A program made the position numbers and the translations under genes. Positions 1-64,000 of a DNA stretch of 64,000 nt are shown piece by piece. The DNA is from Exiguobacterium sp. J17977. Its GTDB lineage: Bacteria > Bacillota > Bacilli > Exiguobacteriales > Exiguobacteriaceae. The stretch spans positions 186,001-250,000 of the forward strand of contig NZ_JAEQBB010000001.1 of NCBI RefSeq assembly GCF_018616375.1, in the 5' to 3' direction. Numbering within the stretch: the stretch's first letter is position 1; the number at the start of each line of letters is the position of its first letter. The notes beneath the pieces were generated by a model that worked only from the letters and a program-made list of their open reading frames with translations, had not been told where the DNA came from and ran no database searches.

Positions 1-498
1 GTCCGTGACGTTGTCAGAGATGGCCGTGAATCCGTTCGTAACTGCGTCCGACGCGCCGCTTGCGACCGTGCTGATGCCGCTGCCTGCAGCACTACCGACC
101 GTCCCGAGGACTGATCCGACCGTTTGGAACGTATTGATCGTCGTGAACGTGAGGAGCGAGAATAGCAAGATGACGCTCGTGGCCCACGTCAAGAATCCGT
201 GGATGAGTCCGCTCCGGGCCGATGTCACACCGGATACGAATCCAGCGGCGAACAAGGATAGGATGAGCGTGAGAATTCCCCAGATAATCAATCCTGTGCC
301 GACGCCGTCAAACGGATTGTCAGACGTGACGTCGGTAACGCCAAAACCGATGGCCGATCCGATGAAGCTAAACGTTAAGAGAAGTGCGAAAAAGGTGACG
401 ACACCTGCGAGGATCGATCCCCAAGATACGTTTTTCCCCGCCGCGTCCGCCTCCGGACGCAAATACTGACTGAAGCGTGTTTGTCTTCTAGTTTCCAT
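1..498 (-). CDS. Membrane protein, C-terminus cut by window edge
   Basis: Reading leftward from an ATG at 498, the frame stays open to the window edge for 166 codons, so the C-terminus is missing. The visible part has a short charged N-terminus, a hydrophobic segment near residues 27-52, a second near 70-95, a third near 105-120, and then a Gly/Ser/Ala-rich stretch. I do not recognise a family. An in-frame ATG at 516 is an alternative start; GGAG lies 12 nt before 498, while nothing clear precedes 516. A SigB-like promoter lies about 60 nt upstream, so a role in general stress at the membrane is a reasonable inference, not shown. Confidence 0.75.
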   Translation of the reverse strand, partial: METRRQTRFSQYLRPEADAAGKNVSWGSILAGVVTFFALLLTFSFIGSAIGFGVTDVTSDNPFDGVGTGLIIWGILTLILSLFAAGFVSGVTSARSGLIHGFLTWATSVILLFSLLTFTTINTFQTVGSVLGTVGSAAGSGISTVASGASDAVTNGFTAISDNVTD

Positions 499-557
499 GA
501 TTTTCTTTGTCTCCATTCTCGTGTAAATGTATGAACTGCATCGTCCATGAACGGAAT

Positions 558-582
558 TTACCCGGGAAAGAAAATTACAAAC
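558..582 (-). promoter_or_regulatory. SigB-type promoter for the leftward membrane gene
   Basis: On the minus strand, GTTTGT (577-582) and GGGTAA (558-563) are separated by 13 nt. This fits the SigB consensus GTTT-N12-15-GGGWAW and lies about 60 nt before the start codon. It is read from sequence only. Confidence 0.55.
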
Positions 583-733
583 TCATTGATGTGTTGTGTA
601 AAATTTTATTTCAAGTTCTGAACGAATTATTCGGTAAATTCTCTTCTATAGAAAAAGAAACCGCATGATATCAACAATTATAAGAGTTCAAGTCTCAACT
701 ATTATAATAAAAAAATATTTAACACATCGAAAT

Positions 734-758
734 TTTTCAAGTTCGTATGAACGGGAAT
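734..758 (+). promoter_or_regulatory. Weak SigB-like promoter before amaP copy 1
   Basis: TTTTCA (734-739), 13 nt, then GGGAAT (753-758). The -10 part and the bases GAAC just before it match the clear SigB site of the second copy at 6975-6999, but the -35 has lost its G. The rest of 517-839 is AT-rich and shows no gene. Confidence 0.35.
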
Positions 759-839
759 CAACACAACTACCGATTGGTAACAGCGACGAAAAATAGACAC
801 GTCGCTTAGGCACGACATGATAGAGAAGGAGATAAACGG

Positions 840-1382
840 ATGAATGGATTCAATCGAGCCCTCTTGGTCGTAACGGGCGTCATCGGACTGTTGAGCGTAG
901 CGCTGCTATTGCTCGGCGTGTATGACGTCCCTCAAATCCAAACGTATATTGACCAATGGCAAAACGAAGACTGGTATATGTACACGATCCTCGCAATCGG
1001 CATATTCCTCGCGGTCATCTTCCTGCTCATGCTGATGACAGGGTTGGCCGCCAAAGCAAAACCGAGACGGTACACGATTCAGACGAATGAAGGCCGAATC
1101 ACGGTATCGAAAGACACAATCGAGAAGACGGTCCAGGAATCGCTCAAGCAATTCCAAGGGCTGCGCTCGCCGGACGTGTCCGTCGCCATCGACTCGAAAC
1201 GGGAGCAGGTGCGCGTCCACATCGACTGCGCCGTGTTCAAACAGGACGGGTTGCCGACGCTCGGGAAGACGATTCAAACGCACGTCAAAGAGCGGATCGA
1301 ATCGTTGATCGAAGTGCCAGTGGCCGAAGTGTCACTCAATATCTACGATACGTTGCGCAAGACGTCAGAGCGGGTCGTATAA
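840..1382 (+). CDS. amaP: Alkaline shock response membrane anchor protein AmaP (copy 1)
   Basis: This 180-residue protein has two N-terminal membrane segments (about residues 5-27 and 47-70) separated by a short outside loop, then a soluble C-terminal domain rich in charged residues. AmaP in Staphylococcus aureus anchors the envelope stress protein Asp23 to the membrane. The identity rests on length, topology and the gene order amaP-DUF2273-asp23, which is the typical one. The start follows GAGAAGGAGATAAACGG. It is the first gene of a three-gene operon ending at the hairpin at 2105-2135. A close paralogue lies at 7072-7614. Confidence 0.85.
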   Translation: MNGFNRALLVVTGVIGLLSVALLLLGVYDVPQIQTYIDQWQNEDWYMYTILAIGIFLAVIFLLMLMTGLAAKAKPRRYTIQTNEGRITVSKDTIEKTVQESLKQFQGLRSPDVSVAIDSKREQVRVHIDCAVFKQDGLPTLGKTIQTHVKERIESLIEVPVAEVSLNIYDTLRKTSERVV

Positions 1383-1394
1383 GGAGGGACTAGC

Positions 1395-1601
1395 ATGGAT
1401 ACAAAAACAATGTTGTGGCCGTACCGGTTCCGGCTCATCGGAGCGGGGCTCGGCCTCATCATGGCAGTGCTCTTCCTCACGATCGGCTTCGGTCCGACGC
1501 TTCTCATCGTGACGCTCACGTTCATCGGTTTCGTAATCGGCAAGTGGCGTGACGGGGCACTTCGTATGGAAGAATGGGTGGCCTTTTTCACCCGCAACTA
1601 A
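1395..1601 (+). CDS. DUF2273 small membrane protein (copy 1)
   Basis: A 68-residue protein with two closely spaced hydrophobic helices (about residues 10-30 and 33-50) and a conserved GKWRDGALR-like turn. This matches the DUF2273 family, which is almost always encoded between amaP and asp23. It probably helps hold the Asp23 assembly at the membrane; its exact job is not known. It starts 12 nt after amaP with AAGGAGGGACTAGC before the ATG, so translation is likely coupled. The paralogue at 7627-7842 is very similar. Confidence 0.8.
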   Translation: MDTKTMLWPYRFRLIGAGLGLIMAVLFLTIGFGPTLLIVTLTFIGFVIGKWRDGALRMEEWVAFFTRN

Positions 1602-1653
1602 CAACGACCTTACCAATCGGTCAAACCAATGAACACAAAAGGAGATTATTGAC

Positions 1654-2094
1654 ATGGCTAACGAAAACGTAAATGTGAATCGAACAGAAGAGACGATCCG
1701 TCAAAACAAATTGACGTTTGAAGAGCAGGTCATCAAGAAAATCGCCGGGCTCGCCACGAGCGAAGTTCAAGGGATTTTGTCGATGAGCGGTGGGTTCATG
1801 AGCGGTCTCACGGACCGTTTCCGGAGCACCGAAGACATCACGAAAGGCATCGACGCCGAGGTCGGCGAACGCCAAGTCGCCCTCGATTTGCGCGTCATCG
1901 TTGAATACGGCAAGAACATCCCAGGCGTCTTCAATGAGACGGTCACGAAAATCAAGGCCGCGATGAGCGAAATGACCGGGCTCGAGGTCGTCGAGGTGAA
2001 CATGCATGTCGAGGACGTCATGACGAAAGCCGAGTTCGACGCCAAGAGTCGGGCGTCGGAGTCTGAAGTGGAAACGAGCCGTGAACTCGTCTAA
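1654..2094 (+). CDS. asp23: Asp23/Gls24 family envelope stress protein (copy 1)
   Basis: This 146-residue soluble protein carries the Asp23 fold in its middle: a LTFEEQVIKKIAG segment, EVQGI, then LRVIVEYG and VVEVNMHVEDV strands. Asp23 proteins form a cytoplasmic layer tethered to the membrane by AmaP and are abundant under alkaline or cell-wall stress. The start is an ATG preceded by AAAGGAGATTATTGAC. It is the last gene of the operon, followed by a strong hairpin. The N- and C-terminal tails differ from the second copy, while the core is nearly identical, pointing to a duplication followed by tail divergence. Confidence 0.9.
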   Translation: MANENVNVNRTEETIRQNKLTFEEQVIKKIAGLATSEVQGILSMSGGFMSGLTDRFRSTEDITKGIDAEVGERQVALDLRVIVEYGKNIPGVFNETVTKIKAAMSEMTGLEVVEVNMHVEDVMTKAEFDAKSRASESEVETSRELV

Positions 2095-2104
2095 CGATAT
2101 CAAA

Positions 2105-2140
2105 CAGACGTCCGCATTTCGTATGCGGACGTCTGTCGTT
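2105..2140 (+). terminator. Hairpin terminator after asp23 copy 1
   Basis: Perfect 13-bp inverted repeat (2105-2117 with 2123-2135), 5-nt loop, followed by TCGTTT. The stem is very stable but the U-run is short. Confidence 0.7.
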
Positions 2141-2257
2141 TGAATAAGGTGCACATACAAGTAGGGGTACGGGTATGACGAAAGGATTACAATTCGCAAA
2201 AGGGTGGAATTACTATACACAGATTGATTTTCGTCCATACAGAGAGGAAAGACCGAT

Positions 2258-2641
2258 ATGAACAAACTTGAATTCTTGACGACCGAGCACTACGACGTGT
2301 TCAAACAGTTGGCCCAGCGGCTTCATAATCCGGGTGACGTCAAGAAAGAGTATTTTTCCGCCCTATACGTCATCGCCGGGAATGAACGGGTGCGAAACCT
2401 GTTGTTGCCGTACATGGACCTCGAGCAAGGCAAAATCAGCACGGCGACCATTATCGATGACAACACGTTCGAGAAGCAAGATTTCATCCTCGTCAAACTC
2501 GTCATCCACTTGTACAACAATAAAGAATGGGTGCTCCCGACCGAACTGATCAGCCTGCCGCAACCTGACTATCAATTGGCGATGCAGGCAATCACGCTCT
2601 GCCGCGACGAGCACTTCGACGACGTCACCATACCCAAATGA
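2258..2641 (+). CDS. Small DUF6075-like protein
   Basis: A 127-residue, mostly helical soluble protein without signal peptide or membrane segment. Its first half (FLTTEHYDVFKQLAQRLHN, then EYFSALYVIAG) resembles the DUF6075/phage-type small proteins found in Bacilli, whose function is unknown; this likeness is from memory and weak. The start follows GAGAGGAAAGACCGAT. Another gene starts 59 nt after its stop, with a hairpin between them, so it may be its own transcript. No function should be assigned. Confidence 0.6.
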   Translation: MNKLEFLTTEHYDVFKQLAQRLHNPGDVKKEYFSALYVIAGNERVRNLLLPYMDLEQGKISTATIIDDNTFEKQDFILVKLVIHLYNNKEWVLPTELISLPQPDYQLAMQAITLCRDEHFDDVTIPK

Positions 2642-2642
2642 A

Positions 2643-2672
2643 CAAACCTGTCCCGAATCAGTCGGGACGGGT
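2643..2672 (+). terminator. Hairpin between the 127-aa gene and the GltB-like gene
   Basis: AACCTGTCCCGA, loop ATCAG, TCGGGACGGGTT: a 12-bp stem with one G-U pair, followed by ATTCG rather than a U-run. It is a weak terminator or an attenuator in the leader of the next gene. Confidence 0.5.
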
Positions 2673-2700
2673 TATTCGTCTAGTTGAAGGAGGTCAAGTC

Positions 2701-4293
2701 ATGTCCGTGAACACGACGATGCTCGCCATCGTGCTCGTCCTGATGGTGTCGATGATTGCCGCCCCGTTCCTGTTCATTTTCTATCTCTGGCGCAAGGACC
2801 GCCATCAGCGCGAGCATTCCGTCCTCCGCAACTTCCCGATTCTCGGTAAGGTACGTTATATCTTGGAGAAGGTCGGGCCTGAGATGCGGCAATATTTGTT
2901 CTTGAACGACAACGAGGCGAAACCGTTCTCGCGGAACGACTATGAGGCGGCCGTTATTTCCGGGAAATATAAGTCGCGCATCATCGGGTTCGGCTCAGAG
3001 CGGGATTTCGAGCGGGGCGGGTTCTATCTGCAGAACGTTCTCTATCCGACGAACCGGAATGAACTCCGCGTCGATAACAGCCAGACCGTGAAGACTCACC
3101 TCTATCAAGTCGAGGAGGACAACCTGTTCACCCGTAAGGAGCGGGTCGTCGAACGAGAGATCGGTCCGTACTTGTTGACGGAAGAGGACAGCATCGTCAT
3201 CGGGAAACAGACGTGTCGGGAGCCGTTCCGCCTTCGCGGTCTCGTCGGGCAGTCGGCGATGAGTTTTGGCTCACTCGGCGAGAACGCCATCACGGCGCTG
3301 TCGATCGGGCTCGGTCGGGCCAAAGGGACGTGGATGAACACCGGCGAAGGCGGGCTGTCGGACCATCATTTGAAGGGCGGGGTCGACCTCATCTGTCAAA
3401 TCGGGCCGGCGCTGTTCGGCGTCCGGACCGAGGACGGGACGTTCTCGGACGCGGCGTTCAAAGCGAAGAGTGAGATTCCGCAAGTGCGTGCCTTCGAGTT
3501 GAAGCTCGCCCAAGGCGCGAAGACTAGAGGCGGCCATATCGACGGTGCGAAAGTGACGGAAGAGATTGCCCGCATCCGGAACGTCAAGATCGGCGTGACG
3601 ATTGACAGCCCGAACCGATTCTCCGAGTTCAAGTCGGACAAGGAACTGCTCAGCTTCATCGAGTGGCTGCGCGACATCGGCGGCAAACCGGTCGGCATCA
3701 AGCTCGTCGTCGGACGCCTTGCGGACGTCGAGGCGCTCGTGCAAGAGATGGCTTCTTCCGGTCAGCATCCTGATTTCATCACGGTCGACGGCGGAGAAGG
3801 CGGGACCGGGGCGACATATCAAGAGCTCGCCGATTCGGTCGGACTGCCGTTGAAGGCGGCACTCCCGTATGTGCATCAATTACTCATAAAATATGGAATC
3901 CGTGACCGCATCACCTTGTTTGCTTCCGGCAAGCTCGTCACGGCTGATAAGATTGCAGTCGCCCTCGCGCTCGGGGCCGACTGCGTCAACATCGCCCGCG
4001 GGCTCATGTTCAACGTCGGCTGTATCCAGGCGCAAGTATGCCATACGAACCGATGTCCGGTCGGTGTCGCGACGACGGACCCGAAACTGCAGCACGCCCT
4101 CGTCGTCGATGAGAAGAGTTACCGCGTAACGAACTATATCATCTCACTTCGCGAAGGGCTCTATAACATGACGGCAGCGGCCGGTCTCGATACGCCGACG
4201 AAGCTGTCGCTCGAGCATGTCGCCTATAAGTATCCGGACGGCCGGGTGAAGCGAGGCGAGGAATTATTCGATGGACAAGCGAAAGACGGATGA
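2701..4293 (+). CDS. FMN-binding glutamate synthase family protein
   Basis: A 530-residue protein with one N-terminal membrane helix (about residues 5-27) and then a complete GltB-type FMN/synthase domain. Visible marks are GEGGLSDHH, the HIDGAKVTEEIA segment, VDGGEGGTGA and the iron-sulfur cysteines in CIQAQVCHTNRCPVG. Glutamate synthase makes glutamate from 2-oxoglutarate and glutamine, but this stand-alone membrane-bound form lacks the glutaminase domain, so its in vivo reaction is unknown. I chose the ATG at 2701 because AAGGAGG lies 8 nt upstream and the hydrophobic helix follows; the frame is open to 2638. The gene ends inside a strong terminator. Confidence 0.85.
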   Translation: MSVNTTMLAIVLVLMVSMIAAPFLFIFYLWRKDRHQREHSVLRNFPILGKVRYILEKVGPEMRQYLFLNDNEAKPFSRNDYEAAVISGKYKSRIIGFGSERDFERGGFYLQNVLYPTNRNELRVDNSQTVKTHLYQVEEDNLFTRKERVVEREIGPYLLTEEDSIVIGKQTCREPFRLRGLVGQSAMSFGSLGENAITALSIGLGRAKGTWMNTGEGGLSDHHLKGGVDLICQIGPALFGVRTEDGTFSDAAFKAKSEIPQVRAFELKLAQGAKTRGGHIDGAKVTEEIARIRNVKIGVTIDSPNRFSEFKSDKELLSFIEWLRDIGGKPVGIKLVVGRLADVEALVQEMASSGQHPDFITVDGGEGGTGATYQELADSVGLPLKAALPYVHQLLIKYGIRDRITLFASGKLVTADKIAVALALGADCVNIARGLMFNVGCIQAQVCHTNRCPVGVATTDPKLQHALVVDEKSYRVTNYIISLREGLYNMTAAAGLDTPTKLSLEHVAYKYPDGRVKRGEELFDGQAKDG

Positions 4294-4317
4294 CCCGCGC
4301 GGGCCATCCGTCTTTTT
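4285..4317 (+). terminator. Terminator of the GltB-like gene
   Basis: GACGGATGACCCG (4285-4297) pairs with CGGGCCATCCGTC (4299-4311) with one mismatch, followed by TTTTT. The stop codon lies within the left arm. Confidence 0.8.
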
Positions 4318-4323
4318 GATTCC

Positions 4324-5391
4324 TCAAGCCGTACCGAATTGCTCGTTCGTCACGCCTGTGCTGACGACTCGGTTTCGTCCACCGTGCTTCGCCTCATACA
4401 GGGCGTTGTCGGCCGCCTCGGTCGCGACGACGACCGGACAGGCCTTGGCGTGTGCGACCCCGATCGAGACCGTGATGTGAATCGGGTCGAAGCCGTTCAA
4501 GAAGAAAGACTCCGTCTCGACGTTGGCGCGAATCCGTTCGGCGATTTTATTCGCTTTCGTGACGGGCAAGTCATGAATGAGAATCGCGAACTCTTCCCCG
4601 CCGAGCCGTGCCACGACGTCTTGTGTTCTCGTCTCGCTGACTAACAGTTCGGCGAAACGTTTCAACACCAAGTCTCCGTTGGCGTGGCCATACACATCGT
4701 TCACACGTTTGAAATGGTCGATATCTAAAATCATCACGTGATAGGAGCGGGATGTGGCACCGAGGGGTTCGGTTGACTGCTCCCATACACGTCGATTGAA
4801 CAGCCCGGTCAAATGATCGCGTTCGGCCGAGCGTTGGTATTCCTTGGCCCGGCGCGTGGTCCGTTCCAAATCGATTGTTAACGCGCTGGCCAAGAGACCG
4901 GCGACCAATCCGACCATCCACAGCGTCATGATGAGCGAGACATAGGTTCCACCCCAACCGAGATTGAGCCACAGTCCGAACGACAGCATGCTCAAAGCCC
5001 AGACGTTCAGCGCCATCACTTGGAGGAACATTCGGTCGGCGAAGCGACGGTGAATCCACAACATCCCCAGCCCGACGACGAACGTCCCGATGAACGCGAT
5101 GATGGCTTGGTCGGAGAGACCGAACAACAGCCGGGAGCTGGCGATGATGCCGGTGGCGATGAAGAGCGGCAAACGGGCCCCGTAAAACGCGAGGAGGATT
5201 GCCGGCAAATGGCGCAAGTCGATGCGGACGTCCTCGTTCACTTCGACGGCATTTATCATCAGGAAGAGACCGATCATCCCGGCGAGCCCGCCCATGAGGA
5301 TGCTTCTCGCATAGGACGAGGAGAATAGGAACGAGTGATAAATCTTGGAGATTAAGTAGAATCCCGTGAACGCGACACAGGCGTTCATCAA
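4324..5391 (-). CDS. Membrane diguanylate cyclase (5TM sensor plus GGDEF)
   Basis: About 355 residues: five or six membrane helices in the first 180 residues, like the 5TMR-LYT sensor module, a short linker (LERTTRRAKEYQRSAERD), then a full GGDEF domain starting at HLTGLFNRR. The active site reads GGEEF and the catalytic loop LGGEEFAIL is intact, so it should make cyclic di-GMP from GTP. The ligand sensed is unknown. The start is unclear: the first standard in-frame starts are TTG 5391 and ATG 5388, yet the only good ribosome site (GTGAGG) lies about 20 nt before them and 8 nt before an ATC codon. Separate unit from the MFS gene upstream. Confidence 0.85.
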   Translation of the reverse strand: MMNACVAFTGFYLISKIYHSFLFSSSYARSILMGGLAGMIGLFLMINAVEVNEDVRIDLRHLPAILLAFYGARLPLFIATGIIASSRLLFGLSDQAIIAFIGTFVVGLGMLWIHRRFADRMFLQVMALNVWALSMLSFGLWLNLGWGGTYVSLIMTLWMVGLVAGLLASALTIDLERTTRRAKEYQRSAERDHLTGLFNRRVWEQSTEPLGATSRSYHVMILDIDHFKRVNDVYGHANGDLVLKRFAELLVSETRTQDVVARLGGEEFAILIHDLPVTKANKIAERIRANVETESFFLNGFDPIHITVSIGVAHAKACPVVVATEAADNALYEAKHGGRNRVVSTGVTNEQFGTA

Positions 5392-5520
5392 TAATAGAGT
5401 GATTGCGATAACCTCACGACCTTTGAATGGAAAGTATAGGTCAACCGTACCAAATCGTTATCGTTTGTCAATTTTTAGCATGCAATTTCACCAATCTGAT
5501 TTTGACGATGAGCGATTGCC

Positions 5521-6726
5521 TCACGACGAGACTTTCTTTTCACTCAGCCTGTCAAATAACTTCGCATATAGTCCCATCCCGGTGAGCGCCGACAGCAAGA
5601 TGAGTGTGAAGACGGCAATCGGGGAGACGAAGCCCGAGGCGAGCACCGTCACCGGCGCGAGGAACTTGCCGATCGTGTTTTGGAGCGTATCGGCCGCGAG
5701 ATATTGGCCGCGTGACTCGGCTGGTGCGTAGCGACTGACGAAGCTTTGGCTGACGGGGGAACGAATCAATTCGCCGAACGTGAACACGGTCGTGACGACG
5801 AGCAAATACCAGATGTTCGACGAGAAGGCGACGAGGAACGTCCCGAAGCCGGCGAGAAATGTCGACAACAGGAAGACACGTCGTTCATTCCAGGCGCGGA
5901 ACATGCGCGTGACCGGCATGATGAAGACGACGAACAAGAGCCCGTTATAGGCGACGAGCCAACCGAACAGGACCGTGTTCGAGACGTCGAACGTGGCCGG
6001 GGCCTGTTCAATCAAATAGACCGGTAAATACACGTCGAGCTGCATGATCGGGATCAAGGCGAACACGCCGGCAATCAAATAGAGGCGGAACAACGGATCA
6101 CGCAGAATCGTCGCATACGAACGCCCTTGGGTGCGGAATGTCGTCGCGACCGTCGTCTTGGTCGAGGCCGGCCGTGTCTCATGAGTCAGTGCCGCGAGCA
6201 GCACCCCGTACCCGAACAGGACGAAGGCGCAACCGAGCAGGAGTGCCTGACGATGCTCGAAGAACAAGACCGCCCCGAGGATGGGACCGAGCACGGCGCC
6301 GATATTGTTCGACGCCATGAACGTCGCGAACACGTCCCGTAAATGTTCGGTCGGTACGAGGTCGGCGACCATGGCCGAGCTGGCCGGTTTATAGATCGCG
6401 CCCATGAAGCCGATGCCGATATAGGTGACATAATCGACGTAGGCGTTCGTCGACAAGGCGAAGGCGAGGAACAAGATCCCTTGCGCGAACGTCCCGACGA
6501 GCATGACGGGACGGCGTCCGCTCTCGTCTGCGAGCGAACCGCCAATCAAACTGCCGATCAGAAGGAACAGTGGAGGCACGGCCATGAGCAGACCGGCCAG
6601 CTCGACGCCGAGTGTTTGAGCAAAATAGACGGTGATGAACGGGAAGTACATCCAAAACAACAGATTGAACAGACCTTCACCGAACAAGCGGACCTTCAGA
6701 TTGAGGTCCCAGCGGTATGATTCCAT
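5521..6726 (-). CDS. MFS drug/metabolite exporter
   Basis: A 401-residue integral membrane protein with about 12 hydrophobic helices. The loop after helix 2 carries the MFS signature GGSLADESGRR, and a charged central loop near residue 195 separates the two halves. This is the size and layout of a 12-helix multidrug-type proton antiporter, but the substrate cannot be read. I chose ATG 6726 because GGAAAGGAG stands 8 nt before it; the frame is open to 6744. The 5' leader holds an 8-bp perfect inverted repeat (6744-6789) just upstream of the ribosome site, which might be an operator or an RNA switch. Confidence 0.85.
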   Translation of the reverse strand: MESYRWDLNLKVRLFGEGLFNLLFWMYFPFITVYFAQTLGVELAGLLMAVPPLFLLIGSLIGGSLADESGRRPVMLVGTFAQGILFLAFALSTNAYVDYVTYIGIGFMGAIYKPASSAMVADLVPTEHLRDVFATFMASNNIGAVLGPILGAVLFFEHRQALLLGCAFVLFGYGVLLAALTHETRPASTKTTVATTFRTQGRSYATILRDPLFRLYLIAGVFALIPIMQLDVYLPVYLIEQAPATFDVSNTVLFGWLVAYNGLLFVVFIMPVTRMFRAWNERRVFLLSTFLAGFGTFLVAFSSNIWYLLVVTTVFTFGELIRSPVSQSFVSRYAPAESRGQYLAADTLQNTIGKFLAPVTVLASGFVSPIAVFTLILLSALTGMGLYAKLFDRLSEKKVSS

Positions 6727-6743
6727 CGATGTGCTCCTTTCCA

Positions 6744-6789
6744 AAGTCTATCTCTACTGTAGGGAGTCCAGCTGAGAAAGAATAGACTT
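6744..6789 (-). repeat. Inverted repeat in the MFS leader
   Basis: AAGTCTAT (6744-6751) and ATAGACTT (6782-6789) are perfect reverse complements 30 nt apart. The left arm abuts the Shine-Dalgarno of the exporter gene. A possible promoter (TTAGCA-N18-TATTCT, minus strand) overlaps the right arm, so it could be a repressor operator or a leader hairpin. Confidence 0.4.
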
Positions 6790-6862
6790 ATGTTGCGGGA
6801 TTTGCTAAGCTAAAAATAGAAAAAGCGAATATATATGCGCTTGTTTGCGCTGTACCATAAAC

Positions 6863-6876
6863 CGAACATAAGTTCT
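6863..6876. promoter_or_regulatory. LexA-like box
   Basis: CGAACATAAGTTCT differs from the Bacillus SOS consensus CGAAC-RNRY-GTTYG at two positions. It lies between the MFS gene and an orphan terminator with no gene of its own. It may be chance. Confidence 0.3.
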
Positions 6877-6891
6877 GATTATTAGATGGAG

Positions 6892-6926
6892 CGGTCACTT
6901 TCCCGAGCGGAGAGTGACCGTTTTTT
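6892..6926 (+). terminator. Orphan rightward terminator
   Basis: A 12-bp stem (6892-6903 with 6909-6920, one G-U pair) followed by six T. No rightward gene lies in the 2.5 kb to its left, so it either ends an unannotated short RNA or insulates the amaP copy 2 promoter. Confidence 0.75.
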
Positions 6927-6974
6927 GTGTTCCCAGGAAGTAAAATCTCTTACTGATCCTTCATAATATGAATT

Positions 6975-6999
6975 GTTTCCATCGAGCTAGAACGGGAAA
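6975..6999 (+). promoter_or_regulatory. SigB-type promoter of the second amaP operon
   Basis: GTTTCC (6975-6980), 13 nt, GGGAAA (6994-6999), 72 nt before the amaP start. Both boxes and spacing fit the SigB consensus, so this operon is likely part of the general stress regulon. Confidence 0.7.
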
Positions 7000-7071
7000 A
7001 TATAAAGACAGACATTAACGGAGCGGGGCGAAATTGTCAGATGAAGCGGAGTGCACAAAGGGGATGTGGGT

Positions 7072-7614
7072 ATGAACAGGTTGAATCGATTCATATTGGT
7101 CATCACTGGCATCGTCGGGTTGGTGAGCGTGGTGGTACTGTTGCTCGGCATTTATGACGTCCCGCAACTCAGTCCTTATTGGGAGCGTTGGCAAAACCAA
7201 GAAGAGTACGTCTACACCGTGCTCGCCCTCTCGATTTTCCTCGGTGTCGTCTTCCTCGTCATGCTCGTGACTGGTTTGGTGGCCAAGTCGAATACGGGGC
7301 GTTACACGATTCAGACGGGGGAAGGGCGGATCACGATTTCGACCGAGACGATTGAGAAGATGGTGTATGAGTCGTTGAAGCCGTTCCAAGGGGTGCGGGC
7401 GCCGGACGTCAACGTTGACATCGATTCGAAGCGAGACAGCGTGCGCGTCCACATCGACTGTTCCGTCTTCAATCGGCAAGGCTTGCCGACGCTTGGCAAA
7501 GAGATTCAGACGCATGTGAAAGAGCGTCTTGAGTCGTTGCTCGAAGTGCCCGTGACGGACGTGTCACTGAACATTCAAGATACGAAGCGGCAGACGTCAG
7601 AACGAGTCGTATAA
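7072..7614 (+). CDS. amaP: Alkaline shock response membrane anchor protein AmaP (copy 2)
   Basis: A 180-residue paralogue of the protein at 840-1382 with the same two N-terminal helices, the shared loop LLGIYDVPQ, and the same C-terminal domain ending in KRQTSERVV. It should anchor Asp23-type proteins to the membrane. I placed the start at ATG 7072, which follows AAGGGGATGTGGG and aligns with the first copy; a GTG at 7051 lies before that ribosome site and is unlikely. It heads a three-gene operon with its own strong SigB-type promoter. Confidence 0.85.
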   Translation: MNRLNRFILVITGIVGLVSVVVLLLGIYDVPQLSPYWERWQNQEEYVYTVLALSIFLGVVFLVMLVTGLVAKSNTGRYTIQTGEGRITISTETIEKMVYESLKPFQGVRAPDVNVDIDSKRDSVRVHIDCSVFNRQGLPTLGKEIQTHVKERLESLLEVPVTDVSLNIQDTKRQTSERVV

Positions 7615-7626
7615 GGAGGTGCTGTG

Positions 7627-7842
7627 ATGGATACGAAAACGATATTGTTCCCTTATCGCTTCCGTCTCATCGGAATTGTCGTCGGGGTGATCATTGCGGT
7701 GCTGTTCCTGACGATTGGCTTCGGGCAGACGGTATTGATCGTGACGTTGGCACTGGTCGGTTTCTTAATCGGGAAATGGGGCGATGGGGCGCTCCACGTA
7801 AACGAGTGGGTAGAATTTTTCACACGGAAGCAGCGGCGCTGA
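7627..7842 (+). CDS. DUF2273 small membrane protein (copy 2)
   Basis: A 71-residue protein with two hydrophobic helices, nearly the same sequence as the copy at 1395-1601 (same MDTKT start and GKWGDGALH turn), plus a short basic tail KQRR. It starts 12 nt after amaP; AAGGAGG lies 8 nt before ATG 7627, so I prefer it to the GTG at 7624. Presumably part of the membrane attachment complex for Asp23; exact role unknown. Confidence 0.8.
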   Translation: MDTKTILFPYRFRLIGIVVGVIIAVLFLTIGFGQTVLIVTLALVGFLIGKWGDGALHVNEWVEFFTRKQRR

Positions 7843-7866
7843 ATCGATACAAAGGAGTGAGCGGTC

Positions 7867-8310
7867 ATGCAAGACGAAAATATGAGCCTCCCGACGAATG
7901 TGGTGGATGGAGGGCGGCACAATAAACTGACGTTCGAGGAGCAGGTCATCAAGAAAATCGCCGGACTCGCCACGGGGGAAGTGCAAGGCATCCTGTCGAT
8001 GAGCGGTGGCTTCATGAGCGGATTCACGGACCGGTTTCGGAGCACCGAAGACATCACGAAAGGAATTGACGCTGAGATTGGGGAGCATCAAGTCGCGCTC
8101 GATTTACGTGTCATCGTCGAATACGGCAAAAGCATACCGGGCATCTTTGACGACACTGTTTTGAAAATCAAAAAGGCGATGACCGACATGACCGGTCTCG
8201 ATGTCGTCGAAGTGAACATGCACGTCGAAGACGTCATGACACGGGAAGAGTTCGATGTGAAACGGAAGACGGTCGAAGAAGTGGGCGAACCGAGCCGTGA
8301 CCTTGTCTGA
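7867..8310 (+). CDS. asp23: Asp23/Gls24 family envelope stress protein (copy 2)
   Basis: A 147-residue protein with the same core as the copy at 1654-2094 (LTFEEQVIKKIAG, GILSMSGGFMSG, VVEVNMHVEDVMT). The ends differ: the N-terminus is shorter in charge and the C-terminus ends PSRDLV. It follows AAAGGAGTGAGCGGTC. It closes the second operon and precedes a good terminator. Two Asp23 proteins could form mixed layers or answer different stresses; the promoters suggest copy 2 is the more strictly SigB-driven one. Confidence 0.9.
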   Translation: MQDENMSLPTNVVDGGRHNKLTFEEQVIKKIAGLATGEVQGILSMSGGFMSGFTDRFRSTEDITKGIDAEIGEHQVALDLRVIVEYGKSIPGIFDDTVLKIKKAMTDMTGLDVVEVNMHVEDVMTREEFDVKRKTVEEVGEPSRDLV

Positions 8311-8316
8311 TATGCG

Positions 8317-8347
8317 GGCAGTCCTTTTCCACAGGACTGTCTTTTTT
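8317..8347 (+). terminator. Terminator of the second asp23 operon
   Basis: GGCAGTCCT (8317-8325) pairs with AGGACTGTC (8333-8341), 7-nt loop, followed by TTTTTT. Confidence 0.85.
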
Positions 8348-8373
8348 ATGCCGCCTCGCGGACAGGCTCGAGC

Positions 8374-8399
8374 GATTAACTCGTTTTAGGAAGGGGAAC
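8374..8399 (+). promoter_or_regulatory. Possible SigB-like promoter before the flavodoxin-fold gene
   Basis: GATTAA (8374-8379), 14 nt, GGGAAC (8394-8399), 32 nt before the start. One base in each box departs from the consensus. Confidence 0.35.
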
Positions 8400-8431
8400 A
8401 CCTAACTGTTGATCATCTAAGGAGGGATTCG

Positions 8432-9046
8432 ATGAAAGCCTTATTCTTGAACTGTTCGTTGAAAGGCGAGGGCACGCCCTCGCACACGGAAGGGCTCATG
8501 AAAGATATCATTCCGCACTTCGACAAACTCGGGGTCGACTCGGAGATTGTCCGTGTCGTCGACTACAACGTCGCGTTCGGAGTGACGGAGGATGAAGGGG
8601 ACGGGGACGAGTGGCCGCAGATCTTCGAGAGAGTGAAGGCCGCCGACATCCTCATCATCGGCACACCGCTTTGGCTCGGTGAGAAGAGTAGTATCGCCAC
8701 GCAAGTCATCGAGCGGTTGTACGGTGGTAGCGCGTTGACGAACGAAAAAGGCCAGGCCATCTACTACAATAAAGTCGGCGGTGTCGTCGTGACGGGGAAC
8801 GAGGACGGGGCGAAGCACGCCTGTGCGTCCATCTTATATGGGCTATCCCATATCGGTTTCACTGTCCCGCCGAACGTCGACACGTATTGGGTCGGTGAGG
8901 CCGGTCCAGGCGACTCATACATCGATGCCGGCCGCGACAATGCCTTCACGAAAAAGAACGGTCGCGTCATGGCGTACAACCTCTATCATTTCGCGAACCT
9001 ATTGAAGCAGACGCCAATCCCGGCGGAAGGCAACGTCATGGAGTGA
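8432..9046 (+). CDS. Flavodoxin-fold NAD(P)H-dependent oxidoreductase
   Basis: A 204-residue soluble protein. The N-terminus (ALFLNCSLKG, then a short helix) is the FMN phosphate loop of the flavodoxin/FMN-reductase fold; ADILIIGTPLWLGEKSS and GGVVVTGNEDGAKH are the two further flavin-contact loops. Such proteins reduce quinones, nitro-compounds or dyes with NAD(P)H; the substrate is not predictable. Good ribosome site AAGGAGGGATTCG. A weak SigB-like promoter lies just upstream, in keeping with its stress-gene neighbours. Confidence 0.8.
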   Translation: MKALFLNCSLKGEGTPSHTEGLMKDIIPHFDKLGVDSEIVRVVDYNVAFGVTEDEGDGDEWPQIFERVKAADILIIGTPLWLGEKSSIATQVIERLYGGSALTNEKGQAIYYNKVGGVVVTGNEDGAKHACASILYGLSHIGFTVPPNVDTYWVGEAGPGDSYIDAGRDNAFTKKNGRVMAYNLYHFANLLKQTPIPAEGNVME

Positions 9047-9057
9047 CGGACAGCGCG

Positions 9058-9083
9058 ACAGCCCCTAGACATCTAGGGGCTGT
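9058..9083. terminator. Hairpin between convergent genes
   Basis: ACAGCCCCTAG (9058-9068) and CTAGGGGCTGT (9073-9083), perfect 11-bp stem with a 4-nt loop. Neither side has a U-run, but the position between convergent genes suggests a bidirectional terminator. Confidence 0.55.
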
Positions 9084-9088
9084 TCACA

Positions 9089-9577
9089 TTAGAACCTTGA
9101 TCGGAGCTCGATTTTGCGGAACTCTCTCAGCAATAAAATCGAGATTTCGTCGATGAAATGATCCCCGACCCAGCATGGTTCAAAGTGGAGCCAATTTTCA
9201 TACGAGTCCGGCTGGAGAATCAGAATCCCGTTCGACAGCCAGGCCGTTCGCGCCCGGGTCGCTACACCGTCAATATAAAACATGACGTAGATATCTTTCA
9301 TTTCATGCAAATAAGTCACGTGCATCTCGACGCCGCGTCCATCCTCACACGTTCGTTTCAGCTTGAGCATGTGAATACGGGTGTGGACCAGAGCGTACGC
9401 CTCACATAAGAAGTACCCGCCATGCTCGAACGCATGGAACGCTTGGGCGACGAGGTTGTTAAAGCATGCCTCCATGTCCTGCCAGCTATGATTCCGTCTC
9501 CGGAACACGGGTCTGTCTCCTGGCTCATAAAGCTCTTTCGGGATGTGGACGTTATAGTCGTGAAGTTTACGCATCAT
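9089..9577 (-). CDS. Hypothetical protein, 162 residues
   Basis: A soluble protein rich in Tyr, Phe, Trp and His without signal peptide or membrane helix. I do not recognise a family. The strong ribosome site AAGGAG stands 5 nt before ATG 9577 and 8 nt before ATG 9574, which supports a real gene; either start is possible. It converges with the oxidoreductase gene onto the hairpin at 9058-9083. Codon use resembles that of the neighbours. Confidence 0.7.
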   Translation of the reverse strand: MMRKLHDYNVHIPKELYEPGDRPVFRRRNHSWQDMEACFNNLVAQAFHAFEHGGYFLCEAYALVHTRIHMLKLKRTCEDGRGVEMHVTYLHEMKDIYVMFYIDGVATRARTAWLSNGILILQPDSYENWLHFEPCWVGDHFIDEISILLLREFRKIELRSRF

Positions 9578-9742
9578 GCCGGCTCCTTCTGTGTCACAAG
9601 ATATGCTGCTCTTTCATCATACGCCTGCTGAAGCGAAAAGAGTTTTACAGAAATTAGTACATTTACAGGAAAAAATGTACGCGATTTCCATCGGTACCAA
9701 CGTTTCTTTGATGAAGAGCAAGAGTGACAAATACTACAATAA

Positions 9743-9768
9743 AAAACCGACTTTAAAAAATCGGTTTT
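9743..9768. terminator. A/T-flanked hairpin
   Basis: AAAACCGA (9743-9750) and TCGGTTTT (9761-9768) with a 10-nt loop. It lies in the 235-nt gap between two leftward genes and probably terminates the DUF1643 transcript on the minus strand. The rest of the gap shows no credible gene. Confidence 0.5.
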
Positions 9769-9812
9769 AGACAACAAGATGAGTAAAGTATGCAGAATAA
9801 TAATACGGATGT

Positions 9813-10325
9813 TCAATGATTAACAAAAGGGATAGGGGTTAAGTCTCTTCTTAAAAACAAAGGATGTTTTGGATAAGTGCCACAATTCGTTTTAGCAAGA
9901 CAGTATAGAGGTTTGTCGCGCAATAAGAATAGTGTTTCCTCCATACGGCTACGGGCAAGGTTTGATGTGATAGCTTGACCCCAGGCGAGGACGACCATTT
10001 CTGAGTCCTTTGTATATGTTGAGATATAGTAATCATTTTCTGGACCGATTGGATCAGGCATGGAACTTAAGTTCTGAGGCTTAGTGGAAATCCCCGCAAA
10101 CAAATTAACGACCCTAATGCCGTCATATCCCCAATCCTTAGCAAAATTGATACAGCGTTTTAAAGTCGGATCAGGTCGGTCTTGATTTCCAACACTCGGA
10201 TTTAACATGATGAATGTGACGTAACGCTCTTTTAAACCCCACGTACACTCAAATAGGTATCGATATTGTTTTTGTTCATCTAACACTGCGCGTACCTTAT
10301 AACTTGAATCCCATGCATTTGACAT
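9813..10325 (-). CDS. DUF1643 domain-containing protein
   Basis: A 170-residue soluble protein. The family marks are visible: VTFIMLNPSVGNQDRPDPTLKRC, here split by the length limit as LNPS and DPTLKRC, then GIRVVNLFAGISTKP and VVLAWGQ. DUF1643 has no agreed function and is common near phage and mobile genes. I chose ATG 10325 since GAGG lies 7 nt upstream; an upstream ATG at 10343 would put that site inside the gene. The gene is more AT-rich than its neighbours, hinting at a separate origin. Confidence 0.85.
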   Translation of the reverse strand: MSNAWDSSYKVRAVLDEQKQYRYLFECTWGLKERYVTFIMLNPSVGNQDRPDPTLKRCINFAKDWGYDGIRVVNLFAGISTKPQNLSSMPDPIGPENDYYISTYTKDSEMVVLAWGQAITSNLARSRMEETLFLLRDKPLYCLAKTNCGTYPKHPLFLRRDLTPIPFVNH

Positions 10326-10431
10326 CCAATCGCCTCGCTTCAATGAAATAGTTTATTTTATTATATCCATTATGAGGTAAACTGCCTCGTGAAAAAAGGT
10401 TATGGGTGGACGTTGACAAACTTAGACATAT

Positions 10432-10460
10432 AAAAAACGTCAACCAGCTTCGGGTTGACG
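10432..10460 (-). terminator. Terminator of gnd
   Basis: Inverted repeat CGTCAACC (10438-10445) and GGTTGACG (10453-10460); on the minus strand it is followed by TTTTTT. Confidence 0.85.
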
Positions 10461-10467
10461 CTAATCC

Positions 10468-11349
10468 TTACTTTTTTTCCACCGCATGCCCACCGAACTC
10501 GTTCCGGAGGGCGGCGACGACTTTCCCGGAGAACGTGTCCTCTTCGAGCGAACGTTGTCGCATCATGAGTGACATGGCGATGACCGGGGCCGGCACCCCA
10601 TACTCGAGCGCTGTCTCGACCGTCCATTTGCCTTCCCCTGACGCATGCATGACCCCTTTAATCTCGTCGAGCTTCGCATCCTTATGGAACGCGCTCTCGG
10701 TCAGCTCCATCAGCCACGAACGGACGACAGAGCCGTGGTTCCAGACGCGGGCGACTTGCTCGTGGTCGTACTCGAACGGGCTCTTCTCGAGAATCTCGAA
10801 CCCTTCGGCAATCGCCTGCATCATGCCGTACTCGATGCCGTTATGAATCATCTTCAAGAAGTGGCCACTGCCACTCGGTCCGGCATAGAGATAGCCGTTG
10901 TCCGTTGACACGTCGCGGAACAACTCCTCGATTTTACCGAACGCCTCCAAATCTCCGCCGATCATCGTGCAGGCACCGTGTCGTGCCCCTTCCATACCAC
11001 CACTCGTCCCGACGTCAAAGAAGTAGATGAGCTTGTCCTTGAAGTGCTCGGCCCGCCGCATCGATTCCTTATAGTTCGAGTTACCGCCGTCGATGACGAT
11101 ATCCCCCGGTGACAATAACGCGTGCAAGTCGTTCAAAACGTGTTCCGTCACGTCACCGGCCGGCACCATCACCCAGACGACGCGTGGTGCTTTGAGTCCG
11201 TCGACGACTTCTTCGAGCGATTGTTTCGTCTCGAATTGGCTCGTCGACACGTTGCCCGGATCGTAGCCGAGGACGCGGTGCCCTTTGTCCGTCAAATTGA
11301 GCGCCAAGTTCAACCCCATCTTTCCAAGTCCGATCATCCCTAATTCCAT
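10468..11349 (-). CDS. gnd: 6-phosphogluconate dehydrogenase, short form
   Basis: A 293-residue cytoplasmic enzyme that oxidatively decarboxylates 6-phosphogluconate to ribulose 5-phosphate in the pentose phosphate pathway. The N-terminus has the Rossmann motif GLGKMGLNLALNL; VIDGGNSNYKES and GTSGGMEGARHG are the substrate-binding segments, and KMIHNGIEYGMMQ holds the catalytic lysine region. At about 290 residues it belongs to the short, often NAD-dependent YqeC/GntZ-like type rather than the 470-residue form. It stands alone with its own terminator. Confidence 0.9.
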   Translation of the reverse strand: MELGMIGLGKMGLNLALNLTDKGHRVLGYDPGNVSTSQFETKQSLEEVVDGLKAPRVVWVMVPAGDVTEHVLNDLHALLSPGDIVIDGGNSNYKESMRRAEHFKDKLIYFFDVGTSGGMEGARHGACTMIGGDLEAFGKIEELFRDVSTDNGYLYAGPSGSGHFLKMIHNGIEYGMMQAIAEGFEILEKSPFEYDHEQVARVWNHGSVVRSWLMELTESAFHKDAKLDEIKGVMHASGEGKWTVETALEYGVPAPVIAMSLMMRQRSLEEDTFSGKVVAALRNEFGGHAVEKK

Positions 11350-11410
11350 ATCGGTTCACCCCGTTCGTTGATTTGGTTTCCTTATAAGGGTTACCCGAAA
11401 TGGAGGGACT

Positions 11411-11623
11411 TCAAAAGAGCGGCTTTACTTCATCGATGCGGTAGGCGAGGATGGACCCGACCTTTACTTGCTTGCCGTCACTCAGTTCGACGAAGTCGTT
11501 GAGCGGACTGGCGACCTTCAACGTCTTTTCGAACGTGAATGCAGCCTCATGAATCGTCCCCCCGTAGATGACGAATGAACAAAGCTCGTTTTTCTCTAAA
11601 AAACACGTGACGACGTAACGCAT
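11411..11623 (-). CDS. Small hypothetical protein, 70 residues
   Basis: A short soluble protein with predicted beta strands (RYVVTCFLE, CSFVIYGG, VKVGSILAYRIDEV). No family recognised. GTGGGGGAA stands before the ATG, and the composition is like that of real genes nearby. It lies 61 nt upstream of gnd on the same strand and could be co-transcribed with it. Confidence 0.55.
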   Translation of the reverse strand: MRYVVTCFLEKNELCSFVIYGGTIHEAAFTFEKTLKVASPLNDFVELSDGKQVKVGSILAYRIDEVKPLF

Positions 11624-11639
11624 CTGCCGATTCCCCCAC

Positions 11640-12057
11640 CAATAATTAGGTTTTTATTTACAGCTGAATTAAGAATGAGTCAATTATTACAAAAAATCAT
11701 TCATATGTCCCAAAAAGATTTTTAAATATAAGGAAACAGACCTATAAAATCACATATTTGACGCAGTTTCGACATGAATTCAAGCATTCCCCGTCCGAAA
11801 AGCAGGACCTTATACATATGAGTCAAAAGTGATGACGGTTTCATATAGATCGAGGCGTGGTACTCTTACGAAGGAATGTGCGTGGAACGCTAAACAATTG
11901 AAGTGGTAAATCCGATATTTAAAAACGAACGAATATTTCGACATCATTCGGCATTCATTTACCTTTTTTATAAAAAACTTAAAAAGTCGAAATTGTTTGC
12001 GTGATAAACTAAAACCTGGTCTATTTCATTCAAGGGTTCGAGGAAAGGTGTTATGTC
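11640..12057. other. 418-nt gap upstream of the first LCP gene
   Basis: AT-rich sequence with several short A/T runs. It must hold the promoters of the leftward 70-residue gene and the rightward LCP gene, but I find no convincing -35/-10 pair, RNA gene or riboswitch. Confidence 0.5.
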
Positions 12058-13011
12058 ATGGAAGAGCAAAAGAAAAAGAGAGTCAAGAAACGCCGTAGAA
12101 AGAGTTCGCCCGCCAAACGTATCGCGATGATTGCGGGAATCGTAGTAGGGTTGTTCCTGCTCATCGGAGTCGGGGTGGCTACATACCTATATAATCAAGT
12201 CGATTCGACCGTCGAACGGTTGAACGAGTCGACGGGCCTTAGCCCGGAGCGCATGACGACAGAAGCCATCAACGATAAGAAGCCGATCTCGGTCCTTCTC
12301 CTCGGCGTCGACCGTCGTGCCGACGAGCAAGGTCGCAGCGACTCGATTATCGTCATGACGCTTAACCCGAACACGGATCAAAGCGCGATGCTTAGCATCC
12401 CGCGTGACACGAAGACGGAGATCGTCGGCAAAGAGACGTCTGACAAAATCAACCACGCCTATGCGTTCGGTGGAGCCGAGATGGCTCTCGACACGGTCGA
12501 GAACCTACTCGACATCCCAATCGATTACGTGGCTGAAGTTGATATGAAGGGCTTCCAAGACACGGTCGACCTGCTCGGCGGCGTCAACGTGACGAACAAC
12601 TTGGCGTTCACATCAGGTGAGCATACGTTCGAACCGGGCGCACTTACGCTCAACGGGTCAGAGGCGCTCGCTTACACGCGCATGCGCTATGACGACCCGA
12701 GCGGGGACTTCGGTCGCCAGGAGCGCCAACGTGACGTCATCACGGCGCTCGTCAATAAAGGCAAAGACGACTTCTCAATCTCGAAATTCAACAACATGCT
12801 CGACGTGCTCGGCAACAACGCCAAGACGAACATGACGTTCAAAGACATCCGCACGCTCTCGAGCGACTATATGGCCGCTTTCAAAAACCAGGACGTCCTT
12901 CGCCTCGAAGGAACGGGCGGGAAAGAAAGCGACGGCATCTATTACTGGAACCCGGACGCCGCTTCACTCGAAGACGTGAAGTCGTATCTCGGACAATTGA
13001 TGGAACAGTGA
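12058..13011 (+). CDS. LytR-CpsA-Psr (LCP) family transferase
   Basis: A 317-residue protein with a very basic cytoplasmic N-terminus (residues 1-22), one membrane helix (about 23-46) and an external LCP domain. The domain start is VLLLGVDRRADEQGRSDSI with the conserved Arg/Asp pair, then LSIPRDT and YTRMRYDDP with the substrate arginines. LCP enzymes move glycopolymers such as teichoic acid or capsule from undecaprenyl pyrophosphate to peptidoglycan. Start preceded by GAGGAAAGGTGTTATGTC. A close paralogue follows at 14034, with a YihY gene between. Confidence 0.9.
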   Translation: MEEQKKKRVKKRRRKSSPAKRIAMIAGIVVGLFLLIGVGVATYLYNQVDSTVERLNESTGLSPERMTTEAINDKKPISVLLLGVDRRADEQGRSDSIIVMTLNPNTDQSAMLSIPRDTKTEIVGKETSDKINHAYAFGGAEMALDTVENLLDIPIDYVAEVDMKGFQDTVDLLGGVNVTNNLAFTSGEHTFEPGALTLNGSEALAYTRMRYDDPSGDFGRQERQRDVITALVNKGKDDFSISKFNNMLDVLGNNAKTNMTFKDIRTLSSDYMAAFKNQDVLRLEGTGGKESDGIYYWNPDAASLEDVKSYLGQLMEQ

Positions 13012-13017
13012 CGGTTC

Positions 13018-13047
13018 GCCTCATCCAAAAATCGGATGGGGCGTTTT
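13018..13047 (+). terminator. Terminator after the first LCP gene
   Basis: GCCTCATCC (13018-13026) and GGATGGGGC (13034-13042) with one G-U pair, then GTTTT. Confidence 0.65.
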
Positions 13048-13084
13048 AATATGTGCGATAATAAATAGAAAAGGAGTGACCCGC

Positions 13085-13930
13085 GTGCTCGACCGCCTAA
13101 TCCGTCTCGTCATCGACGTCCGCCATCGGTTCAAGGACCATCATATTAACGACTATAGCGCGACGCTCGCGTTCTTTTGGTTTCTCGCCATCTTTCCGAC
13201 GTTCGTCCTCTTGTTCGCCGTCATGGCGTGGTTCGGGATTGACGACGCCTTGTTGATCGAACAGATCGAGATTCTCATCCCGGGCTCGAGCGTGCGGGAC
13301 ATGCTGTCAATCGTATATGACGTCAGCGGCAACATCAACGCCGGCCTCGTCTCAATCGGTGCCATCATTGCCGTCTGGTCGGCATCGAACGGGACGGCCC
13401 GCCTCGTCAAGCTGACCGTGTTCGCCTATGGGGAGACGGAAGCCCGGAGCTACGTCGTCCGTCGTTTGATTGGGTTACTCACGCTTATCGCCTTCAGCGT
13501 TGGTGCCGTCATCTTGATTGTGTTCCATATTTTTGGCCGTGAGTTCGTCGAGCTCATGTATACGTGGTTTCCACGGCTCGAGGACTTCGACCGTCTGGCG
13601 ACACTCACCCGGTATACGGTGTCGACGGTCATCCTCATCTTCGCGTTCTCGCTGTTCTATAAGATTGCCCCGCAGCAACGCGTACGTTTCATCGAGACGC
13701 TCCCAGGCGCCACCTTCGCCGTCATCTCCTGGCAGATGCTGTCGACGGGCTATAGCGTCTACGTCGACCAGTTCTCGATGTTCGGTGATACGTACGGGAC
13801 GATTGGGATCGTCATCTTGCTCCAGATTTGGCTCTACTTGACGGCTGCGACGATGTTGCTCGGTGCTGAAATCAACGCGGCTTGGCCTGACCATATGCGG
13901 CGCACACGGTATAAGGCACATTTCCCATGA
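13085..13930 (+). CDS. YihY/BrkB family inner membrane protein
   Basis: A 281-residue membrane protein with six hydrophobic helices and the family features HHINDYSATLAFFWFL near the N-terminus and YGTIGIVILLQIWLYLTAATMLLGAEIN near the C-terminus (quoted parts are conserved in YihY/BrkB). Once taken for ribonuclease BN, the family is now regarded as transporters or membrane factors of unknown substrate. I chose GTG 13085 because AAGGAG lies 8 nt before it; the GTG at 13076 overlaps that site. Confidence 0.85.
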   Translation: MLDRLIRLVIDVRHRFKDHHINDYSATLAFFWFLAIFPTFVLLFAVMAWFGIDDALLIEQIEILIPGSSVRDMLSIVYDVSGNINAGLVSIGAIIAVWSASNGTARLVKLTVFAYGETEARSYVVRRLIGLLTLIAFSVGAVILIVFHIFGREFVELMYTWFPRLEDFDRLATLTRYTVSTVILIFAFSLFYKIAPQQRVRFIETLPGATFAVISWQMLSTGYSVYVDQFSMFGDTYGTIGIVILLQIWLYLTAATMLLGAEINAAWPDHMRRTRYKAHFP

Positions 13931-13947
13931 AAATTGAAAAGATATGG

Positions 13948-13975
13948 TTAGCATTTTTTGACAACGTGCTATAAT
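13948..13975 (+). promoter_or_regulatory. SigA-type promoter of the second LCP gene
   Basis: TTAGCA (13948-13953), 16 nt, TATAAT (13970-13975) with an extended TGC before the -10. It lies 58 nt before the ATG. Confidence 0.65.
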
Positions 13976-14033
13976 ACAACACGTGAAGCGGGAATTATAT
14001 CCATATCTAACGATTTTGAAAGCAGGTGCACGC

Positions 14034-14957
14034 ATGGCGAGACATAAGAAGAAATCACGCTGGAAAAAAGTGTTGGCGATCACGCTCGGCGTTCTGACGA
14101 TTTTCCTCGTCGCCGGTGGTCTGTTCGTCTGGTCGATGTACCGGGACGTCAACGAGACGGTGACGAAAGTGAACGATAATCTTGAAATCAGTCCGGAACG
14201 GAAACAAGTCGAGACGATTGAACAGAAGGAATCGGTATCGGTGTTACTACTCGGGATTGACCGCCGTGACGGGGAGCAGGGACGGAGTGATTCAATCATC
14301 GTCATGACGCTCAACCCGACGACGGACGAAGGCGCGATGCTCAGCATCCCGCGCGATACGAAGACAGAAATCGTTGGCAAAGGTATGAACGATAAAATCA
14401 ACCATGCCTACGCGTTCGGTGGGGCTGAGATGGCGATGAACACGGTCGAAGGGTTACTCGATATTCCGATTGATTACGTCGTCGAGGCGGACATGGAGGC
14501 GTTCACCGAGGTCGTCGATGCGCTCGGTGGCATCACGGTAGAGAACAGCTTCGCGTTCTCGTCGGACGGTTACAACTATCCGATTGGCCAGGTCGATTTG
14601 AACGGTGCCTCGGCGTTGTCATACGCCCGCATGCGTTACGACGATCCGAACGGTGACTTCGGCCGCCAGGAGCGACAGCGCGCTGTCGTCGCGGCCATCG
14701 TCGAGAAGGGGCGCTCTGACTTCTCGGTCGACAAAGTGACGAAGCTGCTCGACGTCGCCGGCAACCGCGCCAAGACGAACATCGAGTTCAATGAGCTCGT
14801 GACGTTGTCGACAGACTATATGAAAGCGTTTCGTAACGCCAGCACGCTCCGAATCGAAGGTTCAGGTGGTCTCGAGTCCGACGGTATCTATTACTGGAAT
14901 CCGGATTCGGCCTCGCTCGCCGACGTCCAAGCCGAGCTGCAGCGATTGATGAACTAA
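14034..14957 (+). CDS. LytR-CpsA-Psr (LCP) family transferase
   Basis: A 307-residue paralogue of the protein at 12058-13011: basic N-terminus, one membrane helix (about residues 13-36), and an LCP domain with LLGIDRRDGEQGRSDS, LSIPRDTKTEIVG, INHAYAFGGAEMA and YARMRYDDPNGDFGRQERQR, split here as separate motifs. Same predicted role in attaching anionic polymers to the wall. I use ATG 14034, which follows AGCAGGTGCACGC; the open frame extends to 13983. It has its own promoter and terminator, so the two LCP genes can be regulated apart. Confidence 0.9.
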   Translation: MARHKKKSRWKKVLAITLGVLTIFLVAGGLFVWSMYRDVNETVTKVNDNLEISPERKQVETIEQKESVSVLLLGIDRRDGEQGRSDSIIVMTLNPTTDEGAMLSIPRDTKTEIVGKGMNDKINHAYAFGGAEMAMNTVEGLLDIPIDYVVEADMEAFTEVVDALGGITVENSFAFSSDGYNYPIGQVDLNGASALSYARMRYDDPNGDFGRQERQRAVVAAIVEKGRSDFSVDKVTKLLDVAGNRAKTNIEFNELVTLSTDYMKAFRNASTLRIEGSGGLESDGIYYWNPDSASLADVQAELQRLMN

Positions 14958-14984
14958 GTCATTCCTTATGGGATGGCTTTTTTT
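14957..14984 (+). terminator. Terminator after the second LCP gene
   Basis: AGTCATTCC (14957-14965) pairs with GGGATGGCT (14970-14978) with two G-U pairs, followed by a run of T. Confidence 0.75.
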
Positions 14985-15040
14985 GCGTTTGAAAATCGTG
15001 GTTCGGTGGGAGTGATAAAGAGACACTGAGGAGGGATATC

Positions 15041-16240
15041 ATGCTTTGGGAAACTGTTGAACCGATCATCAATCGATTAGAGGACGACCATACAGCAGAA
15101 GACTGGCAAGAGCTGTTTACGAAGTGGGACGGTCATCATTGGCACGACGGGGAAGGTGTGAGCGAGAAGACGAGCGTGCTCATGATCGACGCCAACGCCG
15201 TCACGACGGACGGGAGCCCGGATTTGGACGCGCTCCATGATCTGTTGAAGGAACACGTGCAGGCGTCCATCAGCGACTTGTATCTCGTCTCGCTGTTCCC
15301 ATACCCGGCCAAGCCGACCGATACGGCCATCAATCCGCGTATCCGACTGTATGAAGACCTCGGACGCTTCAAGCATGAGTTCGAACTCATGTACGATACG
15401 GAGCCGGACGTCTATAACGAGCTACAGTTTAATCTGCTCGAGGAGACGGACGGCTTCATCGAGCGGCTCGCCCAAGGTGCGACGAAGCTACGTGTCCACG
15501 TCCAGTCATTCCGCGGCATGCCCGAGCAGAGCATACGACGCGTCATCGAACTGTGGCACGTGGTGCTCCATCACTATAAACCGCACGGCCAGTTGATTCT
15601 CGCGTATGAAGGGGACGTGTCGGAGCTCGGCTCATACATCAGCGTCGCCGACGCCATCTGTCACTTCGACCTCGCGTCGCATACCATGCTCGCCTTCGCG
15701 CAAGGTGACGCGAAGAAATTGTCCGACTGGGCGAACCGGATCGAGACGCCAGAAGACGGCAAGACGTACTTCAACTTCTTGTCGATTCATGAGCGTGACC
15801 CGTTCGAGAAAAACTTGATTGAGCCGAGCGTCGACATGATTCTCGCCGCCCACAGCATCTTGTTCTCGCTGCAGGGCATCCCGGCCGTTGATTATCGGAC
15901 ACTGCTCGGTGTCCAGACACCGGTCGACCATGACGCGCTGATCCAAGAGCTGAAGACGGACCCGTATCGCCTGCAAGTATTCTCCGGCATCATCAGCCAG
16001 TTGAACGTCAAACGGACGCACCCGGCCTTTTCGCCGTATGTTGCACAGCGAATCGATACGTCCGATAAGCGCATCTTCACGGTCGAGCGGAAAAGTGAAG
16101 GGGAGAAGCTCATGTTGTATACGAACGTCAGCAATGAGCCCGTGACCGTTCGGACGGGCGGGACGAACCTGTTCACGGGTGAACCGGTCGAGACAATCGA
16201 CCTCGACGCCTACGGGTTTGTGTGGGTAAAATCTGAATAG
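15041..16240 (+). CDS. GH13 subfamily 18-like protein, catalytic residues apparently lost
   Basis: A 399-residue cytoplasmic protein. Its second half follows sucrose/glucosylglycerate phosphorylases (GH13_18): FNFLSIHERD for the family's FNFLASHDG, then GIPAVDY, LKTDPYRLQVF, RTHPAFSPY and NVSNEPV. But the usual RLDA nucleophile motif reads RVHV (residues 151-154, Asp replaced by His153), the ITETN acid/base motif reads ILAYE, and the HD pair reads HE (250-251). The region between FELMYDTEPD and the nucleophile motif is about 100 residues shorter than usual, removing domain B. It is therefore likely a pseudo-enzyme with a binding or regulatory role. Start ATG with GAGGAGGGATATC. Confidence 0.75.
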   Translation: MLWETVEPIINRLEDDHTAEDWQELFTKWDGHHWHDGEGVSEKTSVLMIDANAVTTDGSPDLDALHDLLKEHVQASISDLYLVSLFPYPAKPTDTAINPRIRLYEDLGRFKHEFELMYDTEPDVYNELQFNLLEETDGFIERLAQGATKLRVHVQSFRGMPEQSIRRVIELWHVVLHHYKPHGQLILAYEGDVSELGSYISVADAICHFDLASHTMLAFAQGDAKKLSDWANRIETPEDGKTYFNFLSIHERDPFEKNLIEPSVDMILAAHSILFSLQGIPAVDYRTLLGVQTPVDHDALIQELKTDPYRLQVFSGIISQLNVKRTHPAFSPYVAQRIDTSDKRIFTVERKSEGEKLMLYTNVSNEPVTVRTGGTNLFTGEPVETIDLDAYGFVWVKSE

Positions 16241-16270
16241 GTCTTTTGGTTCAAAATCGAATTGTGTGAT

Positions 16271-16352
16271 TTAGGTGTATTGACTCATGATTCATTTGGT
16301 AGGAAAATGGGTATAGAAGGAATTTCCATGACAAAATCCTACATACACCTAA
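16271..16352 (+). repeat. Inverted repeat around the promoter/start of the small membrane gene
   Basis: TTAGGTGTAT (16271-16280) and ATACACCTAA (16343-16352) are perfect reverse complements 62 nt apart. The left arm overlaps a possible -35 (TTGACT 16280-16285, N17, GAAAAT), the right arm overlaps the Shine-Dalgarno. It may be a pair of operator half-sites or a leader stem that hides the ribosome site. Confidence 0.45.
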
Positions 16353-16365
16353 GGAGCGAATTCCC

Positions 16366-16716
16366 GTGAATCAGTCACTATTTATGCATGTGTTAAGCCT
16401 TACGTTTCATTCATTTTCGTATTGGATGTTCGCAACGCTATTCATTGCCTTAGCGGGCTATGTATTTTTCTACATGTGGGACCGTGAGTTTGCAATCGAG
16501 TACCGGACGATTTGGCGCAAGTTCTACTATTTGACGTTCGCAGCGTTCGTCTTGTTCGGCTTAATCGTCGGCGAGTTTACGTTCGACGCGGCATGGGGGC
16601 TAGCTGGCATCGCGATCGTGATTGCCGTCCTCGACTTCGGCGTGCTCGTCACACCAGGCAAAGAACCCGAAATTATTGAAGTGGACGTGACAAAACGGCT
16701 GACAGAAGAACCTTAA
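16366..16716 (+). CDS. Small membrane protein, 116 residues
   Basis: Three hydrophobic helices (about residues 10-35, 47-67 and 70-92) followed by a short acidic cytoplasmic tail. No family recognised. Translation starts at GTG 16366, with AAGGAG 9 nt upstream. The last codons are inside the left arm of the terminator. The promoter region carries a 10-bp inverted repeat with one arm on the Shine-Dalgarno, which suggests tight control of expression. Confidence 0.65.
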   Translation: MNQSLFMHVLSLTFHSFSYWMFATLFIALAGYVFFYMWDREFAIEYRTIWRKFYYLTFAAFVLFGLIVGEFTFDAAWGLAGIAIVIAVLDFGVLVTPGKEPEIIEVDVTKRLTEEP

Positions 16717-16739
16717 GGTTCTCGTGTCAGCCGTTTTTC
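16693..16739. terminator. Bidirectional terminator between the small membrane gene and galE
   Basis: AAACGGCTGACA (16693-16704) pairs with TGTCAGCCGTTT (16725-16736); an inner stem AGAACC/GGTTCT caps it. T-run on the plus strand and TTTTG on the minus strand. It overlaps the 3' end of the small gene and abuts the galE stop. Confidence 0.85.
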
Positions 16740-17756
16740 TTATGCCCGATAACCGTTCGGGTTGTTCGATTGCCAGTTCCAAGCGTCGCGGCACATGGCG
16801 CGGACGTCGTGTTTCGCTTCCCAGCCGAGTACACGTTTCGACTTTGATGGATTGGCAAAGCACATAGCGATGTCGCCCGGGCGGCGTGGCGTTACTTGGT
16901 AAGGAACATCTTTTCCACTCTCGGCTTCGAAAGCATGCACGAGGTCAAGGACGCTATAGCCGGTCCCGGTCCCTAAGTTGAACGCCTCGGCACCAGTGTG
17001 GTCCATGACGTAGTCGAGTGCCTTCAAGTGACCTTCGGCCAAGTCGACGACGTGAATATAGTCGCGGACACCGGTACCGTCTGGTGTGTCGTAATCGTCA
17101 CCGAACACGCTCAATTCGTTCAATCGGCCGACGGCGACTTGCGTGATGTATGGCATCAAATTGTTCGGGATGTCAAACGGGTCTTCACCAATCTGACCTG
17201 ACTCGTGGGCGCCGATCGGGTTGAAGTAGCGCAAGAGAGCGATGCTCCAAGACGGGTCGGCAACGGCGAGGTCGCGCATGATATCTTCAATCATCAGTTT
17301 CGTCCGTCCGTACGGGTTTGTCGCGCTGAGCGGGAACGACTCGTCAATCGGGGTCCGTTCCGGCATACCATACACCGTCGCCGACGAACTGAATACGATT
17401 CGTTTTACGTCGAACGCGTTCATCACTTCTAAAAGGACGGTCGTACCGACGACGTTGTTCTCGTAGTAGCGGAGCGGCTCCGATACCGATTCCCCGACGG
17501 CTTTCAGCCCGGCAAAGTGAATAACGGCGTCAATCGTATGTGTCAAAAAGATTTGTTCGAGCAGTTCGCGGTCGAGGATATCGCCGAGATAGAACGTGAC
17601 CGATTTCCCGGTCAACGCTTCGACACGATCGAGCGCCTCGCGACGGCTGTTCGATAAGTTGTCCAAAACGATGACGTCGTGACCTGTTGCAAGCAACTGT
17701 AAGACAGTATGGGTGCCGATGTAACCGGCACCGCCTGTGACTAAAATAGTGTTCAT
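16740..17756 (-). CDS. galE: UDP-glucose 4-epimerase (copy 1)
   Basis: A 338-residue NAD-dependent enzyme that interconverts UDP-glucose and UDP-galactose. [11 protein letters not shown] is the NAD-binding glycine motif, FSSSATVYG and YGRTKLMIE give the catalytic Ser/Thr and the Tyr-x3-Lys pair, and [13 protein letters not shown] is the substrate end. It sits beside the exopolysaccharide operon, so it probably supplies UDP-galactose for polymer synthesis, whereas the copy at 40813 belongs to galactose breakdown. The next gene on the same strand ends 32 nt upstream, so they may be co-transcribed. Confidence 0.93.
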
Positions 17757-17788
17757 ATGAATAACCCCTTCCCAAAATCCTCTATTGA

Positions 17789-19021
17789 TTACTTTTCAGT
17801 TAAGCGCACCCGGGTCTGTCCGTTTGTGCCTTCAAATAAGCGGAGTGAATATGTCTCACTCTCGTAAACTACTGCATCGTCAGTTTCGAGGACTGGTTCG
17901 CCGAGCGGGCTGAATACCTCACGCGTCGTTTGTGTGTTCGTCCAATCGATGGCGTGTACTTTGTCGTCTTGGATTACGAAGAAACCGCCGTTATAAAACG
18001 CATAGGCGTTCAACGCATCTGTTTCACGACCATACGGCGCGTCGATGGTCTCCGTGAGTGCGGCTTCGTTCATAGCAAAGAAGTCAGGAATTGATTCACC
18101 GAGCCAATCGTTGTTCAAGTTCGTGTTCACCCAGTCGAGTAGGGCGCTGTCCGTCAAGTTGCGCGTCGGCCAGTCGGTCGTGACGGCGTCGAGTGGGGCC
18201 CATGCTGTCGTTCCATCCAGATTCACTTCGACATGATTGTCTTGTTCCTTCACAATCTCGTAACGGTCGCCGATATCTCCTATATAGGTGACTGTCGTGC
18301 CGTTCGGTTCTGAGACGAGATTGACGTTTTTCGATGCAAGCCAGACGTAATTCGTTTCCGGCTCTTGAACGACCGGTTCAGGATCAGGTTTCGGCGTTTC
18401 CTCGACGACTTTGGCTTCTTGTTTTGGCTCCAACAAGTCCATAACATATGGATACCCGATATAGCCACCTCCTATGAGTAAAGCGAAGAGTAAAAGGACG
18501 CCAATCCATTTGCCGGACTTACGTTTTGGTCGTGCTGGTTCAATGGTACGTTGGTACTTGGCTCGTTCCGCGCGTGATGGGACTGGCGCTTCCGGCATAT
18601 AACGTTGCTTTGTAACGGGTGGTTTTTCTTCCGCTTTCGGAGTTTCAACTACGGTTGGCTCAGGAACAGGTACCGATGCCTTGTCCTCGATTGGTGTCCC
18701 CTTGACGCCTGTCTTGTCAATCGGTGCGGATTGAGGAACCGTCGCTTCTTTGTTCAATACATTCTCATGCATCTCGAGTAAAGACACATAGTATGGAAGA
18801 AACGTGGCATCTTTCTTACCATCCTTGATCCAACCAGCGAAGTCTGACGCCGATTTTTCTTCGGTTGGGAGCGATGGCGCCGTCGTGCCGGTCAATTCTT
18901 CGAAGGACACGGTCAACGATTTCCCGTCCCCTAAATTTTGTTTAATGACATCTTGTAGTTTTGTACGTGTTGCCGCATTCGTATCTGCGTACAACTGGAG
19001 TAGGCGCTCACTAACGTGCAC
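17789..19021 (-). CDS. Single-pass membrane protein with an SH3-like external domain
   Basis: A 410-residue protein in three parts: a cytoplasmic N-terminal region of about 175 residues with a Pro/Glu-rich linker, one membrane helix (about 182-202), and an external part that begins with a Pro/Glu-rich stalk and an SH3b-like segment ([16 protein letters not shown], then WAPLDAV). SH3b domains usually bind cell wall. The rest is not recognised. GTG start with AAAGGAGGAGAC upstream. It is divergent from the exopolysaccharide operon and may take part in wall or polymer sensing; this is inferred from place and topology only. Confidence 0.75.
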
Positions 19022-19124
19022 TATTGTCTCCTCCTTTTGTTAAGTTCTTCCTAACAAAGTTTATCAGATTTACATACCAAAAAACCCAAATTTTAAAAAA
19101 TGGGTCATCAACTGTGAGGATTTT

Positions 19125-19133
19125 TGCTATAAT
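19125..19133 (+). promoter_or_regulatory. Extended -10 promoter of the exopolysaccharide operon
   Basis: TGCTATAAT (TG at 19125-19126, TATAAT 19128-19133), 83 nt before the first start codon. No good -35 is visible, as is common with extended -10 promoters. Confidence 0.5.
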
Positions 19134-19216
19134 GTTTTGGTATTGGCATTGTTAAATATTATCTGCGGAATTTTTCCAGTAGTGATTTTAAAGAACAGAG
19201 GAGAGAAAACACGAGC

Positions 19217-19939
19217 ATGAAAGAAGAAACAATTTCCCTTGGAGAACTATTCTCTATCTTAAAACGGAGCAAGTGGCTCATCGTCAGTTTAGCAATCATC
19301 GCGGCACTTATCGCCTTTTTAGTTAGCTCGTTCGTGATTAGTCCGACATATGAGGCATCGACACAGGTATTGGTAGCCCCTAAACAAGGTGAAAATATGC
19401 CTTTGGACAATAGTCAGATTCAATCATCAGTAACACTTGTAAATACGTACCGTGTCATTATCCAAAGCCCAGCTATTCTTGAACAAGTACAAGAAAATGT
19501 AGTTGGAGCACCTGATAATATTAGTAATTTAATCACGGTTAACAGCGAACAAAACTCACAGGTCATTAACATTAAAGTTCAGCATACAAACCCGGTTCTT
19601 GCTACTGATATTGCAAATGAAATTAGTGATGTCTTTTCAAAAGAAGTACCGGAATTGATGAGTGTCGATAACGTCAAAGTGCTTTCGAATGCATCTGTTC
19701 CGATGTTGCCGGTGAAACCTAACATTTTATTGAATACAGCTATCGCAACAGTGCTTGGTTTAATGATTGGAGTTACTATTGCGTTTCTCAAGGTTGTGTT
19801 GGATCGTCGGATTAAGACGGAACAAGACGTTGAAAATATTTTGGAGCTCCCAGTTCTCGGATCAATCCCTGTGATTGATAAAGTCGAAATGCGTCAACAG
19901 CGCCAAGCTAACATGAAAGGTGAACAAGTCCATGTTTAA
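19217..19939 (+). CDS. Wzz/YveK-type chain-length regulator and kinase activator
   Basis: A 240-residue membrane protein with two helices (about residues 18-40 and 175-197) that enclose an external helical domain, and a Pro-containing stretch (MLPVKPN) right before the second helix, all typical of Wzz/CapA proteins. In Gram-positive bacteria this protein controls polymer length and switches on the separately encoded BY-kinase, which is the next gene here and overlaps by 8 nt. First gene of the operon, AGGAGAG before the ATG. Confidence 0.88.
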   Translation: MKEETISLGELFSILKRSKWLIVSLAIIAALIAFLVSSFVISPTYEASTQVLVAPKQGENMPLDNSQIQSSVTLVNTYRVIIQSPAILEQVQENVVGAPDNISNLITVNSEQNSQVINIKVQHTNPVLATDIANEISDVFSKEVPELMSVDNVKVLSNASVPMLPVKPNILLNTAIATVLGLMIGVTIAFLKVVLDRRIKTEQDVENILELPVLGSIPVIDKVEMRQQRQANMKGEQVHV

Positions 19940-20648
19940 GTTCGGAAAAAAGAAGAGTAAACACATTCAATATGACAAAACTGGTCGTGAGTTAATCACC
20001 GTTCTTAAACCGAAGTCACCGATTTCGGAGCAATACCGGACGATTCGGACGAACCTAGAGTTTACAGCTGTCGATGATGATTTACAGACGATGGTCATCA
20101 CATCAGCATCGTCAGGAGAAGGAAAATCGACGACATCGTCAAACCTTGCAGTCGTCTATGCGCAGCAAGGAAAACGTGTGTTACTCGTTGACTGTGACAT
20201 GCGTCGTCCTACGGCTCACTTCACGTTCCGTCTTTCGAATGGGATTGGTCTCTCGACTGTGTTGGCTAAAAAAACGACTGTTGAAAAGGCGACACATTCG
20301 ACTCAAATCGAAAACTTAGATTTGATTGCGGCAGGCCCCATTCCCCCAAACCCTTCAGAGCTATTGTCTTCAAAAATGATGGATCGAGTATTAGAAGAAC
20401 TTCGAGCGAACTACGACATCGTCATTTTGGATGCCCCACCGATGATGCAAGTGGCAGATACACGCCTCTTGGCTCGTAAAGTTGACGGTGTTGTTCTTGT
20501 TGTCGGTTGTGATAAATCGGATCGTCAGATGGTTGTCAAAGCGAAAGAACAATTGACGCTCGCTGAAGCTCATATTCTTGGTGTTGTGTTGAACAAACGT
20601 GAGCCACAAGGCAGTGACGATTACTATTACTATTACGCATACGAATAA
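19932..20648 (+). CDS. BY-type tyrosine kinase (CpsD/CapB/YveL)
   Basis: A 238-residue cytoplasmic kinase. The Walker A motif SASSGEGKST, Walker A' LLVDCDMRRP and Walker B IVILDAPP are intact, and the C-terminus ends in a tyrosine cluster (DDYYYYYAYE) that is autophosphorylated in this family. With the Wzz-like activator and the PHP phosphatase downstream it forms the phosphorylation cycle that controls exopolysaccharide assembly. I use ATG 19932, after AAAGGTGAACAAGTCC; GTG 19920 is less likely. Confidence 0.92.
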   Translation: MFKFGKKKSKHIQYDKTGRELITVLKPKSPISEQYRTIRTNLEFTAVDDDLQTMVITSASSGEGKSTTSSNLAVVYAQQGKRVLLVDCDMRRPTAHFTFRLSNGIGLSTVLAKKTTVEKATHSTQIENLDLIAAGPIPPNPSELLSSKMMDRVLEELRANYDIVILDAPPMMQVADTRLLARKVDGVVLVVGCDKSDRQMVVKAKEQLTLAEAHILGVVLNKREPQGSDDYYYYYAYE

Positions 20649-20662
20649 AAGGAGAGCGTGCC

Positions 20663-21430
20663 ATGATTGATATCCATTGTCACTTATTGCCGGCCGTTGA
20701 TGACGGTCCGGAAACAGTTGAACAAGCGGTCGAGATGGCGAAACGCGCCGTAAGTGAAGGGGTGACCGCAATCGTGGTCACCCCCCACGCGTTTCACCCA
20801 CAGTTTGACACAAGTCAGCTGGATGTATCGAATGCTGTCACGAGATTACAAAACGTTTTGCGGCAAGAAGGAATCAACCTCGATTTATACACAGGTCAAG
20901 AAATCCGGATTTTTGGAGACCTTGTTGAGTCACTAGAGCAAGGAAAAGCATTATCTCTTGCCGGGTCTCGTTACGTTTTAGTGGAGTTCCCGAGTGATTC
21001 AGTGCCAGCCTATGCGGAACAACTCTTCTTCGGTCTTCAAACGGAAGGCTACACGCCTGTGATTGCCCACCCTGAGCGCAATAAAGAGTTCGCAATCAAT
21101 CCGAAACGATTGATGGATTTCGTCTCATCTGGTGCGCTCTCGCAGATTACGACTAGCAGTTTGACTGGGGAGTTCGGTCAGAACGTTAAGGAGTTGGCTT
21201 TTGCTTTCCTACGTAATGGGTTGAGTCATTTGATTGCATCAGATGCTCATAGCACTGGCCGCCGAACATTTTATTGGACGGAAGTCGAGAAAGTTGTTCG
21301 TGAAGAGCTTGGTCAAGACAAGTGGGAAAGTTACGTAGTCAATGCGGAAGCGATTATGAAAGATGAGTTTGTATTCATTGATCCACCGACGCTACCGACG
21401 AAAAACTGGCGAGGTAAGTGGAAAAAATAG
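20663..21430 (+). CDS. PHP-type protein-tyrosine phosphatase (CpsB/YwqE)
   Basis: A 255-residue metal-dependent phosphatase. MIDIHCHLLP and DDGP give the first metal ligands, VVTPHAF the next, TGQEIRI, VIAHPERN and SDAHS the remaining PHP motifs. It removes phosphate from the BY-kinase tyrosine cluster. AAGGAG lies 8 nt before the ATG. The 217 nt after it, before galU, are AT-rich and may contain a second promoter. Confidence 0.92.
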   Translation: MIDIHCHLLPAVDDGPETVEQAVEMAKRAVSEGVTAIVVTPHAFHPQFDTSQLDVSNAVTRLQNVLRQEGINLDLYTGQEIRIFGDLVESLEQGKALSLAGSRYVLVEFPSDSVPAYAEQLFFGLQTEGYTPVIAHPERNKEFAINPKRLMDFVSSGALSQITTSSLTGEFGQNVKELAFAFLRNGLSHLIASDAHSTGRRTFYWTEVEKVVREELGQDKWESYVVNAEAIMKDEFVFIDPPTLPTKNWRGKWKK

Positions 21431-21647
21431 TGTATTAATTTCAACTAATTATGGACATCTAATTCCTAGATATAAACATTTTGTCGATAACTGTCGAACG
21501 ATTTTAGGTTTATTTTACTCCTCACATGTTTTTATATTAGGTCTAAAGTGATAACCTTGATTTATATTTTTGAAATGATGTAATTTATACCCTTTTTTAA
21601 TACTAATCATGCATATAATATATAATTTACCAAAAGGAGTAGAGTAT

Positions 21648-22541
21648 ATGACTACAAAACGAATTAAAAAAGCAGTTATTCCAGCAGCAGGTTTAGGAAC
21701 ACGTTTTTTACCAGCAACAAAAGCGATGCCTAAAGAAATGTTACCGATTGTCGATAAACCAACGATTCAATACATCATTGAAGAGGCTGTTGAATCAGGG
21801 ATTGAGGATATTCTAATTGTGACTGGTAAAGGTAAACGGGCCATTGAAGATCATTTTGATTCTGTGCCGGAACTCGAACAAATTCTAATTGAGAAAGGTA
21901 AATCTGAGTTTTTGCAGCTTGTCGAAGAAACTACTAATATAAATATTCATTTCATTCGTCAATCTAAGCCGATGGGCTTAGGGCATGCGGTCTTACAAGC
22001 AAAAGCATTCGTAGGCAATGAGCCTTTTGTAGTAATGCTTGGAGATGATATTGTGCAGGCAGATGTTCCATGTACACGCCAGTTAATTAAACAGTATGAA
22101 ATTACTAATAGTTCTATTATAGGTGTGCAAGCTGTTTCGGATGAAGAAACGCAACGTTATGGAATTGTAGATTTAAGTTCGAGTGTGTCATCAACGCTAC
22201 ATAAAGTGAAATCTTTTGTGGAAAAACCAACTTTCGGTACTGCTCCGTCTAATTTGGCAATTTTAGGGCGATATTTATTCACACCAGAAATTTTCAAATA
22301 TTTAGAGACTCAAAAACCTGGAACAGGTAATGAAATTCAATTAACCGATGCTATTACTCGTTTAAATGAAATGCAAAGAGTATTTGCATATGAATTTGAT
22401 GGCAAAAGATATGATGTTGGTGAAAAATTAGGATTCATTAGAACGACTCTGGAGTTTGCTTTGGCAAGAGAAGACTTAGGGGAAGATGTAAGAGAAATGA
22501 TGAAAGAATTGCTTAGCTCTGAAATAGTATTAAGCAAATAA
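21648..22541 (+). CDS. galU: UTP--glucose-1-phosphate uridylyltransferase
   Basis: A 297-residue enzyme that makes UDP-glucose from UTP and glucose 1-phosphate. [14 protein letters not shown] and [11 protein letters not shown] are the nucleotide-binding motifs, VVMLGDDIV the metal site, and YGIVD and VEKP the sugar site. AAGGAG stands 8 nt before ATG 21648; the open frame begins at 21609. It starts the AT-rich part of the cluster and provides the precursor that galE turns into UDP-galactose. Confidence 0.93.
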
Positions 22542-22566
22542 ATTAGAAAGCAAAGGGGAAACTGTT

Positions 22567-23316
22567 TTGGATAAAATAAACTCTGAAAATAATGAAATTG
22601 CTGCAACTTTAGTTCCTGTTCAAAATGAAATCCCAAAGCAAGTCATAGAGAGTGAGATTTCATTTCTAACAATTGATAATGTTTTTAGGGACACAATCGA
22701 TTCTGAACCCTCTATTATTTATTCGTTTTTAAAAAGGGCTATAGATATTGGAGGTGCTGTATTAGGAATAGTGATTCTCACTCCCGTACTTATAATATTA
22801 GGGTTATTAATTAAATTAGAAGATCCAAAAGCATCAATTTTTTTCATTCAAGAGCGTGTTGGGAATAGAGGTAAATTATTTCGCATGTACAAATTTCGTT
22901 CTATGATTGTTAATGCGGAAGATTTGTTAGCTAATCTTCTAGTTGAAAATGAAGTAACAGGCGCAATGTTCAAAATGAAAAACGACCCACGTGTTACAAA
23001 GATTGGGCGTTTTATAAGAAAAACTAGTTTAGATGAAATTCCTCAGTTGATCAATGTAATTAAAGGTGAGATGTCGCTAGTAGGTCCAAGGCCGCCATTA
23101 CCACGTGAAGTAATGTTGTATGAAGAAAAGCATTTCCAACGTTTAACTGTGAAACCAGGATGTACCGGATTGTGGCAGGTGACAGCGAGAAATGAAGTTG
23201 GATTTGAAGAAATGGTCAATCTAGATTTATTATATATAAAAGAACGGACTCTTTTGCTTGATATAAAATTGATATTGAAAACGATTCAAGTAATGGTTCT
23301 AAAGAAAGGAATATAA
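22567..23316 (+). CDS. Priming sugar-phosphate transferase (undecaprenyl-phosphate acceptor)
   Basis: A 249-residue bacterial sugar transferase. A membrane helix near residues 58-80 precedes the catalytic part with KFRSM, RKTSLDEIPQL, LVGPRPPLP and KPGCTGLWQV. This family starts polymer repeat synthesis by moving a hexose-1-phosphate to undecaprenyl phosphate. TTG start with AAGGGGAAACTGTT upstream. The first 50 residues are polar and poorly conserved. Confidence 0.9.
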   Translation: MDKINSENNEIAATLVPVQNEIPKQVIESEISFLTIDNVFRDTIDSEPSIIYSFLKRAIDIGGAVLGIVILTPVLIILGLLIKLEDPKASIFFIQERVGNRGKLFRMYKFRSMIVNAEDLLANLLVENEVTGAMFKMKNDPRVTKIGRFIRKTSLDEIPQLINVIKGEMSLVGPRPPLPREVMLYEEKHFQRLTVKPGCTGLWQVTARNEVGFEEMVNLDLLYIKERTLLLDIKLILKTIQVMVLKKGI

Positions 23317-23320
23317 TAAA

Positions 23321-24412
23321 TTGAATAAAGAAATCCTATTAACATCTGAAGCATATGGAGGGGGCGTAAAGACCCACATAGATTCAATAATGAAATATAG
23401 CAATCACTCAATTAAAATGGTTGTATTTGGAGAAGATGATATTAATAGTAGAGATTCTAATATAGTTTTTGTTGGTAAAGGTAGAAAGAAAATTTTCAAA
23501 TTTTTAACAGGCGATACTTTAAAACTAAGTAGTATTGTAAAAAAAAGAAAAGTTGAAATTATCCATGCTCATAGTACTTTTTGTGGTATACAGGCTATAA
23601 TTCTGAAATGTATCTTTCCTCATTTGAAAATTATTTATACACCACATGCATATTATTCACAAAGACCAAATTTATCATATTTTAAAAGAAGAATAATTCT
23701 ATTTTTAGAAAAAATGATAGTAAAAAGTTCTTTTAAAATAATTCACGTTTCTGAATCAGAGGAATCACATGCAATTAATAATAAAATTTTAGATGATTAT
23801 CAAAAAAAATCGCATATTATTTATAATGGTGTAAAAAAACCTAAAAGTAGAAACGGCGATATTCTTAGCAAAAAAATTAGAATTGGCAGTCTCAGTAGAT
23901 TAAATGAACAAAAAAATCCAATGAGATTTCTTGAATTAGCTAAAGCTATTCAGGAGAAGGATAGTAAGCATAATTATGAATTTTATTATGGGGGAGACGG
24001 TCCTCTTAAGGAAAACATGCAAAAATTTATTCAAGATAACAGTATGGAGAAATATTGTTTCTTATTAGGGCATATTGCATACGAAAATATTGAAGAAGAT
24101 TTTTTTGATAAAATCGATATTTATATGTCGACAGCTTTCTATGAAGGTATGCCATATTCAGTGGTTGAAGCTTTATCGTATAAAAAACCTATAATTTTAA
24201 GCGATGTAATTGGACATAAAGAACTTTATTTCAATAACGGCTTGATTTTCAAGTTGGAAGATCAAAATTCTAGTATTGCTTCTGACATAATTAGCATTTT
24301 GGAAAAAAGAGGTATATCGACGTTATCTGAGAACTCTTATTTTCATTTTATTAATCGTTTTGAAATAGAAAAAAACATTTCCTTAATTGATGAAGTTTAT
24401 AAAGGTGAATGA
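23321..24412 (+). CDS. Glycosyltransferase family 4
   Basis: A 363-residue GT-B glycosyltransferase: GGGVKTHID near the N-terminus, IIHAHSTFCG and TPHAYYSQ in the acceptor half, and YEGMPYSVVEALSYKKP, with the family's EX7E-type motif, in the donor half. It adds a sugar to the lipid-linked repeat unit at the cytoplasmic face; donor unknown. TTG start 4 nt after the previous gene; ATGA-type overlap with the next. Confidence 0.85.
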   Translation: MNKEILLTSEAYGGGVKTHIDSIMKYSNHSIKMVVFGEDDINSRDSNIVFVGKGRKKIFKFLTGDTLKLSSIVKKRKVEIIHAHSTFCGIQAIILKCIFPHLKIIYTPHAYYSQRPNLSYFKRRIILFLEKMIVKSSFKIIHVSESEESHAINNKILDDYQKKSHIIYNGVKKPKSRNGDILSKKIRIGSLSRLNEQKNPMRFLELAKAIQEKDSKHNYEFYYGGDGPLKENMQKFIQDNSMEKYCFLLGHIAYENIEEDFFDKIDIYMSTAFYEGMPYSVVEALSYKKPIILSDVIGHKELYFNNGLIFKLEDQNSSIASDIISILEKRGISTLSENSYFHFINRFEIEKNISLIDEVYKGE

Positions 24413-25530
24413 ATATGATGATCTATATAGTAATGCTTGCATTTGTACTTGTGTGTGTGAGCTTTCAAGGAAGATATCATGATAATTTTGTATACAAAGA
24501 AGAGTCAAATAACCACATAATAAATTACAAGATTCCGCTGGTATATATTACTAGTTTTATGTTTTTTTCAGCATTACTTCTTCTTAGTATTATGCGAGCA
24601 CCTGAAGTAGGAACTGATGGAATCATGTATTACAAATTTTTTTGGTATGGAAATTTTGAAGTGTACTTTGATCCTCTTATTAATTTTATCTACACATATA
24701 GTATTCAAAATAATGAGTACAGTTATTTTATTTATATTACATCGTTTTTGTTTGTTTCAGTTTCGTTTTACACGATATTAAGATTAGATTTCCCAAAATG
24801 GGTTCTGATTTTTTATTTTATTTCAAGTTACTACTATTTAATTTCTTTCAATGTAGTCAGGCAAAGTATTGCAATTTCAATTGTTTTTTTAGCAGTTTCA
24901 GTAATTTATAATTCCAAAAAACTTAATCTTAAGATGATTACTCTTTTTATTGTTTTAATAGTAGTTGCGTCAGGATTCCACAATAGTGCGATTCTAACTC
25001 TAAGCTTCTTGGTTTTTAGATTTTTAAAGTTAAATCATTTTATACTTCTAAGTGGCTTCATGCTAATAACTATCGGCTATTTTTCAAGTTTTATCAAATC
25101 GATAATTCAACCAATATTTAGGTACTTTGAATTTTATACTTTGAAGTATGGAGCTGGATCTAGTTTTTTCATTATGGAGGAAGGAAGTAAAGGGTTCACA
25201 GAATTCCTACCTATCTTTGTTCAATACATCTTTTTATATATTGGATATACACTATATATAAATAAACAAAAAGATGTAGCGGGAACATACATTTTAAACT
25301 ATTATTTCATCTTCTTGATACTTTATGCTTTCTCAGGAATTGAAGCAATAGACAGATTTCAATATTATTTTTATCCCTCTATAATTCTTTTTTATGCATG
25401 GATTTTTAAAAGGTCATATAGCAGTGGGAAGTATACTTACTTTAATTACTTTACAATCGTTTTTTGGGTTTTATATTACTTACTCAGACTAATTGGAAAT
25501 AAGCATGGAGTGGTCCCATATTTAATATGA
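24409..25530 (+). CDS. EpsG-like polysaccharide polymerase
   Basis: A 373-residue membrane protein with about ten helices. The loop MRAPEVGTDGIMYYKFF is like the conserved GTD-xx-YY region of EpsG/Wzy-like polymerases, and NVVRQSIAI is also typical. It would join repeat units outside the membrane. The ATG overlaps the previous stop by 4 nt (ATGA); ATG 24415 is an alternative. Very AT-rich. Confidence 0.75.
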   Translation: MNMMIYIVMLAFVLVCVSFQGRYHDNFVYKEESNNHIINYKIPLVYITSFMFFSALLLLSIMRAPEVGTDGIMYYKFFWYGNFEVYFDPLINFIYTYSIQNNEYSYFIYITSFLFVSVSFYTILRLDFPKWVLIFYFISSYYYLISFNVVRQSIAISIVFLAVSVIYNSKKLNLKMITLFIVLIVVASGFHNSAILTLSFLVFRFLKLNHFILLSGFMLITIGYFSSFIKSIIQPIFRYFEFYTLKYGAGSSFFIMEEGSKGFTEFLPIFVQYIFLYIGYTLYINKQKDVAGTYILNYYFIFLILYAFSGIEAIDRFQYYFYPSIILFYAWIFKRSYSSGKYTYFNYFTIVFWVLYYLLRLIGNKHGVVPYLI

Positions 25531-25548
25531 AAGTAGGCAGGTAATTCA

Positions 25549-26388
25549 GTGAAATATTCAGTTGTAATCCCATACTATGAGAATGAAAAAGGTCTTGTTC
25601 GTGCGCTCGATTCTATTAGAAAGCAAACTAAACTAGAATTAATAGGAGAGATAATTATTGTCGATGACTGCAGCACTAAAAAAAAATTAGACACTGTACT
25701 TCTATCAAAAATAAATCAGATATTCTCTGATGTACCCTTAAAAGTTAATTCTATGTATCATTCCATAAATAAAGGGCCAGGTTCGGCACGGAATTTGGGC
25801 ATTTTAAATTCTAAACATAAGATTGTATGTTTACTAGATGCAGACGAAATATGGGACAAATTAAAAATCGAGCAAGTTGATAATTTAGTGAAGCATTTGA
25901 ATGAAGATTTTTCAATAATAGGTCACAATAGAATGATGGCTAAAGAGTTTGAAAATATTGAGAAAAAAAAGAGTCTAACCTACATTAAAGTTACTCCATT
26001 TAAGATACTCTTAAAAAACTATATCCCTACTTCTTCAATAGTAATCAATAAATATAATATTGGCTCTCTATTTCCTGAGAAAGAAAGATTCTCTGAAGAT
26101 TATGCTTTCCTGTTAAAAAATATTTTCACGTTGAAAAAGGATTGCTATTTGATTCAAAATAATCTTGTTTATACGGATAAACATTATTATGCTGAGTCAG
26201 GACTTGGAAGTAATCTTCTTAAAATGCAAATTGGAGAACTAAACAATTACTTTAAAATCATGAAGTCTGGAACTATAAAAGAGAAATTTCAAATTGCTCC
26301 ATTCATAGTTTTAAGCAATTTGAAATTTTTAAGACGCTTATTAGTTGCATTGTACTATAAAAATATGAAAAGAGAGATATCAAAATGA
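25549..26388 (+). CDS. Glycosyltransferase family 2
   Basis: A 279-residue GT-A enzyme: VVIPYYENEKGLVRALDSI at the N-terminus, IIIVDDCST, GPGSARNLGI and the metal-binding LLDADE in place of the common DxD. The ending is basic. Its donor and acceptor are unknown. GTG start. It overlaps the pyruvyl transferase gene by 4 nt. Confidence 0.88.
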   Translation: MKYSVVIPYYENEKGLVRALDSIRKQTKLELIGEIIIVDDCSTKKKLDTVLLSKINQIFSDVPLKVNSMYHSINKGPGSARNLGILNSKHKIVCLLDADEIWDKLKIEQVDNLVKHLNEDFSIIGHNRMMAKEFENIEKKKSLTYIKVTPFKILLKNYIPTSSIVINKYNIGSLFPEKERFSEDYAFLLKNIFTLKKDCYLIQNNLVYTDKHYYAESGLGSNLLKMQIGELNNYFKIMKSGTIKEKFQIAPFIVLSNLKFLRRLLVALYYKNMKREISK

Positions 26389-27488
26389 AAAAAATTGCCA
26401 TTATTACCATTCTGGATTACGACAATTATGGAAATAGATTACAAAATTATGCATTGCAAGAATTTCTAAAGGAGTTTAACAGTCAGGTAGTAACTTTGAC
26501 AAACATCCCCTTTGACAGTGTATTTTCAAAAAGAAAAAAAATAACGCAAAAACTAAAAAAAATCAGCATCAAAAAAATTAAAAGTAAATTTGTAGATAGA
26601 ATTACAAATGCCAAATATGTTACTTATAAAAAAGAACGTATGAATAATTTTAATGAGTTTACACTTCGAAATATAATAGAAGAGAGCTATAGTGATAGCA
26701 GTGTACAAGTGGACCAAAAATACGATTATTTTGTAGTTGGTAGCGATCAAATTTGGAACCCTAATTTCAGAAATGGAAATGCAAACGACTTTTTAAAATT
26801 TGCTTCTGTTGAAAAAAGAATTTCTTATGCGCCAAGCTTTGGAATATCTGAAATACCAAGTGAATATAAGAATGAATATAAAACTATGATAGAAGGTATT
26901 CCTTTTTTATCAGTTCGTGAAAATGCAGGACAAAAAATTATTAAAGAGTTAACAGGAAGAGAGTCACATGTTTTACTAGATCCAACATTGATGATTTCAG
27001 CTGAAAAATGGGCAGAAGTAGCGAATCAGAGCCCTGTTAAACCGTCGAAAAAATATTTGCTTACATATTTTTTAGGTGAAATTTCAGCCGGGAGAAATGA
27101 AACAATTAATAATATTGCTAAGGAAAAAAAATTAGAAATTATAAATATTTCAGATTTAAATTGTTTAGAATATTACAGCGTTGATCCAAGTGGATTTCTT
27201 AGTTTAATAAGATCTTCAGAGATATTTTTAACTGATTCCTTCCATGGAGTAGTATTCTCAATTATTTTCAATAAAAACTTTGTTGTATTTGAACGAGAAG
27301 ATGGTGTACCTTCTATGAATTCACGAATTGACACTATTTTAAGTACATTCAATATGAAAAAACGAAAATGGGCATCTATGGAAAAAGAAGATTTGTGGGT
27401 GTCAGATTATTCGGAGTCCAACTTAATTTTAGAAAAAGAAATTCAAAAATCACGGAAATTTATGAATGAAGCACTAGGAACACAATAA
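26385..27488 (+). CDS. Polysaccharide pyruvyl transferase family protein
   Basis: A 367-residue protein with the family marks NYGNRLQNYAL near the N-terminus, FVVGSDQIWNP in the middle and LTDSFHGVVFSIIF near the end. Such enzymes add a pyruvate ketal from phosphoenolpyruvate to a sugar of the repeat unit and make the polymer acidic. Some members of the family carry out other transfers, so the reaction is probable rather than certain. ATGA overlap with the GT2 gene. Confidence 0.85.
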   Translation: MKKIAIITILDYDNYGNRLQNYALQEFLKEFNSQVVTLTNIPFDSVFSKRKKITQKLKKISIKKIKSKFVDRITNAKYVTYKKERMNNFNEFTLRNIIEESYSDSSVQVDQKYDYFVVGSDQIWNPNFRNGNANDFLKFASVEKRISYAPSFGISEIPSEYKNEYKTMIEGIPFLSVRENAGQKIIKELTGRESHVLLDPTLMISAEKWAEVANQSPVKPSKKYLLTYFLGEISAGRNETINNIAKEKKLEIINISDLNCLEYYSVDPSGFLSLIRSSEIFLTDSFHGVVFSIIFNKNFVVFEREDGVPSMNSRIDTILSTFNMKKRKWASMEKEDLWVSDYSESNLILEKEIQKSRKFMNEALGTQ

Positions 27489-27506
27489 AAGAGAGAATGA
27501 TTAAAA

Positions 27507-29003
27507 ATGATAGAAATTAAAAGAGCTGCTGCTCTTACCTATATAGGCATTTTTTTGACTATTTTAATCACACTATTTTACACACCTTTACAAATAAAAT
27601 TCTTAGGCGCTGAAGAATTTGGGGTATATTCGCTTGTAGCTACGTTTGCAATCTATCTATCCATTTTAGATTTAGGATTGGGTAATGCAGTAATTAGATA
27701 TATTTCCTCAAGTATAGAAGACACTAAAGAAAATAATATATTGGTAGGTATGTTTATAAAAATTTTTTTAGTGTTAGGATTTTTTTGCGCTTTAATTGGT
27801 TTAGGAATTTACATAAATATAGATAATATGTTTAGTTCATCTTTAAACCCGAGTCAATTAAATGATGTAAAAAACATGATTTTGATATTAACTTTGTCTA
27901 CTGCAATTTCTTTACCTCTTTCAGTTTTTGGTTCAATAATTCAAGCTCATGAAAAGTTAATAGTATTTAAGTTTGTAAACTTATTAAGAATCATTTTAGT
28001 TCCGGTGATAAGTATCCCATTACTTTTTCTTGATTTTAAGTCAACATCTCTAATAGTAGTTATGGCTTTGGTAAATATTTCTATTATGTTGTATTATGCG
28101 TATTATGCGGTATATGTTATGAAAATCGCATGGGATTTCAAAACAAATGATTATGTATTACTGAAAGAAGTATTAACATACTCATTTTATGTATTTTTGA
28201 ATATCATTGTAGATCAGATATACTGGAACACGGGACAAATAATTTTAGGCGTTTATGGAAATGCTACTTCAATAGGAGTGTATGCACTAAGCATTCAATT
28301 TATAAGAGTATATATGTTATGTTCAACTGCGATTAGCAGCCTTTTCTTGCCTAAATTAACAAAAATTATAAATCAAGAGAAAGATTTAAGTCAGGTTAAT
28401 CAGATTTTTGTGAAAGTTGGGAAAATACAATTTATTATTCTTTCTTACATTCTGATTGGATTTGGAATTTTTGGTGAACATTTTATTTCGATTTGGGCAG
28501 GAAAGGAATTTATCGAAGTTTATAGTACTACTCTCATATTGATGATCGCTTTGCTTATCCCATTGATTCAAAATGTTGGAATTTCTATACTGCAAGCTAT
28601 GAATAAACATGCTTTTCGATCTATATTATATGTCGCGTTAGCTGTTTCTAATCTGCTTCTTTCTGTATTTTTGGTAAAAGACTATGGTGAAGTAGGTATT
28701 GCTTATTCTACAAGTATTTTCTTGCTGGTAGGCAATTTTTTAATAATGAATCTCTATTATCAATATTCAATAAAAATGAATATGTTTATGTTTTGGAAAG
28801 GGATTTTTGGTTTATTAGTACCTATTGGTTTATCTTTATTTATATCTTTATTGGTTGAAAATCTTATCACTAATGAAGGTTTATTTTACTTTATTAAAAT
28901 CGTATTCTTCACATTGATTTATGTAATACTTAATTTTTCGTTTTATCGTTTCTCTGAGATTTTCCCAATAAAAAATCCTATTAAGCAAACGGAGGGTAAT
29001 TAA
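27507..29003 (+). CDS. Wzx-type repeat-unit flippase
   Basis: A 498-residue membrane protein with 12-14 helices and the layout of the MVF/PST superfamily (basic N-terminus, LGAEEFGVYSLVATF, LDLGLGNAVIRY). It would move lipid-linked repeat units across the membrane for the EpsG-like polymerase. GAGAGAATGATTAAAA before the ATG. Ends directly at the next gene's start with no spacing. Confidence 0.85.
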   Translation: MIEIKRAAALTYIGIFLTILITLFYTPLQIKFLGAEEFGVYSLVATFAIYLSILDLGLGNAVIRYISSSIEDTKENNILVGMFIKIFLVLGFFCALIGLGIYINIDNMFSSSLNPSQLNDVKNMILILTLSTAISLPLSVFGSIIQAHEKLIVFKFVNLLRIILVPVISIPLLFLDFKSTSLIVVMALVNISIMLYYAYYAVYVMKIAWDFKTNDYVLLKEVLTYSFYVFLNIIVDQIYWNTGQIILGVYGNATSIGVYALSIQFIRVYMLCSTAISSLFLPKLTKIINQEKDLSQVNQIFVKVGKIQFIILSYILIGFGIFGEHFISIWAGKEFIEVYSTTLILMIALLIPLIQNVGISILQAMNKHAFRSILYVALAVSNLLLSVFLVKDYGEVGIAYSTSIFLLVGNFLIMNLYYQYSIKMNMFMFWKGIFGLLVPIGLSLFISLLVENLITNEGLFYFIKIVFFTLIYVILNFSFYRFSEIFPIKNPIKQTEGN

Positions 29004-30014
29004 TTGAAATCTTACTTGAAAAAAATATTACCACTAGAATTTAAATTGTATTTGAAAAATAATAAAGCGTTTATTTCTACCGTTATTCTCTTTGAATCTT
29101 TATATGATGGAATAAATTTTGTTAAATATTCTGCCTCTGGAGTAAATCCAAGTCGGAAAAGTAAAGAAATGTTAGAATCAGAAATGATATTTTATTATCA
29201 TAAAATTGAAAAAGGAATGGTTATGCCGAACCCCCGTCCGAAATTTGGAATTAAGTCTATTGAACATTTAATAAAATTATTAAAAATTTATGTTCAAAAA
29301 TACGGTGTAACTGAGACTGCTAATATAACTTTTAAATGCCTGAATGAGTATGTTATTTTCAATAGCAATTTAGGAGAAGAAGTAAGTAGTGTTGAAACAG
29401 AAATAAAAAAACTAAGGCAAATTGAATGGAATAATGAAATTATTGCAGGAGCCAAAGAAGTTGAAAAATCTGAGATTTTAGGAATTAATAGCAATTTTGA
29501 AAATCTTGCTCATTCTAGATACAGTTTAAGAGATTTTTCTGGCGAAAATATTGATATAGACTTGGTTGAGAAGGCGGTCGAAATTGCTCAGAAAACCCCG
29601 TCTGTTTGTAATAGACAATCTAGTCGAGTTTATCTATATAAAGACAAAGAAAATATTAAAAAATTGCTAAAGCATCAAAATGGCAATAGAGGATTTGGGC
29701 ATTTAGCTGACAAATTACTGATTATAACTACGCGTATGGATCACTTTGTCGGTTCGTCAGAGAGAAATCAACATTTGGTAGATGGGGGTATGTATTCAAT
29801 GTCGATATTATATGCGCTACATTCTCTGGGTGTAGGAACTTGCCCATTGAATTTAGCTTTGGATAACTCTTCATCAATTAAACTAAAAAAAGATGCTGGT
29901 ATTGGCAATGGGGAAGCCTTATTAATGATGATTGCAATCGGAGGAATCCCAGAAAAAACAAAAGTTGCTGTATCAAATAGAAGACACGTAAAAGAGGTTT
30001 TAAAAATAATTTAA
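29004..30014 (+). CDS. Nitroreductase-family protein in the exopolysaccharide cluster
   Basis: A 336-residue protein. The first 160 residues are charged and not recognised; the C-terminal part is a nitroreductase-type flavin domain (SRYSLRDFSG, KTPSVCNRQSSRV, GGMYSMSILYALHSLGVG, and MIAIGGIP). TTG start immediately after the flippase stop, with GGAGGG 7 nt upstream, so it is clearly an operon member. Its job in polymer synthesis is unknown; flavin oxidoreductases of this kind recur in such clusters and may modify a sugar or a precursor. Confidence 0.8.
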   Translation: MKSYLKKILPLEFKLYLKNNKAFISTVILFESLYDGINFVKYSASGVNPSRKSKEMLESEMIFYYHKIEKGMVMPNPRPKFGIKSIEHLIKLLKIYVQKYGVTETANITFKCLNEYVIFNSNLGEEVSSVETEIKKLRQIEWNNEIIAGAKEVEKSEILGINSNFENLAHSRYSLRDFSGENIDIDLVEKAVEIAQKTPSVCNRQSSRVYLYKDKENIKKLLKHQNGNRGFGHLADKLLIITTRMDHFVGSSERNQHLVDGGMYSMSILYALHSLGVGTCPLNLALDNSSSIKLKKDAGIGNGEALLMMIAIGGIPEKTKVAVSNRRHVKEVLKII

Positions 30015-30022
30015 TAAAATTT

Positions 30023-30066
30023 AAACCGAATGATGGATACTTGGAAAATCCCTCATTCGGTTTTTT
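30023..30066 (+). terminator. Terminator of the exopolysaccharide operon
   Basis: AAACCGAATGA (30023-30033) pairs with TCATTCGGTTT (30053-30063), followed by more T. Confidence 0.85.
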
Positions 30067-30362
30067 CGTATTTACCTTAGTGTATACGGTATCCCTATTC
30101 ATTCAAACTAGTGAATTAACCATGAGTAAAAATCGTTGTATCATCCATCATGTCAGCAAACTCGAGTCGAATTTGAACGTTGCTTTCGTTATCAGAATGC
30201 TTATGTGTAAACGATAGAATAAAATTAATATTTTTTCATAAATGTATAATCTTTACTTAAAATCAAAACGGAACTCAGATTAATTTCGTTGAGGATATTT
30301 CAACTAAAGGTTATCGGGTTGTGTGAAAACTAGTGCTTCGAATCAAGATTCATCTACTTTAC
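30067..30362. other. Gap between exopolysaccharide operon and recombinase
   Basis: A 296-nt AT-rich gap without a credible gene. An 11-nt direct repeat (30096-30106 and 30364-30374) brackets it; it might be a chance match or a trace of recombination. Confidence 0.4.
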
Positions 30363-31232
30363 TTATTCATTCAACCCCTCAATCAACTTCCGACTCCGCT
30401 CTCTTGACACATGGAGATAGCGCTCCGTCGTATTGATTGACTTATGCCCGAGGAGATTGGCTACACCAAGGATATTTTGACTCTTATTGTATAGCGTCGT
30501 CGCAAAACTATGACGTAACATATGGCTTGTCAGCTTCACGCCGAACTGTTCTTGCGCGATTGCCTTCAAATCATGGTTCACAAAGCCGGGTTGGACGACA
30601 CGTCCGGTCGGCATCAAGAAAATACGATTCGATTTCCCTGTTTTCGGTCGGTGCGTGGCAATATACTTCTTCAGTTCGTCGGTGAGTCGTGGTGTCATCG
30701 GGACATAGCGGGTTTTATCTCCTTTTCCTTTTTGAACCGTCAACAAGCGCTCCTCGAAATCAATGTGATTGAGTTCTAAATTCAAAATCTCACTGATTCG
30801 TAATCCGGCATCCCCTCCGACGAGATAAATTGTATAGAGTGTGTAATTGCGGGCGTGGTACAGCACCGTGTTCAATTGGTCGCGGGTAATGATCGTCGGC
30901 GGTTCGCTGACGCCCTCCCGTGTGACGATGCGACCGAACGGATTATGTTGCATCCACCGTTGTTCGATGGCAAACGTGAACAGTCCACGGATGCGCATGA
31001 TATAGGATTTCACCGTATTGTCGGCCATTCCGCTTAGTTGTTTCTTATACGGGATTGCATGGTTCGTTTCGTTGATATCTTGGATGTACACTGCATCGTG
31101 TTCGGCTGCATAGCGAGCAAAGCGCAGTAACGAGTTACGCGTGCTTTTCAGCGTCGTCTCGGGGGCTTCTTTTCGTTCTCTCATGTCGGTCAAATACATG
31201 TCGATTGCCTCACTCAGTAATACATGCTTCAT
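30363..31232 (-). CDS. Tyrosine recombinase (XerC/D-like integrase)
   Basis: A 289-residue site-specific recombinase. The N-terminal SAM-like core-binding domain covers about residues 1-95, and the catalytic domain has all key residues: Arg in DAGLRISEI, Lys in KGDKTRY, His-x2-Arg in SHMLRHSFAT, His in LLGHKS and the nucleophile Tyr in ERYLHVS. ATG 31232 has AAGGAG 8 nt upstream, inside the end of the sigma-like gene, so the two are translationally coupled. No phage or transposon genes lie nearby. Its target site is unknown. Confidence 0.88.
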   Translation of the reverse strand: MKHVLLSEAIDMYLTDMRERKEAPETTLKSTRNSLLRFARYAAEHDAVYIQDINETNHAIPYKKQLSGMADNTVKSYIMRIRGLFTFAIEQRWMQHNPFGRIVTREGVSEPPTIITRDQLNTVLYHARNYTLYTIYLVGGDAGLRISEILNLELNHIDFEERLLTVQKGKGDKTRYVPMTPRLTDELKKYIATHRPKTGKSNRIFLMPTGRVVQPGFVNHDLKAIAQEQFGVKLTSHMLRHSFATTLYNKSQNILGVANLLGHKSINTTERYLHVSRERSRKLIEGLNE

Positions 31233-31237
31233 GTCGT

Positions 31238-31690
31238 TCACTCCTTCAAGTTGATTGCCTCTTTCAGTTCGCGTTGGACGTCGGCCTTATAAGCCCTCAA
31301 ACGACTCGGCGAATAAGACAGCGTCTGTTCGGTCCCATCAATCAAGTGGCAGAGGAGTTCGAAATGGCGGGGCGACAGCAACAACCGCTGCTCGTCTAGC
31401 CAGTCGAAGAGATTACGTTCGGATGCCATGCATTGTTCTGGGATCCGTTCGGCGGCGACCTCATGTTTCAAATGGCGGGCGTTCTTTTGTTGGTGGTTCA
31501 GGATGGCGCCCCGGATTCGCTGGAAGCAATACGTCTTGGACAGCGTGCAGCCGCGATTCAACGCTTCCCAAAGAGCGATCCTTGCGATTTGGGCGCAGTC
31601 TTCCTGTTCGTTCGGGTGAATCGATAGGTGGCGGATGACATAGTGAATCATCGGTTCCCATTCGTGGATTTGATTGTCGATTTGATTCAT
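31238..31690 (-). CDS. Sigma-70 family-like protein coupled to the recombinase
   Basis: About 150 residues. WEPMIHYVIRHLS, QEDCAQIARIALWEALNRG and FQRIRGAILNHQQKNARHLKHE follow sigma-70 region 2, and the C-terminal part (LSPRHFELLCHLIDG, then SPSRLRAYKADV) is placed and sized like region 4, though weak. The start is uncertain: ATG 31690 fits the sigma fold best, ATG 31702 is possible, and the frame is open to TTG 31822. It would direct RNA polymerase to a small regulon, perhaps including the recombinase it is coupled to. Confidence 0.65.
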   Translation of the reverse strand: MNQIDNQIHEWEPMIHYVIRHLSIHPNEQEDCAQIARIALWEALNRGCTLSKTYCFQRIRGAILNHQQKNARHLKHEVAAERIPEQCMASERNLFDWLDEQRLLLSPRHFELLCHLIDGTEQTLSYSPSRLRAYKADVQRELKEAINLKE

Positions 31691-31864
31691 GTGGCAATTC
31701 ATTTCCGAGCGCTCTGTTGGTTTTCCTAGGTTAATTCGAGTATAGTCATCGATATTCGGCGAATAGTTGTTGCTGTACGTTCGCCTTCCGACTCCATTCG
31801 TTATTGTAAGCCGATATTTCAATTAAGCCCTAGGCTTATGTGCGATAAGGGCGCTAGTCCATCT

Positions 31865-31884
31865 CGGATATCGATGAATATCCG
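31865..31884. repeat. Short palindrome upstream of the sigma-like gene
   Basis: CGGATAT (31865-31871), 6 nt, ATATCCG (31878-31884), perfect. A possible operator; the remaining gap 31823-32005 shows nothing clear. Confidence 0.3.
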
Positions 31885-32005
31885 GTGAAGCGAATGGATG
31901 TCGTTCAGTACGTTAATTTTTTCATGCTGTTGACTGTACTAGCAATCAACTAAATTGAGCGATGAGGCAGTACTTTACGAGATGATGAGCATTGTTCAAA
32001 CAGAA

Positions 32006-32049
32006 AGGCCCGAATCTTCCTCAAAAGTGGGAAGGTTCGGGCCTGTTTT
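32006..32049. terminator. Terminator of the galactoside ABC/GH operon
   Basis: 15-bp inverted repeat (32006-32020 with 32030-32044, one G-U pair) right after the stop of the GH43 gene; minus-strand T-rich tail. Confidence 0.8.
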
Positions 32050-33376
32050 AATTCGCATATCGTAACTCAATACTATTAATTTTACTTTCAAGCTCGGCCA
32101 TGATTTCGATTGAGGCTGAACCGGAATCGAATGCCAAAGCATCAAAGACGACGATGTTTTGGGTGGGGACGTTACCATCGTTTGCAAGGGCCATACCCCG
32201 TAACGACTTTTCATCGTACGACAGCGTATATGGGACCTCGGTTTGGTTCTCGACATAAAGGACAACGTGATAACGGCCGCTCTCTGGGATATCGAGTCGC
32301 AGCTTTACGGGGCTGTCAGGTGTCATCGATTCATTCAGCTCGACCGCAAGCGTTCCTGTCTGGCCTGACGGGAGCGGGAGAGCTTCATCCGTCGAGACCG
32401 GTTCGCCGAACACCGGTACATTGTCCTCCCAAGTAAACGGCTGCATCCGTACGTTCCGTGTCCAGCCACTCCCTTCGGCGCGGGCGGCATGATAGACAAT
32501 CCAGTCTTCCGTTCCATCCGGGGACGTCACGAACGAAGCGTGACCGGGACCGAAGACGTCTTCATTCGATGAGAAGACGGGCTCTTCTTGTTTGGTCCAG
32601 GCGTTAGGGTCCATCAAGTCGGCGTCGCTAGCCGCCGACAACAGACCAAGCTGATAAAAGTCGGTCCAACTGCCACTCGCCGAATAGACGATATGGATTT
32701 GGTCCTCTTTCATCAGGATTTGAGGCCCCTCGTTGATCGACGGTGGGGCACCGAGCGACTCCCAGTCATAGGTCGGACGAGACAACTCGACCCGCTCACT
32801 CGAAATCGTCATCGGGTCGGACATCTCGGCGATATACAAGTATTGGCTGACGTTGACGTCGCCCTCCCAACCCGACCAGACGTAATACAGGTCATCGCCG
32901 TTCTTGAGAATCGTGCCATCGATGGCCCACTTACCGGACGGGTCCTCGATGACACCTTTTTCCGTGTAATCGGAGAACGGGTCCGCGGTCGCCGACTCGA
33001 GCACATACATCTTGTGCACCTCGCCCGGCATGACGGCCGCATAGTAGACGTACCAGCGGTCGTTCACGAAATGAATCTCAGGGGCCCAAATGTCCCGTTC
33101 GCCTTTCGTCGGTTGCCAAATGACCTTCGATTCGGCTGTCGCCAGCTCGGTCGGGGCATCGGTGCGCCACAGCGTGACGTTGCTGCCGGTCGTCTGCGTA
33201 TAGACGTATGACCCTTCATGCTCATATAGGAACGGGTCAGCGCCGTCCGGTAGAATTGGGTTCATGAACGTGTCACTCTCGGTCAATTGATCCGCTCTAG
33301 TGAGTGACCAACCGACGAGCGCGATGGCGATGATACCGACGAGGGCAGCGTTGATCCACATAGATTTTCGTTTCAT
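32048..33376 (-). CDS. Secreted or membrane-anchored GH43 glycosidase
   Basis: A 442-residue protein with an N-terminal signal/anchor (residues 1-27, no lipobox), a five-bladed GH43 domain and a C-terminal beta-rich domain of about 110 residues. The GH43 catalytic set is visible: Asp in PDGADPFLY, Asp in WAIDGTIL and Glu in INEGPQIL. Family members release L-arabinose, xylose or galactose from plant polymers. ATG 33376 follows AAAGGAGGAGCTT. Last gene of the ABC importer operon, so it would trim polymers outside the cell to feed the importer. Confidence 0.85.
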   Translation of the reverse strand: MKRKSMWINAALVGIIAIALVGWSLTRADQLTESDTFMNPILPDGADPFLYEHEGSYVYTQTTGSNVTLWRTDAPTELATAESKVIWQPTKGERDIWAPEIHFVNDRWYVYYAAVMPGEVHKMYVLESATADPFSDYTEKGVIEDPSGKWAIDGTILKNGDDLYYVWSGWEGDVNVSQYLYIAEMSDPMTISSERVELSRPTYDWESLGAPPSINEGPQILMKEDQIHIVYSASGSWTDFYQLGLLSAASDADLMDPNAWTKQEEPVFSSNEDVFGPGHASFVTSPDGTEDWIVYHAARAEGSGWTRNVRMQPFTWEDNVPVFGEPVSTDEALPLPSGQTGTLAVELNESMTPDSPVKLRLDIPESGRYHVVLYVENQTEVPYTLSYDEKSLRGMALANDGNVPTQNIVVFDALAFDSGSASIEIMAELESKINSIELRYAN

Positions 33377-33425
33377 AAGCTCCTCCTTTAGAAGAAAAGG
33401 TGCCTCGAGAGGCACCTGTGATGGA

Positions 33426-35210
33426 TTAACGGATTTCGTGATGCCACTGGTCATTGATTTGGCGAATCGTCTCGAGTGGGACTTTCGGTTCCCGGTCATA
33501 CGTGAGCAACCCGTTAATCTCTTGTTCGACATCTGTCAGTTGGGTATAGCAATAGCCGTGGAGCGCACGGGAGGCGTAGACGGCGTCCATGATGCGAGCG
33601 TAGTCGTTCACGAACGTCTCGCCGTCAGAGACCGACGTGTAGCCCCAGCCGGCGTCGCCACCGATTTTGTAGCCGATCCCGCCGAACTCGGTGAGAAGAA
33701 TCGGTTCGCCTTGATGGCTGAAGCCGTTCGCGTAAATCCGACGACGGGCCGGTTGCGACGCGAGGAGCGACTCGGTCGTCGCGAGGTCTTGTTTGTACAC
33801 CTCGTATTTCTCCGTCTCGTCTGCTTGGCCATGATTATAGTTATGGATGGCACAGAGGTCGGTCACGGTCAGTTCCCAACCGTCGTTCGAGATGACGGGA
33901 CGTGTGCCGTCAATCGAGTGAATCAAATGGTACATCGCCTGCGAGTGATGCTGCTGCATCGCATCCGATCGGACGAGCGGGATGCCCCAGCTCTCGTTGA
34001 GTGGCACCCAGGCCACGATTGACGGATGGTTATAGTCACGTTCGACAATCTCGATCCACTCTCTCGTCAGGCGTGCCGCCGCGTCTTCTGTATAGAAGGC
34101 GGAGGCCGCCGATTCGCCCCAGACGAGATAGCCGAGGTGATCCGCCCAGTAGAGGAAGCGCGGGTCCTCGACTTTTTGGTGCTTCCGACAGCCGTTGAAG
34201 CCCATCTCTTTGGCGAGCTCGATATCGCGTCTCAACGCGTCGTCCGACGGCGGGGTGAGGAGGCTCTCGCGCCAATACCCTTGGTCGAGGACGAGTTTTT
34301 GATAGTACGGCTTGTTGTTCAAATAGAACATGCCGCCCTCGGTATGGATTTTTCGCATTCCGAAATACGACGTTACTTCGTCGACGATTCGTTCGCCGTC
34401 TTTTAAGCGGAAGACGATATCGAACAAGTTCGGGTTCTCCGGGGTCCACGTCCGACCATCGTGATGGAAATTCGTATGGAAGATATGCGGCCCCAGGACG
34501 TTGACGGCACGCGTCCCGGTCGTCGAGACGAGTCGGGTTTGCTCTGAGCTGACGAGCTCGCCTTGGAAGGAAATCTCGGTCTCGAGCGTGAGTCCGACCG
34601 CGCCGGGCGAAACGTCGTAGGCGAGTCGAATCTCGCCTTGATCGAGGTCAGGTGTCATCCGGACGCGTTGGAGCGAGGCGTGTGGCACATGCTCGAGCCA
34701 GACGCTCTGCCATATTCCGGTCGTTCGCGTGTACCAAATCGAGTCAGGCGCTTCTTGCCAGAACTGTTTCCCACGTGGAATCGTCTCATCTGTCGACGGG
34801 TCGAACACACGGACGGAGACGCGTTCTGCTTCGTGATTCAAGACGTCGGTGATGTCGAACGAGAACGGGGTCTGCCCGCCGATGTGCGTGCCGACCAATT
34901 GATCATTCACATATACGGCCGTCTCGTAATCGACGGCGCTGAAATGTAAGACGACGCGCTCGTTCCACTCGCTCGGCACGTCAAACGTCCGCTCGTACCA
35001 GACGACGTCATGGAAGCTCGGGTCATGCACACCGCTTCGTTCCGTCTGATAGGCGAACGGGACGTTGATGGTGAGCGGGAAGTCGTGTCCTTTGAACCAA
35101 TGTTCTTGGAGTCCTTTATTGTCATCGTCGAAAGCGAATTGCCAGGCGCCGTCGAGGGACTGCCAGTCGTTCCGGATGAATTGTGGTCGAGGGAAGTGTG
35201 TGATTGTCAT
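33426..35210 (-). CDS. GH2 beta-galactosidase/beta-glucuronidase-like enzyme
   Basis: A 594-residue cytoplasmic enzyme with the GH2 order: sugar-binding jelly roll (about 1-165), immunoglobulin-like domain (166-265), then the TIM barrel. The acid/base Glu is in PLNESWG and the nucleophile Glu in LLTEFGGIGY; NGCRKHQKVEDPRFLYWAD is also typical, quoted here in part. At this length it is nearer to the short beta-galactosidases/beta-glucuronidases than to LacZ. Given the gal operon next door, release of galactose from imported oligosaccharides is the best guess. No signal peptide. Confidence 0.85.
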   Translation of the reverse strand: MTITHFPRPQFIRNDWQSLDGAWQFAFDDDNKGLQEHWFKGHDFPLTINVPFAYQTERSGVHDPSFHDVVWYERTFDVPSEWNERVVLHFSAVDYETAVYVNDQLVGTHIGGQTPFSFDITDVLNHEAERVSVRVFDPSTDETIPRGKQFWQEAPDSIWYTRTTGIWQSVWLEHVPHASLQRVRMTPDLDQGEIRLAYDVSPGAVGLTLETEISFQGELVSSEQTRLVSTTGTRAVNVLGPHIFHTNFHHDGRTWTPENPNLFDIVFRLKDGERIVDEVTSYFGMRKIHTEGGMFYLNNKPYYQKLVLDQGYWRESLLTPPSDDALRRDIELAKEMGFNGCRKHQKVEDPRFLYWADHLGYLVWGESAASAFYTEDAAARLTREWIEIVERDYNHPSIVAWVPLNESWGIPLVRSDAMQQHHSQAMYHLIHSIDGTRPVISNDGWELTVTDLCAIHNYNHGQADETEKYEVYKQDLATTESLLASQPARRRIYANGFSHQGEPILLTEFGGIGYKIGGDAGWGYTSVSDGETFVNDYARIMDAVYASRALHGYCYTQLTDVEQEINGLLTYDREPKVPLETIRQINDQWHHEIR

Positions 35211-35231
35211 AAGTGTCTACTCCTTTGTTGG

Positions 35232-36158
35232 TTACTGAATCATCAGTCCATCATTTGTCTCGATTAACGAAAAGAACGTCGGCCGTTCCATCCCGTGAGG
35301 TGTGTCGGGAGAATGTGTACAAAGCATCAGTTCGCCTGAGAACGTACGGAACAGGCTACAGTGCCCGGCGTCCTTGTCGAGGAAAAGCGTCTCGTCTTCG
35401 GCCCATGGCCCGACAATCGAGCCTGACGTCGAACGGACGACGGCGACCGTGTAGCCTCCGGCACCGCCGGTCACATGGGCGTCGGCATAGCTCGACCAAA
35501 ACATGAGCAGGTGCCCGTTCGCCGCTTTATAGAAGAAAGGGGCGTCGGTCAAATAACCTTCCTTCTGAATGCGCGGGTCACTGAATTTTCGAATCCACGA
35601 CTGGTCACCGGCGCGGACGATTTGAAACGGTCGACCGATGGGGCGCCCGGCATCAAGTTCGACGGCCTTGATTTCTCCGTAATATTGCTGCGTCCATTCA
35701 TGGCAGTAGACGAGAAAACGTCTGCCGTCCTCCTCGTATAGGGTCCCATCGAGCGCCTCTTCTTCTTGAGGTGTGGTCGCTTCGTTATAGAGCGGGTGAT
35801 ACGGTCCGCCGGGATGGTCGGCCCGTAAAATCGTCGTGCCCCGATGGACGCCAATCCCGCCTTTACACGTCGCGAGCATCCAATAGCTGTCGTCGACGCG
35901 ATGGACCTCGGGCGCCCAATAATGACGAACGCCCCAATACCCGGCCGGCGGGGAGAAGGCGAGATAAGGTCCGGTCCAGTCCTCGAGATTATTGCTCGTG
36001 TAGACGTGGAAGCCGGGTTCGATGTCGCCGACGCCGTCGGCGAACGTCGTGCCGAATAAGTAATATGTCTGTGTCGATTCATCCGAAAAAACGAACGGAT
36101 CACGCATATGAAGATCCGTCCGTTTCACGGTTTGAATAGGAAGATGTGTCGCTTGCAT
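35232..36158 (-). CDS. Cytoplasmic GH43 glycosidase
   Basis: A 308-residue GH43 enzyme without signal peptide. MRDPFVF carries the catalytic base Asp and EALDGTLY the second Asp; the acid position is in YLTDAPFFY, with the Asp-type variant seen in a branch of the family. It should remove arabinose- or galactose-type side groups from imported oligosaccharides before GH2 attack. I use ATG 36158, 8 nt after GAGG; ATG 36164 is too near that site. Confidence 0.85.
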   Translation of the reverse strand: MQATHLPIQTVKRTDLHMRDPFVFSDESTQTYYLFGTTFADGVGDIEPGFHVYTSNNLEDWTGPYLAFSPPAGYWGVRHYWAPEVHRVDDSYWMLATCKGGIGVHRGTTILRADHPGGPYHPLYNEATTPQEEEALDGTLYEEDGRRFLVYCHEWTQQYYGEIKAVELDAGRPIGRPFQIVRAGDQSWIRKFSDPRIQKEGYLTDAPFFYKAANGHLLMFWSSYADAHVTGGAGGYTVAVVRSTSGSIVGPWAEDETLFLDKDAGHCSLFRTFSGELMLCTHSPDTPHGMERPTFFSLIETNDGLMIQ

Positions 36159-36168
36159 TAACATCGCC

Positions 36169-36999
36169 TCACTTGATTCCAGAATTGGTGACGCCTTTGA
36201 CGAAGTATTTGTTCGCCCAGAGGAAGATAATCAGTGCCGGTACGGTCGCGACGACGGTCGATGCCATCATGGCTGCCGGATTGACGAAGTTCGAGCCTTG
36301 CACGAGCGTGGCGACCCCGAGCGTGAGCGTCTTCATCTCGTCGCTGTTCGTGACGAGTGACGGCCAGAGGAAGTCGTTGTAAATGGCAAGGAACGTGACC
36401 ACCCCGAGCGTCGTGACGACGGGTTTAATTGATGGGAAGATGACTTGCGTCAAGACTTGCCATTGCGACGCGCCATCGAGATAAGCCGCTTCTTCGAGTT
36501 CTTTCGGGAACGAGCGCAAGAAGTTGTAAATCAAGAACACGCCGAGCGTCCCGGCCGAATACGGCAAAATGAGCGGGGCGTATGTGTCGAGTAGATCCGC
36601 GCTCTTGAACAGATAGAAGGCGGGGAACAACGTGACGATTCCCGGGACGGTCAAGGCGACGACGACGATGCCGAGAATGACCTTCTTGAACGGGATGTTG
36701 AGGCGAGCCAGCGCATAAGCGGCGAGGACGTCGACGAAGATGACGAGCACGGTACCGATTAACGTGACGATCGCCGTGTTGATTGTCCACTGGACCATGT
36801 TCGAGTCGGCTGAGGCCGAGAAGATGCTGGCATAGTTCTCAAGCGTCCATTGACGTGGGAACAGCGAGGCACTCGCGAGCGATTCGCTCAACGTTTTAAA
36901 GGATGTGAACACCATCCAAACGAGCGGGAAGAGAAAGAGCACGGCGAGTACAGAGGCGACCGCAACGAGAATGCCTGATTTGATTCGTTTCTGTCTCAT
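36169..36999 (-). CDS. Sugar ABC transporter permease (MalG type)
   Basis: A 276-residue membrane protein with six helices and the inner-membrane EAA loop (EAAYLDGASQWQVL), which docks to the ATPase. It pairs with the MalF-type permease, whose gene overlaps it by 4 nt. No ATPase gene lies in the operon, so a shared MsmX/UgpC-type ATPase encoded elsewhere must drive it, as is common in Bacilli. Confidence 0.92.
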   Translation of the reverse strand: MRQKRIKSGILVAVASVLAVLFLFPLVWMVFTSFKTLSESLASASLFPRQWTLENYASIFSASADSNMVQWTINTAIVTLIGTVLVIFVDVLAAYALARLNIPFKKVILGIVVVALTVPGIVTLFPAFYLFKSADLLDTYAPLILPYSAGTLGVFLIYNFLRSFPKELEEAAYLDGASQWQVLTQVIFPSIKPVVTTLGVVTFLAIYNDFLWPSLVTNSDEMKTLTLGVATLVQGSNFVNPAAMMASTVVATVPALIIFLWANKYFVKGVTNSGIK

Positions 37000-38015
37000 G
37001 TGATTTTTCGCTCCTTTTTATCGATTGTGGCAGCAGGGTGCTGATTGACGTTCGTCGGTCCGGCATTGACGGCCCGTTTCAAACGTTTCCGCTCTTTGCG
37101 ACTCGGTTTCGCGAGTTCGTCTTTGTCACTCTTATACGAGATCCAATATTGGATGCCGGTGATGAGCATCATGATGACCCCCATGAGGAGCGCCATCGCC
37201 GACCCGACACCGAGTTGGTTGTTGCCGAAGACGGTCGTGTTGATGCCCATGATGAGTGAGCTCGTCGACTGTTCAGGTCCGCCTCGTGTGATGAGGAGCG
37301 ATTGTCCGTATAAGTTGAATGAGGCGATGACGGTCGTGATCATGACGAAAATCGAGATGTTTCGAATCTCTGGCAACGTGATGAAACGGAATTTATTCCA
37401 AGCCGAGGCCCCGTCCAAGTCAGCGGCCTCGTAAAGCGTGCCGTCGACTTCGTCGAGCGCGTTGACGAACAACAACATGTTGAAGCCGATCGTCCACCAG
37501 ATGGTCGCGATGACGATGACGAGCCAGGCATACGGTTGGTCACCAGTCCAGTTGATTGGCGACGAGATAAGTCCGGCCTTCATCAAAATATTGTTGATAT
37601 ACCCACCGTTCGCTCCGAAGAGCCACAAGTAGATGGCGGACACGGCGGTGACTGAAATCGAGTAGGACAAGAAAAAGACGGTCCGGAAGAACGTCTTCAA
37701 TTTTTTCGGTAAGTGCTCGATCAGTAAGGCGAGACCGAGACTGATTAAGATGAGCGGCGGTACGCTTAACACGATGAACATGAGGGTGTTTTTGAGCGAG
37801 GTCATGAACGTTCGGTTATAAATCGTGTCAGGTGTCAAGATGTCGACATAGTTCTTCAAACCGATGAATCCATTGTTTCCAACCGACAACCGGAAGTCGT
37901 GAAGACTGATCCAGATGCCGTATAAGAGCGGGATTAACCAAAAGACTAGGAAGCTTACCAGGAATGGGACAACGAAGATGAACCCAAGCCACTTTGATTT
38001 GTTCGTCATATGCAC
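36996..38015 (-). CDS. Sugar ABC transporter permease (MalF type)
   Basis: A 339-residue membrane protein with six or more helices and the EAA loop (YEAADLDGASAWNKF). The C-terminal tail of about 45 residues is long and strongly basic (KPSRKERKRLKR). GTG 38015 is placed 8 nt after AAGGAGGG; ATG 38009 is an alternative. Partner of the MalG-type permease and the solute-binding protein. Confidence 0.92.
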   Translation of the reverse strand: MHMTNKSKWLGFIFVVPFLVSFLVFWLIPLLYGIWISLHDFRLSVGNNGFIGLKNYVDILTPDTIYNRTFMTSLKNTLMFIVLSVPPLILISLGLALLIEHLPKKLKTFFRTVFFLSYSISVTAVSAIYLWLFGANGGYINNILMKAGLISSPINWTGDQPYAWLVIVIATIWWTIGFNMLLFVNALDEVDGTLYEAADLDGASAWNKFRFITLPEIRNISIFVMITTVIASFNLYGQSLLITRGGPEQSTSSLIMGINTTVFGNNQLGVGSAMALLMGVIMMLITGIQYWISYKSDKDELAKPSRKERKRLKRAVNAGPTNVNQHPAATIDKKERKIT

Positions 38016-38080
38016 GGGGAAGACCCTCCTTCATAAGAAATCAGTGCAGGATACCCTGCACTGACCTCGTGTCCTTCAGC

Positions 38081-39337
38081 TTATTGAGTATCTGCGATCT
38101 GTTTAGCGGCTTTCGTCGCTTTTTCAAGCTCACTCATGAGCGCATCTTTTGTAAGATTTGGTTCACTCGTCAACTTCGTGAAGACGACTTCGTTCATGTA
38201 ACGCATTTGCTCATCGAATTGATAGACGCGCGGTGCGGCCACATATGTGTCGAGCTGCTCTTGGTTCTTCGCAGCCAACTCATATTTCTCGGGGTCTTCC
38301 GTAATCAAGTCGAGTGTCGCAAGGTGTGATGGTGTCTGGCCAGATTCAGCCCAGTTCGCCAAGTTTTCTGGTGTGTAGAGATACTTCAAGAACTCAGAGA
38401 TACCGTCTTTCACTTCTTCGTCCTCGACTGAAGCGGCGACCGAGATTGTATGGGCGTTACCTGTCGTCGCTGCCGTTTCGAATAGTGTCGGCATGGCACC
38501 GATGCCGAGGTTGTCCGCGTATTTCTCTTTCACGGCTTGATAGTACCAAGGACCGGTCATCGTGACGGCCGTTTGTTTGGCCCCTTCATCCGCTGACTTC
38601 ATGAACGCCTGGAACTCACCGTCGAGACCGAGTTTTTCAGGTGACGTGTTGTCTTTAAAGACCATGTCGTGATACTGCATGAGCGCATCGGCATAGTCGC
38701 TCTGTGTGAAGTCGAGATATCCATCTTTCGCAAGGTCGATGCCGTTTTGCGCGGCGGCGGCCGTGAAGTAGAACGTCGTCAATCCGGTCGATGGGAGGCC
38801 AAACGCATACAGGTTCTCGTTCTCACTTTGAAGCGTTTCGCCGAGTGCCTTCAGTTGCTCGTAATCCGTCGGAGCTTCGCTGACGAGTTCTTCGTTATAG
38901 AACATCGTGAGCGGGTGAATGTCGAGCGGTACCCCGAACAGTTTGTCTTCGACCGTACCCGACTGGATACCTGCCGCGTTGAAGTCATCTTCTGCTAATC
39001 CGGCTGTTTCCATATAAGGGCCGGCGTCTTGAATCAATTGATCTTTTTGGTACGTCTCAAGGCTCGTCTCGTGGATGACGACCAAATCGTAATTCCCTGA
39101 CTTGAATTTCGTATAGTGATCCTTCTCTTGCGACTGGACGACCTCGAACTCGTCCTGGCTAGAGTTGAACCCGTCCACGATTTTCGTCATGAAGGCACCG
39201 TCCCCGCCGGTGAAACCGTTGATGAACTTGATTTGTGTTTTCCCGCTATCACTTGAAGAATCGCCCCCGCTACAAGCTGCGAGAGAGAAGACCAACAACC
39301 CCGTTGAAGCCGCTGCTCCAATTTTTTTCATGTTCAT
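38081..39337 (-). CDS. Sugar-binding lipoprotein of the ABC importer
   Basis: A 418-residue extracellular solute-binding protein (family 1). Signal peptide with the lipobox LAAC near residue 22, followed by a Ser/Gly/Asp linker; the remainder has the usual two-lobe pattern (NGFTGGDGAFMTKIVDGFN, AVTMTGPWYYQAVKEK, quoted in part). It catches oligosaccharides outside the cell. First gene of the leftward operon; ATG 39337 follows GGAGGAGGATTCAT. An operator-like site lies 22 nt upstream. Confidence 0.92.
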   Translation of the reverse strand: MNMKKIGAAASTGLLVFSLAACSGGDSSSDSGKTQIKFINGFTGGDGAFMTKIVDGFNSSQDEFEVVQSQEKDHYTKFKSGNYDLVVIHETSLETYQKDQLIQDAGPYMETAGLAEDDFNAAGIQSGTVEDKLFGVPLDIHPLTMFYNEELVSEAPTDYEQLKALGETLQSENENLYAFGLPSTGLTTFYFTAAAAQNGIDLAKDGYLDFTQSDYADALMQYHDMVFKDNTSPEKLGLDGEFQAFMKSADEGAKQTAVTMTGPWYYQAVKEKYADNLGIGAMPTLFETAATTGNAHTISVAASVEDEEVKDGISEFLKYLYTPENLANWAESGQTPSHLATLDLITEDPEKYELAAKNQEQLDTYVAAPRVYQFDEQMRYMNEVVFTKLTSEPNLTKDALMSELEKATKAAKQIADTQ

Positions 39338-39359
39338 ATGAATCCTCCTCCAATAATGG

Positions 39360-39373
39360 TGTAACCGCTTTCA
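39360..39373 (-). promoter_or_regulatory. LacI/CcpA-type operator of the ABC/GH operon
   Basis: On the minus strand TGAAAGCGGTTACA, a LacI-family half-palindrome that also fits the CcpA cre consensus. It ends 22 nt before the start codon and is nearly identical to the site at 39593-39606. Confidence 0.7.
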
Positions 39374-39556
39374 AATAAAACTTAACGAATTTTAATGAAT
39401 AATGCAACATATTTTTTACTAAAAAATTTAACTATTATTTTTATTTCATTTAATACAGGCGATTAAATTATTCTCATCTAGGAAGTTATGTCGCAATATA
39501 AACGTTTTAAATGGCTATAATAAACGATTTAGACAAATTTAATTAGTAAAATTACA

Positions 39557-39585
39557 TTGACTTTTAGTAAAATAATGACGAGAAT
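39557..39585 (+). promoter_or_regulatory. Promoter of the gal operon
   Basis: TTGACT (39557-39562), 17 nt, GAGAAT (39580-39585). The operator at 39593-39606 lies at the expected transcription start. Confidence 0.55.
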
Positions 39586-39592
39586 GGAGTTG

Positions 39593-39606
39593 TGAAAGCG
39601 TTTACT
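39593..39606 (+). promoter_or_regulatory. LacI/CcpA-type operator of the gal operon
   Basis: TGAAAGCGTTTACT, just downstream of the -10 and 22 nt before galK. It can be bound by GalR-like repressor, by CcpA, or by both. Confidence 0.7.
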
Positions 39607-39628
39607 CAATCGTCCGAGGAGGATTACT

Positions 39629-40813
39629 ATGAATCAAAAACAAATGATCGCGTCGTATAAACAAACGTTCGAGACAGAACCGACGCATCTCTTTTTCGCA
39701 CCTGGTCGAATCAATTTAATCGGCGAGCATACGGACTACAACGGGGGGCATGTCTTTCCGGCTGCGATTACGTTTGGAACGTACGTCTTGATGCGGAAGC
39801 GTGAAGACGATGTCGTCCGCTTCTATTCAGAGAACTTTCCTGAAGTGGGGGTGATTGAACGTCGACTAGGCGATTTAGCGTTCCGGGAAGAAGATGACTG
39901 GGCGAACTATCCGAAAGCGATGCTTCATTTGTTGCAGGAACGGACTCAGGCCATCGCCACGGGCATCGACATGTGGTTCTTCGGAAACATTCCGAATGGT
40001 GCCGGATTGTCTTCATCTGCGTCAATCGAGCTGGCGACGGCGTTTGGACTGAATGTAATCGAGCGACTCGACCTTGAACCACTTGAGCTCGTGAAGCTGG
40101 GGCAACGGGCCGAGAACGAGTACATTGGTGTCAACAGTGGGATTATGGATCAGTTCGCCATCGGCATGGGCAAGCGAGGTCACGCGATGCTCCTCGATTG
40201 CGACACGCTTGCGTGTGAATATGCACCCATCGACTTGGATGGTCTCTCAATCGTCATCATGAATACGAACAAGCGACGGGAGCTGGCCGACTCGAAATAC
40301 AATGAACGTCGGGCCGAGTGTGAGACGGCGCTCGGGCAGTTGCAACGTACGTTATCGATTCAGTCGCTCGGTGATGTGACACCGGACACGTTCGAGTCGA
40401 ACGTCTCTCTGCTTCAAGACGAGACGCTCGTCAAACGGGCCCGACACGCCGTCTATGAAAATAATCGGACGCTCCAGGCGCTCGTCGCCTTAAAAGAGAA
40501 TCGGCTCGAGGATTTCGGCCGTCTCATGAATGCGTCGCATGTCTCGCTTCGAGATGATTACGAAGTGACGGGAAAAGAGCTCGATACGCTTGTCGAGGCT
40601 GCTTGGGCGAACGGGGCCATCGGGGCCCGGATGACCGGTGCCGGTTTTGGAGGATGTGCGATTGCCCTCGTCCGCGATGAGGCGATTGATTCGTTTCGTC
40701 AAGCGGTGTCCGAACGGTATTCGGAAGAAATCGGGTATGCCCCGACGTTCTATGTGGCCTCAATCGGTGAAGGAGCACATGAAATGAAGCTTGGGATGAA
40801 GGAGGAAGTGTGA
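39629..40813 (+). CDS. galK: Galactokinase
   Basis: A 394-residue GHMP kinase that makes galactose 1-phosphate with ATP. GRINLIGEHTDYNGG is the galactokinase signature, NGAGLSSSASIELA the ATP loop, and GARMTGAGFGGCAIAL the C-terminal motif. First gene of the Leloir operon galK-galE-galT-galM-galR; GAGGAGGATTACT before the ATG. It overlaps galE by 1 nt. Confidence 0.97.
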   Translation: MNQKQMIASYKQTFETEPTHLFFAPGRINLIGEHTDYNGGHVFPAAITFGTYVLMRKREDDVVRFYSENFPEVGVIERRLGDLAFREEDDWANYPKAMLHLLQERTQAIATGIDMWFFGNIPNGAGLSSSASIELATAFGLNVIERLDLEPLELVKLGQRAENEYIGVNSGIMDQFAIGMGKRGHAMLLDCDTLACEYAPIDLDGLSIVIMNTNKRRELADSKYNERRAECETALGQLQRTLSIQSLGDVTPDTFESNVSLLQDETLVKRARHAVYENNRTLQALVALKENRLEDFGRLMNASHVSLRDDYEVTGKELDTLVEAAWANGAIGARMTGAGFGGCAIALVRDEAIDSFRQAVSERYSEEIGYAPTFYVASIGEGAHEMKLGMKEEV

Positions 40814-41814
40814 TGACAACATTAGTCGTTGGTGGAGCCGGTTATATCGGGTCACATGCTGTGTATCAATTATTGGATCGCGGCGAGGATGTCGTCGTGA
40901 TTGATAATTTGGAGACGGGACATCGGGAATCGGTTCATCCGCAGGCGCGGTTTTATGAAGGCGATATCCGAGACCGCAACTTCTTGAGCGACGTGTTCAC
41001 GACAGAAACGATTGATCAAGTCGTCCATTTCGCTGCCAACTCGCTCGTCGGTGAGTCGATGACCAATCCGCTCAAATATTATGACAACAACGTCCATGGA
41101 ACGCAGTGCTTGCTCGAGGTGATGGTGGCCCATGACGTGAAACGTCTCGTTTTCTCGTCGACGGCAGCGACATACGGTGAACAAGACGTGATGCCGATTA
41201 CGGAGGAAGCCGTGACGAGACCGACGTCGACCTATGGGGAGACGAAGCTCGCGATGGAGCGAATGATTCAGTGGACAGAGGCGGCGCATGGATTACGATT
41301 CGTCTCGCTCCGTTACTTCAACGTGGCCGGTGCGCGCGCAGGCGGTGTCATCGGTGAGGATCACCATCCAGAGACGCACTTGCTGCCACTCGTTCTTCAA
41401 GTCGCGAACGGTCAGCGTGAGGCAATCTCCATTTTTGGGACGGATTATCCGACGGTGGATGGGACATGCATCCGGGATTACATTCATGTGGAGGACTTGA
41501 TTCAGGCGCACGTCTTGGCGCTCGACTATTTGAAAGAAGGTGGGGTGAGCGAGGTGTTTAACCTCGGTTCGAATAATGGTTTCTCTGTCCAAGAGATGAT
41601 TGAAGAAGCGCGGGCGGTTACCGGTCATGCGATCCCGGCCGTGGAACAAGAGCGTCGGCCAGGTGACCCGCCGCGTCTCATCGCGTCATCGGCGAAAGCG
41701 AAACGCATCCTCGGATGGGAACCATCGCGCACTGACGTGAAACGGATCATTCAGGACGCTTGGGATTGGCACCGGGCGCATCCGAACGGCTATAAGGGAG
41801 GCGTGACGTCTTGA
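40813..41814 (+). CDS. galE: UDP-glucose 4-epimerase (copy 2)
   Basis: A 333-residue epimerase of the Leloir pathway with GGAGYIGSHAVYQLL, FSSTAATYG, YGETKLAME and ERRPGDPPRLIA. It differs clearly from the copy at 16740, so the two are not a recent duplication. ATG 40813 overlaps the galK stop (TGATG) and has AAGGAGG upstream. It recycles UDP-galactose to UDP-glucose during galactose use. Confidence 0.95.
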   Translation: MTTLVVGGAGYIGSHAVYQLLDRGEDVVVIDNLETGHRESVHPQARFYEGDIRDRNFLSDVFTTETIDQVVHFAANSLVGESMTNPLKYYDNNVHGTQCLLEVMVAHDVKRLVFSSTAATYGEQDVMPITEEAVTRPTSTYGETKLAMERMIQWTEAAHGLRFVSLRYFNVAGARAGGVIGEDHHPETHLLPLVLQVANGQREAISIFGTDYPTVDGTCIRDYIHVEDLIQAHVLALDYLKEGGVSEVFNLGSNNGFSVQEMIEEARAVTGHAIPAVEQERRPGDPPRLIASSAKAKRILGWEPSRTDVKRIIQDAWDWHRAHPNGYKGGVTS

Positions 41815-43296
41815 TGAATACGTATATCGAAGGATTGATTGATGAGGCGAAGCGTCAAGAGTTGATTACGAGTCGTGACATCGTCTATTGTCGCAACCGC
41901 CTATTCGATTTATTAGGAGTCACGTGGGCTGAGGTCCCACATAGCGACGGGAGCATTCCTGAGCTGTTGAATCATATCACAGAGGAAGCGGTGCGGCAGA
42001 ACCTGATTGAGGACTTCTTGGAGACGAAAGAGATGTTGGCTGCTAAAGTGATGGATGTATTTTTACCAAAACCGTCTGATTTGGAGTACATGTTCCAACT
42101 TAAATACTTTGATGAACCGACGAAAGCGACCGATTACTTCTATCACTTGTCTCAAGCATCGAACTATATTCAGACGGCACGAATCGCCAAAAACATCTCG
42201 TATCAAGTCGCGACGTCATATGGAGAACTCGATATCACCATCAATATGTCAAAGCCGGAGAAAGATCCAGCTGAAATTGCGCGACAAAAATTGCTGCAAC
42301 CGACTGCAGGGTCGGTCGACTATCCGAAGTGTCTCCTATGCGTCGAGAATGAGGGATACGCTGGCCGATTGGACCACCCGGCACGTACGAATCACCGTGT
42401 CGTCCCGATCCGCTTGGGCGGACAACCGTGGTATTTCCAATACTCGCCGTATGTCTATTACAACGAGCACTGCATCTTATTGTCGGAAGAGCATCGGGAC
42501 ATGGTCATCGATGAAGGGGCGTTCGAGCGCTTATTGGATTTTGTCGATAAGTTCCCGCACTATTTCGCCGGATCGAACGCCGACCTGCCGATTGTCGGAG
42601 GCTCCATCTTGTCGCACGACCATTACCAAGGGGGACGCTACGACTTTGCGATGGCACAGGCCGAGGAGTTGTTCCCGCTTGACCTCAAAGCGTTCCCTTC
42701 GATTGAAGCGACGTATTTAAAATGGCCGTTATCGGTCGTCCGTCTGAGAGGGGTGGAGAAAGAGCAATTGATTCAAGCGGCCACGCTCGTGCTCGCTCAT
42801 TGGCGGGGCTATTCGGATGAATCGCTCGACATTCTCGCCGAAACGGATCAACCACATAACACGATCACGCCGATTGCGCGTCGCCGAGGCGATGCATTCG
42901 AACTCGATCTCGTTCTCCGCAACAATCGGACGACCGCAGACCATCCGATGGGGCTGTTCCATCCACATGAGGACGTCCATCACATTAAACGAGAGAACAT
43001 TGGATTGATTGAAGTGATGGGACTCGCGGTCTTGCCGGCACGGTTGAAAGCAGAGTTACGAGAAGTCATCCGCTATGTGGAGGGACGCCCGGCATCGGTC
43101 GAACCGATGCATCAAGCGTGGGCGGATTCATTAAAACAAATGCCTATGCATGACGTCGAGACGCTCGTTTACGAACAAGTCGGTCGGAAGTTCTTGAAAG
43201 GTTTAGAGGATTGCGGCGTATATAAACAAGATGAAACGGGATACGAGGGCGTGAAACGTTTCATCGACTCGATGCACACACAAGGAGGGTTGCGGG

Positions 43297-45325
<2,029 letters not shown>

Positions 45326-45333
45326 GCGACTCG

Positions 45334-45361
45334 ACCGCCACGAGATTGTGGCGGTTTTTTT
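45334..45361 (+). terminator. Terminator of the gal operon
   Basis: ACCGCCAC (45334-45341), 6-nt loop, GTGGCGGT (45348-45355), then a T-run. Confidence 0.88.
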
Positions 45362-45433
45362 GATGGGATTATCCAACGGAAAGGGAGGGAACAAGTAGCA
45401 TAGTTGAGAATCTAATCAAAGTAGGTGAGACAG

Positions 45434-46399
45434 TTGAGAGAAGCAACGATTGAAAACAAGAACGGCATGCGTTTATCAGCCATTTCGTACGGGTGTGCCA
45501 TGACCGAGTTGACGGCGCCGGACCGTGAGGGGAACATGGACTCCGTCATTTTGAAATATGGCAGTCCCGAACAATACCTGGAGAACCCGGTTTATCTCGG
45601 TTCTGTCGTCGGACGGATTGCCGGACGGATTCGCGATGCGGAGATCGATGGTGTGGCCTTGACCCCAAGCGAGGCTCCGCATCATATCCACGGCGGAGAC
45701 GACGGCATCACATTCCGGCATTGGGACATGGATGTCGAGGGACAGGCGATTACCTTTACGTATGTAAGCCCGGATGGGGAAGAAGGGTATCCTGGCAACG
45801 TCACGTTCAAAGTCGTCTATGAGTTGACGGACGACAACGAGCTCGTCGTCACGATGACGGCCCAGACGGACGAACGGACGTGGGTCAACTTGAACCATCA
45901 CAACTATTTCAATCTCGGCGGACGGCCGACGATTCACGACCATGTGTTGACGCTGCCGGCCGACCACGTCGCGAAACTCGATGACGAGTCGCTGCCGACG
46001 GGAGAATTGCTCGAGGTGGAGGCGACACCGTTCGACTTCCGTGACGGGAAGCAAGTCGATGAGGCAATTTCGTCGGAGGACGAGGCGATTGTGAAGGCTG
46101 GCGGACTTGATCATCCGTTCCTCTTGAAGGACGGGATGACCCGGCTGCATGATCCAGTGAGCGGTCGCGTCATGGATGTTGAGACGAACCAGCCGGTCAT
46201 GGTCGTCTATACGGCGAACTTCCTCAGTGAAGAGACTCCGGTGACGCTCGAGGGGCGGCAGAAGCATAGTGCGATTTGTTTAGAAGCACAAGCGTTCCCG
46301 GACGCACCAAACCATCCAGACATCGCCACATCGATTGAACTGAAACCGGAGGAGTTGTATCACTCGAGGACGGTTTATCGGTTTGGGGTGGAAGGCTGA
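45434..46399 (+). CDS. galM: Aldose epimerase family protein (copy 2)
   Basis: A 321-residue mutarotase-like protein with ISYGCAMTEL, GRIAGRIRDA, HHIHGGDDG, NLNHHNYFNLGG and AICLEAQAFPD, so both catalytic His and the Glu are kept. It is clearly different from GalM at 43297 and stands alone behind the gal terminator, so the sugar may be different (glucose, arabinose or another). TTG 45434 is 5 nt after AGGTGA; GTG 45425 overlaps that site. Confidence 0.85.
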   Translation: MREATIENKNGMRLSAISYGCAMTELTAPDREGNMDSVILKYGSPEQYLENPVYLGSVVGRIAGRIRDAEIDGVALTPSEAPHHIHGGDDGITFRHWDMDVEGQAITFTYVSPDGEEGYPGNVTFKVVYELTDDNELVVTMTAQTDERTWVNLNHHNYFNLGGRPTIHDHVLTLPADHVAKLDDESLPTGELLEVEATPFDFRDGKQVDEAISSEDEAIVKAGGLDHPFLLKDGMTRLHDPVSGRVMDVETNQPVMVVYTANFLSEETPVTLEGRQKHSAICLEAQAFPDAPNHPDIATSIELKPEELYHSRTVYRFGVEG

Positions 46400-46474
46400 A
46401 GTAAATTACAATTTTCTATCCTAAATTATCTTTCAAATATCACGTTATTTTGAAATTTGAGTTGTAACGACTTG

Positions 46475-46517
46475 AAAGAGGATTCAGTCACCGAGTTTGT
46501 GACTGAATCCTCTTTTT
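46475..46517. terminator. Bidirectional terminator at the left border of the accessory island
   Basis: Perfect 17-bp inverted repeat (46475-46491 with 46499-46515), 7-nt loop, T-run on the plus strand and TTTC on the minus strand. The remaining gap to 46643 is AT-rich without a gene. Confidence 0.88.
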
Positions 46518-46643
46518 ATTAATTAAATAATTTCTCAAATAAAACAATCATGTCTAGTTTTTATAATGCGAAATGAATATATTATAATGAGAAACTTGAG
46601 ACACCGTTAAAATTTTTGTAAGACGTCATAGAAGTGATTTTAA

Positions 46644-47264
46644 TTATTTTTTATATGTTAGTATATCATTTATTAAATTTTCTCCTTCTTTACTGTCAAG
46701 AGATTCACTTAAGAAATCATATAGTACAGCTTTAGCTCTTGCTGTTATATGAGCCTCACTGTTCAAATCAAACATATCTATCGTATCTTTCCCTTTTATA
46801 GTTTTTTCTTGTAGTACTATTCCTAAACCTGAGCCGACATAGTCAAAGTGGTTGTTAGGATTATCAAAAAAGGGGTGATATATTTTAAAAACACACTGTT
46901 TGTAATTAGTATTTAACTGCAGTATAGGATCTACTGTGCCTTTTTTTATTGGTGAGTTACAAAGGTGGCAAGCTAAAACAAGGTTAAGAGGAGTAAAGGT
47001 GAATTCAATGTATTGTGGCCGTATTTTCCCTCCTTTTGGTGCAATATGTTCTAGTTCTGGAGATGATGTTTCGTTAAGTTTCAATCCACAGTATGCACAT
47101 TTAGAATCTTGTAATACCATAAGCTGTGATCTAAGTTGGGATTTCAACAACTTAATATTTTTGTTGGTTTTATCCCATTCTCCCTCCTTCCAGGGCTTAA
47201 TTTTCTTTAAGTGCCTTTTCACTGATTTAGAATATCTTGTTCGACCTTCGATATTAGGAATCAT
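46644..47264 (-). CDS. HNH endonuclease, Septu PtuB-like
   Basis: A 206-residue nuclease of the TIGR02646/PtuB kind. The zinc pairs are Cys56-x2-Cys59 (CAYCG) and Cys99-x2-Cys102 (ACHLCN); His73 in LEHIAPKGG and Asn103 are the HNH residues. In Septu systems PtuB pairs with the ATPase PtuA to stop phage growth by nicking nucleic acid. ATG 47264 overlaps the ATPase gene by 11 nt and has AAAGG 9 nt upstream. AT-rich like its partner. Confidence 0.82.
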   Translation of the reverse strand: MIPNIEGRTRYSKSVKRHLKKIKPWKEGEWDKTNKNIKLLKSQLRSQLMVLQDSKCAYCGLKLNETSSPELEHIAPKGGKIRPQYIEFTFTPLNLVLACHLCNSPIKKGTVDPILQLNTNYKQCVFKIYHPFFDNPNNHFDYVGSGLGIVLQEKTIKGKDTIDMFDLNSEAHITARAKAVLYDFLSESLDSKEGENLINDILTYKK

Positions 47265-48720
47265 GGCTCAAATACCTTTCTACTTCAAGTATCAAAAGGT
47301 TGATTGGATCATTTTGATCTACAATATAGGAGTTGATTTTTGATTTTAAAAAAATGATTCTGTTATAATCTTTGGATTTCACTTTTATTAAATTTACTAA
47401 TTCTCTTAATTCAACTTCAAAATATAAATTTCTAGTAGTCCTAACACCAAAAACATTGTACAAAATGTTTTCTGCTGATAATCCGTAAGTGTCGAAATCT
47501 AATAATGTTGCTTCACGTCTTAGTTCCCTATCTTCTCGAAATAATTTTAAATGGACTAACGAAGAAGAATCACTTTCTAAATCTGAAACCAGATAATGTG
47601 AATGTGTTGCCATTACAAAATGGCAACTTTTCATTTTTTTGAAGATTTTTTTCAAAGTATCAATATAATTTATTTGCCAATTTGGGTGGAGGCTTAGTTC
47701 AGGCTCATCGATAAGGACTAAAGAATTTTCCTCCAATTCGGCAGCAATATTTATTAAGGTGAATAATAAATGTTTTTCGCCAGAAGAGGCATACTCGAAT
47801 TCAAAATCATCATCCTTATAAAACTTTAGAATAGGGGATTTAATCAACTTTAACTCAATTAATTTTAATAAAATTTTATAATCTTCTGATAAGTAATCTC
47901 TATCTAAAGAAGAGTTTCGAAAATCGATTGAAAATTCTAAACAAGTTTTATTGTTTAACTTTATTCTAGTTCTTCTTTTTGAAATAGTGTTTATATAGTG
48001 TTCGATTTCATGAATGTCTTCTTCCGTATATTTTCTTATTGAATCTGATCGGTAATCATTTTTTTCTATGAATGTGTCTATTTTATTTTTCAATGTGGAA
48101 TAGGGTAATTTTCTGGAGAATAGAGTTTTATTAACAGGTTCGAACAAAATAGAAACTCTAGAGTCAAACTTCATAAAAGTGAAAATGTCATTTAGGTTTT
48201 CAATAAAGTTCATATTTTCAGCATTGAGTATTAAATTATTTGCTACTCTGTTGATTATTGATGTAGTCCAAGTGGCATTTGAAGTTCTTCGAATCCCCAA
48301 ATACCTATAGATTTCGTTTTTTCTAGAGTCGTAAGGAGAAAAAGTGAATTTATCATTTACCATAAATGAAGTTGCTAGTACTTTTAACGGTAAATTAACT
48401 TGGCTAATATCGACCCGTAAATGATTTTTAAATGCACTTATTTGTTTGTTTATAATTTCAATTTTAAATTTATCGTTAGAGATATAGTATTCTAAATGAT
48501 ACTCATCATAGCTCAATGAAATATCACTTTTTCGAGTGGAATAGTCGAGACTTCGAAGTATTTCAGAAATAATTGTTAGTAAATAACTTTTACCAGCCCC
48601 GTTCTCTCCGATAATTACGGTTGAGAGAGGTTTATTTCTTTCGATAAGGTTATTTGTAAAAGTTACATCGAAAATATAACTTTTATTTTTTATGACTTGT
48701 AATTTAGTTAAAGTAAACAC
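47254..48720 (-). CDS. ABC/SMC-like ATPase, Septu PtuA-like
   Basis: A 488-residue ATPase. Walker A IIGENGAGKSY (about residues 37-46), the ABC signature YASSGEKHL near 310, Walker B LVLIDEPELSLHP near 330 and the H-loop MATHSHYLVS near 365. The stretch between Walker A and the signature is variable, as in OLD/PtuA-type proteins. With the HNH gene in second place this is a two-gene Septu-like defence system. GTG start, AAAGGAG 10 nt upstream. Strongly AT-rich against its neighbours on both sides, suggesting horizontal transfer. Confidence 0.82.
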   Translation of the reverse strand: MFTLTKLQVIKNKSYIFDVTFTNNLIERNKPLSTVIIGENGAGKSYLLTIISEILRSLDYSTRKSDISLSYDEYHLEYYISNDKFKIEIINKQISAFKNHLRVDISQVNLPLKVLATSFMVNDKFTFSPYDSRKNEIYRYLGIRRTSNATWTTSIINRVANNLILNAENMNFIENLNDIFTFMKFDSRVSILFEPVNKTLFSRKLPYSTLKNKIDTFIEKNDYRSDSIRKYTEEDIHEIEHYINTISKRRTRIKLNNKTCLEFSIDFRNSSLDRDYLSEDYKILLKLIELKLIKSPILKFYKDDDFEFEYASSGEKHLLFTLINIAAELEENSLVLIDEPELSLHPNWQINYIDTLKKIFKKMKSCHFVMATHSHYLVSDLESDSSSLVHLKLFREDRELRREATLLDFDTYGLSAENILYNVFGVRTTRNLYFEVELRELVNLIKVKSKDYNRIIFLKSKINSYIVDQNDPINLLILEVERYLSHDS

Positions 48721-48772
48721 TCTAAATAATCTCCTTTGATATTCTTATGTTTATTTCAGGAACCATATTAAG

Positions 48773-48798
48773 TACAAGTATAAAAAATAATACTTGTA
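48773..48798. repeat. Perfect palindrome upstream of the Septu-like operon
   Basis: TACAAGTAT (48773-48781), 8-nt loop, ATACTTGTA (48790-48798). It sits about 55 nt before the ATPase start and has no U-run in the leftward direction, so it looks like an operator rather than a terminator. Confidence 0.45.
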
Positions 48799-48825
48799 AA
48801 AAAGAAAAAAATTATACGCAATTGT

Positions 48826-50169
48826 TTAAATAGAATTTGAATTAATATCAATACTATAGAGCTTATTTAACACATCGGTCACTGTCTCACTGAACGAGCG
48901 GAACGACGAATCGTCGATGAGTGATGTCATCGCATCTTTTACGACAGCTGCGTTTGTCCAATCGGAGACGTCGGTCGTCTCAGTATAAATGCGCGTGAAC
49001 TTCTTACCTTCTTGTTTCCCAGACTTCCAAAACGAGATGTTTTGCGCTTCGAGTGCTTCTAGGAGCGGGAGACGTTCGGTGTAGTCAATCGGTCCGACCT
49101 CGACATAAAGTTTGAGGCGCTTGCTGCCTTTTCGTTCGAACCAGATAATCAGTCCATAGTTGAGCCAATAGCGGTTCAACCGGTCCATCTGTTCTAAATT
49201 CGTCAACCAATCATTCATAACAAAGTTGGGTACACGGGGATGGGCCGAATATGTCGTTATCCCTTGTTCTTTCACAAACTCTAGAAATGCCTGACGGACG
49301 AGATCACTTCCCGTCTCGAAGATATAGTCGATGGTCTGGCACTTTCGATTATAGATGAGGAGCAAGTGACGCTTTGTCTCAGCGTCGAACGTGGCGAGCG
49401 TCTTCACCGCTTGGCGGAGTTCGATTTGTTTATGCTTCGCCGGATTGGCATTGGCATACAATAAGTGAATTGCAGATGCATAATCTTGATACAGTTGTAG
49501 CGCCGTCTCCATTGTCTTTTCGTCATCTACGAGTCGTTCTTCGAGCAGGGCGACATAGTATGATAAGAAATCGTGAATGTTGTCGGCAATTGTCGCTTTG
49601 TTCAATGTCAGCTCTTGTTTGATGATGTGGAGTACGTCTTCATACGTTAACATCCAGTATGCATCGTGCGATGGCGTATCACCTGACAACGTCAAAAAGA
49701 CAGGGAGAACGTGCCATTCTGGATAGTATTCCTTGACGTTTGTTAAATAACGAGCCAACTGACCTGCTGATTCAACTGAATGTACTTTGTTTTCGATAAG
49801 TAGGACGATGTTCAAAGTCGGAATTTCAATGAGCAAGTCGACCGCGCCATTCCCATTGGTGGACCACTCGCGGTGGACAACGATATCGGATAATGATGCA
49901 TGAGCGAATGATAGATAGGGGAACTCATCAATTTTATTATCGTTATCGGCTCTCGTTACAAGATTCATGAGTACTTTGCGTAAGAAAAAGCTTCCGAGCC
50001 GATGATTCTCGTTCGGGTCGAACAACCAAGCGAGGACGTTCGAATGACGAATTTCGTATTTAGCGACGCGGAGTACTTTGAATGGGTTGAACTCATTGAA
50101 TTGTTGATCAAGTTTATTGAATTCAGGCGTATTTTCAAGCTGTAAGATGGTGTCGAGTGAGTAGGTCAT
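48826..50169 (-). CDS. PD-(D/E)XK nuclease family protein
   Basis: A 447-residue protein of the PDDEXK_4-like type. The core is Asp111 in GAVDLLIEI, then Glu126-x-Lys128 in LLIENKVHS, and Gln137-x3-Tyr141 in GQLARYL, the RecB-type helix motif. So the catalytic centre appears complete. The C-terminal 250 residues are helical and then mixed, without a known domain. ATG 50169 is preceded by AAAGGAGTTCTT; it lies 16 nt after the 501-residue gene. Third gene of a compact leftward operon, likely its nuclease effector. Confidence 0.8.
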   Translation of the reverse strand: MTYSLDTILQLENTPEFNKLDQQFNEFNPFKVLRVAKYEIRHSNVLAWLFDPNENHRLGSFFLRKVLMNLVTRADNDNKIDEFPYLSFAHASLSDIVVHREWSTNGNGAVDLLIEIPTLNIVLLIENKVHSVESAGQLARYLTNVKEYYPEWHVLPVFLTLSGDTPSHDAYWMLTYEDVLHIIKQELTLNKATIADNIHDFLSYYVALLEERLVDDEKTMETALQLYQDYASAIHLLYANANPAKHKQIELRQAVKTLATFDAETKRHLLLIYNRKCQTIDYIFETGSDLVRQAFLEFVKEQGITTYSAHPRVPNFVMNDWLTNLEQMDRLNRYWLNYGLIIWFERKGSKRLKLYVEVGPIDYTERLPLLEALEAQNISFWKSGKQEGKKFTRIYTETTDVSDWTNAAVVKDAMTSLIDDSSFRSFSETVTDVLNKLYSIDINSNSI

Positions 50170-50185
50170 AAGAACTCCTTTATCA

Positions 50186-51691
50186 TCAATATTCGCCGCT
50201 AAGCTTCTTCCATTCTTGCTCAAGGTGGGCATCAACTGCTTTCCAGTCGTACACGTCTTTCCCGAGCACATGCTTCAGTTCTTGCATTGAGGCGAACGCG
50301 AAGCGGCTCCAGGCGACGTAGTTCAAACGCGTCGCAAATAAAATCGGGACGTTGCCACTTCGGATATAGGCGTCCATTCCATCGGTCAGGCACAGAGCGC
50401 CATGGCCCACGAGCAACATCTTCCGAAGTGTCGGCTTATTGCCAATGGGAATCGAGGCGAGCCAGCCGTTCTTGTGATAAAACAGGCTCTTCAAGCCCCA
50501 AAGCAGGCGAATGACGAGTTCGTTGAAGACGACCGGTACCGCCATCGCGACACCGTGACGCGCATCATAGCCGCTCTCGAACACTTTTGTCGAGAAGTCG
50601 GCGAACGAGAGCTTCTGTTCGTTATGCGACACTTGTCCAAAATCGGCGAATTGGAACAGTTCAAAGAACGGAAGCGGGATACCGGCGCCGCGACGACCGT
50701 TGTCGTGTCCGCGCACACCACTTGACCCTGATACGTCAGATAAGAGATGACCAAACCAGTTGGCAAACCCGGCGAACAGTTTAGCTAGTAGATTGCCACC
50801 TTGTAGCCTTTGCGTACCGTCTTCTTTCGGCTCGAGTCGAAGCAGTCGACCGTCCGAGACGAAGCTTGCCTTGCCAGTGAACTGATCCAAAATCGAGAAG
50901 AATAAGCCGATGATGTCCGGAGCGTGGGCGAGCGATTTCAAATGGTGGTCCGACGGACGCATATTCAGTGTCGAGTCACCCATCTTCAAATCTTGTGCGT
51001 AACGTGCGTCATAATTCACTTTGAAGCGGCGCTCCAAAAAACCGATGGCGCTCGCAATCGAATCCGGTTGCTTGCGAAGGCGGGCCCCGTTCTGTTTATC
51101 TTGTTTCCAGACGAGGTTCGCGAACTTGATGACGACGTTGTCGACCTTCTCATCTGACCACTTCCCGAGTTTACTGTCCGTCGGGGAGCCGACGAAGAAA
51201 CTGTCAATCAACCCAGCGACGAGACCGCTGAAGGACGCGATCATGTAGTCGTAGCGGTCACATTCCGCTTCCTTCAGCAAGAACTTTTCTTTGAACGTCG
51301 TCGCCAACTCATGACGCTGTCGTGCCGTCAACAGATGGGCGAACGGATCATTGAGCCCCGTCACATCATGTCGCGTCGCATACGTATCGAGTTCGGACAA
51401 ATACATATCCCAAGAGCCGTCCGAGACTTGCACGGGTTCCAAGTCATCGAACGTCCGTACGGCCAGCGGCGCCAATTGCGGTGCTGCTGTTTGTGGTACC
51501 TGTCCATTCATGAGTCGCATCATATCCTCGAACAAATTGTCGAGCACTGCCGATTGAGCGTCTTGCGCGTCTTCAAGTTGATTCAAGTGTCCATGGATGT
51601 CACCTAAACGTTGCTCAGCCTGTGCGGCTTGATGTTGTTGGACGAGTAACGCTTTTGCCTGATTAATCATGTCTTGATTGGACCGGTTCAT
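50186..51691 (-). CDS. Unrecognised 501-residue protein of the accessory cassette
   Basis: No family recognised. The first 55 residues are a Gln/Ala-rich coiled-coil; residues about 130-240 and 300-470 are helical with moderately hydrophobic stretches (ASFSGLVAGLIDSFFVG, LLAKLFAGFANWFGHLL, VVFNELVIRLLWGL). A region near residue 335 has GVRGHDNGRRGAG. No signal peptide. Its ATG overlaps the stop of the PH/TerB-like gene by 4 nt and the nuclease gene follows after 16 nt, so the three products are probably made in fixed ratio and may form one complex. Confidence 0.75.
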   Translation of the reverse strand: MNRSNQDMINQAKALLVQQHQAAQAEQRLGDIHGHLNQLEDAQDAQSAVLDNLFEDMMRLMNGQVPQTAAPQLAPLAVRTFDDLEPVQVSDGSWDMYLSELDTYATRHDVTGLNDPFAHLLTARQRHELATTFKEKFLLKEAECDRYDYMIASFSGLVAGLIDSFFVGSPTDSKLGKWSDEKVDNVVIKFANLVWKQDKQNGARLRKQPDSIASAIGFLERRFKVNYDARYAQDLKMGDSTLNMRPSDHHLKSLAHAPDIIGLFFSILDQFTGKASFVSDGRLLRLEPKEDGTQRLQGGNLLAKLFAGFANWFGHLLSDVSGSSGVRGHDNGRRGAGIPLPFFELFQFADFGQVSHNEQKLSFADFSTKVFESGYDARHGVAMAVPVVFNELVIRLLWGLKSLFYHKNGWLASIPIGNKPTLRKMLLVGHGALCLTDGMDAYIRSGNVPILFATRLNYVAWSRFAFASMQELKHVLGKDVYDWKAVDAHLEQEWKKLSGEY

Positions 51692-53376
51692 TTGTCACCG
51701 AAGACGTTCTTCACGAGACGCTTCGCCCCACCAGTTACTTCGGCCAGACCGCCGCCGGACATTTCAAAGTAACCGATCGCTTGGAACGATTCATGTAACT
51801 GTTCCAATTCTTCAAGGGTGAGCGTCTCTTTCAAGACGAGCTCTTCCTCGGAACTGAACGTCAAATCATCGAGCTGGATTGGTTGCGGCGCATAACACGC
51901 ATACACGTAGTCGCGTAGTTTCTGATACGTCGGTTTCGACGTCAACTCGTCCAACCGAACGGTGCTCAATTTCGGAGGCAGTTGCGTGATGATTTGTTCT
52001 TTTTGAGAGTGGACTTGTTTGTCGGCGCTGAACTGTGCACTCTGACTGAGCATCTGCAACATATTCGAGAGTTGATTGATTTTCTCCGAGTTGGCGTTCC
52101 CGTGTTGGATGGCCACGACGAGACGGTTTGAAATCTCATTGATGTCCTCAAGCAGGCAGTTGAGCGTCTGTTGCGTATTGCGGATGATGGCCTGTAGCAT
52201 GAACTCGCGCTGTTTGTTGTTCTCAATGTCTTTCATGCCCGTGATTTTTTTCAAGCCCTGGTACGTGCCGACGCCGATGACGACCAACACGCCGATGCCC
52301 GTGAACATGCTTGAGAAGCCGAGGAGTCCACCCATGCCGAGGGAGGCCAGACCAGACGTCAATCCGGCAGCGCTCAAGCCGACGACCGATCCTGATAAAT
52401 AGATGGCTGTGAGCGGAACGCCGACCGCGGCCGCTTTGGCTGCCAAGTCTTTCATCGACTTGGCAATCTCTGAGTCGTTTTTGCGGAATGTCAAAATGTC
52501 CTCGTCGCTTTGGATGGCGCTTGAGATGAGTTCGATTTCTTCGCGTGAGATGGAGAGCACTTCTTTCAACTCGCCAAGAAACTTGTTCTCGAACCAAGCC
52601 GAAAGCGGACGTTTCAATTTGAAGAGATAGAGAAGGTCTTTGAATAACGATTTCTCGACGATGGAAAAGTCGATGGTCGTCGACAAGTCGCGTAACTCGT
52701 CAATCAACGTGAGTGTTGGTGCATGTTCGGCTGGATTACTCAAGTAGGCGCGAAGTTGCAACCGATAGTCCGAACTGAGGTGGATGCGGGTGACGAGTGA
52801 CATCAGTTCGCTATACTCTTGAGCGTCAATCTGTTGATCATCGACGAACGTGAAGTTGGCCAACACTTTCAAGTACGTGAGCTTATACGTTTCCGGCAAG
52901 TCGGCGAGCGGGGTGACTTGTGAGACGTTGACGAGCTCGTCTTCTTTGTCTTTTAACGCGGCGATCCCGTTCAATAGCTCGACGACGCCTTCGACGTTAT
53001 ACGTGGCGAGTTTGTCGGACAGACTGTAGTCATATTGCTCGGTGTGCATGACGATGTGAAGTTTCTCTTTTCGCTTATCATTTTTATACGTAACTTCACG
53101 GTCCAACTCGACGCGCTGCAAATCTTTGTAGTAGACGCAAATCGGTTTTTCGAGCAACGGTTTGAAATAGAAGCGGTCTCCTAAAAATAGCATGCCTTCT
53201 TTGCCGCTCTTGAAGAGCGTCGAATCATACAAGGCAACAACGTGTTCTGGGAGCGCGTCCTCTGCGTAATTCTTAATGGCTCCGTTCAATTTTTTGTCGG
53301 GTACGCTCGGTGCGATATGTGTGCCGTCACCAAGTAAGGTGTTGGCGTATTCTTTCAAATATGTATTAATGTTCAT
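51688..53376 (-). CDS. Membrane protein with PH-like and TerB-like regions
   Basis: A 562-residue protein. Residues about 45-120 look like a PH/GRAM-type beta domain (GMLFLGDRFYF, CVYYKDLQRVEL, KLHIVMHTEQYDYSL). Residues 167-212 resemble a TerB helical repeat (YLKVLANFTFVDD, IDAQEYSELMSLV). A long Gly/Ala-rich hydrophobic hairpin spans 312-372, and the rest is helical with a final Gly-rich segment. Both domain calls are from pattern and need a profile search. ATG 53376 has AAGGTGA 7 nt upstream. It heads the operon with the 501-residue and nuclease genes and could sense membrane damage. Confidence 0.75.
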   Translation of the reverse strand: MNINTYLKEYANTLLGDGTHIAPSVPDKKLNGAIKNYAEDALPEHVVALYDSTLFKSGKEGMLFLGDRFYFKPLLEKPICVYYKDLQRVELDREVTYKNDKRKEKLHIVMHTEQYDYSLSDKLATYNVEGVVELLNGIAALKDKEDELVNVSQVTPLADLPETYKLTYLKVLANFTFVDDQQIDAQEYSELMSLVTRIHLSSDYRLQLRAYLSNPAEHAPTLTLIDELRDLSTTIDFSIVEKSLFKDLLYLFKLKRPLSAWFENKFLGELKEVLSISREEIELISSAIQSDEDILTFRKNDSEIAKSMKDLAAKAAAVGVPLTAIYLSGSVVGLSAAGLTSGLASLGMGGLLGFSSMFTGIGVLVVIGVGTYQGLKKITGMKDIENNKQREFMLQAIIRNTQQTLNCLLEDINEISNRLVVAIQHGNANSEKINQLSNMLQMLSQSAQFSADKQVHSQKEQIITQLPPKLSTVRLDELTSKPTYQKLRDYVYACYAPQPIQLDDLTFSSEEELVLKETLTLEELEQLHESFQAIGYFEMSGGGLAEVTGGAKRLVKNVFGDK

Positions 53377-53482
53377 CAACTATCACCTTCCATATATTGT
53401 TTATACAGTTATTATATACTTATAGAGTGTACGAGGTAGGGAAAATATTCTAACTGGTAATCGAGTGTAGGGAGCGACAGAT

Positions 53483-54661
53483 ATGATGATGATGTACATA
53501 TTGATGATTGGATTAAGTGGGGGCGTGGCCGTCCTCTTGTTCCGAGCAGGACGTGTTGCTAGACTCGTCCATCGGGCATTACGGCGAGAACTTCATACCA
53601 TCCACGATGAATTGAAACAGGCAGAGCATCACCCGGCCCGACAGTTCGAACTGCTCGATCCTCTCTATCGAAAAGTCGTGTTTCAAATCCACTCACAAGT
53701 GAAGATGAAACGAACTGACTTGGAGCAACTGGTCAGCGATGAGTTGAATCGGTTGATCAAAAACAAACGCTCGGCCATCTGGTCTTATGTGACTGTGACC
53801 GGGTGGAGCGTGTTGGCGTTAATGATGTTAAGCATTTGCCTAGTCGGCGGGTATGCAGCCTATCATGAGGCGCAAACGATGGATTGGCCCGGTTCAACAC
53901 AAGTGGCGAGTTCGTCGGCCACCATCCTTGACGAGACGTTCGAGTTGCCGGCGCAAGTCGCATTATCAGAGGAACTCGGTCAGGCGCTCGCTTACCACAT
54001 GAGTCAATTCGATGAAACGTTCAGCATCAGTTATATTGGCAAGAGTCGAGACTTTGAACAGACGATGGACGAGGCGTGGGACTGGCTCGAGATGAACCAT
54101 ATTTACGTGTTCCGCCTGTCACGCGGTGGAGAGACCGAATATCGCGATCATGGCGGTTATGTCGACCTGGACGTCGAGTTGGCTTACGATATGAACATCG
54201 AGGAAGCGAAACAGATTGAGGCAAGAGTCGACCAAGTCGTCGCCGAGATGCCGGTCGGATTGAGCGACTTTGAGAAAGTGAAATACATAAACGATTATGT
54301 TGTCTTGAACACGGCCTACAATTTAGACAGCCAAGCGAGTCCATATACGCCATATTCGATTCTGTTTAATGGGGAAGGCGTGTGCGAAGGGTATGCGTTG
54401 ACGACACTCTTGTTGTTGGAAGCCGCAGGTGTGGAAGCGAAGTATATCTCTGGCGAGGTCCAGACCGGGTTACACGCATGGAATCTCGTGAAGCTCGACG
54501 GCGCTTGGTATCACTTGGACACGACGTGGAACGATCCCGTCCCGAATCGAGTGGGTGAGATCGGTTACGATTATTTCTTAGTATCCGATGCGACATTAGA
54601 GCAAGATCATGAGTGGGAAGCAAATGATTATCCGATTACCGCGAAGACAGATTTCTTGTAA
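53483..54661 (+). CDS. Membrane-anchored transglutaminase-like protein
   Basis: A 392-residue protein. Two membrane helices (about residues 5-21 and 101-125) enclose a basic cytoplasmic loop of 80 residues; the rest is outside. The C-terminal domain is of the transglutaminase/cysteine-protease fold, with the Cys in GVCEGYA, His in LHAWNLV and Asp in YHLDTTWND. Such domains in Bacilli cross-link or cleave proteins at the surface. It is divergent from the leftward cassette with 106 nt between them, so the two may share control. GGGAG lies 8 nt before the ATG. Confidence 0.8.
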   Translation: MMMMYILMIGLSGGVAVLLFRAGRVARLVHRALRRELHTIHDELKQAEHHPARQFELLDPLYRKVVFQIHSQVKMKRTDLEQLVSDELNRLIKNKRSAIWSYVTVTGWSVLALMMLSICLVGGYAAYHEAQTMDWPGSTQVASSSATILDETFELPAQVALSEELGQALAYHMSQFDETFSISYIGKSRDFEQTMDEAWDWLEMNHIYVFRLSRGGETEYRDHGGYVDLDVELAYDMNIEEAKQIEARVDQVVAEMPVGLSDFEKVKYINDYVVLNTAYNLDSQASPYTPYSILFNGEGVCEGYALTTLLLLEAAGVEAKYISGEVQTGLHAWNLVKLDGAWYHLDTTWNDPVPNRVGEIGYDYFLVSDATLEQDHEWEANDYPITAKTDFL

Positions 54662-54901
54662 GCGAAGAGTGGATTCGACAGAGATGCAATCTCAAAAGAA
54701 ACGCGATGGGGCTTGGCTAAGCATATAGCTGCCTGATCGTGTTTTTTGATGACCCAATATTTACGAAACTATAAAAACATCTCCCCCTTTAACAAAAAAG
54801 TGCCTGCATCCAAGCTGTATAATCCTTATACTAACAAAGAAATAGTGAATTTGGTTTTATATTCCAACATGTGAAAATAGTGAGCGGGAGTGAAGAATGA
54901 T
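54662..54901 (+). other. Gap with weak hairpin and promoter-like -10
   Basis: A 240-nt gap. An imperfect hairpin followed by TTTTTT ends at about 54747 and may terminate the transglutaminase-like gene. TATAAT at 54818-54823 may be the -10 for the next pair of genes, without a clear -35. Confidence 0.4.
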
Positions 54902-55741
54902 ATGTTAAATCGCAAATTCCGAGAGGATTCCATCGAAACGTATAAACAAGCAGAACGTGCTTACGAAACAGCCAAGATTGATGTCATAAAAGCTTCAGAG
55001 GAATTGTTTGGTGAGCGGAAACGGTTGAAATCCATCATTGGTTTTAACTGGGACGCTATTAATCAACTCAAGAACAAAACTGTCGAAATGGAACTTGAGG
55101 TCGATAAAATTGAAATCGAATACAGACGTTTCGATACATTCTTGTTAGAGGTACAAACCGAAATTGCGGCTACGCAAAAGATGGTATCTACAGCAGAGAC
55201 GATTGCTATGAGCGCCGCTACAATCAGCATGACACCCAGCACGGCTGCGGCAATCGCCACCACGTTCCGAACTGTTTCAACTGGGGCAGCGATCAGCGGT
55301 AGCTTGGCCGCAAACGCCTCGATGGCTTGGTTAGGAGGAAGTGTGTTGGCAACAGGTGGTGGACTAGCCGTCGGAAGTGGATTGATGGGCTTGGCAGGAC
55401 CGGTTGGGTGGGGTATTTTGATTGCTGCTAGCGTTTTTCAAAACGGAAAGAATAAAAAACTCGGACGTGAGGCTTTAGAAAAAGCGACAGTCTTGAAAAA
55501 AGAACGAGTTTCACTAAAAGGGAATGAAAAAGAGGTTAGTGAACTGAGTAAGTTAACGGTTCAGAACCGCGTGGGATTAAATCGCTTATTGAATGAGATT
55601 GAGCCGAAACTTGATGCGTATGGTTGGGATATGCGCAGAATTGATCAAGACCAAGATTTATTAGAACGGCTTGGGGTTTTGATTAACACATTGGGAAGTG
55701 CATCCAAACTATTGAACAAGAAAGTGGGTGGTGCGGTATGA
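54902..55741 (+). CDS. Coiled-coil protein with Ala/Gly-rich membrane hairpin
   Basis: A 279-residue protein. Residues 1-95 form a charged coiled-coil, residues about 105-185 a hydrophobic Ala/Gly/Thr-rich hairpin (SMAWLGGSVLATGGGLAVGSG, shown in part), and residues 190-270 a second coiled-coil. The layout is like pore-forming or membrane-inserting proteins but no family is recognised. I prefer ATG 54902, with GGGAG 11 nt upstream, over GTG 54890. It overlaps the HNH-type gene by 4 nt, so they are translated together. Confidence 0.7.
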   Translation: MLNRKFREDSIETYKQAERAYETAKIDVIKASEELFGERKRLKSIIGFNWDAINQLKNKTVEMELEVDKIEIEYRRFDTFLLEVQTEIAATQKMVSTAETIAMSAATISMTPSTAAAIATTFRTVSTGAAISGSLAANASMAWLGGSVLATGGGLAVGSGLMGLAGPVGWGILIAASVFQNGKNKKLGREALEKATVLKKERVSLKGNEKEVSELSKLTVQNRVGLNRLLNEIEPKLDAYGWDMRRIDQDQDLLERLGVLINTLGSASKLLNKKVGGAV

Positions 55742-57339
55742 GTCAGGCATTTACCGAATCGCTTCAAACTAATTTTGATATCGATTTGAATGAGTCACCG
55801 AAATTGGAGGAATCTCACCTTCAAATTTTGATGAAGCAATATAAAGAGATCGCTTTCACAAAAGTCATTCAAGAATTCGGGCTCGGTCCATTTTTGAACG
55901 ATTACCAAAATGGCGGGAACGTGACGACACTCCATAACGCGAAAGAAGGCGTTTTTACCAACGATAAAGATAAAGAAATAGAAAATCGTTTCTCTCGAGA
56001 ATATTCTAAAAAAACACGTAATGACATATATGAGAAAGATTTTTCGAAGATGCGCGCAAAGGAATTTAAAGAAAGTGATTCCATTACGGATGCATATACA
56101 GGTCGGACATTGAACAAAGATGGACAAGCCCACCGTGACCATGTCGTGTCGGCTTCGGAAATTCATCAAAACGATGAGGCCCGTCTCTATATGACCGACG
56201 AAGAACGAGGCAAGATGGCAGTCGATGAGCAGAACTTGGCCTGGACGAACGGAAGCCTCAATCAGTCAAAAGGGGACAAGGATTTTAAAGTCTGGCTCGA
56301 TTCACCGAACCCGAAAGACCCGACTCAGACGAACCGAGACCGCTATGGCGTGGACGAACAGGCTGCGATGGAGAAATATATCGAGGCCAAGAAACATGTC
56401 AAAAAGTCCGTCACGAAAGCGAAACACACCTACTATGCAAAGAATCTGGCGAAAACTGGAGCGAGCCAAGGACTACGGGTCGGAGCGAAACAAGCGATTG
56501 GGCTGTTTCTCTACGAGTTGCAACACATCTTGTTCAAGGAGCTAAAGGGATTCTTCAAGTCGTTTAAACAGTTCACGAATTGGGACGCGCGGATTGAAGC
56601 GTTCAAACAATGTTTAGAGCGTGTCTATGTTCATATGATGCAACAGATGAAGCGGTTTGCCACAGCGTTCAAAGACGGCTTCATCGGTGGGTTTATGGGG
56701 AATCTGTTGACGGTGTTCATCAACACGTTCATGACGACGTCGAAGAATTTGGCGCGTCTGATCAATGACGGTGTGACCGGGTTATGGAGTGCGTTCAAGT
56801 TGTTGTGCCAACCACCCGAAGGCATGACGTCGCAGACGGCCATCAAAGAAGCGACAAAGCTCGTCGTCGCAGCGGTGGCAACGACCGTCGGCGTATTATT
56901 GACAGAGTCATTCGTGACGTATCTACAAACAACACCGTTCGCAATGTTTGCCCAATTGATTGGTGGATTGATTGGCGGAATCCTGACCGGTATCGTCGTG
57001 GCCACGTTGATGTATGCAATTGATGAATTGGTCGCTTCGCTCCATAAATTGAATGAGTTGATGGATACGTTCAAAGAAGGGTTATATACGAATGCGGAGC
57101 AGGTGCGCGCCACATATGAGGCTGCGATCGCGATGATGCATGTAGAGTATCAGGCGGTGCTTCAAACCATCTTCCGACAATATGAGGAGTACCGACGGCT
57201 TTCGGCAATCGCCTTTGATGAAACGGAGCGAGTGAGCGTGCGTCTCGATGCGAGTGCCGAGTTGGCGGATTTACTCGACGTGCCGACGGATGATGTCATG
57301 CGGAATGCGGATGATGTCCGAAACTTTTTAAGAAGTTGA
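55738..57339 (+). CDS. HNH-type nuclease with C-terminal membrane domain
   Basis: A 533-residue protein. Residues about 115-180 carry a cysteine-free HNH-like core: DAYTGRTL, RDHVVSASEIH (Asp134, His135) and NLAWTNGSLNQSKGD (Asn166, Asn175, Lys178). The second half is amphipathic and hydrophobic, with membrane-like stretches near 305-330 and 370-435 (TIGVLL-like and IGGLIGGILTGIV). A nuclease joined to a membrane domain, translated with a membrane-hairpin partner, suggests a defence or toxin effector that acts at the membrane. Function is inferred from motifs only. Confidence 0.72.
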   Translation: MSQAFTESLQTNFDIDLNESPKLEESHLQILMKQYKEIAFTKVIQEFGLGPFLNDYQNGGNVTTLHNAKEGVFTNDKDKEIENRFSREYSKKTRNDIYEKDFSKMRAKEFKESDSITDAYTGRTLNKDGQAHRDHVVSASEIHQNDEARLYMTDEERGKMAVDEQNLAWTNGSLNQSKGDKDFKVWLDSPNPKDPTQTNRDRYGVDEQAAMEKYIEAKKHVKKSVTKAKHTYYAKNLAKTGASQGLRVGAKQAIGLFLYELQHILFKELKGFFKSFKQFTNWDARIEAFKQCLERVYVHMMQQMKRFATAFKDGFIGGFMGNLLTVFINTFMTTSKNLARLINDGVTGLWSAFKLLCQPPEGMTSQTAIKEATKLVVAAVATTVGVLLTESFVTYLQTTPFAMFAQLIGGLIGGILTGIVVATLMYAIDELVASLHKLNELMDTFKEGLYTNAEQVRATYEAAIAMMHVEYQAVLQTIFRQYEEYRRLSAIAFDETERVSVRLDASAELADLLDVPTDDVMRNADDVRNFLRS

Positions 57340-57360
57340 TTTATGTATTGCTATAAAAAA

Positions 57361-57402
57361 AGTGTCTCTTGTTTCAATTCGAAACAGGAGACACTCTTTT
57401 TA
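57361..57402. terminator. Bidirectional terminator at the right border of the accessory island
   Basis: AGTGTCTCTTGTTTC (57361-57375) pairs with GAAACAGGAGACACT (57381-57395) with one G-U pair; T-run on the plus strand and AAAAAA/TTTTTT on the minus strand. Confidence 0.9.
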
Positions 57403-58092
57403 TTTTGTGTGCAATGAAGAAGACATCGCCTCTTCAAACCGCGCCGTAATCTGTTGCGGCCGTGTGATGGCACCGCCGACGACGACAGCGTGTGTACCGA
57501 GGTCCATGCAGAGTTTTGCCATCTCTGGCGTCAAGATGTTGCCTTCGGCGACGACCGGTTGTGTGACGTGATCGAGCACGTCTTTCAAAAACTTGAAGTC
57601 GTCGTGGAAGAGGAGCGAGCCGTTCGTCTCGGCCGTATAGCCGTGGAGCGTCGTCGAGATGTAGTCGAAGCCGAGTCGATCCGCTTCGATACAATCCTCA
57701 AGCGTCGCACAGTCGGCCATGAGGAGTTGATTCGGATAAATCGAACGGATGGCGTGGACGAGTTCTTGCAGCGTCATGTTGCCGGGACGCAGGCGGTGTG
57801 TCGCATCGAGGGCGATGACGTCGACGCCGACCTCGGTCAGCTCCTCGACTTCTTTCATCGTCGCCGTGATGAATACGTCGCTGTCCGCATAGTCGCGTTT
57901 GACGATCCCGATGATCGGCACGTTCACTTGCTGTTTGATTTCACGGATGTCTTTCGCCGAGTTGGCACGGATGCCTTTGGCGCCGCCTTGGACGGCCGCG
58001 ATGGCCATCCGGCCCATGATGAAATCGCTATGGAGCGGTTCATCCTCGAGTGCTTGGCACGAGACAATCAATCCGGTTGGTAAATCGGTCAT
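57400..58092 (-). CDS. nanE: N-acetylmannosamine-6-phosphate 2-epimerase
   Basis: A 230-residue TIM-barrel enzyme that converts ManNAc-6-P to GlcNAc-6-[57 protein letters not shown] and [10 protein letters not shown] are the family motifs, with the catalytic Lys in IVKRDY and Glu in AEGN. It starts 2 nt after the regulator gene ends. No sialic-acid lyase or kinase is nearby, so the imported sugar may be ManNAc or a related amino sugar delivered by the PTS. Confidence 0.93.
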
Positions 58093-58094
58093 GT

Positions 58095-58904
58095 TTAATC
58101 ACTTCTTTCTTTAAGTCGGTCGAGCGCTTTCAGTGTTTTTAGATAATGCGCTTTTAAGTCTTCATTTGTTTCCATCAACGTCTTCGTCACCGCATCTGCT
58201 GTGAAGAGGAGCGGGAGCTGTGTGTTGATTAAGAACGCCTCGCCCGAAGCGCCGGCCGTCAGCAGTCGATGGTCGACGAGCTCGGCGAGCGGGGAGTGCT
58301 GATAGCCGACAAAGGCGATCGTCGTGCAGCCTGATTCTTTGGCGAGCTGGACGGCTTGGACGACCTCACGGCTCTCGCCGCTGTTCGAGAAGGCGATAAT
58401 CAAGTCGTCTTTCGTCGCGATCGAGGCGTCCATGACCATGCTGTGGCTATCGAACGCCGTCGTGGCGAGCAGTCCCATCCGCCGCAAGCGATACTCCATC
58501 TCTTGGGCGACGAGACCGGCGTTACCGAGCCCGTATAAGTGGACCGAACGGCAACGTCGGATATGGTCGCAGATGGCGAGGAGTTCGTCTTGATCGATCA
58601 AATGGGCGGTCGTCTGAATCAATTCGATATACGACCGCTGCATCGGTTCGAGGGACGTCGCCGTCTGGGGCAAGTTCGTTTCCGTCAATGTCTTTTGCAT
58701 CATGAGCTTCAGTGCCGAATAGCTACCGACCCCAATCGTTTTACAGAACCGGGTCACGGTCCCAGGTGACGTTTGGATGGCTTGCGCCAACTCGGTGATC
58801 GTCAACTCGATGGCGTCGTTCATATTTGTCATGAGGTAATCGGCAATCTTTTTCTCACTGTCCGTCATCTCTGGATAGACGTCTTTCATTTGTTCCCACA
58901 CGGC
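58095..58904 (-). CDS. MurR/RpiR family transcriptional regulator
   Basis: A 269-residue regulator: N-terminal RpiR helix-turn-helix ([35 protein letters not shown], shown in part) and a C-terminal SIS sugar-phosphate domain ([33 protein letters not shown]). I use GTG 58904, 7 nt after GGAGGG; the frame extends to TTG 58919. It lies between the EIICB and nanE genes and should respond to ManNAc-6-P or GlcNAc-6-P. The paired half-sites at 60490-60547 are its probable operator. Confidence 0.9.
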
Positions 58905-58925
58905 TGTTCCCTCCAACACAATTCG

Positions 58926-60467
58926 TTATTCGCCCCGGCCTAACGCCTCTTGGACTTCATTCTTAATAATTGTAACAGAAGGACCGTAAATTACTTGAAT
59001 CCCATTTCCTTTTTGCACGACCCCGTGGGCGCCCGTCGCCTTCAACAAATCCTCGCGGACGTGTTGGTGGTCGTTGACGGTGACGCGGAGGCGCGTCGCA
59101 CAGCAGTCGACCGTATCGATGTTGGCATCTCCGCCGAGCGCGGCAATGATGGCTGTCGTGCGGTCTGATGCGTCGACGTCGGCTGCTTTCACAGCTGTCT
59201 CGTCTGAACGTCCCGGCGTCATGAAGTTGAACTTCGTGATGAGGAAGCGGAACGTCACGTAGTAGAGCAAGAACCAGAAGGCACCGATGACCGGTACGAG
59301 CATCCAGTTCGTCTTGTCATTTCCCTGTAAAATCCCGAATAAGATAAAGTCGATGAACCCACCTGAGAACGTTTGACCAATCGTGATCTCGAAGATGTGG
59401 GCCATCATGAAGGCGAGCCCGTCAAAGATGGCGTGGACCAAGTAGAGGACAGGCGCCACGAACAAGAAGGCGAACTCGAGCGGTTCGGTGATCCCCGTCA
59501 AGAATGACGTGAGAGCCGCCGAGAACAAGAGACCGAAGACGACTTTCTTCTGTTCCGGTTTCGCACAGTGATACATGGCGAGCGCGGCACCGAGCAGACC
59601 GAACATCATCGTGATGAAGCGACCTGACATGAAGCGGGCCGTGCCTTCATAGAACTGCGTCGTGCTCGGGTCGGCGAGCTGGGCGAAGAAGATTTTCTGC
59701 GTCCCTTCAATCAACGTCCCGTCGATGACCATTGAGCCCCCGAGGCCGGTCGTCCAAAACGGGATGTAGAAGATGTGGTGCAACCCGAACGGTCCGAGCA
59801 TCCGGAGCACGAAGCCGTAGATGAATGTCCCGATGTAACCGGTCTTGTCGACGAGTCCGCCGAGCGAGAAGATACCGCTTTGGACCGTCGGCCAGATGAA
59901 GTAGAGCCCAATTCCGACCCCGATGGCGACGAACGACGTGATGATCGGCACGAAGCGCGATCCACTGAAGAAGCCGAGGAACTGCGGCAGCACTTGCTTG
60001 TTGTAACGGTTATGCAAGAGCGCCGTCACGATCCCGATTAAAATCCCGCCGAAGACTCCGGTCTCGAGCGTTTGAATCCCGAGCGCCATCCCTTGGCCGG
60101 CACTGGCGAGATCCGTCTCCATCAACTCACCCGTGATTTGAAGCATGGCGTTGATGGTGGCGTTCATGATCAAATAGCCGAGCATGGCGGCGAGTCCGGC
60201 CGTCCCTTTATCCGACTTGGCGAGCCCTACCGCGACCCCGATCGCGAACAGAACAGCCAAGTTGGCGAAGACGATCGACCCGGCAGCGGCCATGATGGTG
60301 AACAAATGCTGGAGCCAGGTGATGTCGAGGAATGGATACGCCTGGACCGTGTTCGGGTTCGAGAGCGCACCTCCGATCCCGAGTAATAGTCCCGCAGCAG
60401 GTAAGACTGCGATGGGCAACATAAATGATTTCCCGAATTGTTGTGCCCGTTCGAATAGACGTGACAT
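58926..60467 (-). CDS. PTS EIICB transporter, glucose/N-acetylhexosamine superfamily
   Basis: A 513-residue transporter. The EIIC membrane domain covers about residues 1-400, with GITEPLEFAFLFVAP the sugar-binding loop, and EIIB covers about 430-513, with the phosphorylated Cys in TVDCCATRLR. No EIIA domain is fused, so a separate or borrowed EIIA is needed. As its operon contains nanE, the likely substrate is an amino sugar such as ManNAc, but glucose- or maltose-type cannot be excluded. ATG 60467 follows AGGGGGATTTATCTC; the frame is open to 60530. Confidence 0.9.
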   Translation of the reverse strand: MSRLFERAQQFGKSFMLPIAVLPAAGLLLGIGGALSNPNTVQAYPFLDITWLQHLFTIMAAAGSIVFANLAVLFAIGVAVGLAKSDKGTAGLAAMLGYLIMNATINAMLQITGELMETDLASAGQGMALGIQTLETGVFGGILIGIVTALLHNRYNKQVLPQFLGFFSGSRFVPIITSFVAIGVGIGLYFIWPTVQSGIFSLGGLVDKTGYIGTFIYGFVLRMLGPFGLHHIFYIPFWTTGLGGSMVIDGTLIEGTQKIFFAQLADPSTTQFYEGTARFMSGRFITMMFGLLGAALAMYHCAKPEQKKVVFGLLFSAALTSFLTGITEPLEFAFLFVAPVLYLVHAIFDGLAFMMAHIFEITIGQTFSGGFIDFILFGILQGNDKTNWMLVPVIGAFWFLLYYVTFRFLITKFNFMTPGRSDETAVKAADVDASDRTTAIIAALGGDANIDTVDCCATRLRVTVNDHQHVREDLLKATGAHGVVQKGNGIQVIYGPSVTIIKNEVQEALGRGE

Positions 60468-60489
60468 GAGATAAATCCCCCTTAAAATT

Positions 60490-60547
60490 ATTTTCACCTG
60501 AATCATAATATGAAAAATATTTTTATGCAAGCGTTTACGGTGAAAAT
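60490..60547 (-). promoter_or_regulatory. Promoter, CcpA-like site and paired half-sites of the nanE operon
   Basis: Minus-strand promoter TTGCAT-N17-TATGAT. A cre-like site (60526-60539, TGCAAGCGTTTACG on plus) overlaps the -35. ATTTTCACC (60490-60498) and GGTGAAAAT (60539-60547) form a perfect 9-bp inverted repeat that flanks the promoter, fitting a looping or two-site repressor such as MurR. Confidence 0.6.
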
Positions 60548-60597
60548 CTTTTTAACAAAAAACGAACCAGTCAACGGGACCGGTTCGATTCGCATGC

Positions 60598-62055
<1,458 letters not shown>

Positions 62056-62086
62056 TCAGATAGAGGAGGGACGAGCCCTCCCACAT

Positions 62087-64000
62087 TTATTCGTTGATGA
62101 CAAACAAGGCTTCGCCTGAGCGAACGCTTGCGGCACGGCTCGGAGAAATCACTTTTCGGTTCGTGACGATGACCGGTGTCGTGAGGGCACGGCCAGAGCG
62201 TTTGATTGCGTCGAGGTCGAACTCAATCAACAGCTGTCCTTTCTCGACGAACTCGCCTTGCGTGACGTGTGCCTTGAAGTGTTTGCCTTCGAGTTGGACC
62301 GTGTCCATACCGATATGGATGAGCACCTCGGCTCCTGTCTCGGTCGTGATGCCGATGGCGTGATGTGTCGGGAAGAGGGCAGACACCGTACCCGAGACAG
62401 GAGCGACGAGCTTGCCTTCCGTCGGTTCGATGGCAACGCCTTGACCGAGCGAGCCCGATGAGAAGGCGACGTCCGAGATGTCTTTCAAGTTAACGACGTT
62501 CCCCGCGAGCGGGCTAAGGATTTGTTCTTGGCCGACTTTCGTGGCTGATACTTCTTGTGAGACCGGTGTGACTTCTGGTTGTGACGTTGCGGCGACCGCT
62601 TTATTGACGCCACCGAACAAGTACGTCAAGACGAAACCGACGACGAAGGCGACGGCCGTCCCGATGAGTGAGCCGTAGAAGCCGGTCGTGATGCCTTCCG
62701 GTGAGATGTTCGACGGGTAACCGAAGACGCCGAGACCACCGATGATATAAACTTGCGTGCCCATGACACCCATGATTCCACCACCGACGGCACCACCGAT
62801 ACAGCTCATGATGAACGGTTTTTTAAGTGGGAGCGTGACCCCATAAATGGCTGGCTCAGTGACACCGAAAATGCCTGAGATGAAGGCCGGAATCGAGAGC
62901 GTTTTGATTTTTTGATTTTTGATTCGGAGGAAGACTGCGAGTACGGCACCGATTTGCGCGAATGAGGCCGCGAAGACGAGTGCGAGTACAGGGTCAGCCC
63001 CGAGTGACGTTAAGTTGTTGATGGCGACCGGGACGAGTCCCCAGTGAAGGCCGAAGATGACGAATACTTGCCAGAGACCACCGAGGAAGATCCCGGCGAT
63101 GAGTGGGCTCAAATTGTAGACAGCGACCGTGGCGCTACCGAGCAACATCCCAGCCCAAGTCGCGATCGGTCCGATCAAGATGAACGTGAGCGGGACGATG
63201 ATGAGCAATGTCAATAACGGAACGATGAACATTTTGATGACGTCCGGGATGACCGTCTTCAAGAACTTCTCAAGCTTCGCTGCGAAGAACGCCGCGACGA
63301 TGATTGGAATGACCGATGTCGAGTATGTCATCAAGATGACCGGCACACCGAGGAACGTGATATGAATCGGTGACTCGAACATCGTGCCGGCGAAGACGGT
63401 GTAGAGCGGATCACCGGCCGTGAGCGTCGACAGCGTCGGATAGACGAGCGCCGCCCCGATGGCCATCCCGATGAATGGACTGCCGCCGAACTTCTTAATG
63501 GCCGTATAGCCGAGGAAGATTGGGAAGAAGTAGAACAGCGAATCGCCGATGGCGTTCAACAGCTGATACGTGCCGGATGTGGCGTCGAGCCAACCGAGGG
63601 CGACGAAGAGGGCGTTGAACCCTTTGATCATCCCGGTCGCGGCCAAGACGCCGAGGACAGGGGTGAAGATGCTAGAGATGATATCGATGAACCGGCTGAA
63701 CAATGATCCTTTCGGGCCTTCCTCTTCTTCAATCGGTGACTGGTTTTGGAAACCGCCGACTTCGACGACCGCTTTATACACGTCCGGGACGTGGTTGCCG
63801 ATGACGACCTGGTATTGACCGCCGCTCTTCATGACGGTGACGACACCGTCCATATTTTTGATGGCTTCCGTGTTGGCCTTGCTTTCGTCTTTTAATTTGA
63901 AGCGCAAACGGGTGATACAGTGGACGACGCTGTTGACGTTCTCTTTGCCGCCGACTTGTTGGATAATGTCGCGTGCGAGCTGTTCATACTTCATGTCCAT
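62087..64000 (-). CDS. PTS beta-glucoside EIIBCA transporter
   Basis: At least 637 residues, reaching the right edge with an ATG exactly at position 64000 (a second ATG at 63994), so the true start and leader cannot be checked. Domain order EIIB (Cys in VVHCITRLRF, about residue 28), EIIC (about 100-455), EIIA (about 480-637, with the phosphorylated His in LIHIGMDT). This is the BglP type for aryl- and alkyl-beta-glucosides. It is followed by the matching phospho-beta-glucosidase; its EIIA may also serve the EIICB protein nearby. Confidence 0.92.
   Translation of the reverse strand: MDMKYEQLARDIIQQVGGKENVNSVVHCITRLRFKLKDESKANTEAIKNMDGVVTVMKSGGQYQVVIGNHVPDVYKAVVEVGGFQNQSPIEEEEGPKGSLFSRFIDIISSIFTPVLGVLAATGMIKGFNALFVALGWLDATSGTYQLLNAIGDSLFYFFPIFLGYTAIKKFGGSPFIGMAIGAALVYPTLSTLTAGDPLYTVFAGTMFESPIHITFLGVPVILMTYSTSVIPIIVAAFFAAKLEKFLKTVIPDVIKMFIVPLLTLLIIVPLTFILIGPIATWAGMLLGSATVAVYNLSPLIAGIFLGGLWQVFVIFGLHWGLVPVAINNLTSLGADPVLALVFAASFAQIGAVLAVFLRIKNQKIKTLSIPAFISGIFGVTEPAIYGVTLPLKKPFIMSCIGGAVGGGIMGVMGTQVYIIGGLGVFGYPSNISPEGITTGFYGSLIGTAVAFVVGFVLTYLFGGVNKAVAATSQPEVTPVSQEVSATKVGQEQILSPLAGNVVNLKDISDVAFSSGSLGQGVAIEPTEGKLVAPVSGTVSALFPTHHAIGITTETGAEVLIHIGMDTVQLEGKHFKAHVTQGEFVEKGQLLIEFDLDAIKRSGRALTTPVIVTNRKVISPSRAASVRSGEALFVINE

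Follow-up and report, generated by a model that had tools for sequence, protein, structure and literature searches.

A GH13_18-derived pseudoenzyme with replaced catalytic residues, conserved in an Exiguobacterium genus

Results

Descent from a GGaP-type GH13_18 phosphorylase

The window, a 64,000-nucleotide stretch of the Exiguobacterium sp. J17977 genome (contig NZ_JAEQBB010000001.1), encodes a 399-aa protein that is descended from GH13_18 phosphorylases, yet is not a working member of GH13_18, because the catalytic triad and the subsite features were looked for and were absent. Few enzyme families are larger than GH13, in which the inactive members known best, such as 4F2hc, come from animals; here, a bacterial lineage has turned a GH13_18 phosphorylase into a protein that is dead for GH13 chemistry and fixed in every sampled species. 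We lean toward a neofunctionalized pseudoenzyme with a non-catalytic binding or scaffold role. The earlier note on this DNA had proposed a pseudo-enzyme with replaced catalytic residues, a description upheld by sequence homology, the tree, the predicted structure, residue conservation, and dN/dS. As it had also observed, the frame is fully open and preceded by a good ribosome site; the ORF is intact from its ATG start and the gene is single-copy in its own genome (Table 1). No signal or membrane segment is visible, and the protein is probably cytosolic. Six named relatives are all from Exiguobacterium (57-94% identity), and no report of the protein was found in the open-access literature.

Profile-profile comparison (hhalign) of the pseudoenzyme family with nine proteins of the 2-O-glucosylglycerate phosphorylase (GGaP; GH13_18, EC 2.4.1.352) type aligned residues 18-399 (E 8.4e-51, 100%), with identities to these relatives of 25-32%; the alignment noticed earlier for the C-terminal half is thus real, but is not limited to that half. 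A 547-aa protein in one relative (G010) aligned along the whole length in three pieces (31-38%) and has intact GH13_18 features (RLDA, ITETN, HDGIG, and the YELN loop); its gene neighbors encode a GH38 glycosidase, PTS EIIABC, an RpiR-like regulator, and a glycerate kinase. Published marks of GGaP are the TETN motif, the loop-A Glu, and a glycerate kinase neighbor (PMC7178133). In the tree, the 19 short proteins grouped as a single clade (support 100/100) next to GGaP-type enzymes, on a long stem (2.54 changes per column) and with the G010 enzyme as closest neighbor, at a support (91/80) that is not decisive. The pseudoenzyme thus descends from a GGaP-type member of the GH13_18 phosphorylases. 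Single-sequence searches of Pfam, NCBIfam, and PDB gave no match above threshold; a match to MutL weakened from E 0.008 with the single sequence to 0.11 with the profile and was dismissed as chance.

Table 1. Features of the pseudoenzyme locus and of a defense-like cluster, in window coordinates.
Feature	Position	Strand	Remarks
LCP (TagU-type) glycopolymer transferase gene	13983..14957	+	directly upstream of pseudoenzyme, 19/19 genomes
Terminator-like hairpin and T run, closing LCP gene	14956..14984	+	fold z -4.3
Candidate promoter-like element GTTT-N17-GGGA	14987..15011	+	equal spacing in 17/19 orthologues
Ribosome binding site AGGAGGG	15029..15035	+	kept in orthologues
Pseudoenzyme gene, GH13_18-derived, 399 aa	15041..16240	+	barrel approx. 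residues 38-327, domain C approx. 328-399
His153 codon, nucleophile Asp (D223) position	15497..15499	+	invariant 19/19
Ala188 codon, acid/base Glu (E265) position	15602..15604	+	invariant 19/19
ERDPFEKNL (251-259), longest invariant run	15791..15817	+	Glu251 at transition-state Asp (D332), 19/19
Septu PtuA/PtuB	46644-48720		PADLOC
PDC-S26	48826-50271		PADLOC
BnzA/BnzB	50186-53379		PADLOC
PDC-M09A/M40B-like genes	54890-57339		PADLOC

Predicted fold and missing parts

AlphaFold modeling from the 19 orthologues only gave pLDDT 78 and pTM 0.80, with Z-scores of 23-27 to GH13; when the nine GGaP relatives were added, pLDDT rose to 88 and pTM to 0.89, with five models alike (86-88), although the GH13 likeness of this second model is partly guided by the GGaP sequences in its alignment, which the first model lacked. 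All eight barrel strands were predicted (residues 46-50, 79-83, 115-120, 147-153, 184-188, 205-207, 242-246, and 280-284), as was a C-terminal beta domain (domain C). When this second model was compared by VIA-align, the highest Z-score to a GH13 enzyme was 32.6; the GH13_18 structures 6s9v and 9j25 scored 29.3 and 29.2 (313-315 residues aligned), and the human CD98hc/4F2hc ectodomain scored 28.2 (334 residues). Homology to GH13_18 was thus found in both sequence and predicted fold (barrel plus domain C), and the placement as GH13_18-like made in the earlier note is borne out by the profile alignment, the tree, and these Z-scores of about 29 to GH13_18 structures. A viral fold library returned generic barrel matches only, and no other enzyme family was matched by sequence or fold.

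In the model, the (beta/alpha)8 barrel is complete, and the missing residues are those of domain B and of loops that cover the active site. It had been proposed that domain B and about 100 residues of the barrel were lost; domain B is indeed absent, but the loss relative to GGaP is ~150 residues (399 vs 547 aa) and comes from domain B and the lid loops, with eight strands predicted to be present. Besides domain B, the deletions remove the ‘DGFSVxDY’ loop of beta-2, the beta-7 loop, and the ‘RRINRE’ loop that follows beta-8, and they shorten the loops of beta-4 and beta-5/6; domain B and the lid loops for subsites -1/+1 are absent in 19/19.

Replacement of the active site

Conservation was compared between ten GGaP-type proteins, numbered as in G010, and the 19 pseudoenzymes. 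Among the 135 columns invariant in the enzymes, 40 are deleted in the pseudoenzymes, nearly all within domain B and the lid loops, 19 are kept, and 22 have been replaced by another residue, which is likewise invariant in all 19. The catalytic triad of Asp (beta4), Glu (beta5), and Asp (beta7) is gone (Table 1), and the replacements agree with those read earlier from the single sequence, namely His153 for the nucleophile Asp, an altered acid/base Glu motif (E265 is now Ala188), and HE in place of the HD pair (His250-Glu251 in the window protein); His153 and Glu251 are each invariant, but His250 varies among orthologues (A/H/P/Q/R). Other changed columns include Tyr53 to Asp50, Tyr288-Gln289 to Cys207-His208, Tyr417 to Asp284, and His419 to Arg286, whereas Arg151, two residues ahead of the nucleophile position, is kept. 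The invariant Glu256 and Asn258 occupy the GGaP loop-A ‘YELN’ positions, so the loop-A Glu of GGaP is present; the (T/S)ETN motif is absent, and the GGaP acceptor Asn (N267 in G010, corresponding by motif position to Meiothermus silvanus Asn275 of PMC7178133) is Asp or Glu. GGaP phosphorolysis of glucosylglycerate is predicted to be absent.

Extra conservation of the modeled barrel mouth over the remaining barrel is suggestive: 26/56 mouth positions were invariant under one definition (one-sided p=0.008) and 22/56 under the first definition tried (two-sided p=0.20), both tests ignoring relatedness and the result depending on the definition of the mouth.

Active sites of TIM-barrel enzymes lie at the C-terminal ends of the barrel strands, and several of the 22 fixed-but-different positions are at such strand ends in the predicted barrel. 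The new invariant polar residues at the barrel mouth might make up a complete active site, and the protein might be an enzyme with a new chemistry, its site formed by the invariant His153, His208, Asp210, Glu251, Asp284, and Arg286, perhaps with a metal. We regard this as unlikely, though the strongest of the alternatives: loop 251-259 is invariant, and a fixed set of His, Asp, and Glu could equally serve catalysis, but the parts that usually shut the site, the lid and domain B, are lost, the matches point to no other enzyme family, and the clustering of these residues in space is predicted from strand ends only.

Distribution and selection

Orthologues were found in 19/19 genomes of the genus, down to 52% identity, and in 0/19 genomes of the sister genus of the same family. 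The short form was seen in no other sampled member of the Bacilli or of the phylum; matches in the class and phylum samples proved to be open frames of greater length, fragments at contig edges, or short segments from other proteins of GH13. Viral contigs gave no match, and plasmids only full-length relatives of the ‘sugar phosphorylase’ type (22-26% identity). A GGaP-type enzyme occurs in 1/38 genomes of the family and a sucrose-phosphorylase-like enzyme in 1/38, so that 17/19 species have the pseudoenzyme without an active GH13_18 partner. In one species, the pseudoenzyme occurs together with an active-looking relative, ~7 kb apart.

This distribution bears on a role as a modulator of carbohydrate metabolism that would still bind a former substrate or product (glucosylglycerate, glycerate, or glucose 1-phosphate) without cleavage. 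The invariant loop-A Glu256 and Asn258 are in keeping with it, substitution of the GGaP Glu equivalent to Glu256 being known to lower activity (PMC7178133); however, glucose subsite -1 is destroyed, with the triad replaced and the DGFSVxDY loop, domain B, and RRINRE loop deleted, the acceptor Asn has become Asp or Glu, and in 17/19 species there is no active GH13_18 enzyme to modulate, which leaves this role improbable.

Ten orthologue pairs gave dN/dS of 0.05-0.12 (Nei-Gojobori; some synonymous distances near saturation), and these values, with the presence of the gene in every genome of the genus, confirm that it is kept by selection, as had been supposed, the selection being purifying. A decaying remnant without function, which the loss of all catalytic residues and the long stem branch could suggest, is rejected on the dN/dS as highly improbable, the more so as the frame is intact in 19/19 and the promoter-like element and ribosome site are conserved. 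Since the same replacement residues are kept in every species, the protein has probably taken on a new job.

In G010, the GGaP gene and its neighbors (RpiR-like, PTS EIIABC, GH38, and glycerate kinase) make up an apparent mannosyl/glucosylglycerate use operon (L068, 10124-19347) that stands just downstream of the G010 pseudoenzyme and cpsB. A full-length glycerate kinase is present in the other 18/18 genomes of the genus; in the genome of the window, only a 66-residue remnant matched the glycerate kinase model TIGR00045, at a site outside the window (G000:C1:103300-103488).

Genomic context

The gap between the LCP gene and the pseudoenzyme gene is roughly 80-100 bp in all 19 genomes, and because a terminator-like hairpin follows the LCP gene, the pseudoenzyme probably has its own transcript. 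The GTTT of the candidate promoter is conserved in 19/19, and, judged by sequence alone, the GTTT-N17-GGGA element fits the sigma-B consensus GTTTAA-N15(+/-2)-GGGTAT (PMC9847131), making it a candidate sigma-B-like promoter. SigB is encoded in the genome (413 bits; cut-off 315), and GTTT-N15-GGGA stands upstream of its rsbV-like gene; a genome-wide scan with a related sigma-B pattern was noisy, giving 161 hits vs 103 in the reversed control. No sigma-A promoter was found upstream by consensus scan.

Downstream, the genes vary among species: cpsB, galE, or the gene of a small membrane protein. The locus runs on into putative exopolysaccharide genes (Wzz/Wze/CpsB/GalU-type by sequence similarity) in the window and in several relatives, whereas four species have only cpsB. 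The link to exopolysaccharide is weak because these downstream genes are not conserved. At the same locus in a sister-genus genome (G037), the LCP gene adjoins the same exopolysaccharide genes, without YihY, the second LCP gene, or the pseudoenzyme.

Several other features of the window were recorded. Two LCP paralogues flank a YihY gene (12058-14957) in many, though not all, species of the genus, whereas G037, the one sister-genus genome examined here, has a single LCP gene at the locus. Beside the pseudoenzyme, a 116-aa membrane-like protein (16366-16716) matched no Pfam or NCBIfam model, nor did a 410-aa protein (17789-19021) that adjoins the exopolysaccharide genes in the sister-genus genome as well. 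A defense-like gene cluster was identified with PADLOC models at 46644-57339 (Table 1); the pseudoenzyme protein itself matches no PADLOC defense model.

Discussion

Sequence, predicted fold, and selection show or strongly support that the pseudoenzyme goes back to a GH13_18 phosphorylase of the GGaP type, present in an ancestor from which one Exiguobacterium genus descends. The triad, the lid loops, and domain B were lost, and a new polar set (Asp50, His153, Cys207/His208/Asp210, Glu251-Leu259, and Asp284/Arg286) became fixed at the barrel mouth. In the favored non-catalytic binding or scaffold role, the protein would be cytosolic and lack glycosidase or phosphorylase chemistry, and its open, remodeled barrel mouth may bind a ligand (sugar or sugar-phosphate) or a protein partner. 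It would be expressed from its own stress-type (sigma-B-like) promoter and could act as a sensor or scaffold, possibly tied to exopolysaccharide or wall-glycopolymer assembly; an envelope-polymer role is suggested because an LCP gene precedes the pseudoenzyme gene in all 19 genomes and, in the window, exopolysaccharide genes border it. More speculatively, the residues fixed after triad loss (His153, His208, Asp210, Glu251-Leu259, Asp284, and Arg286) might form a new invariant catalytic or sensory site, conferring a new activity or signaling role that the general stress response would control and that would be linked to the assembly of envelope polysaccharides. Because both forms occur in one species, how an enzyme became a non-enzyme can be tested directly in a bacterium that grows in culture.

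Among known systems, GGaP shares with the pseudoenzyme the barrel and domain C, full-length homology, and the retained Arg151, loop-A Glu256, and Asn258; in contrast to GGaP, the pseudoenzyme has no nucleophile, acid/base, stabilizer, or (T/S)ETN motif, lacks domain B, the beta-7 lid, and the RRINRE loop, and is ~150 residues shorter. Sucrose 6F-phosphate phosphorylase (6s9v) and glucosylglycerol phosphorylase (9j25) have the same fold as the predicted pseudoenzyme, but are active enzymes with triad and lid intact. The nearest analogue is the ectodomain of 4F2hc/CD98hc (SLC3A2), which has a GH13 fold without domain B and in which the catalytic residues are not conserved (PMC8537225); the two proteins are about the same size, with a GH13 barrel and domain C, no domain B, and no triad. 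Unlike the pseudoenzyme, 4F2hc is an animal protein that serves, anchored in the membrane, as the heavy subunit of amino acid transporters, whereas no transmembrane segment was seen in the pseudoenzyme and no transporter gene in its immediate neighborhood. 4F2hc is not from GH13_18, and the pseudoenzyme arose from a different GH13 branch; the likeness would be one of convergence, by which the pseudoenzyme looks like a bacterial counterpart of the 4F2hc ectodomain.
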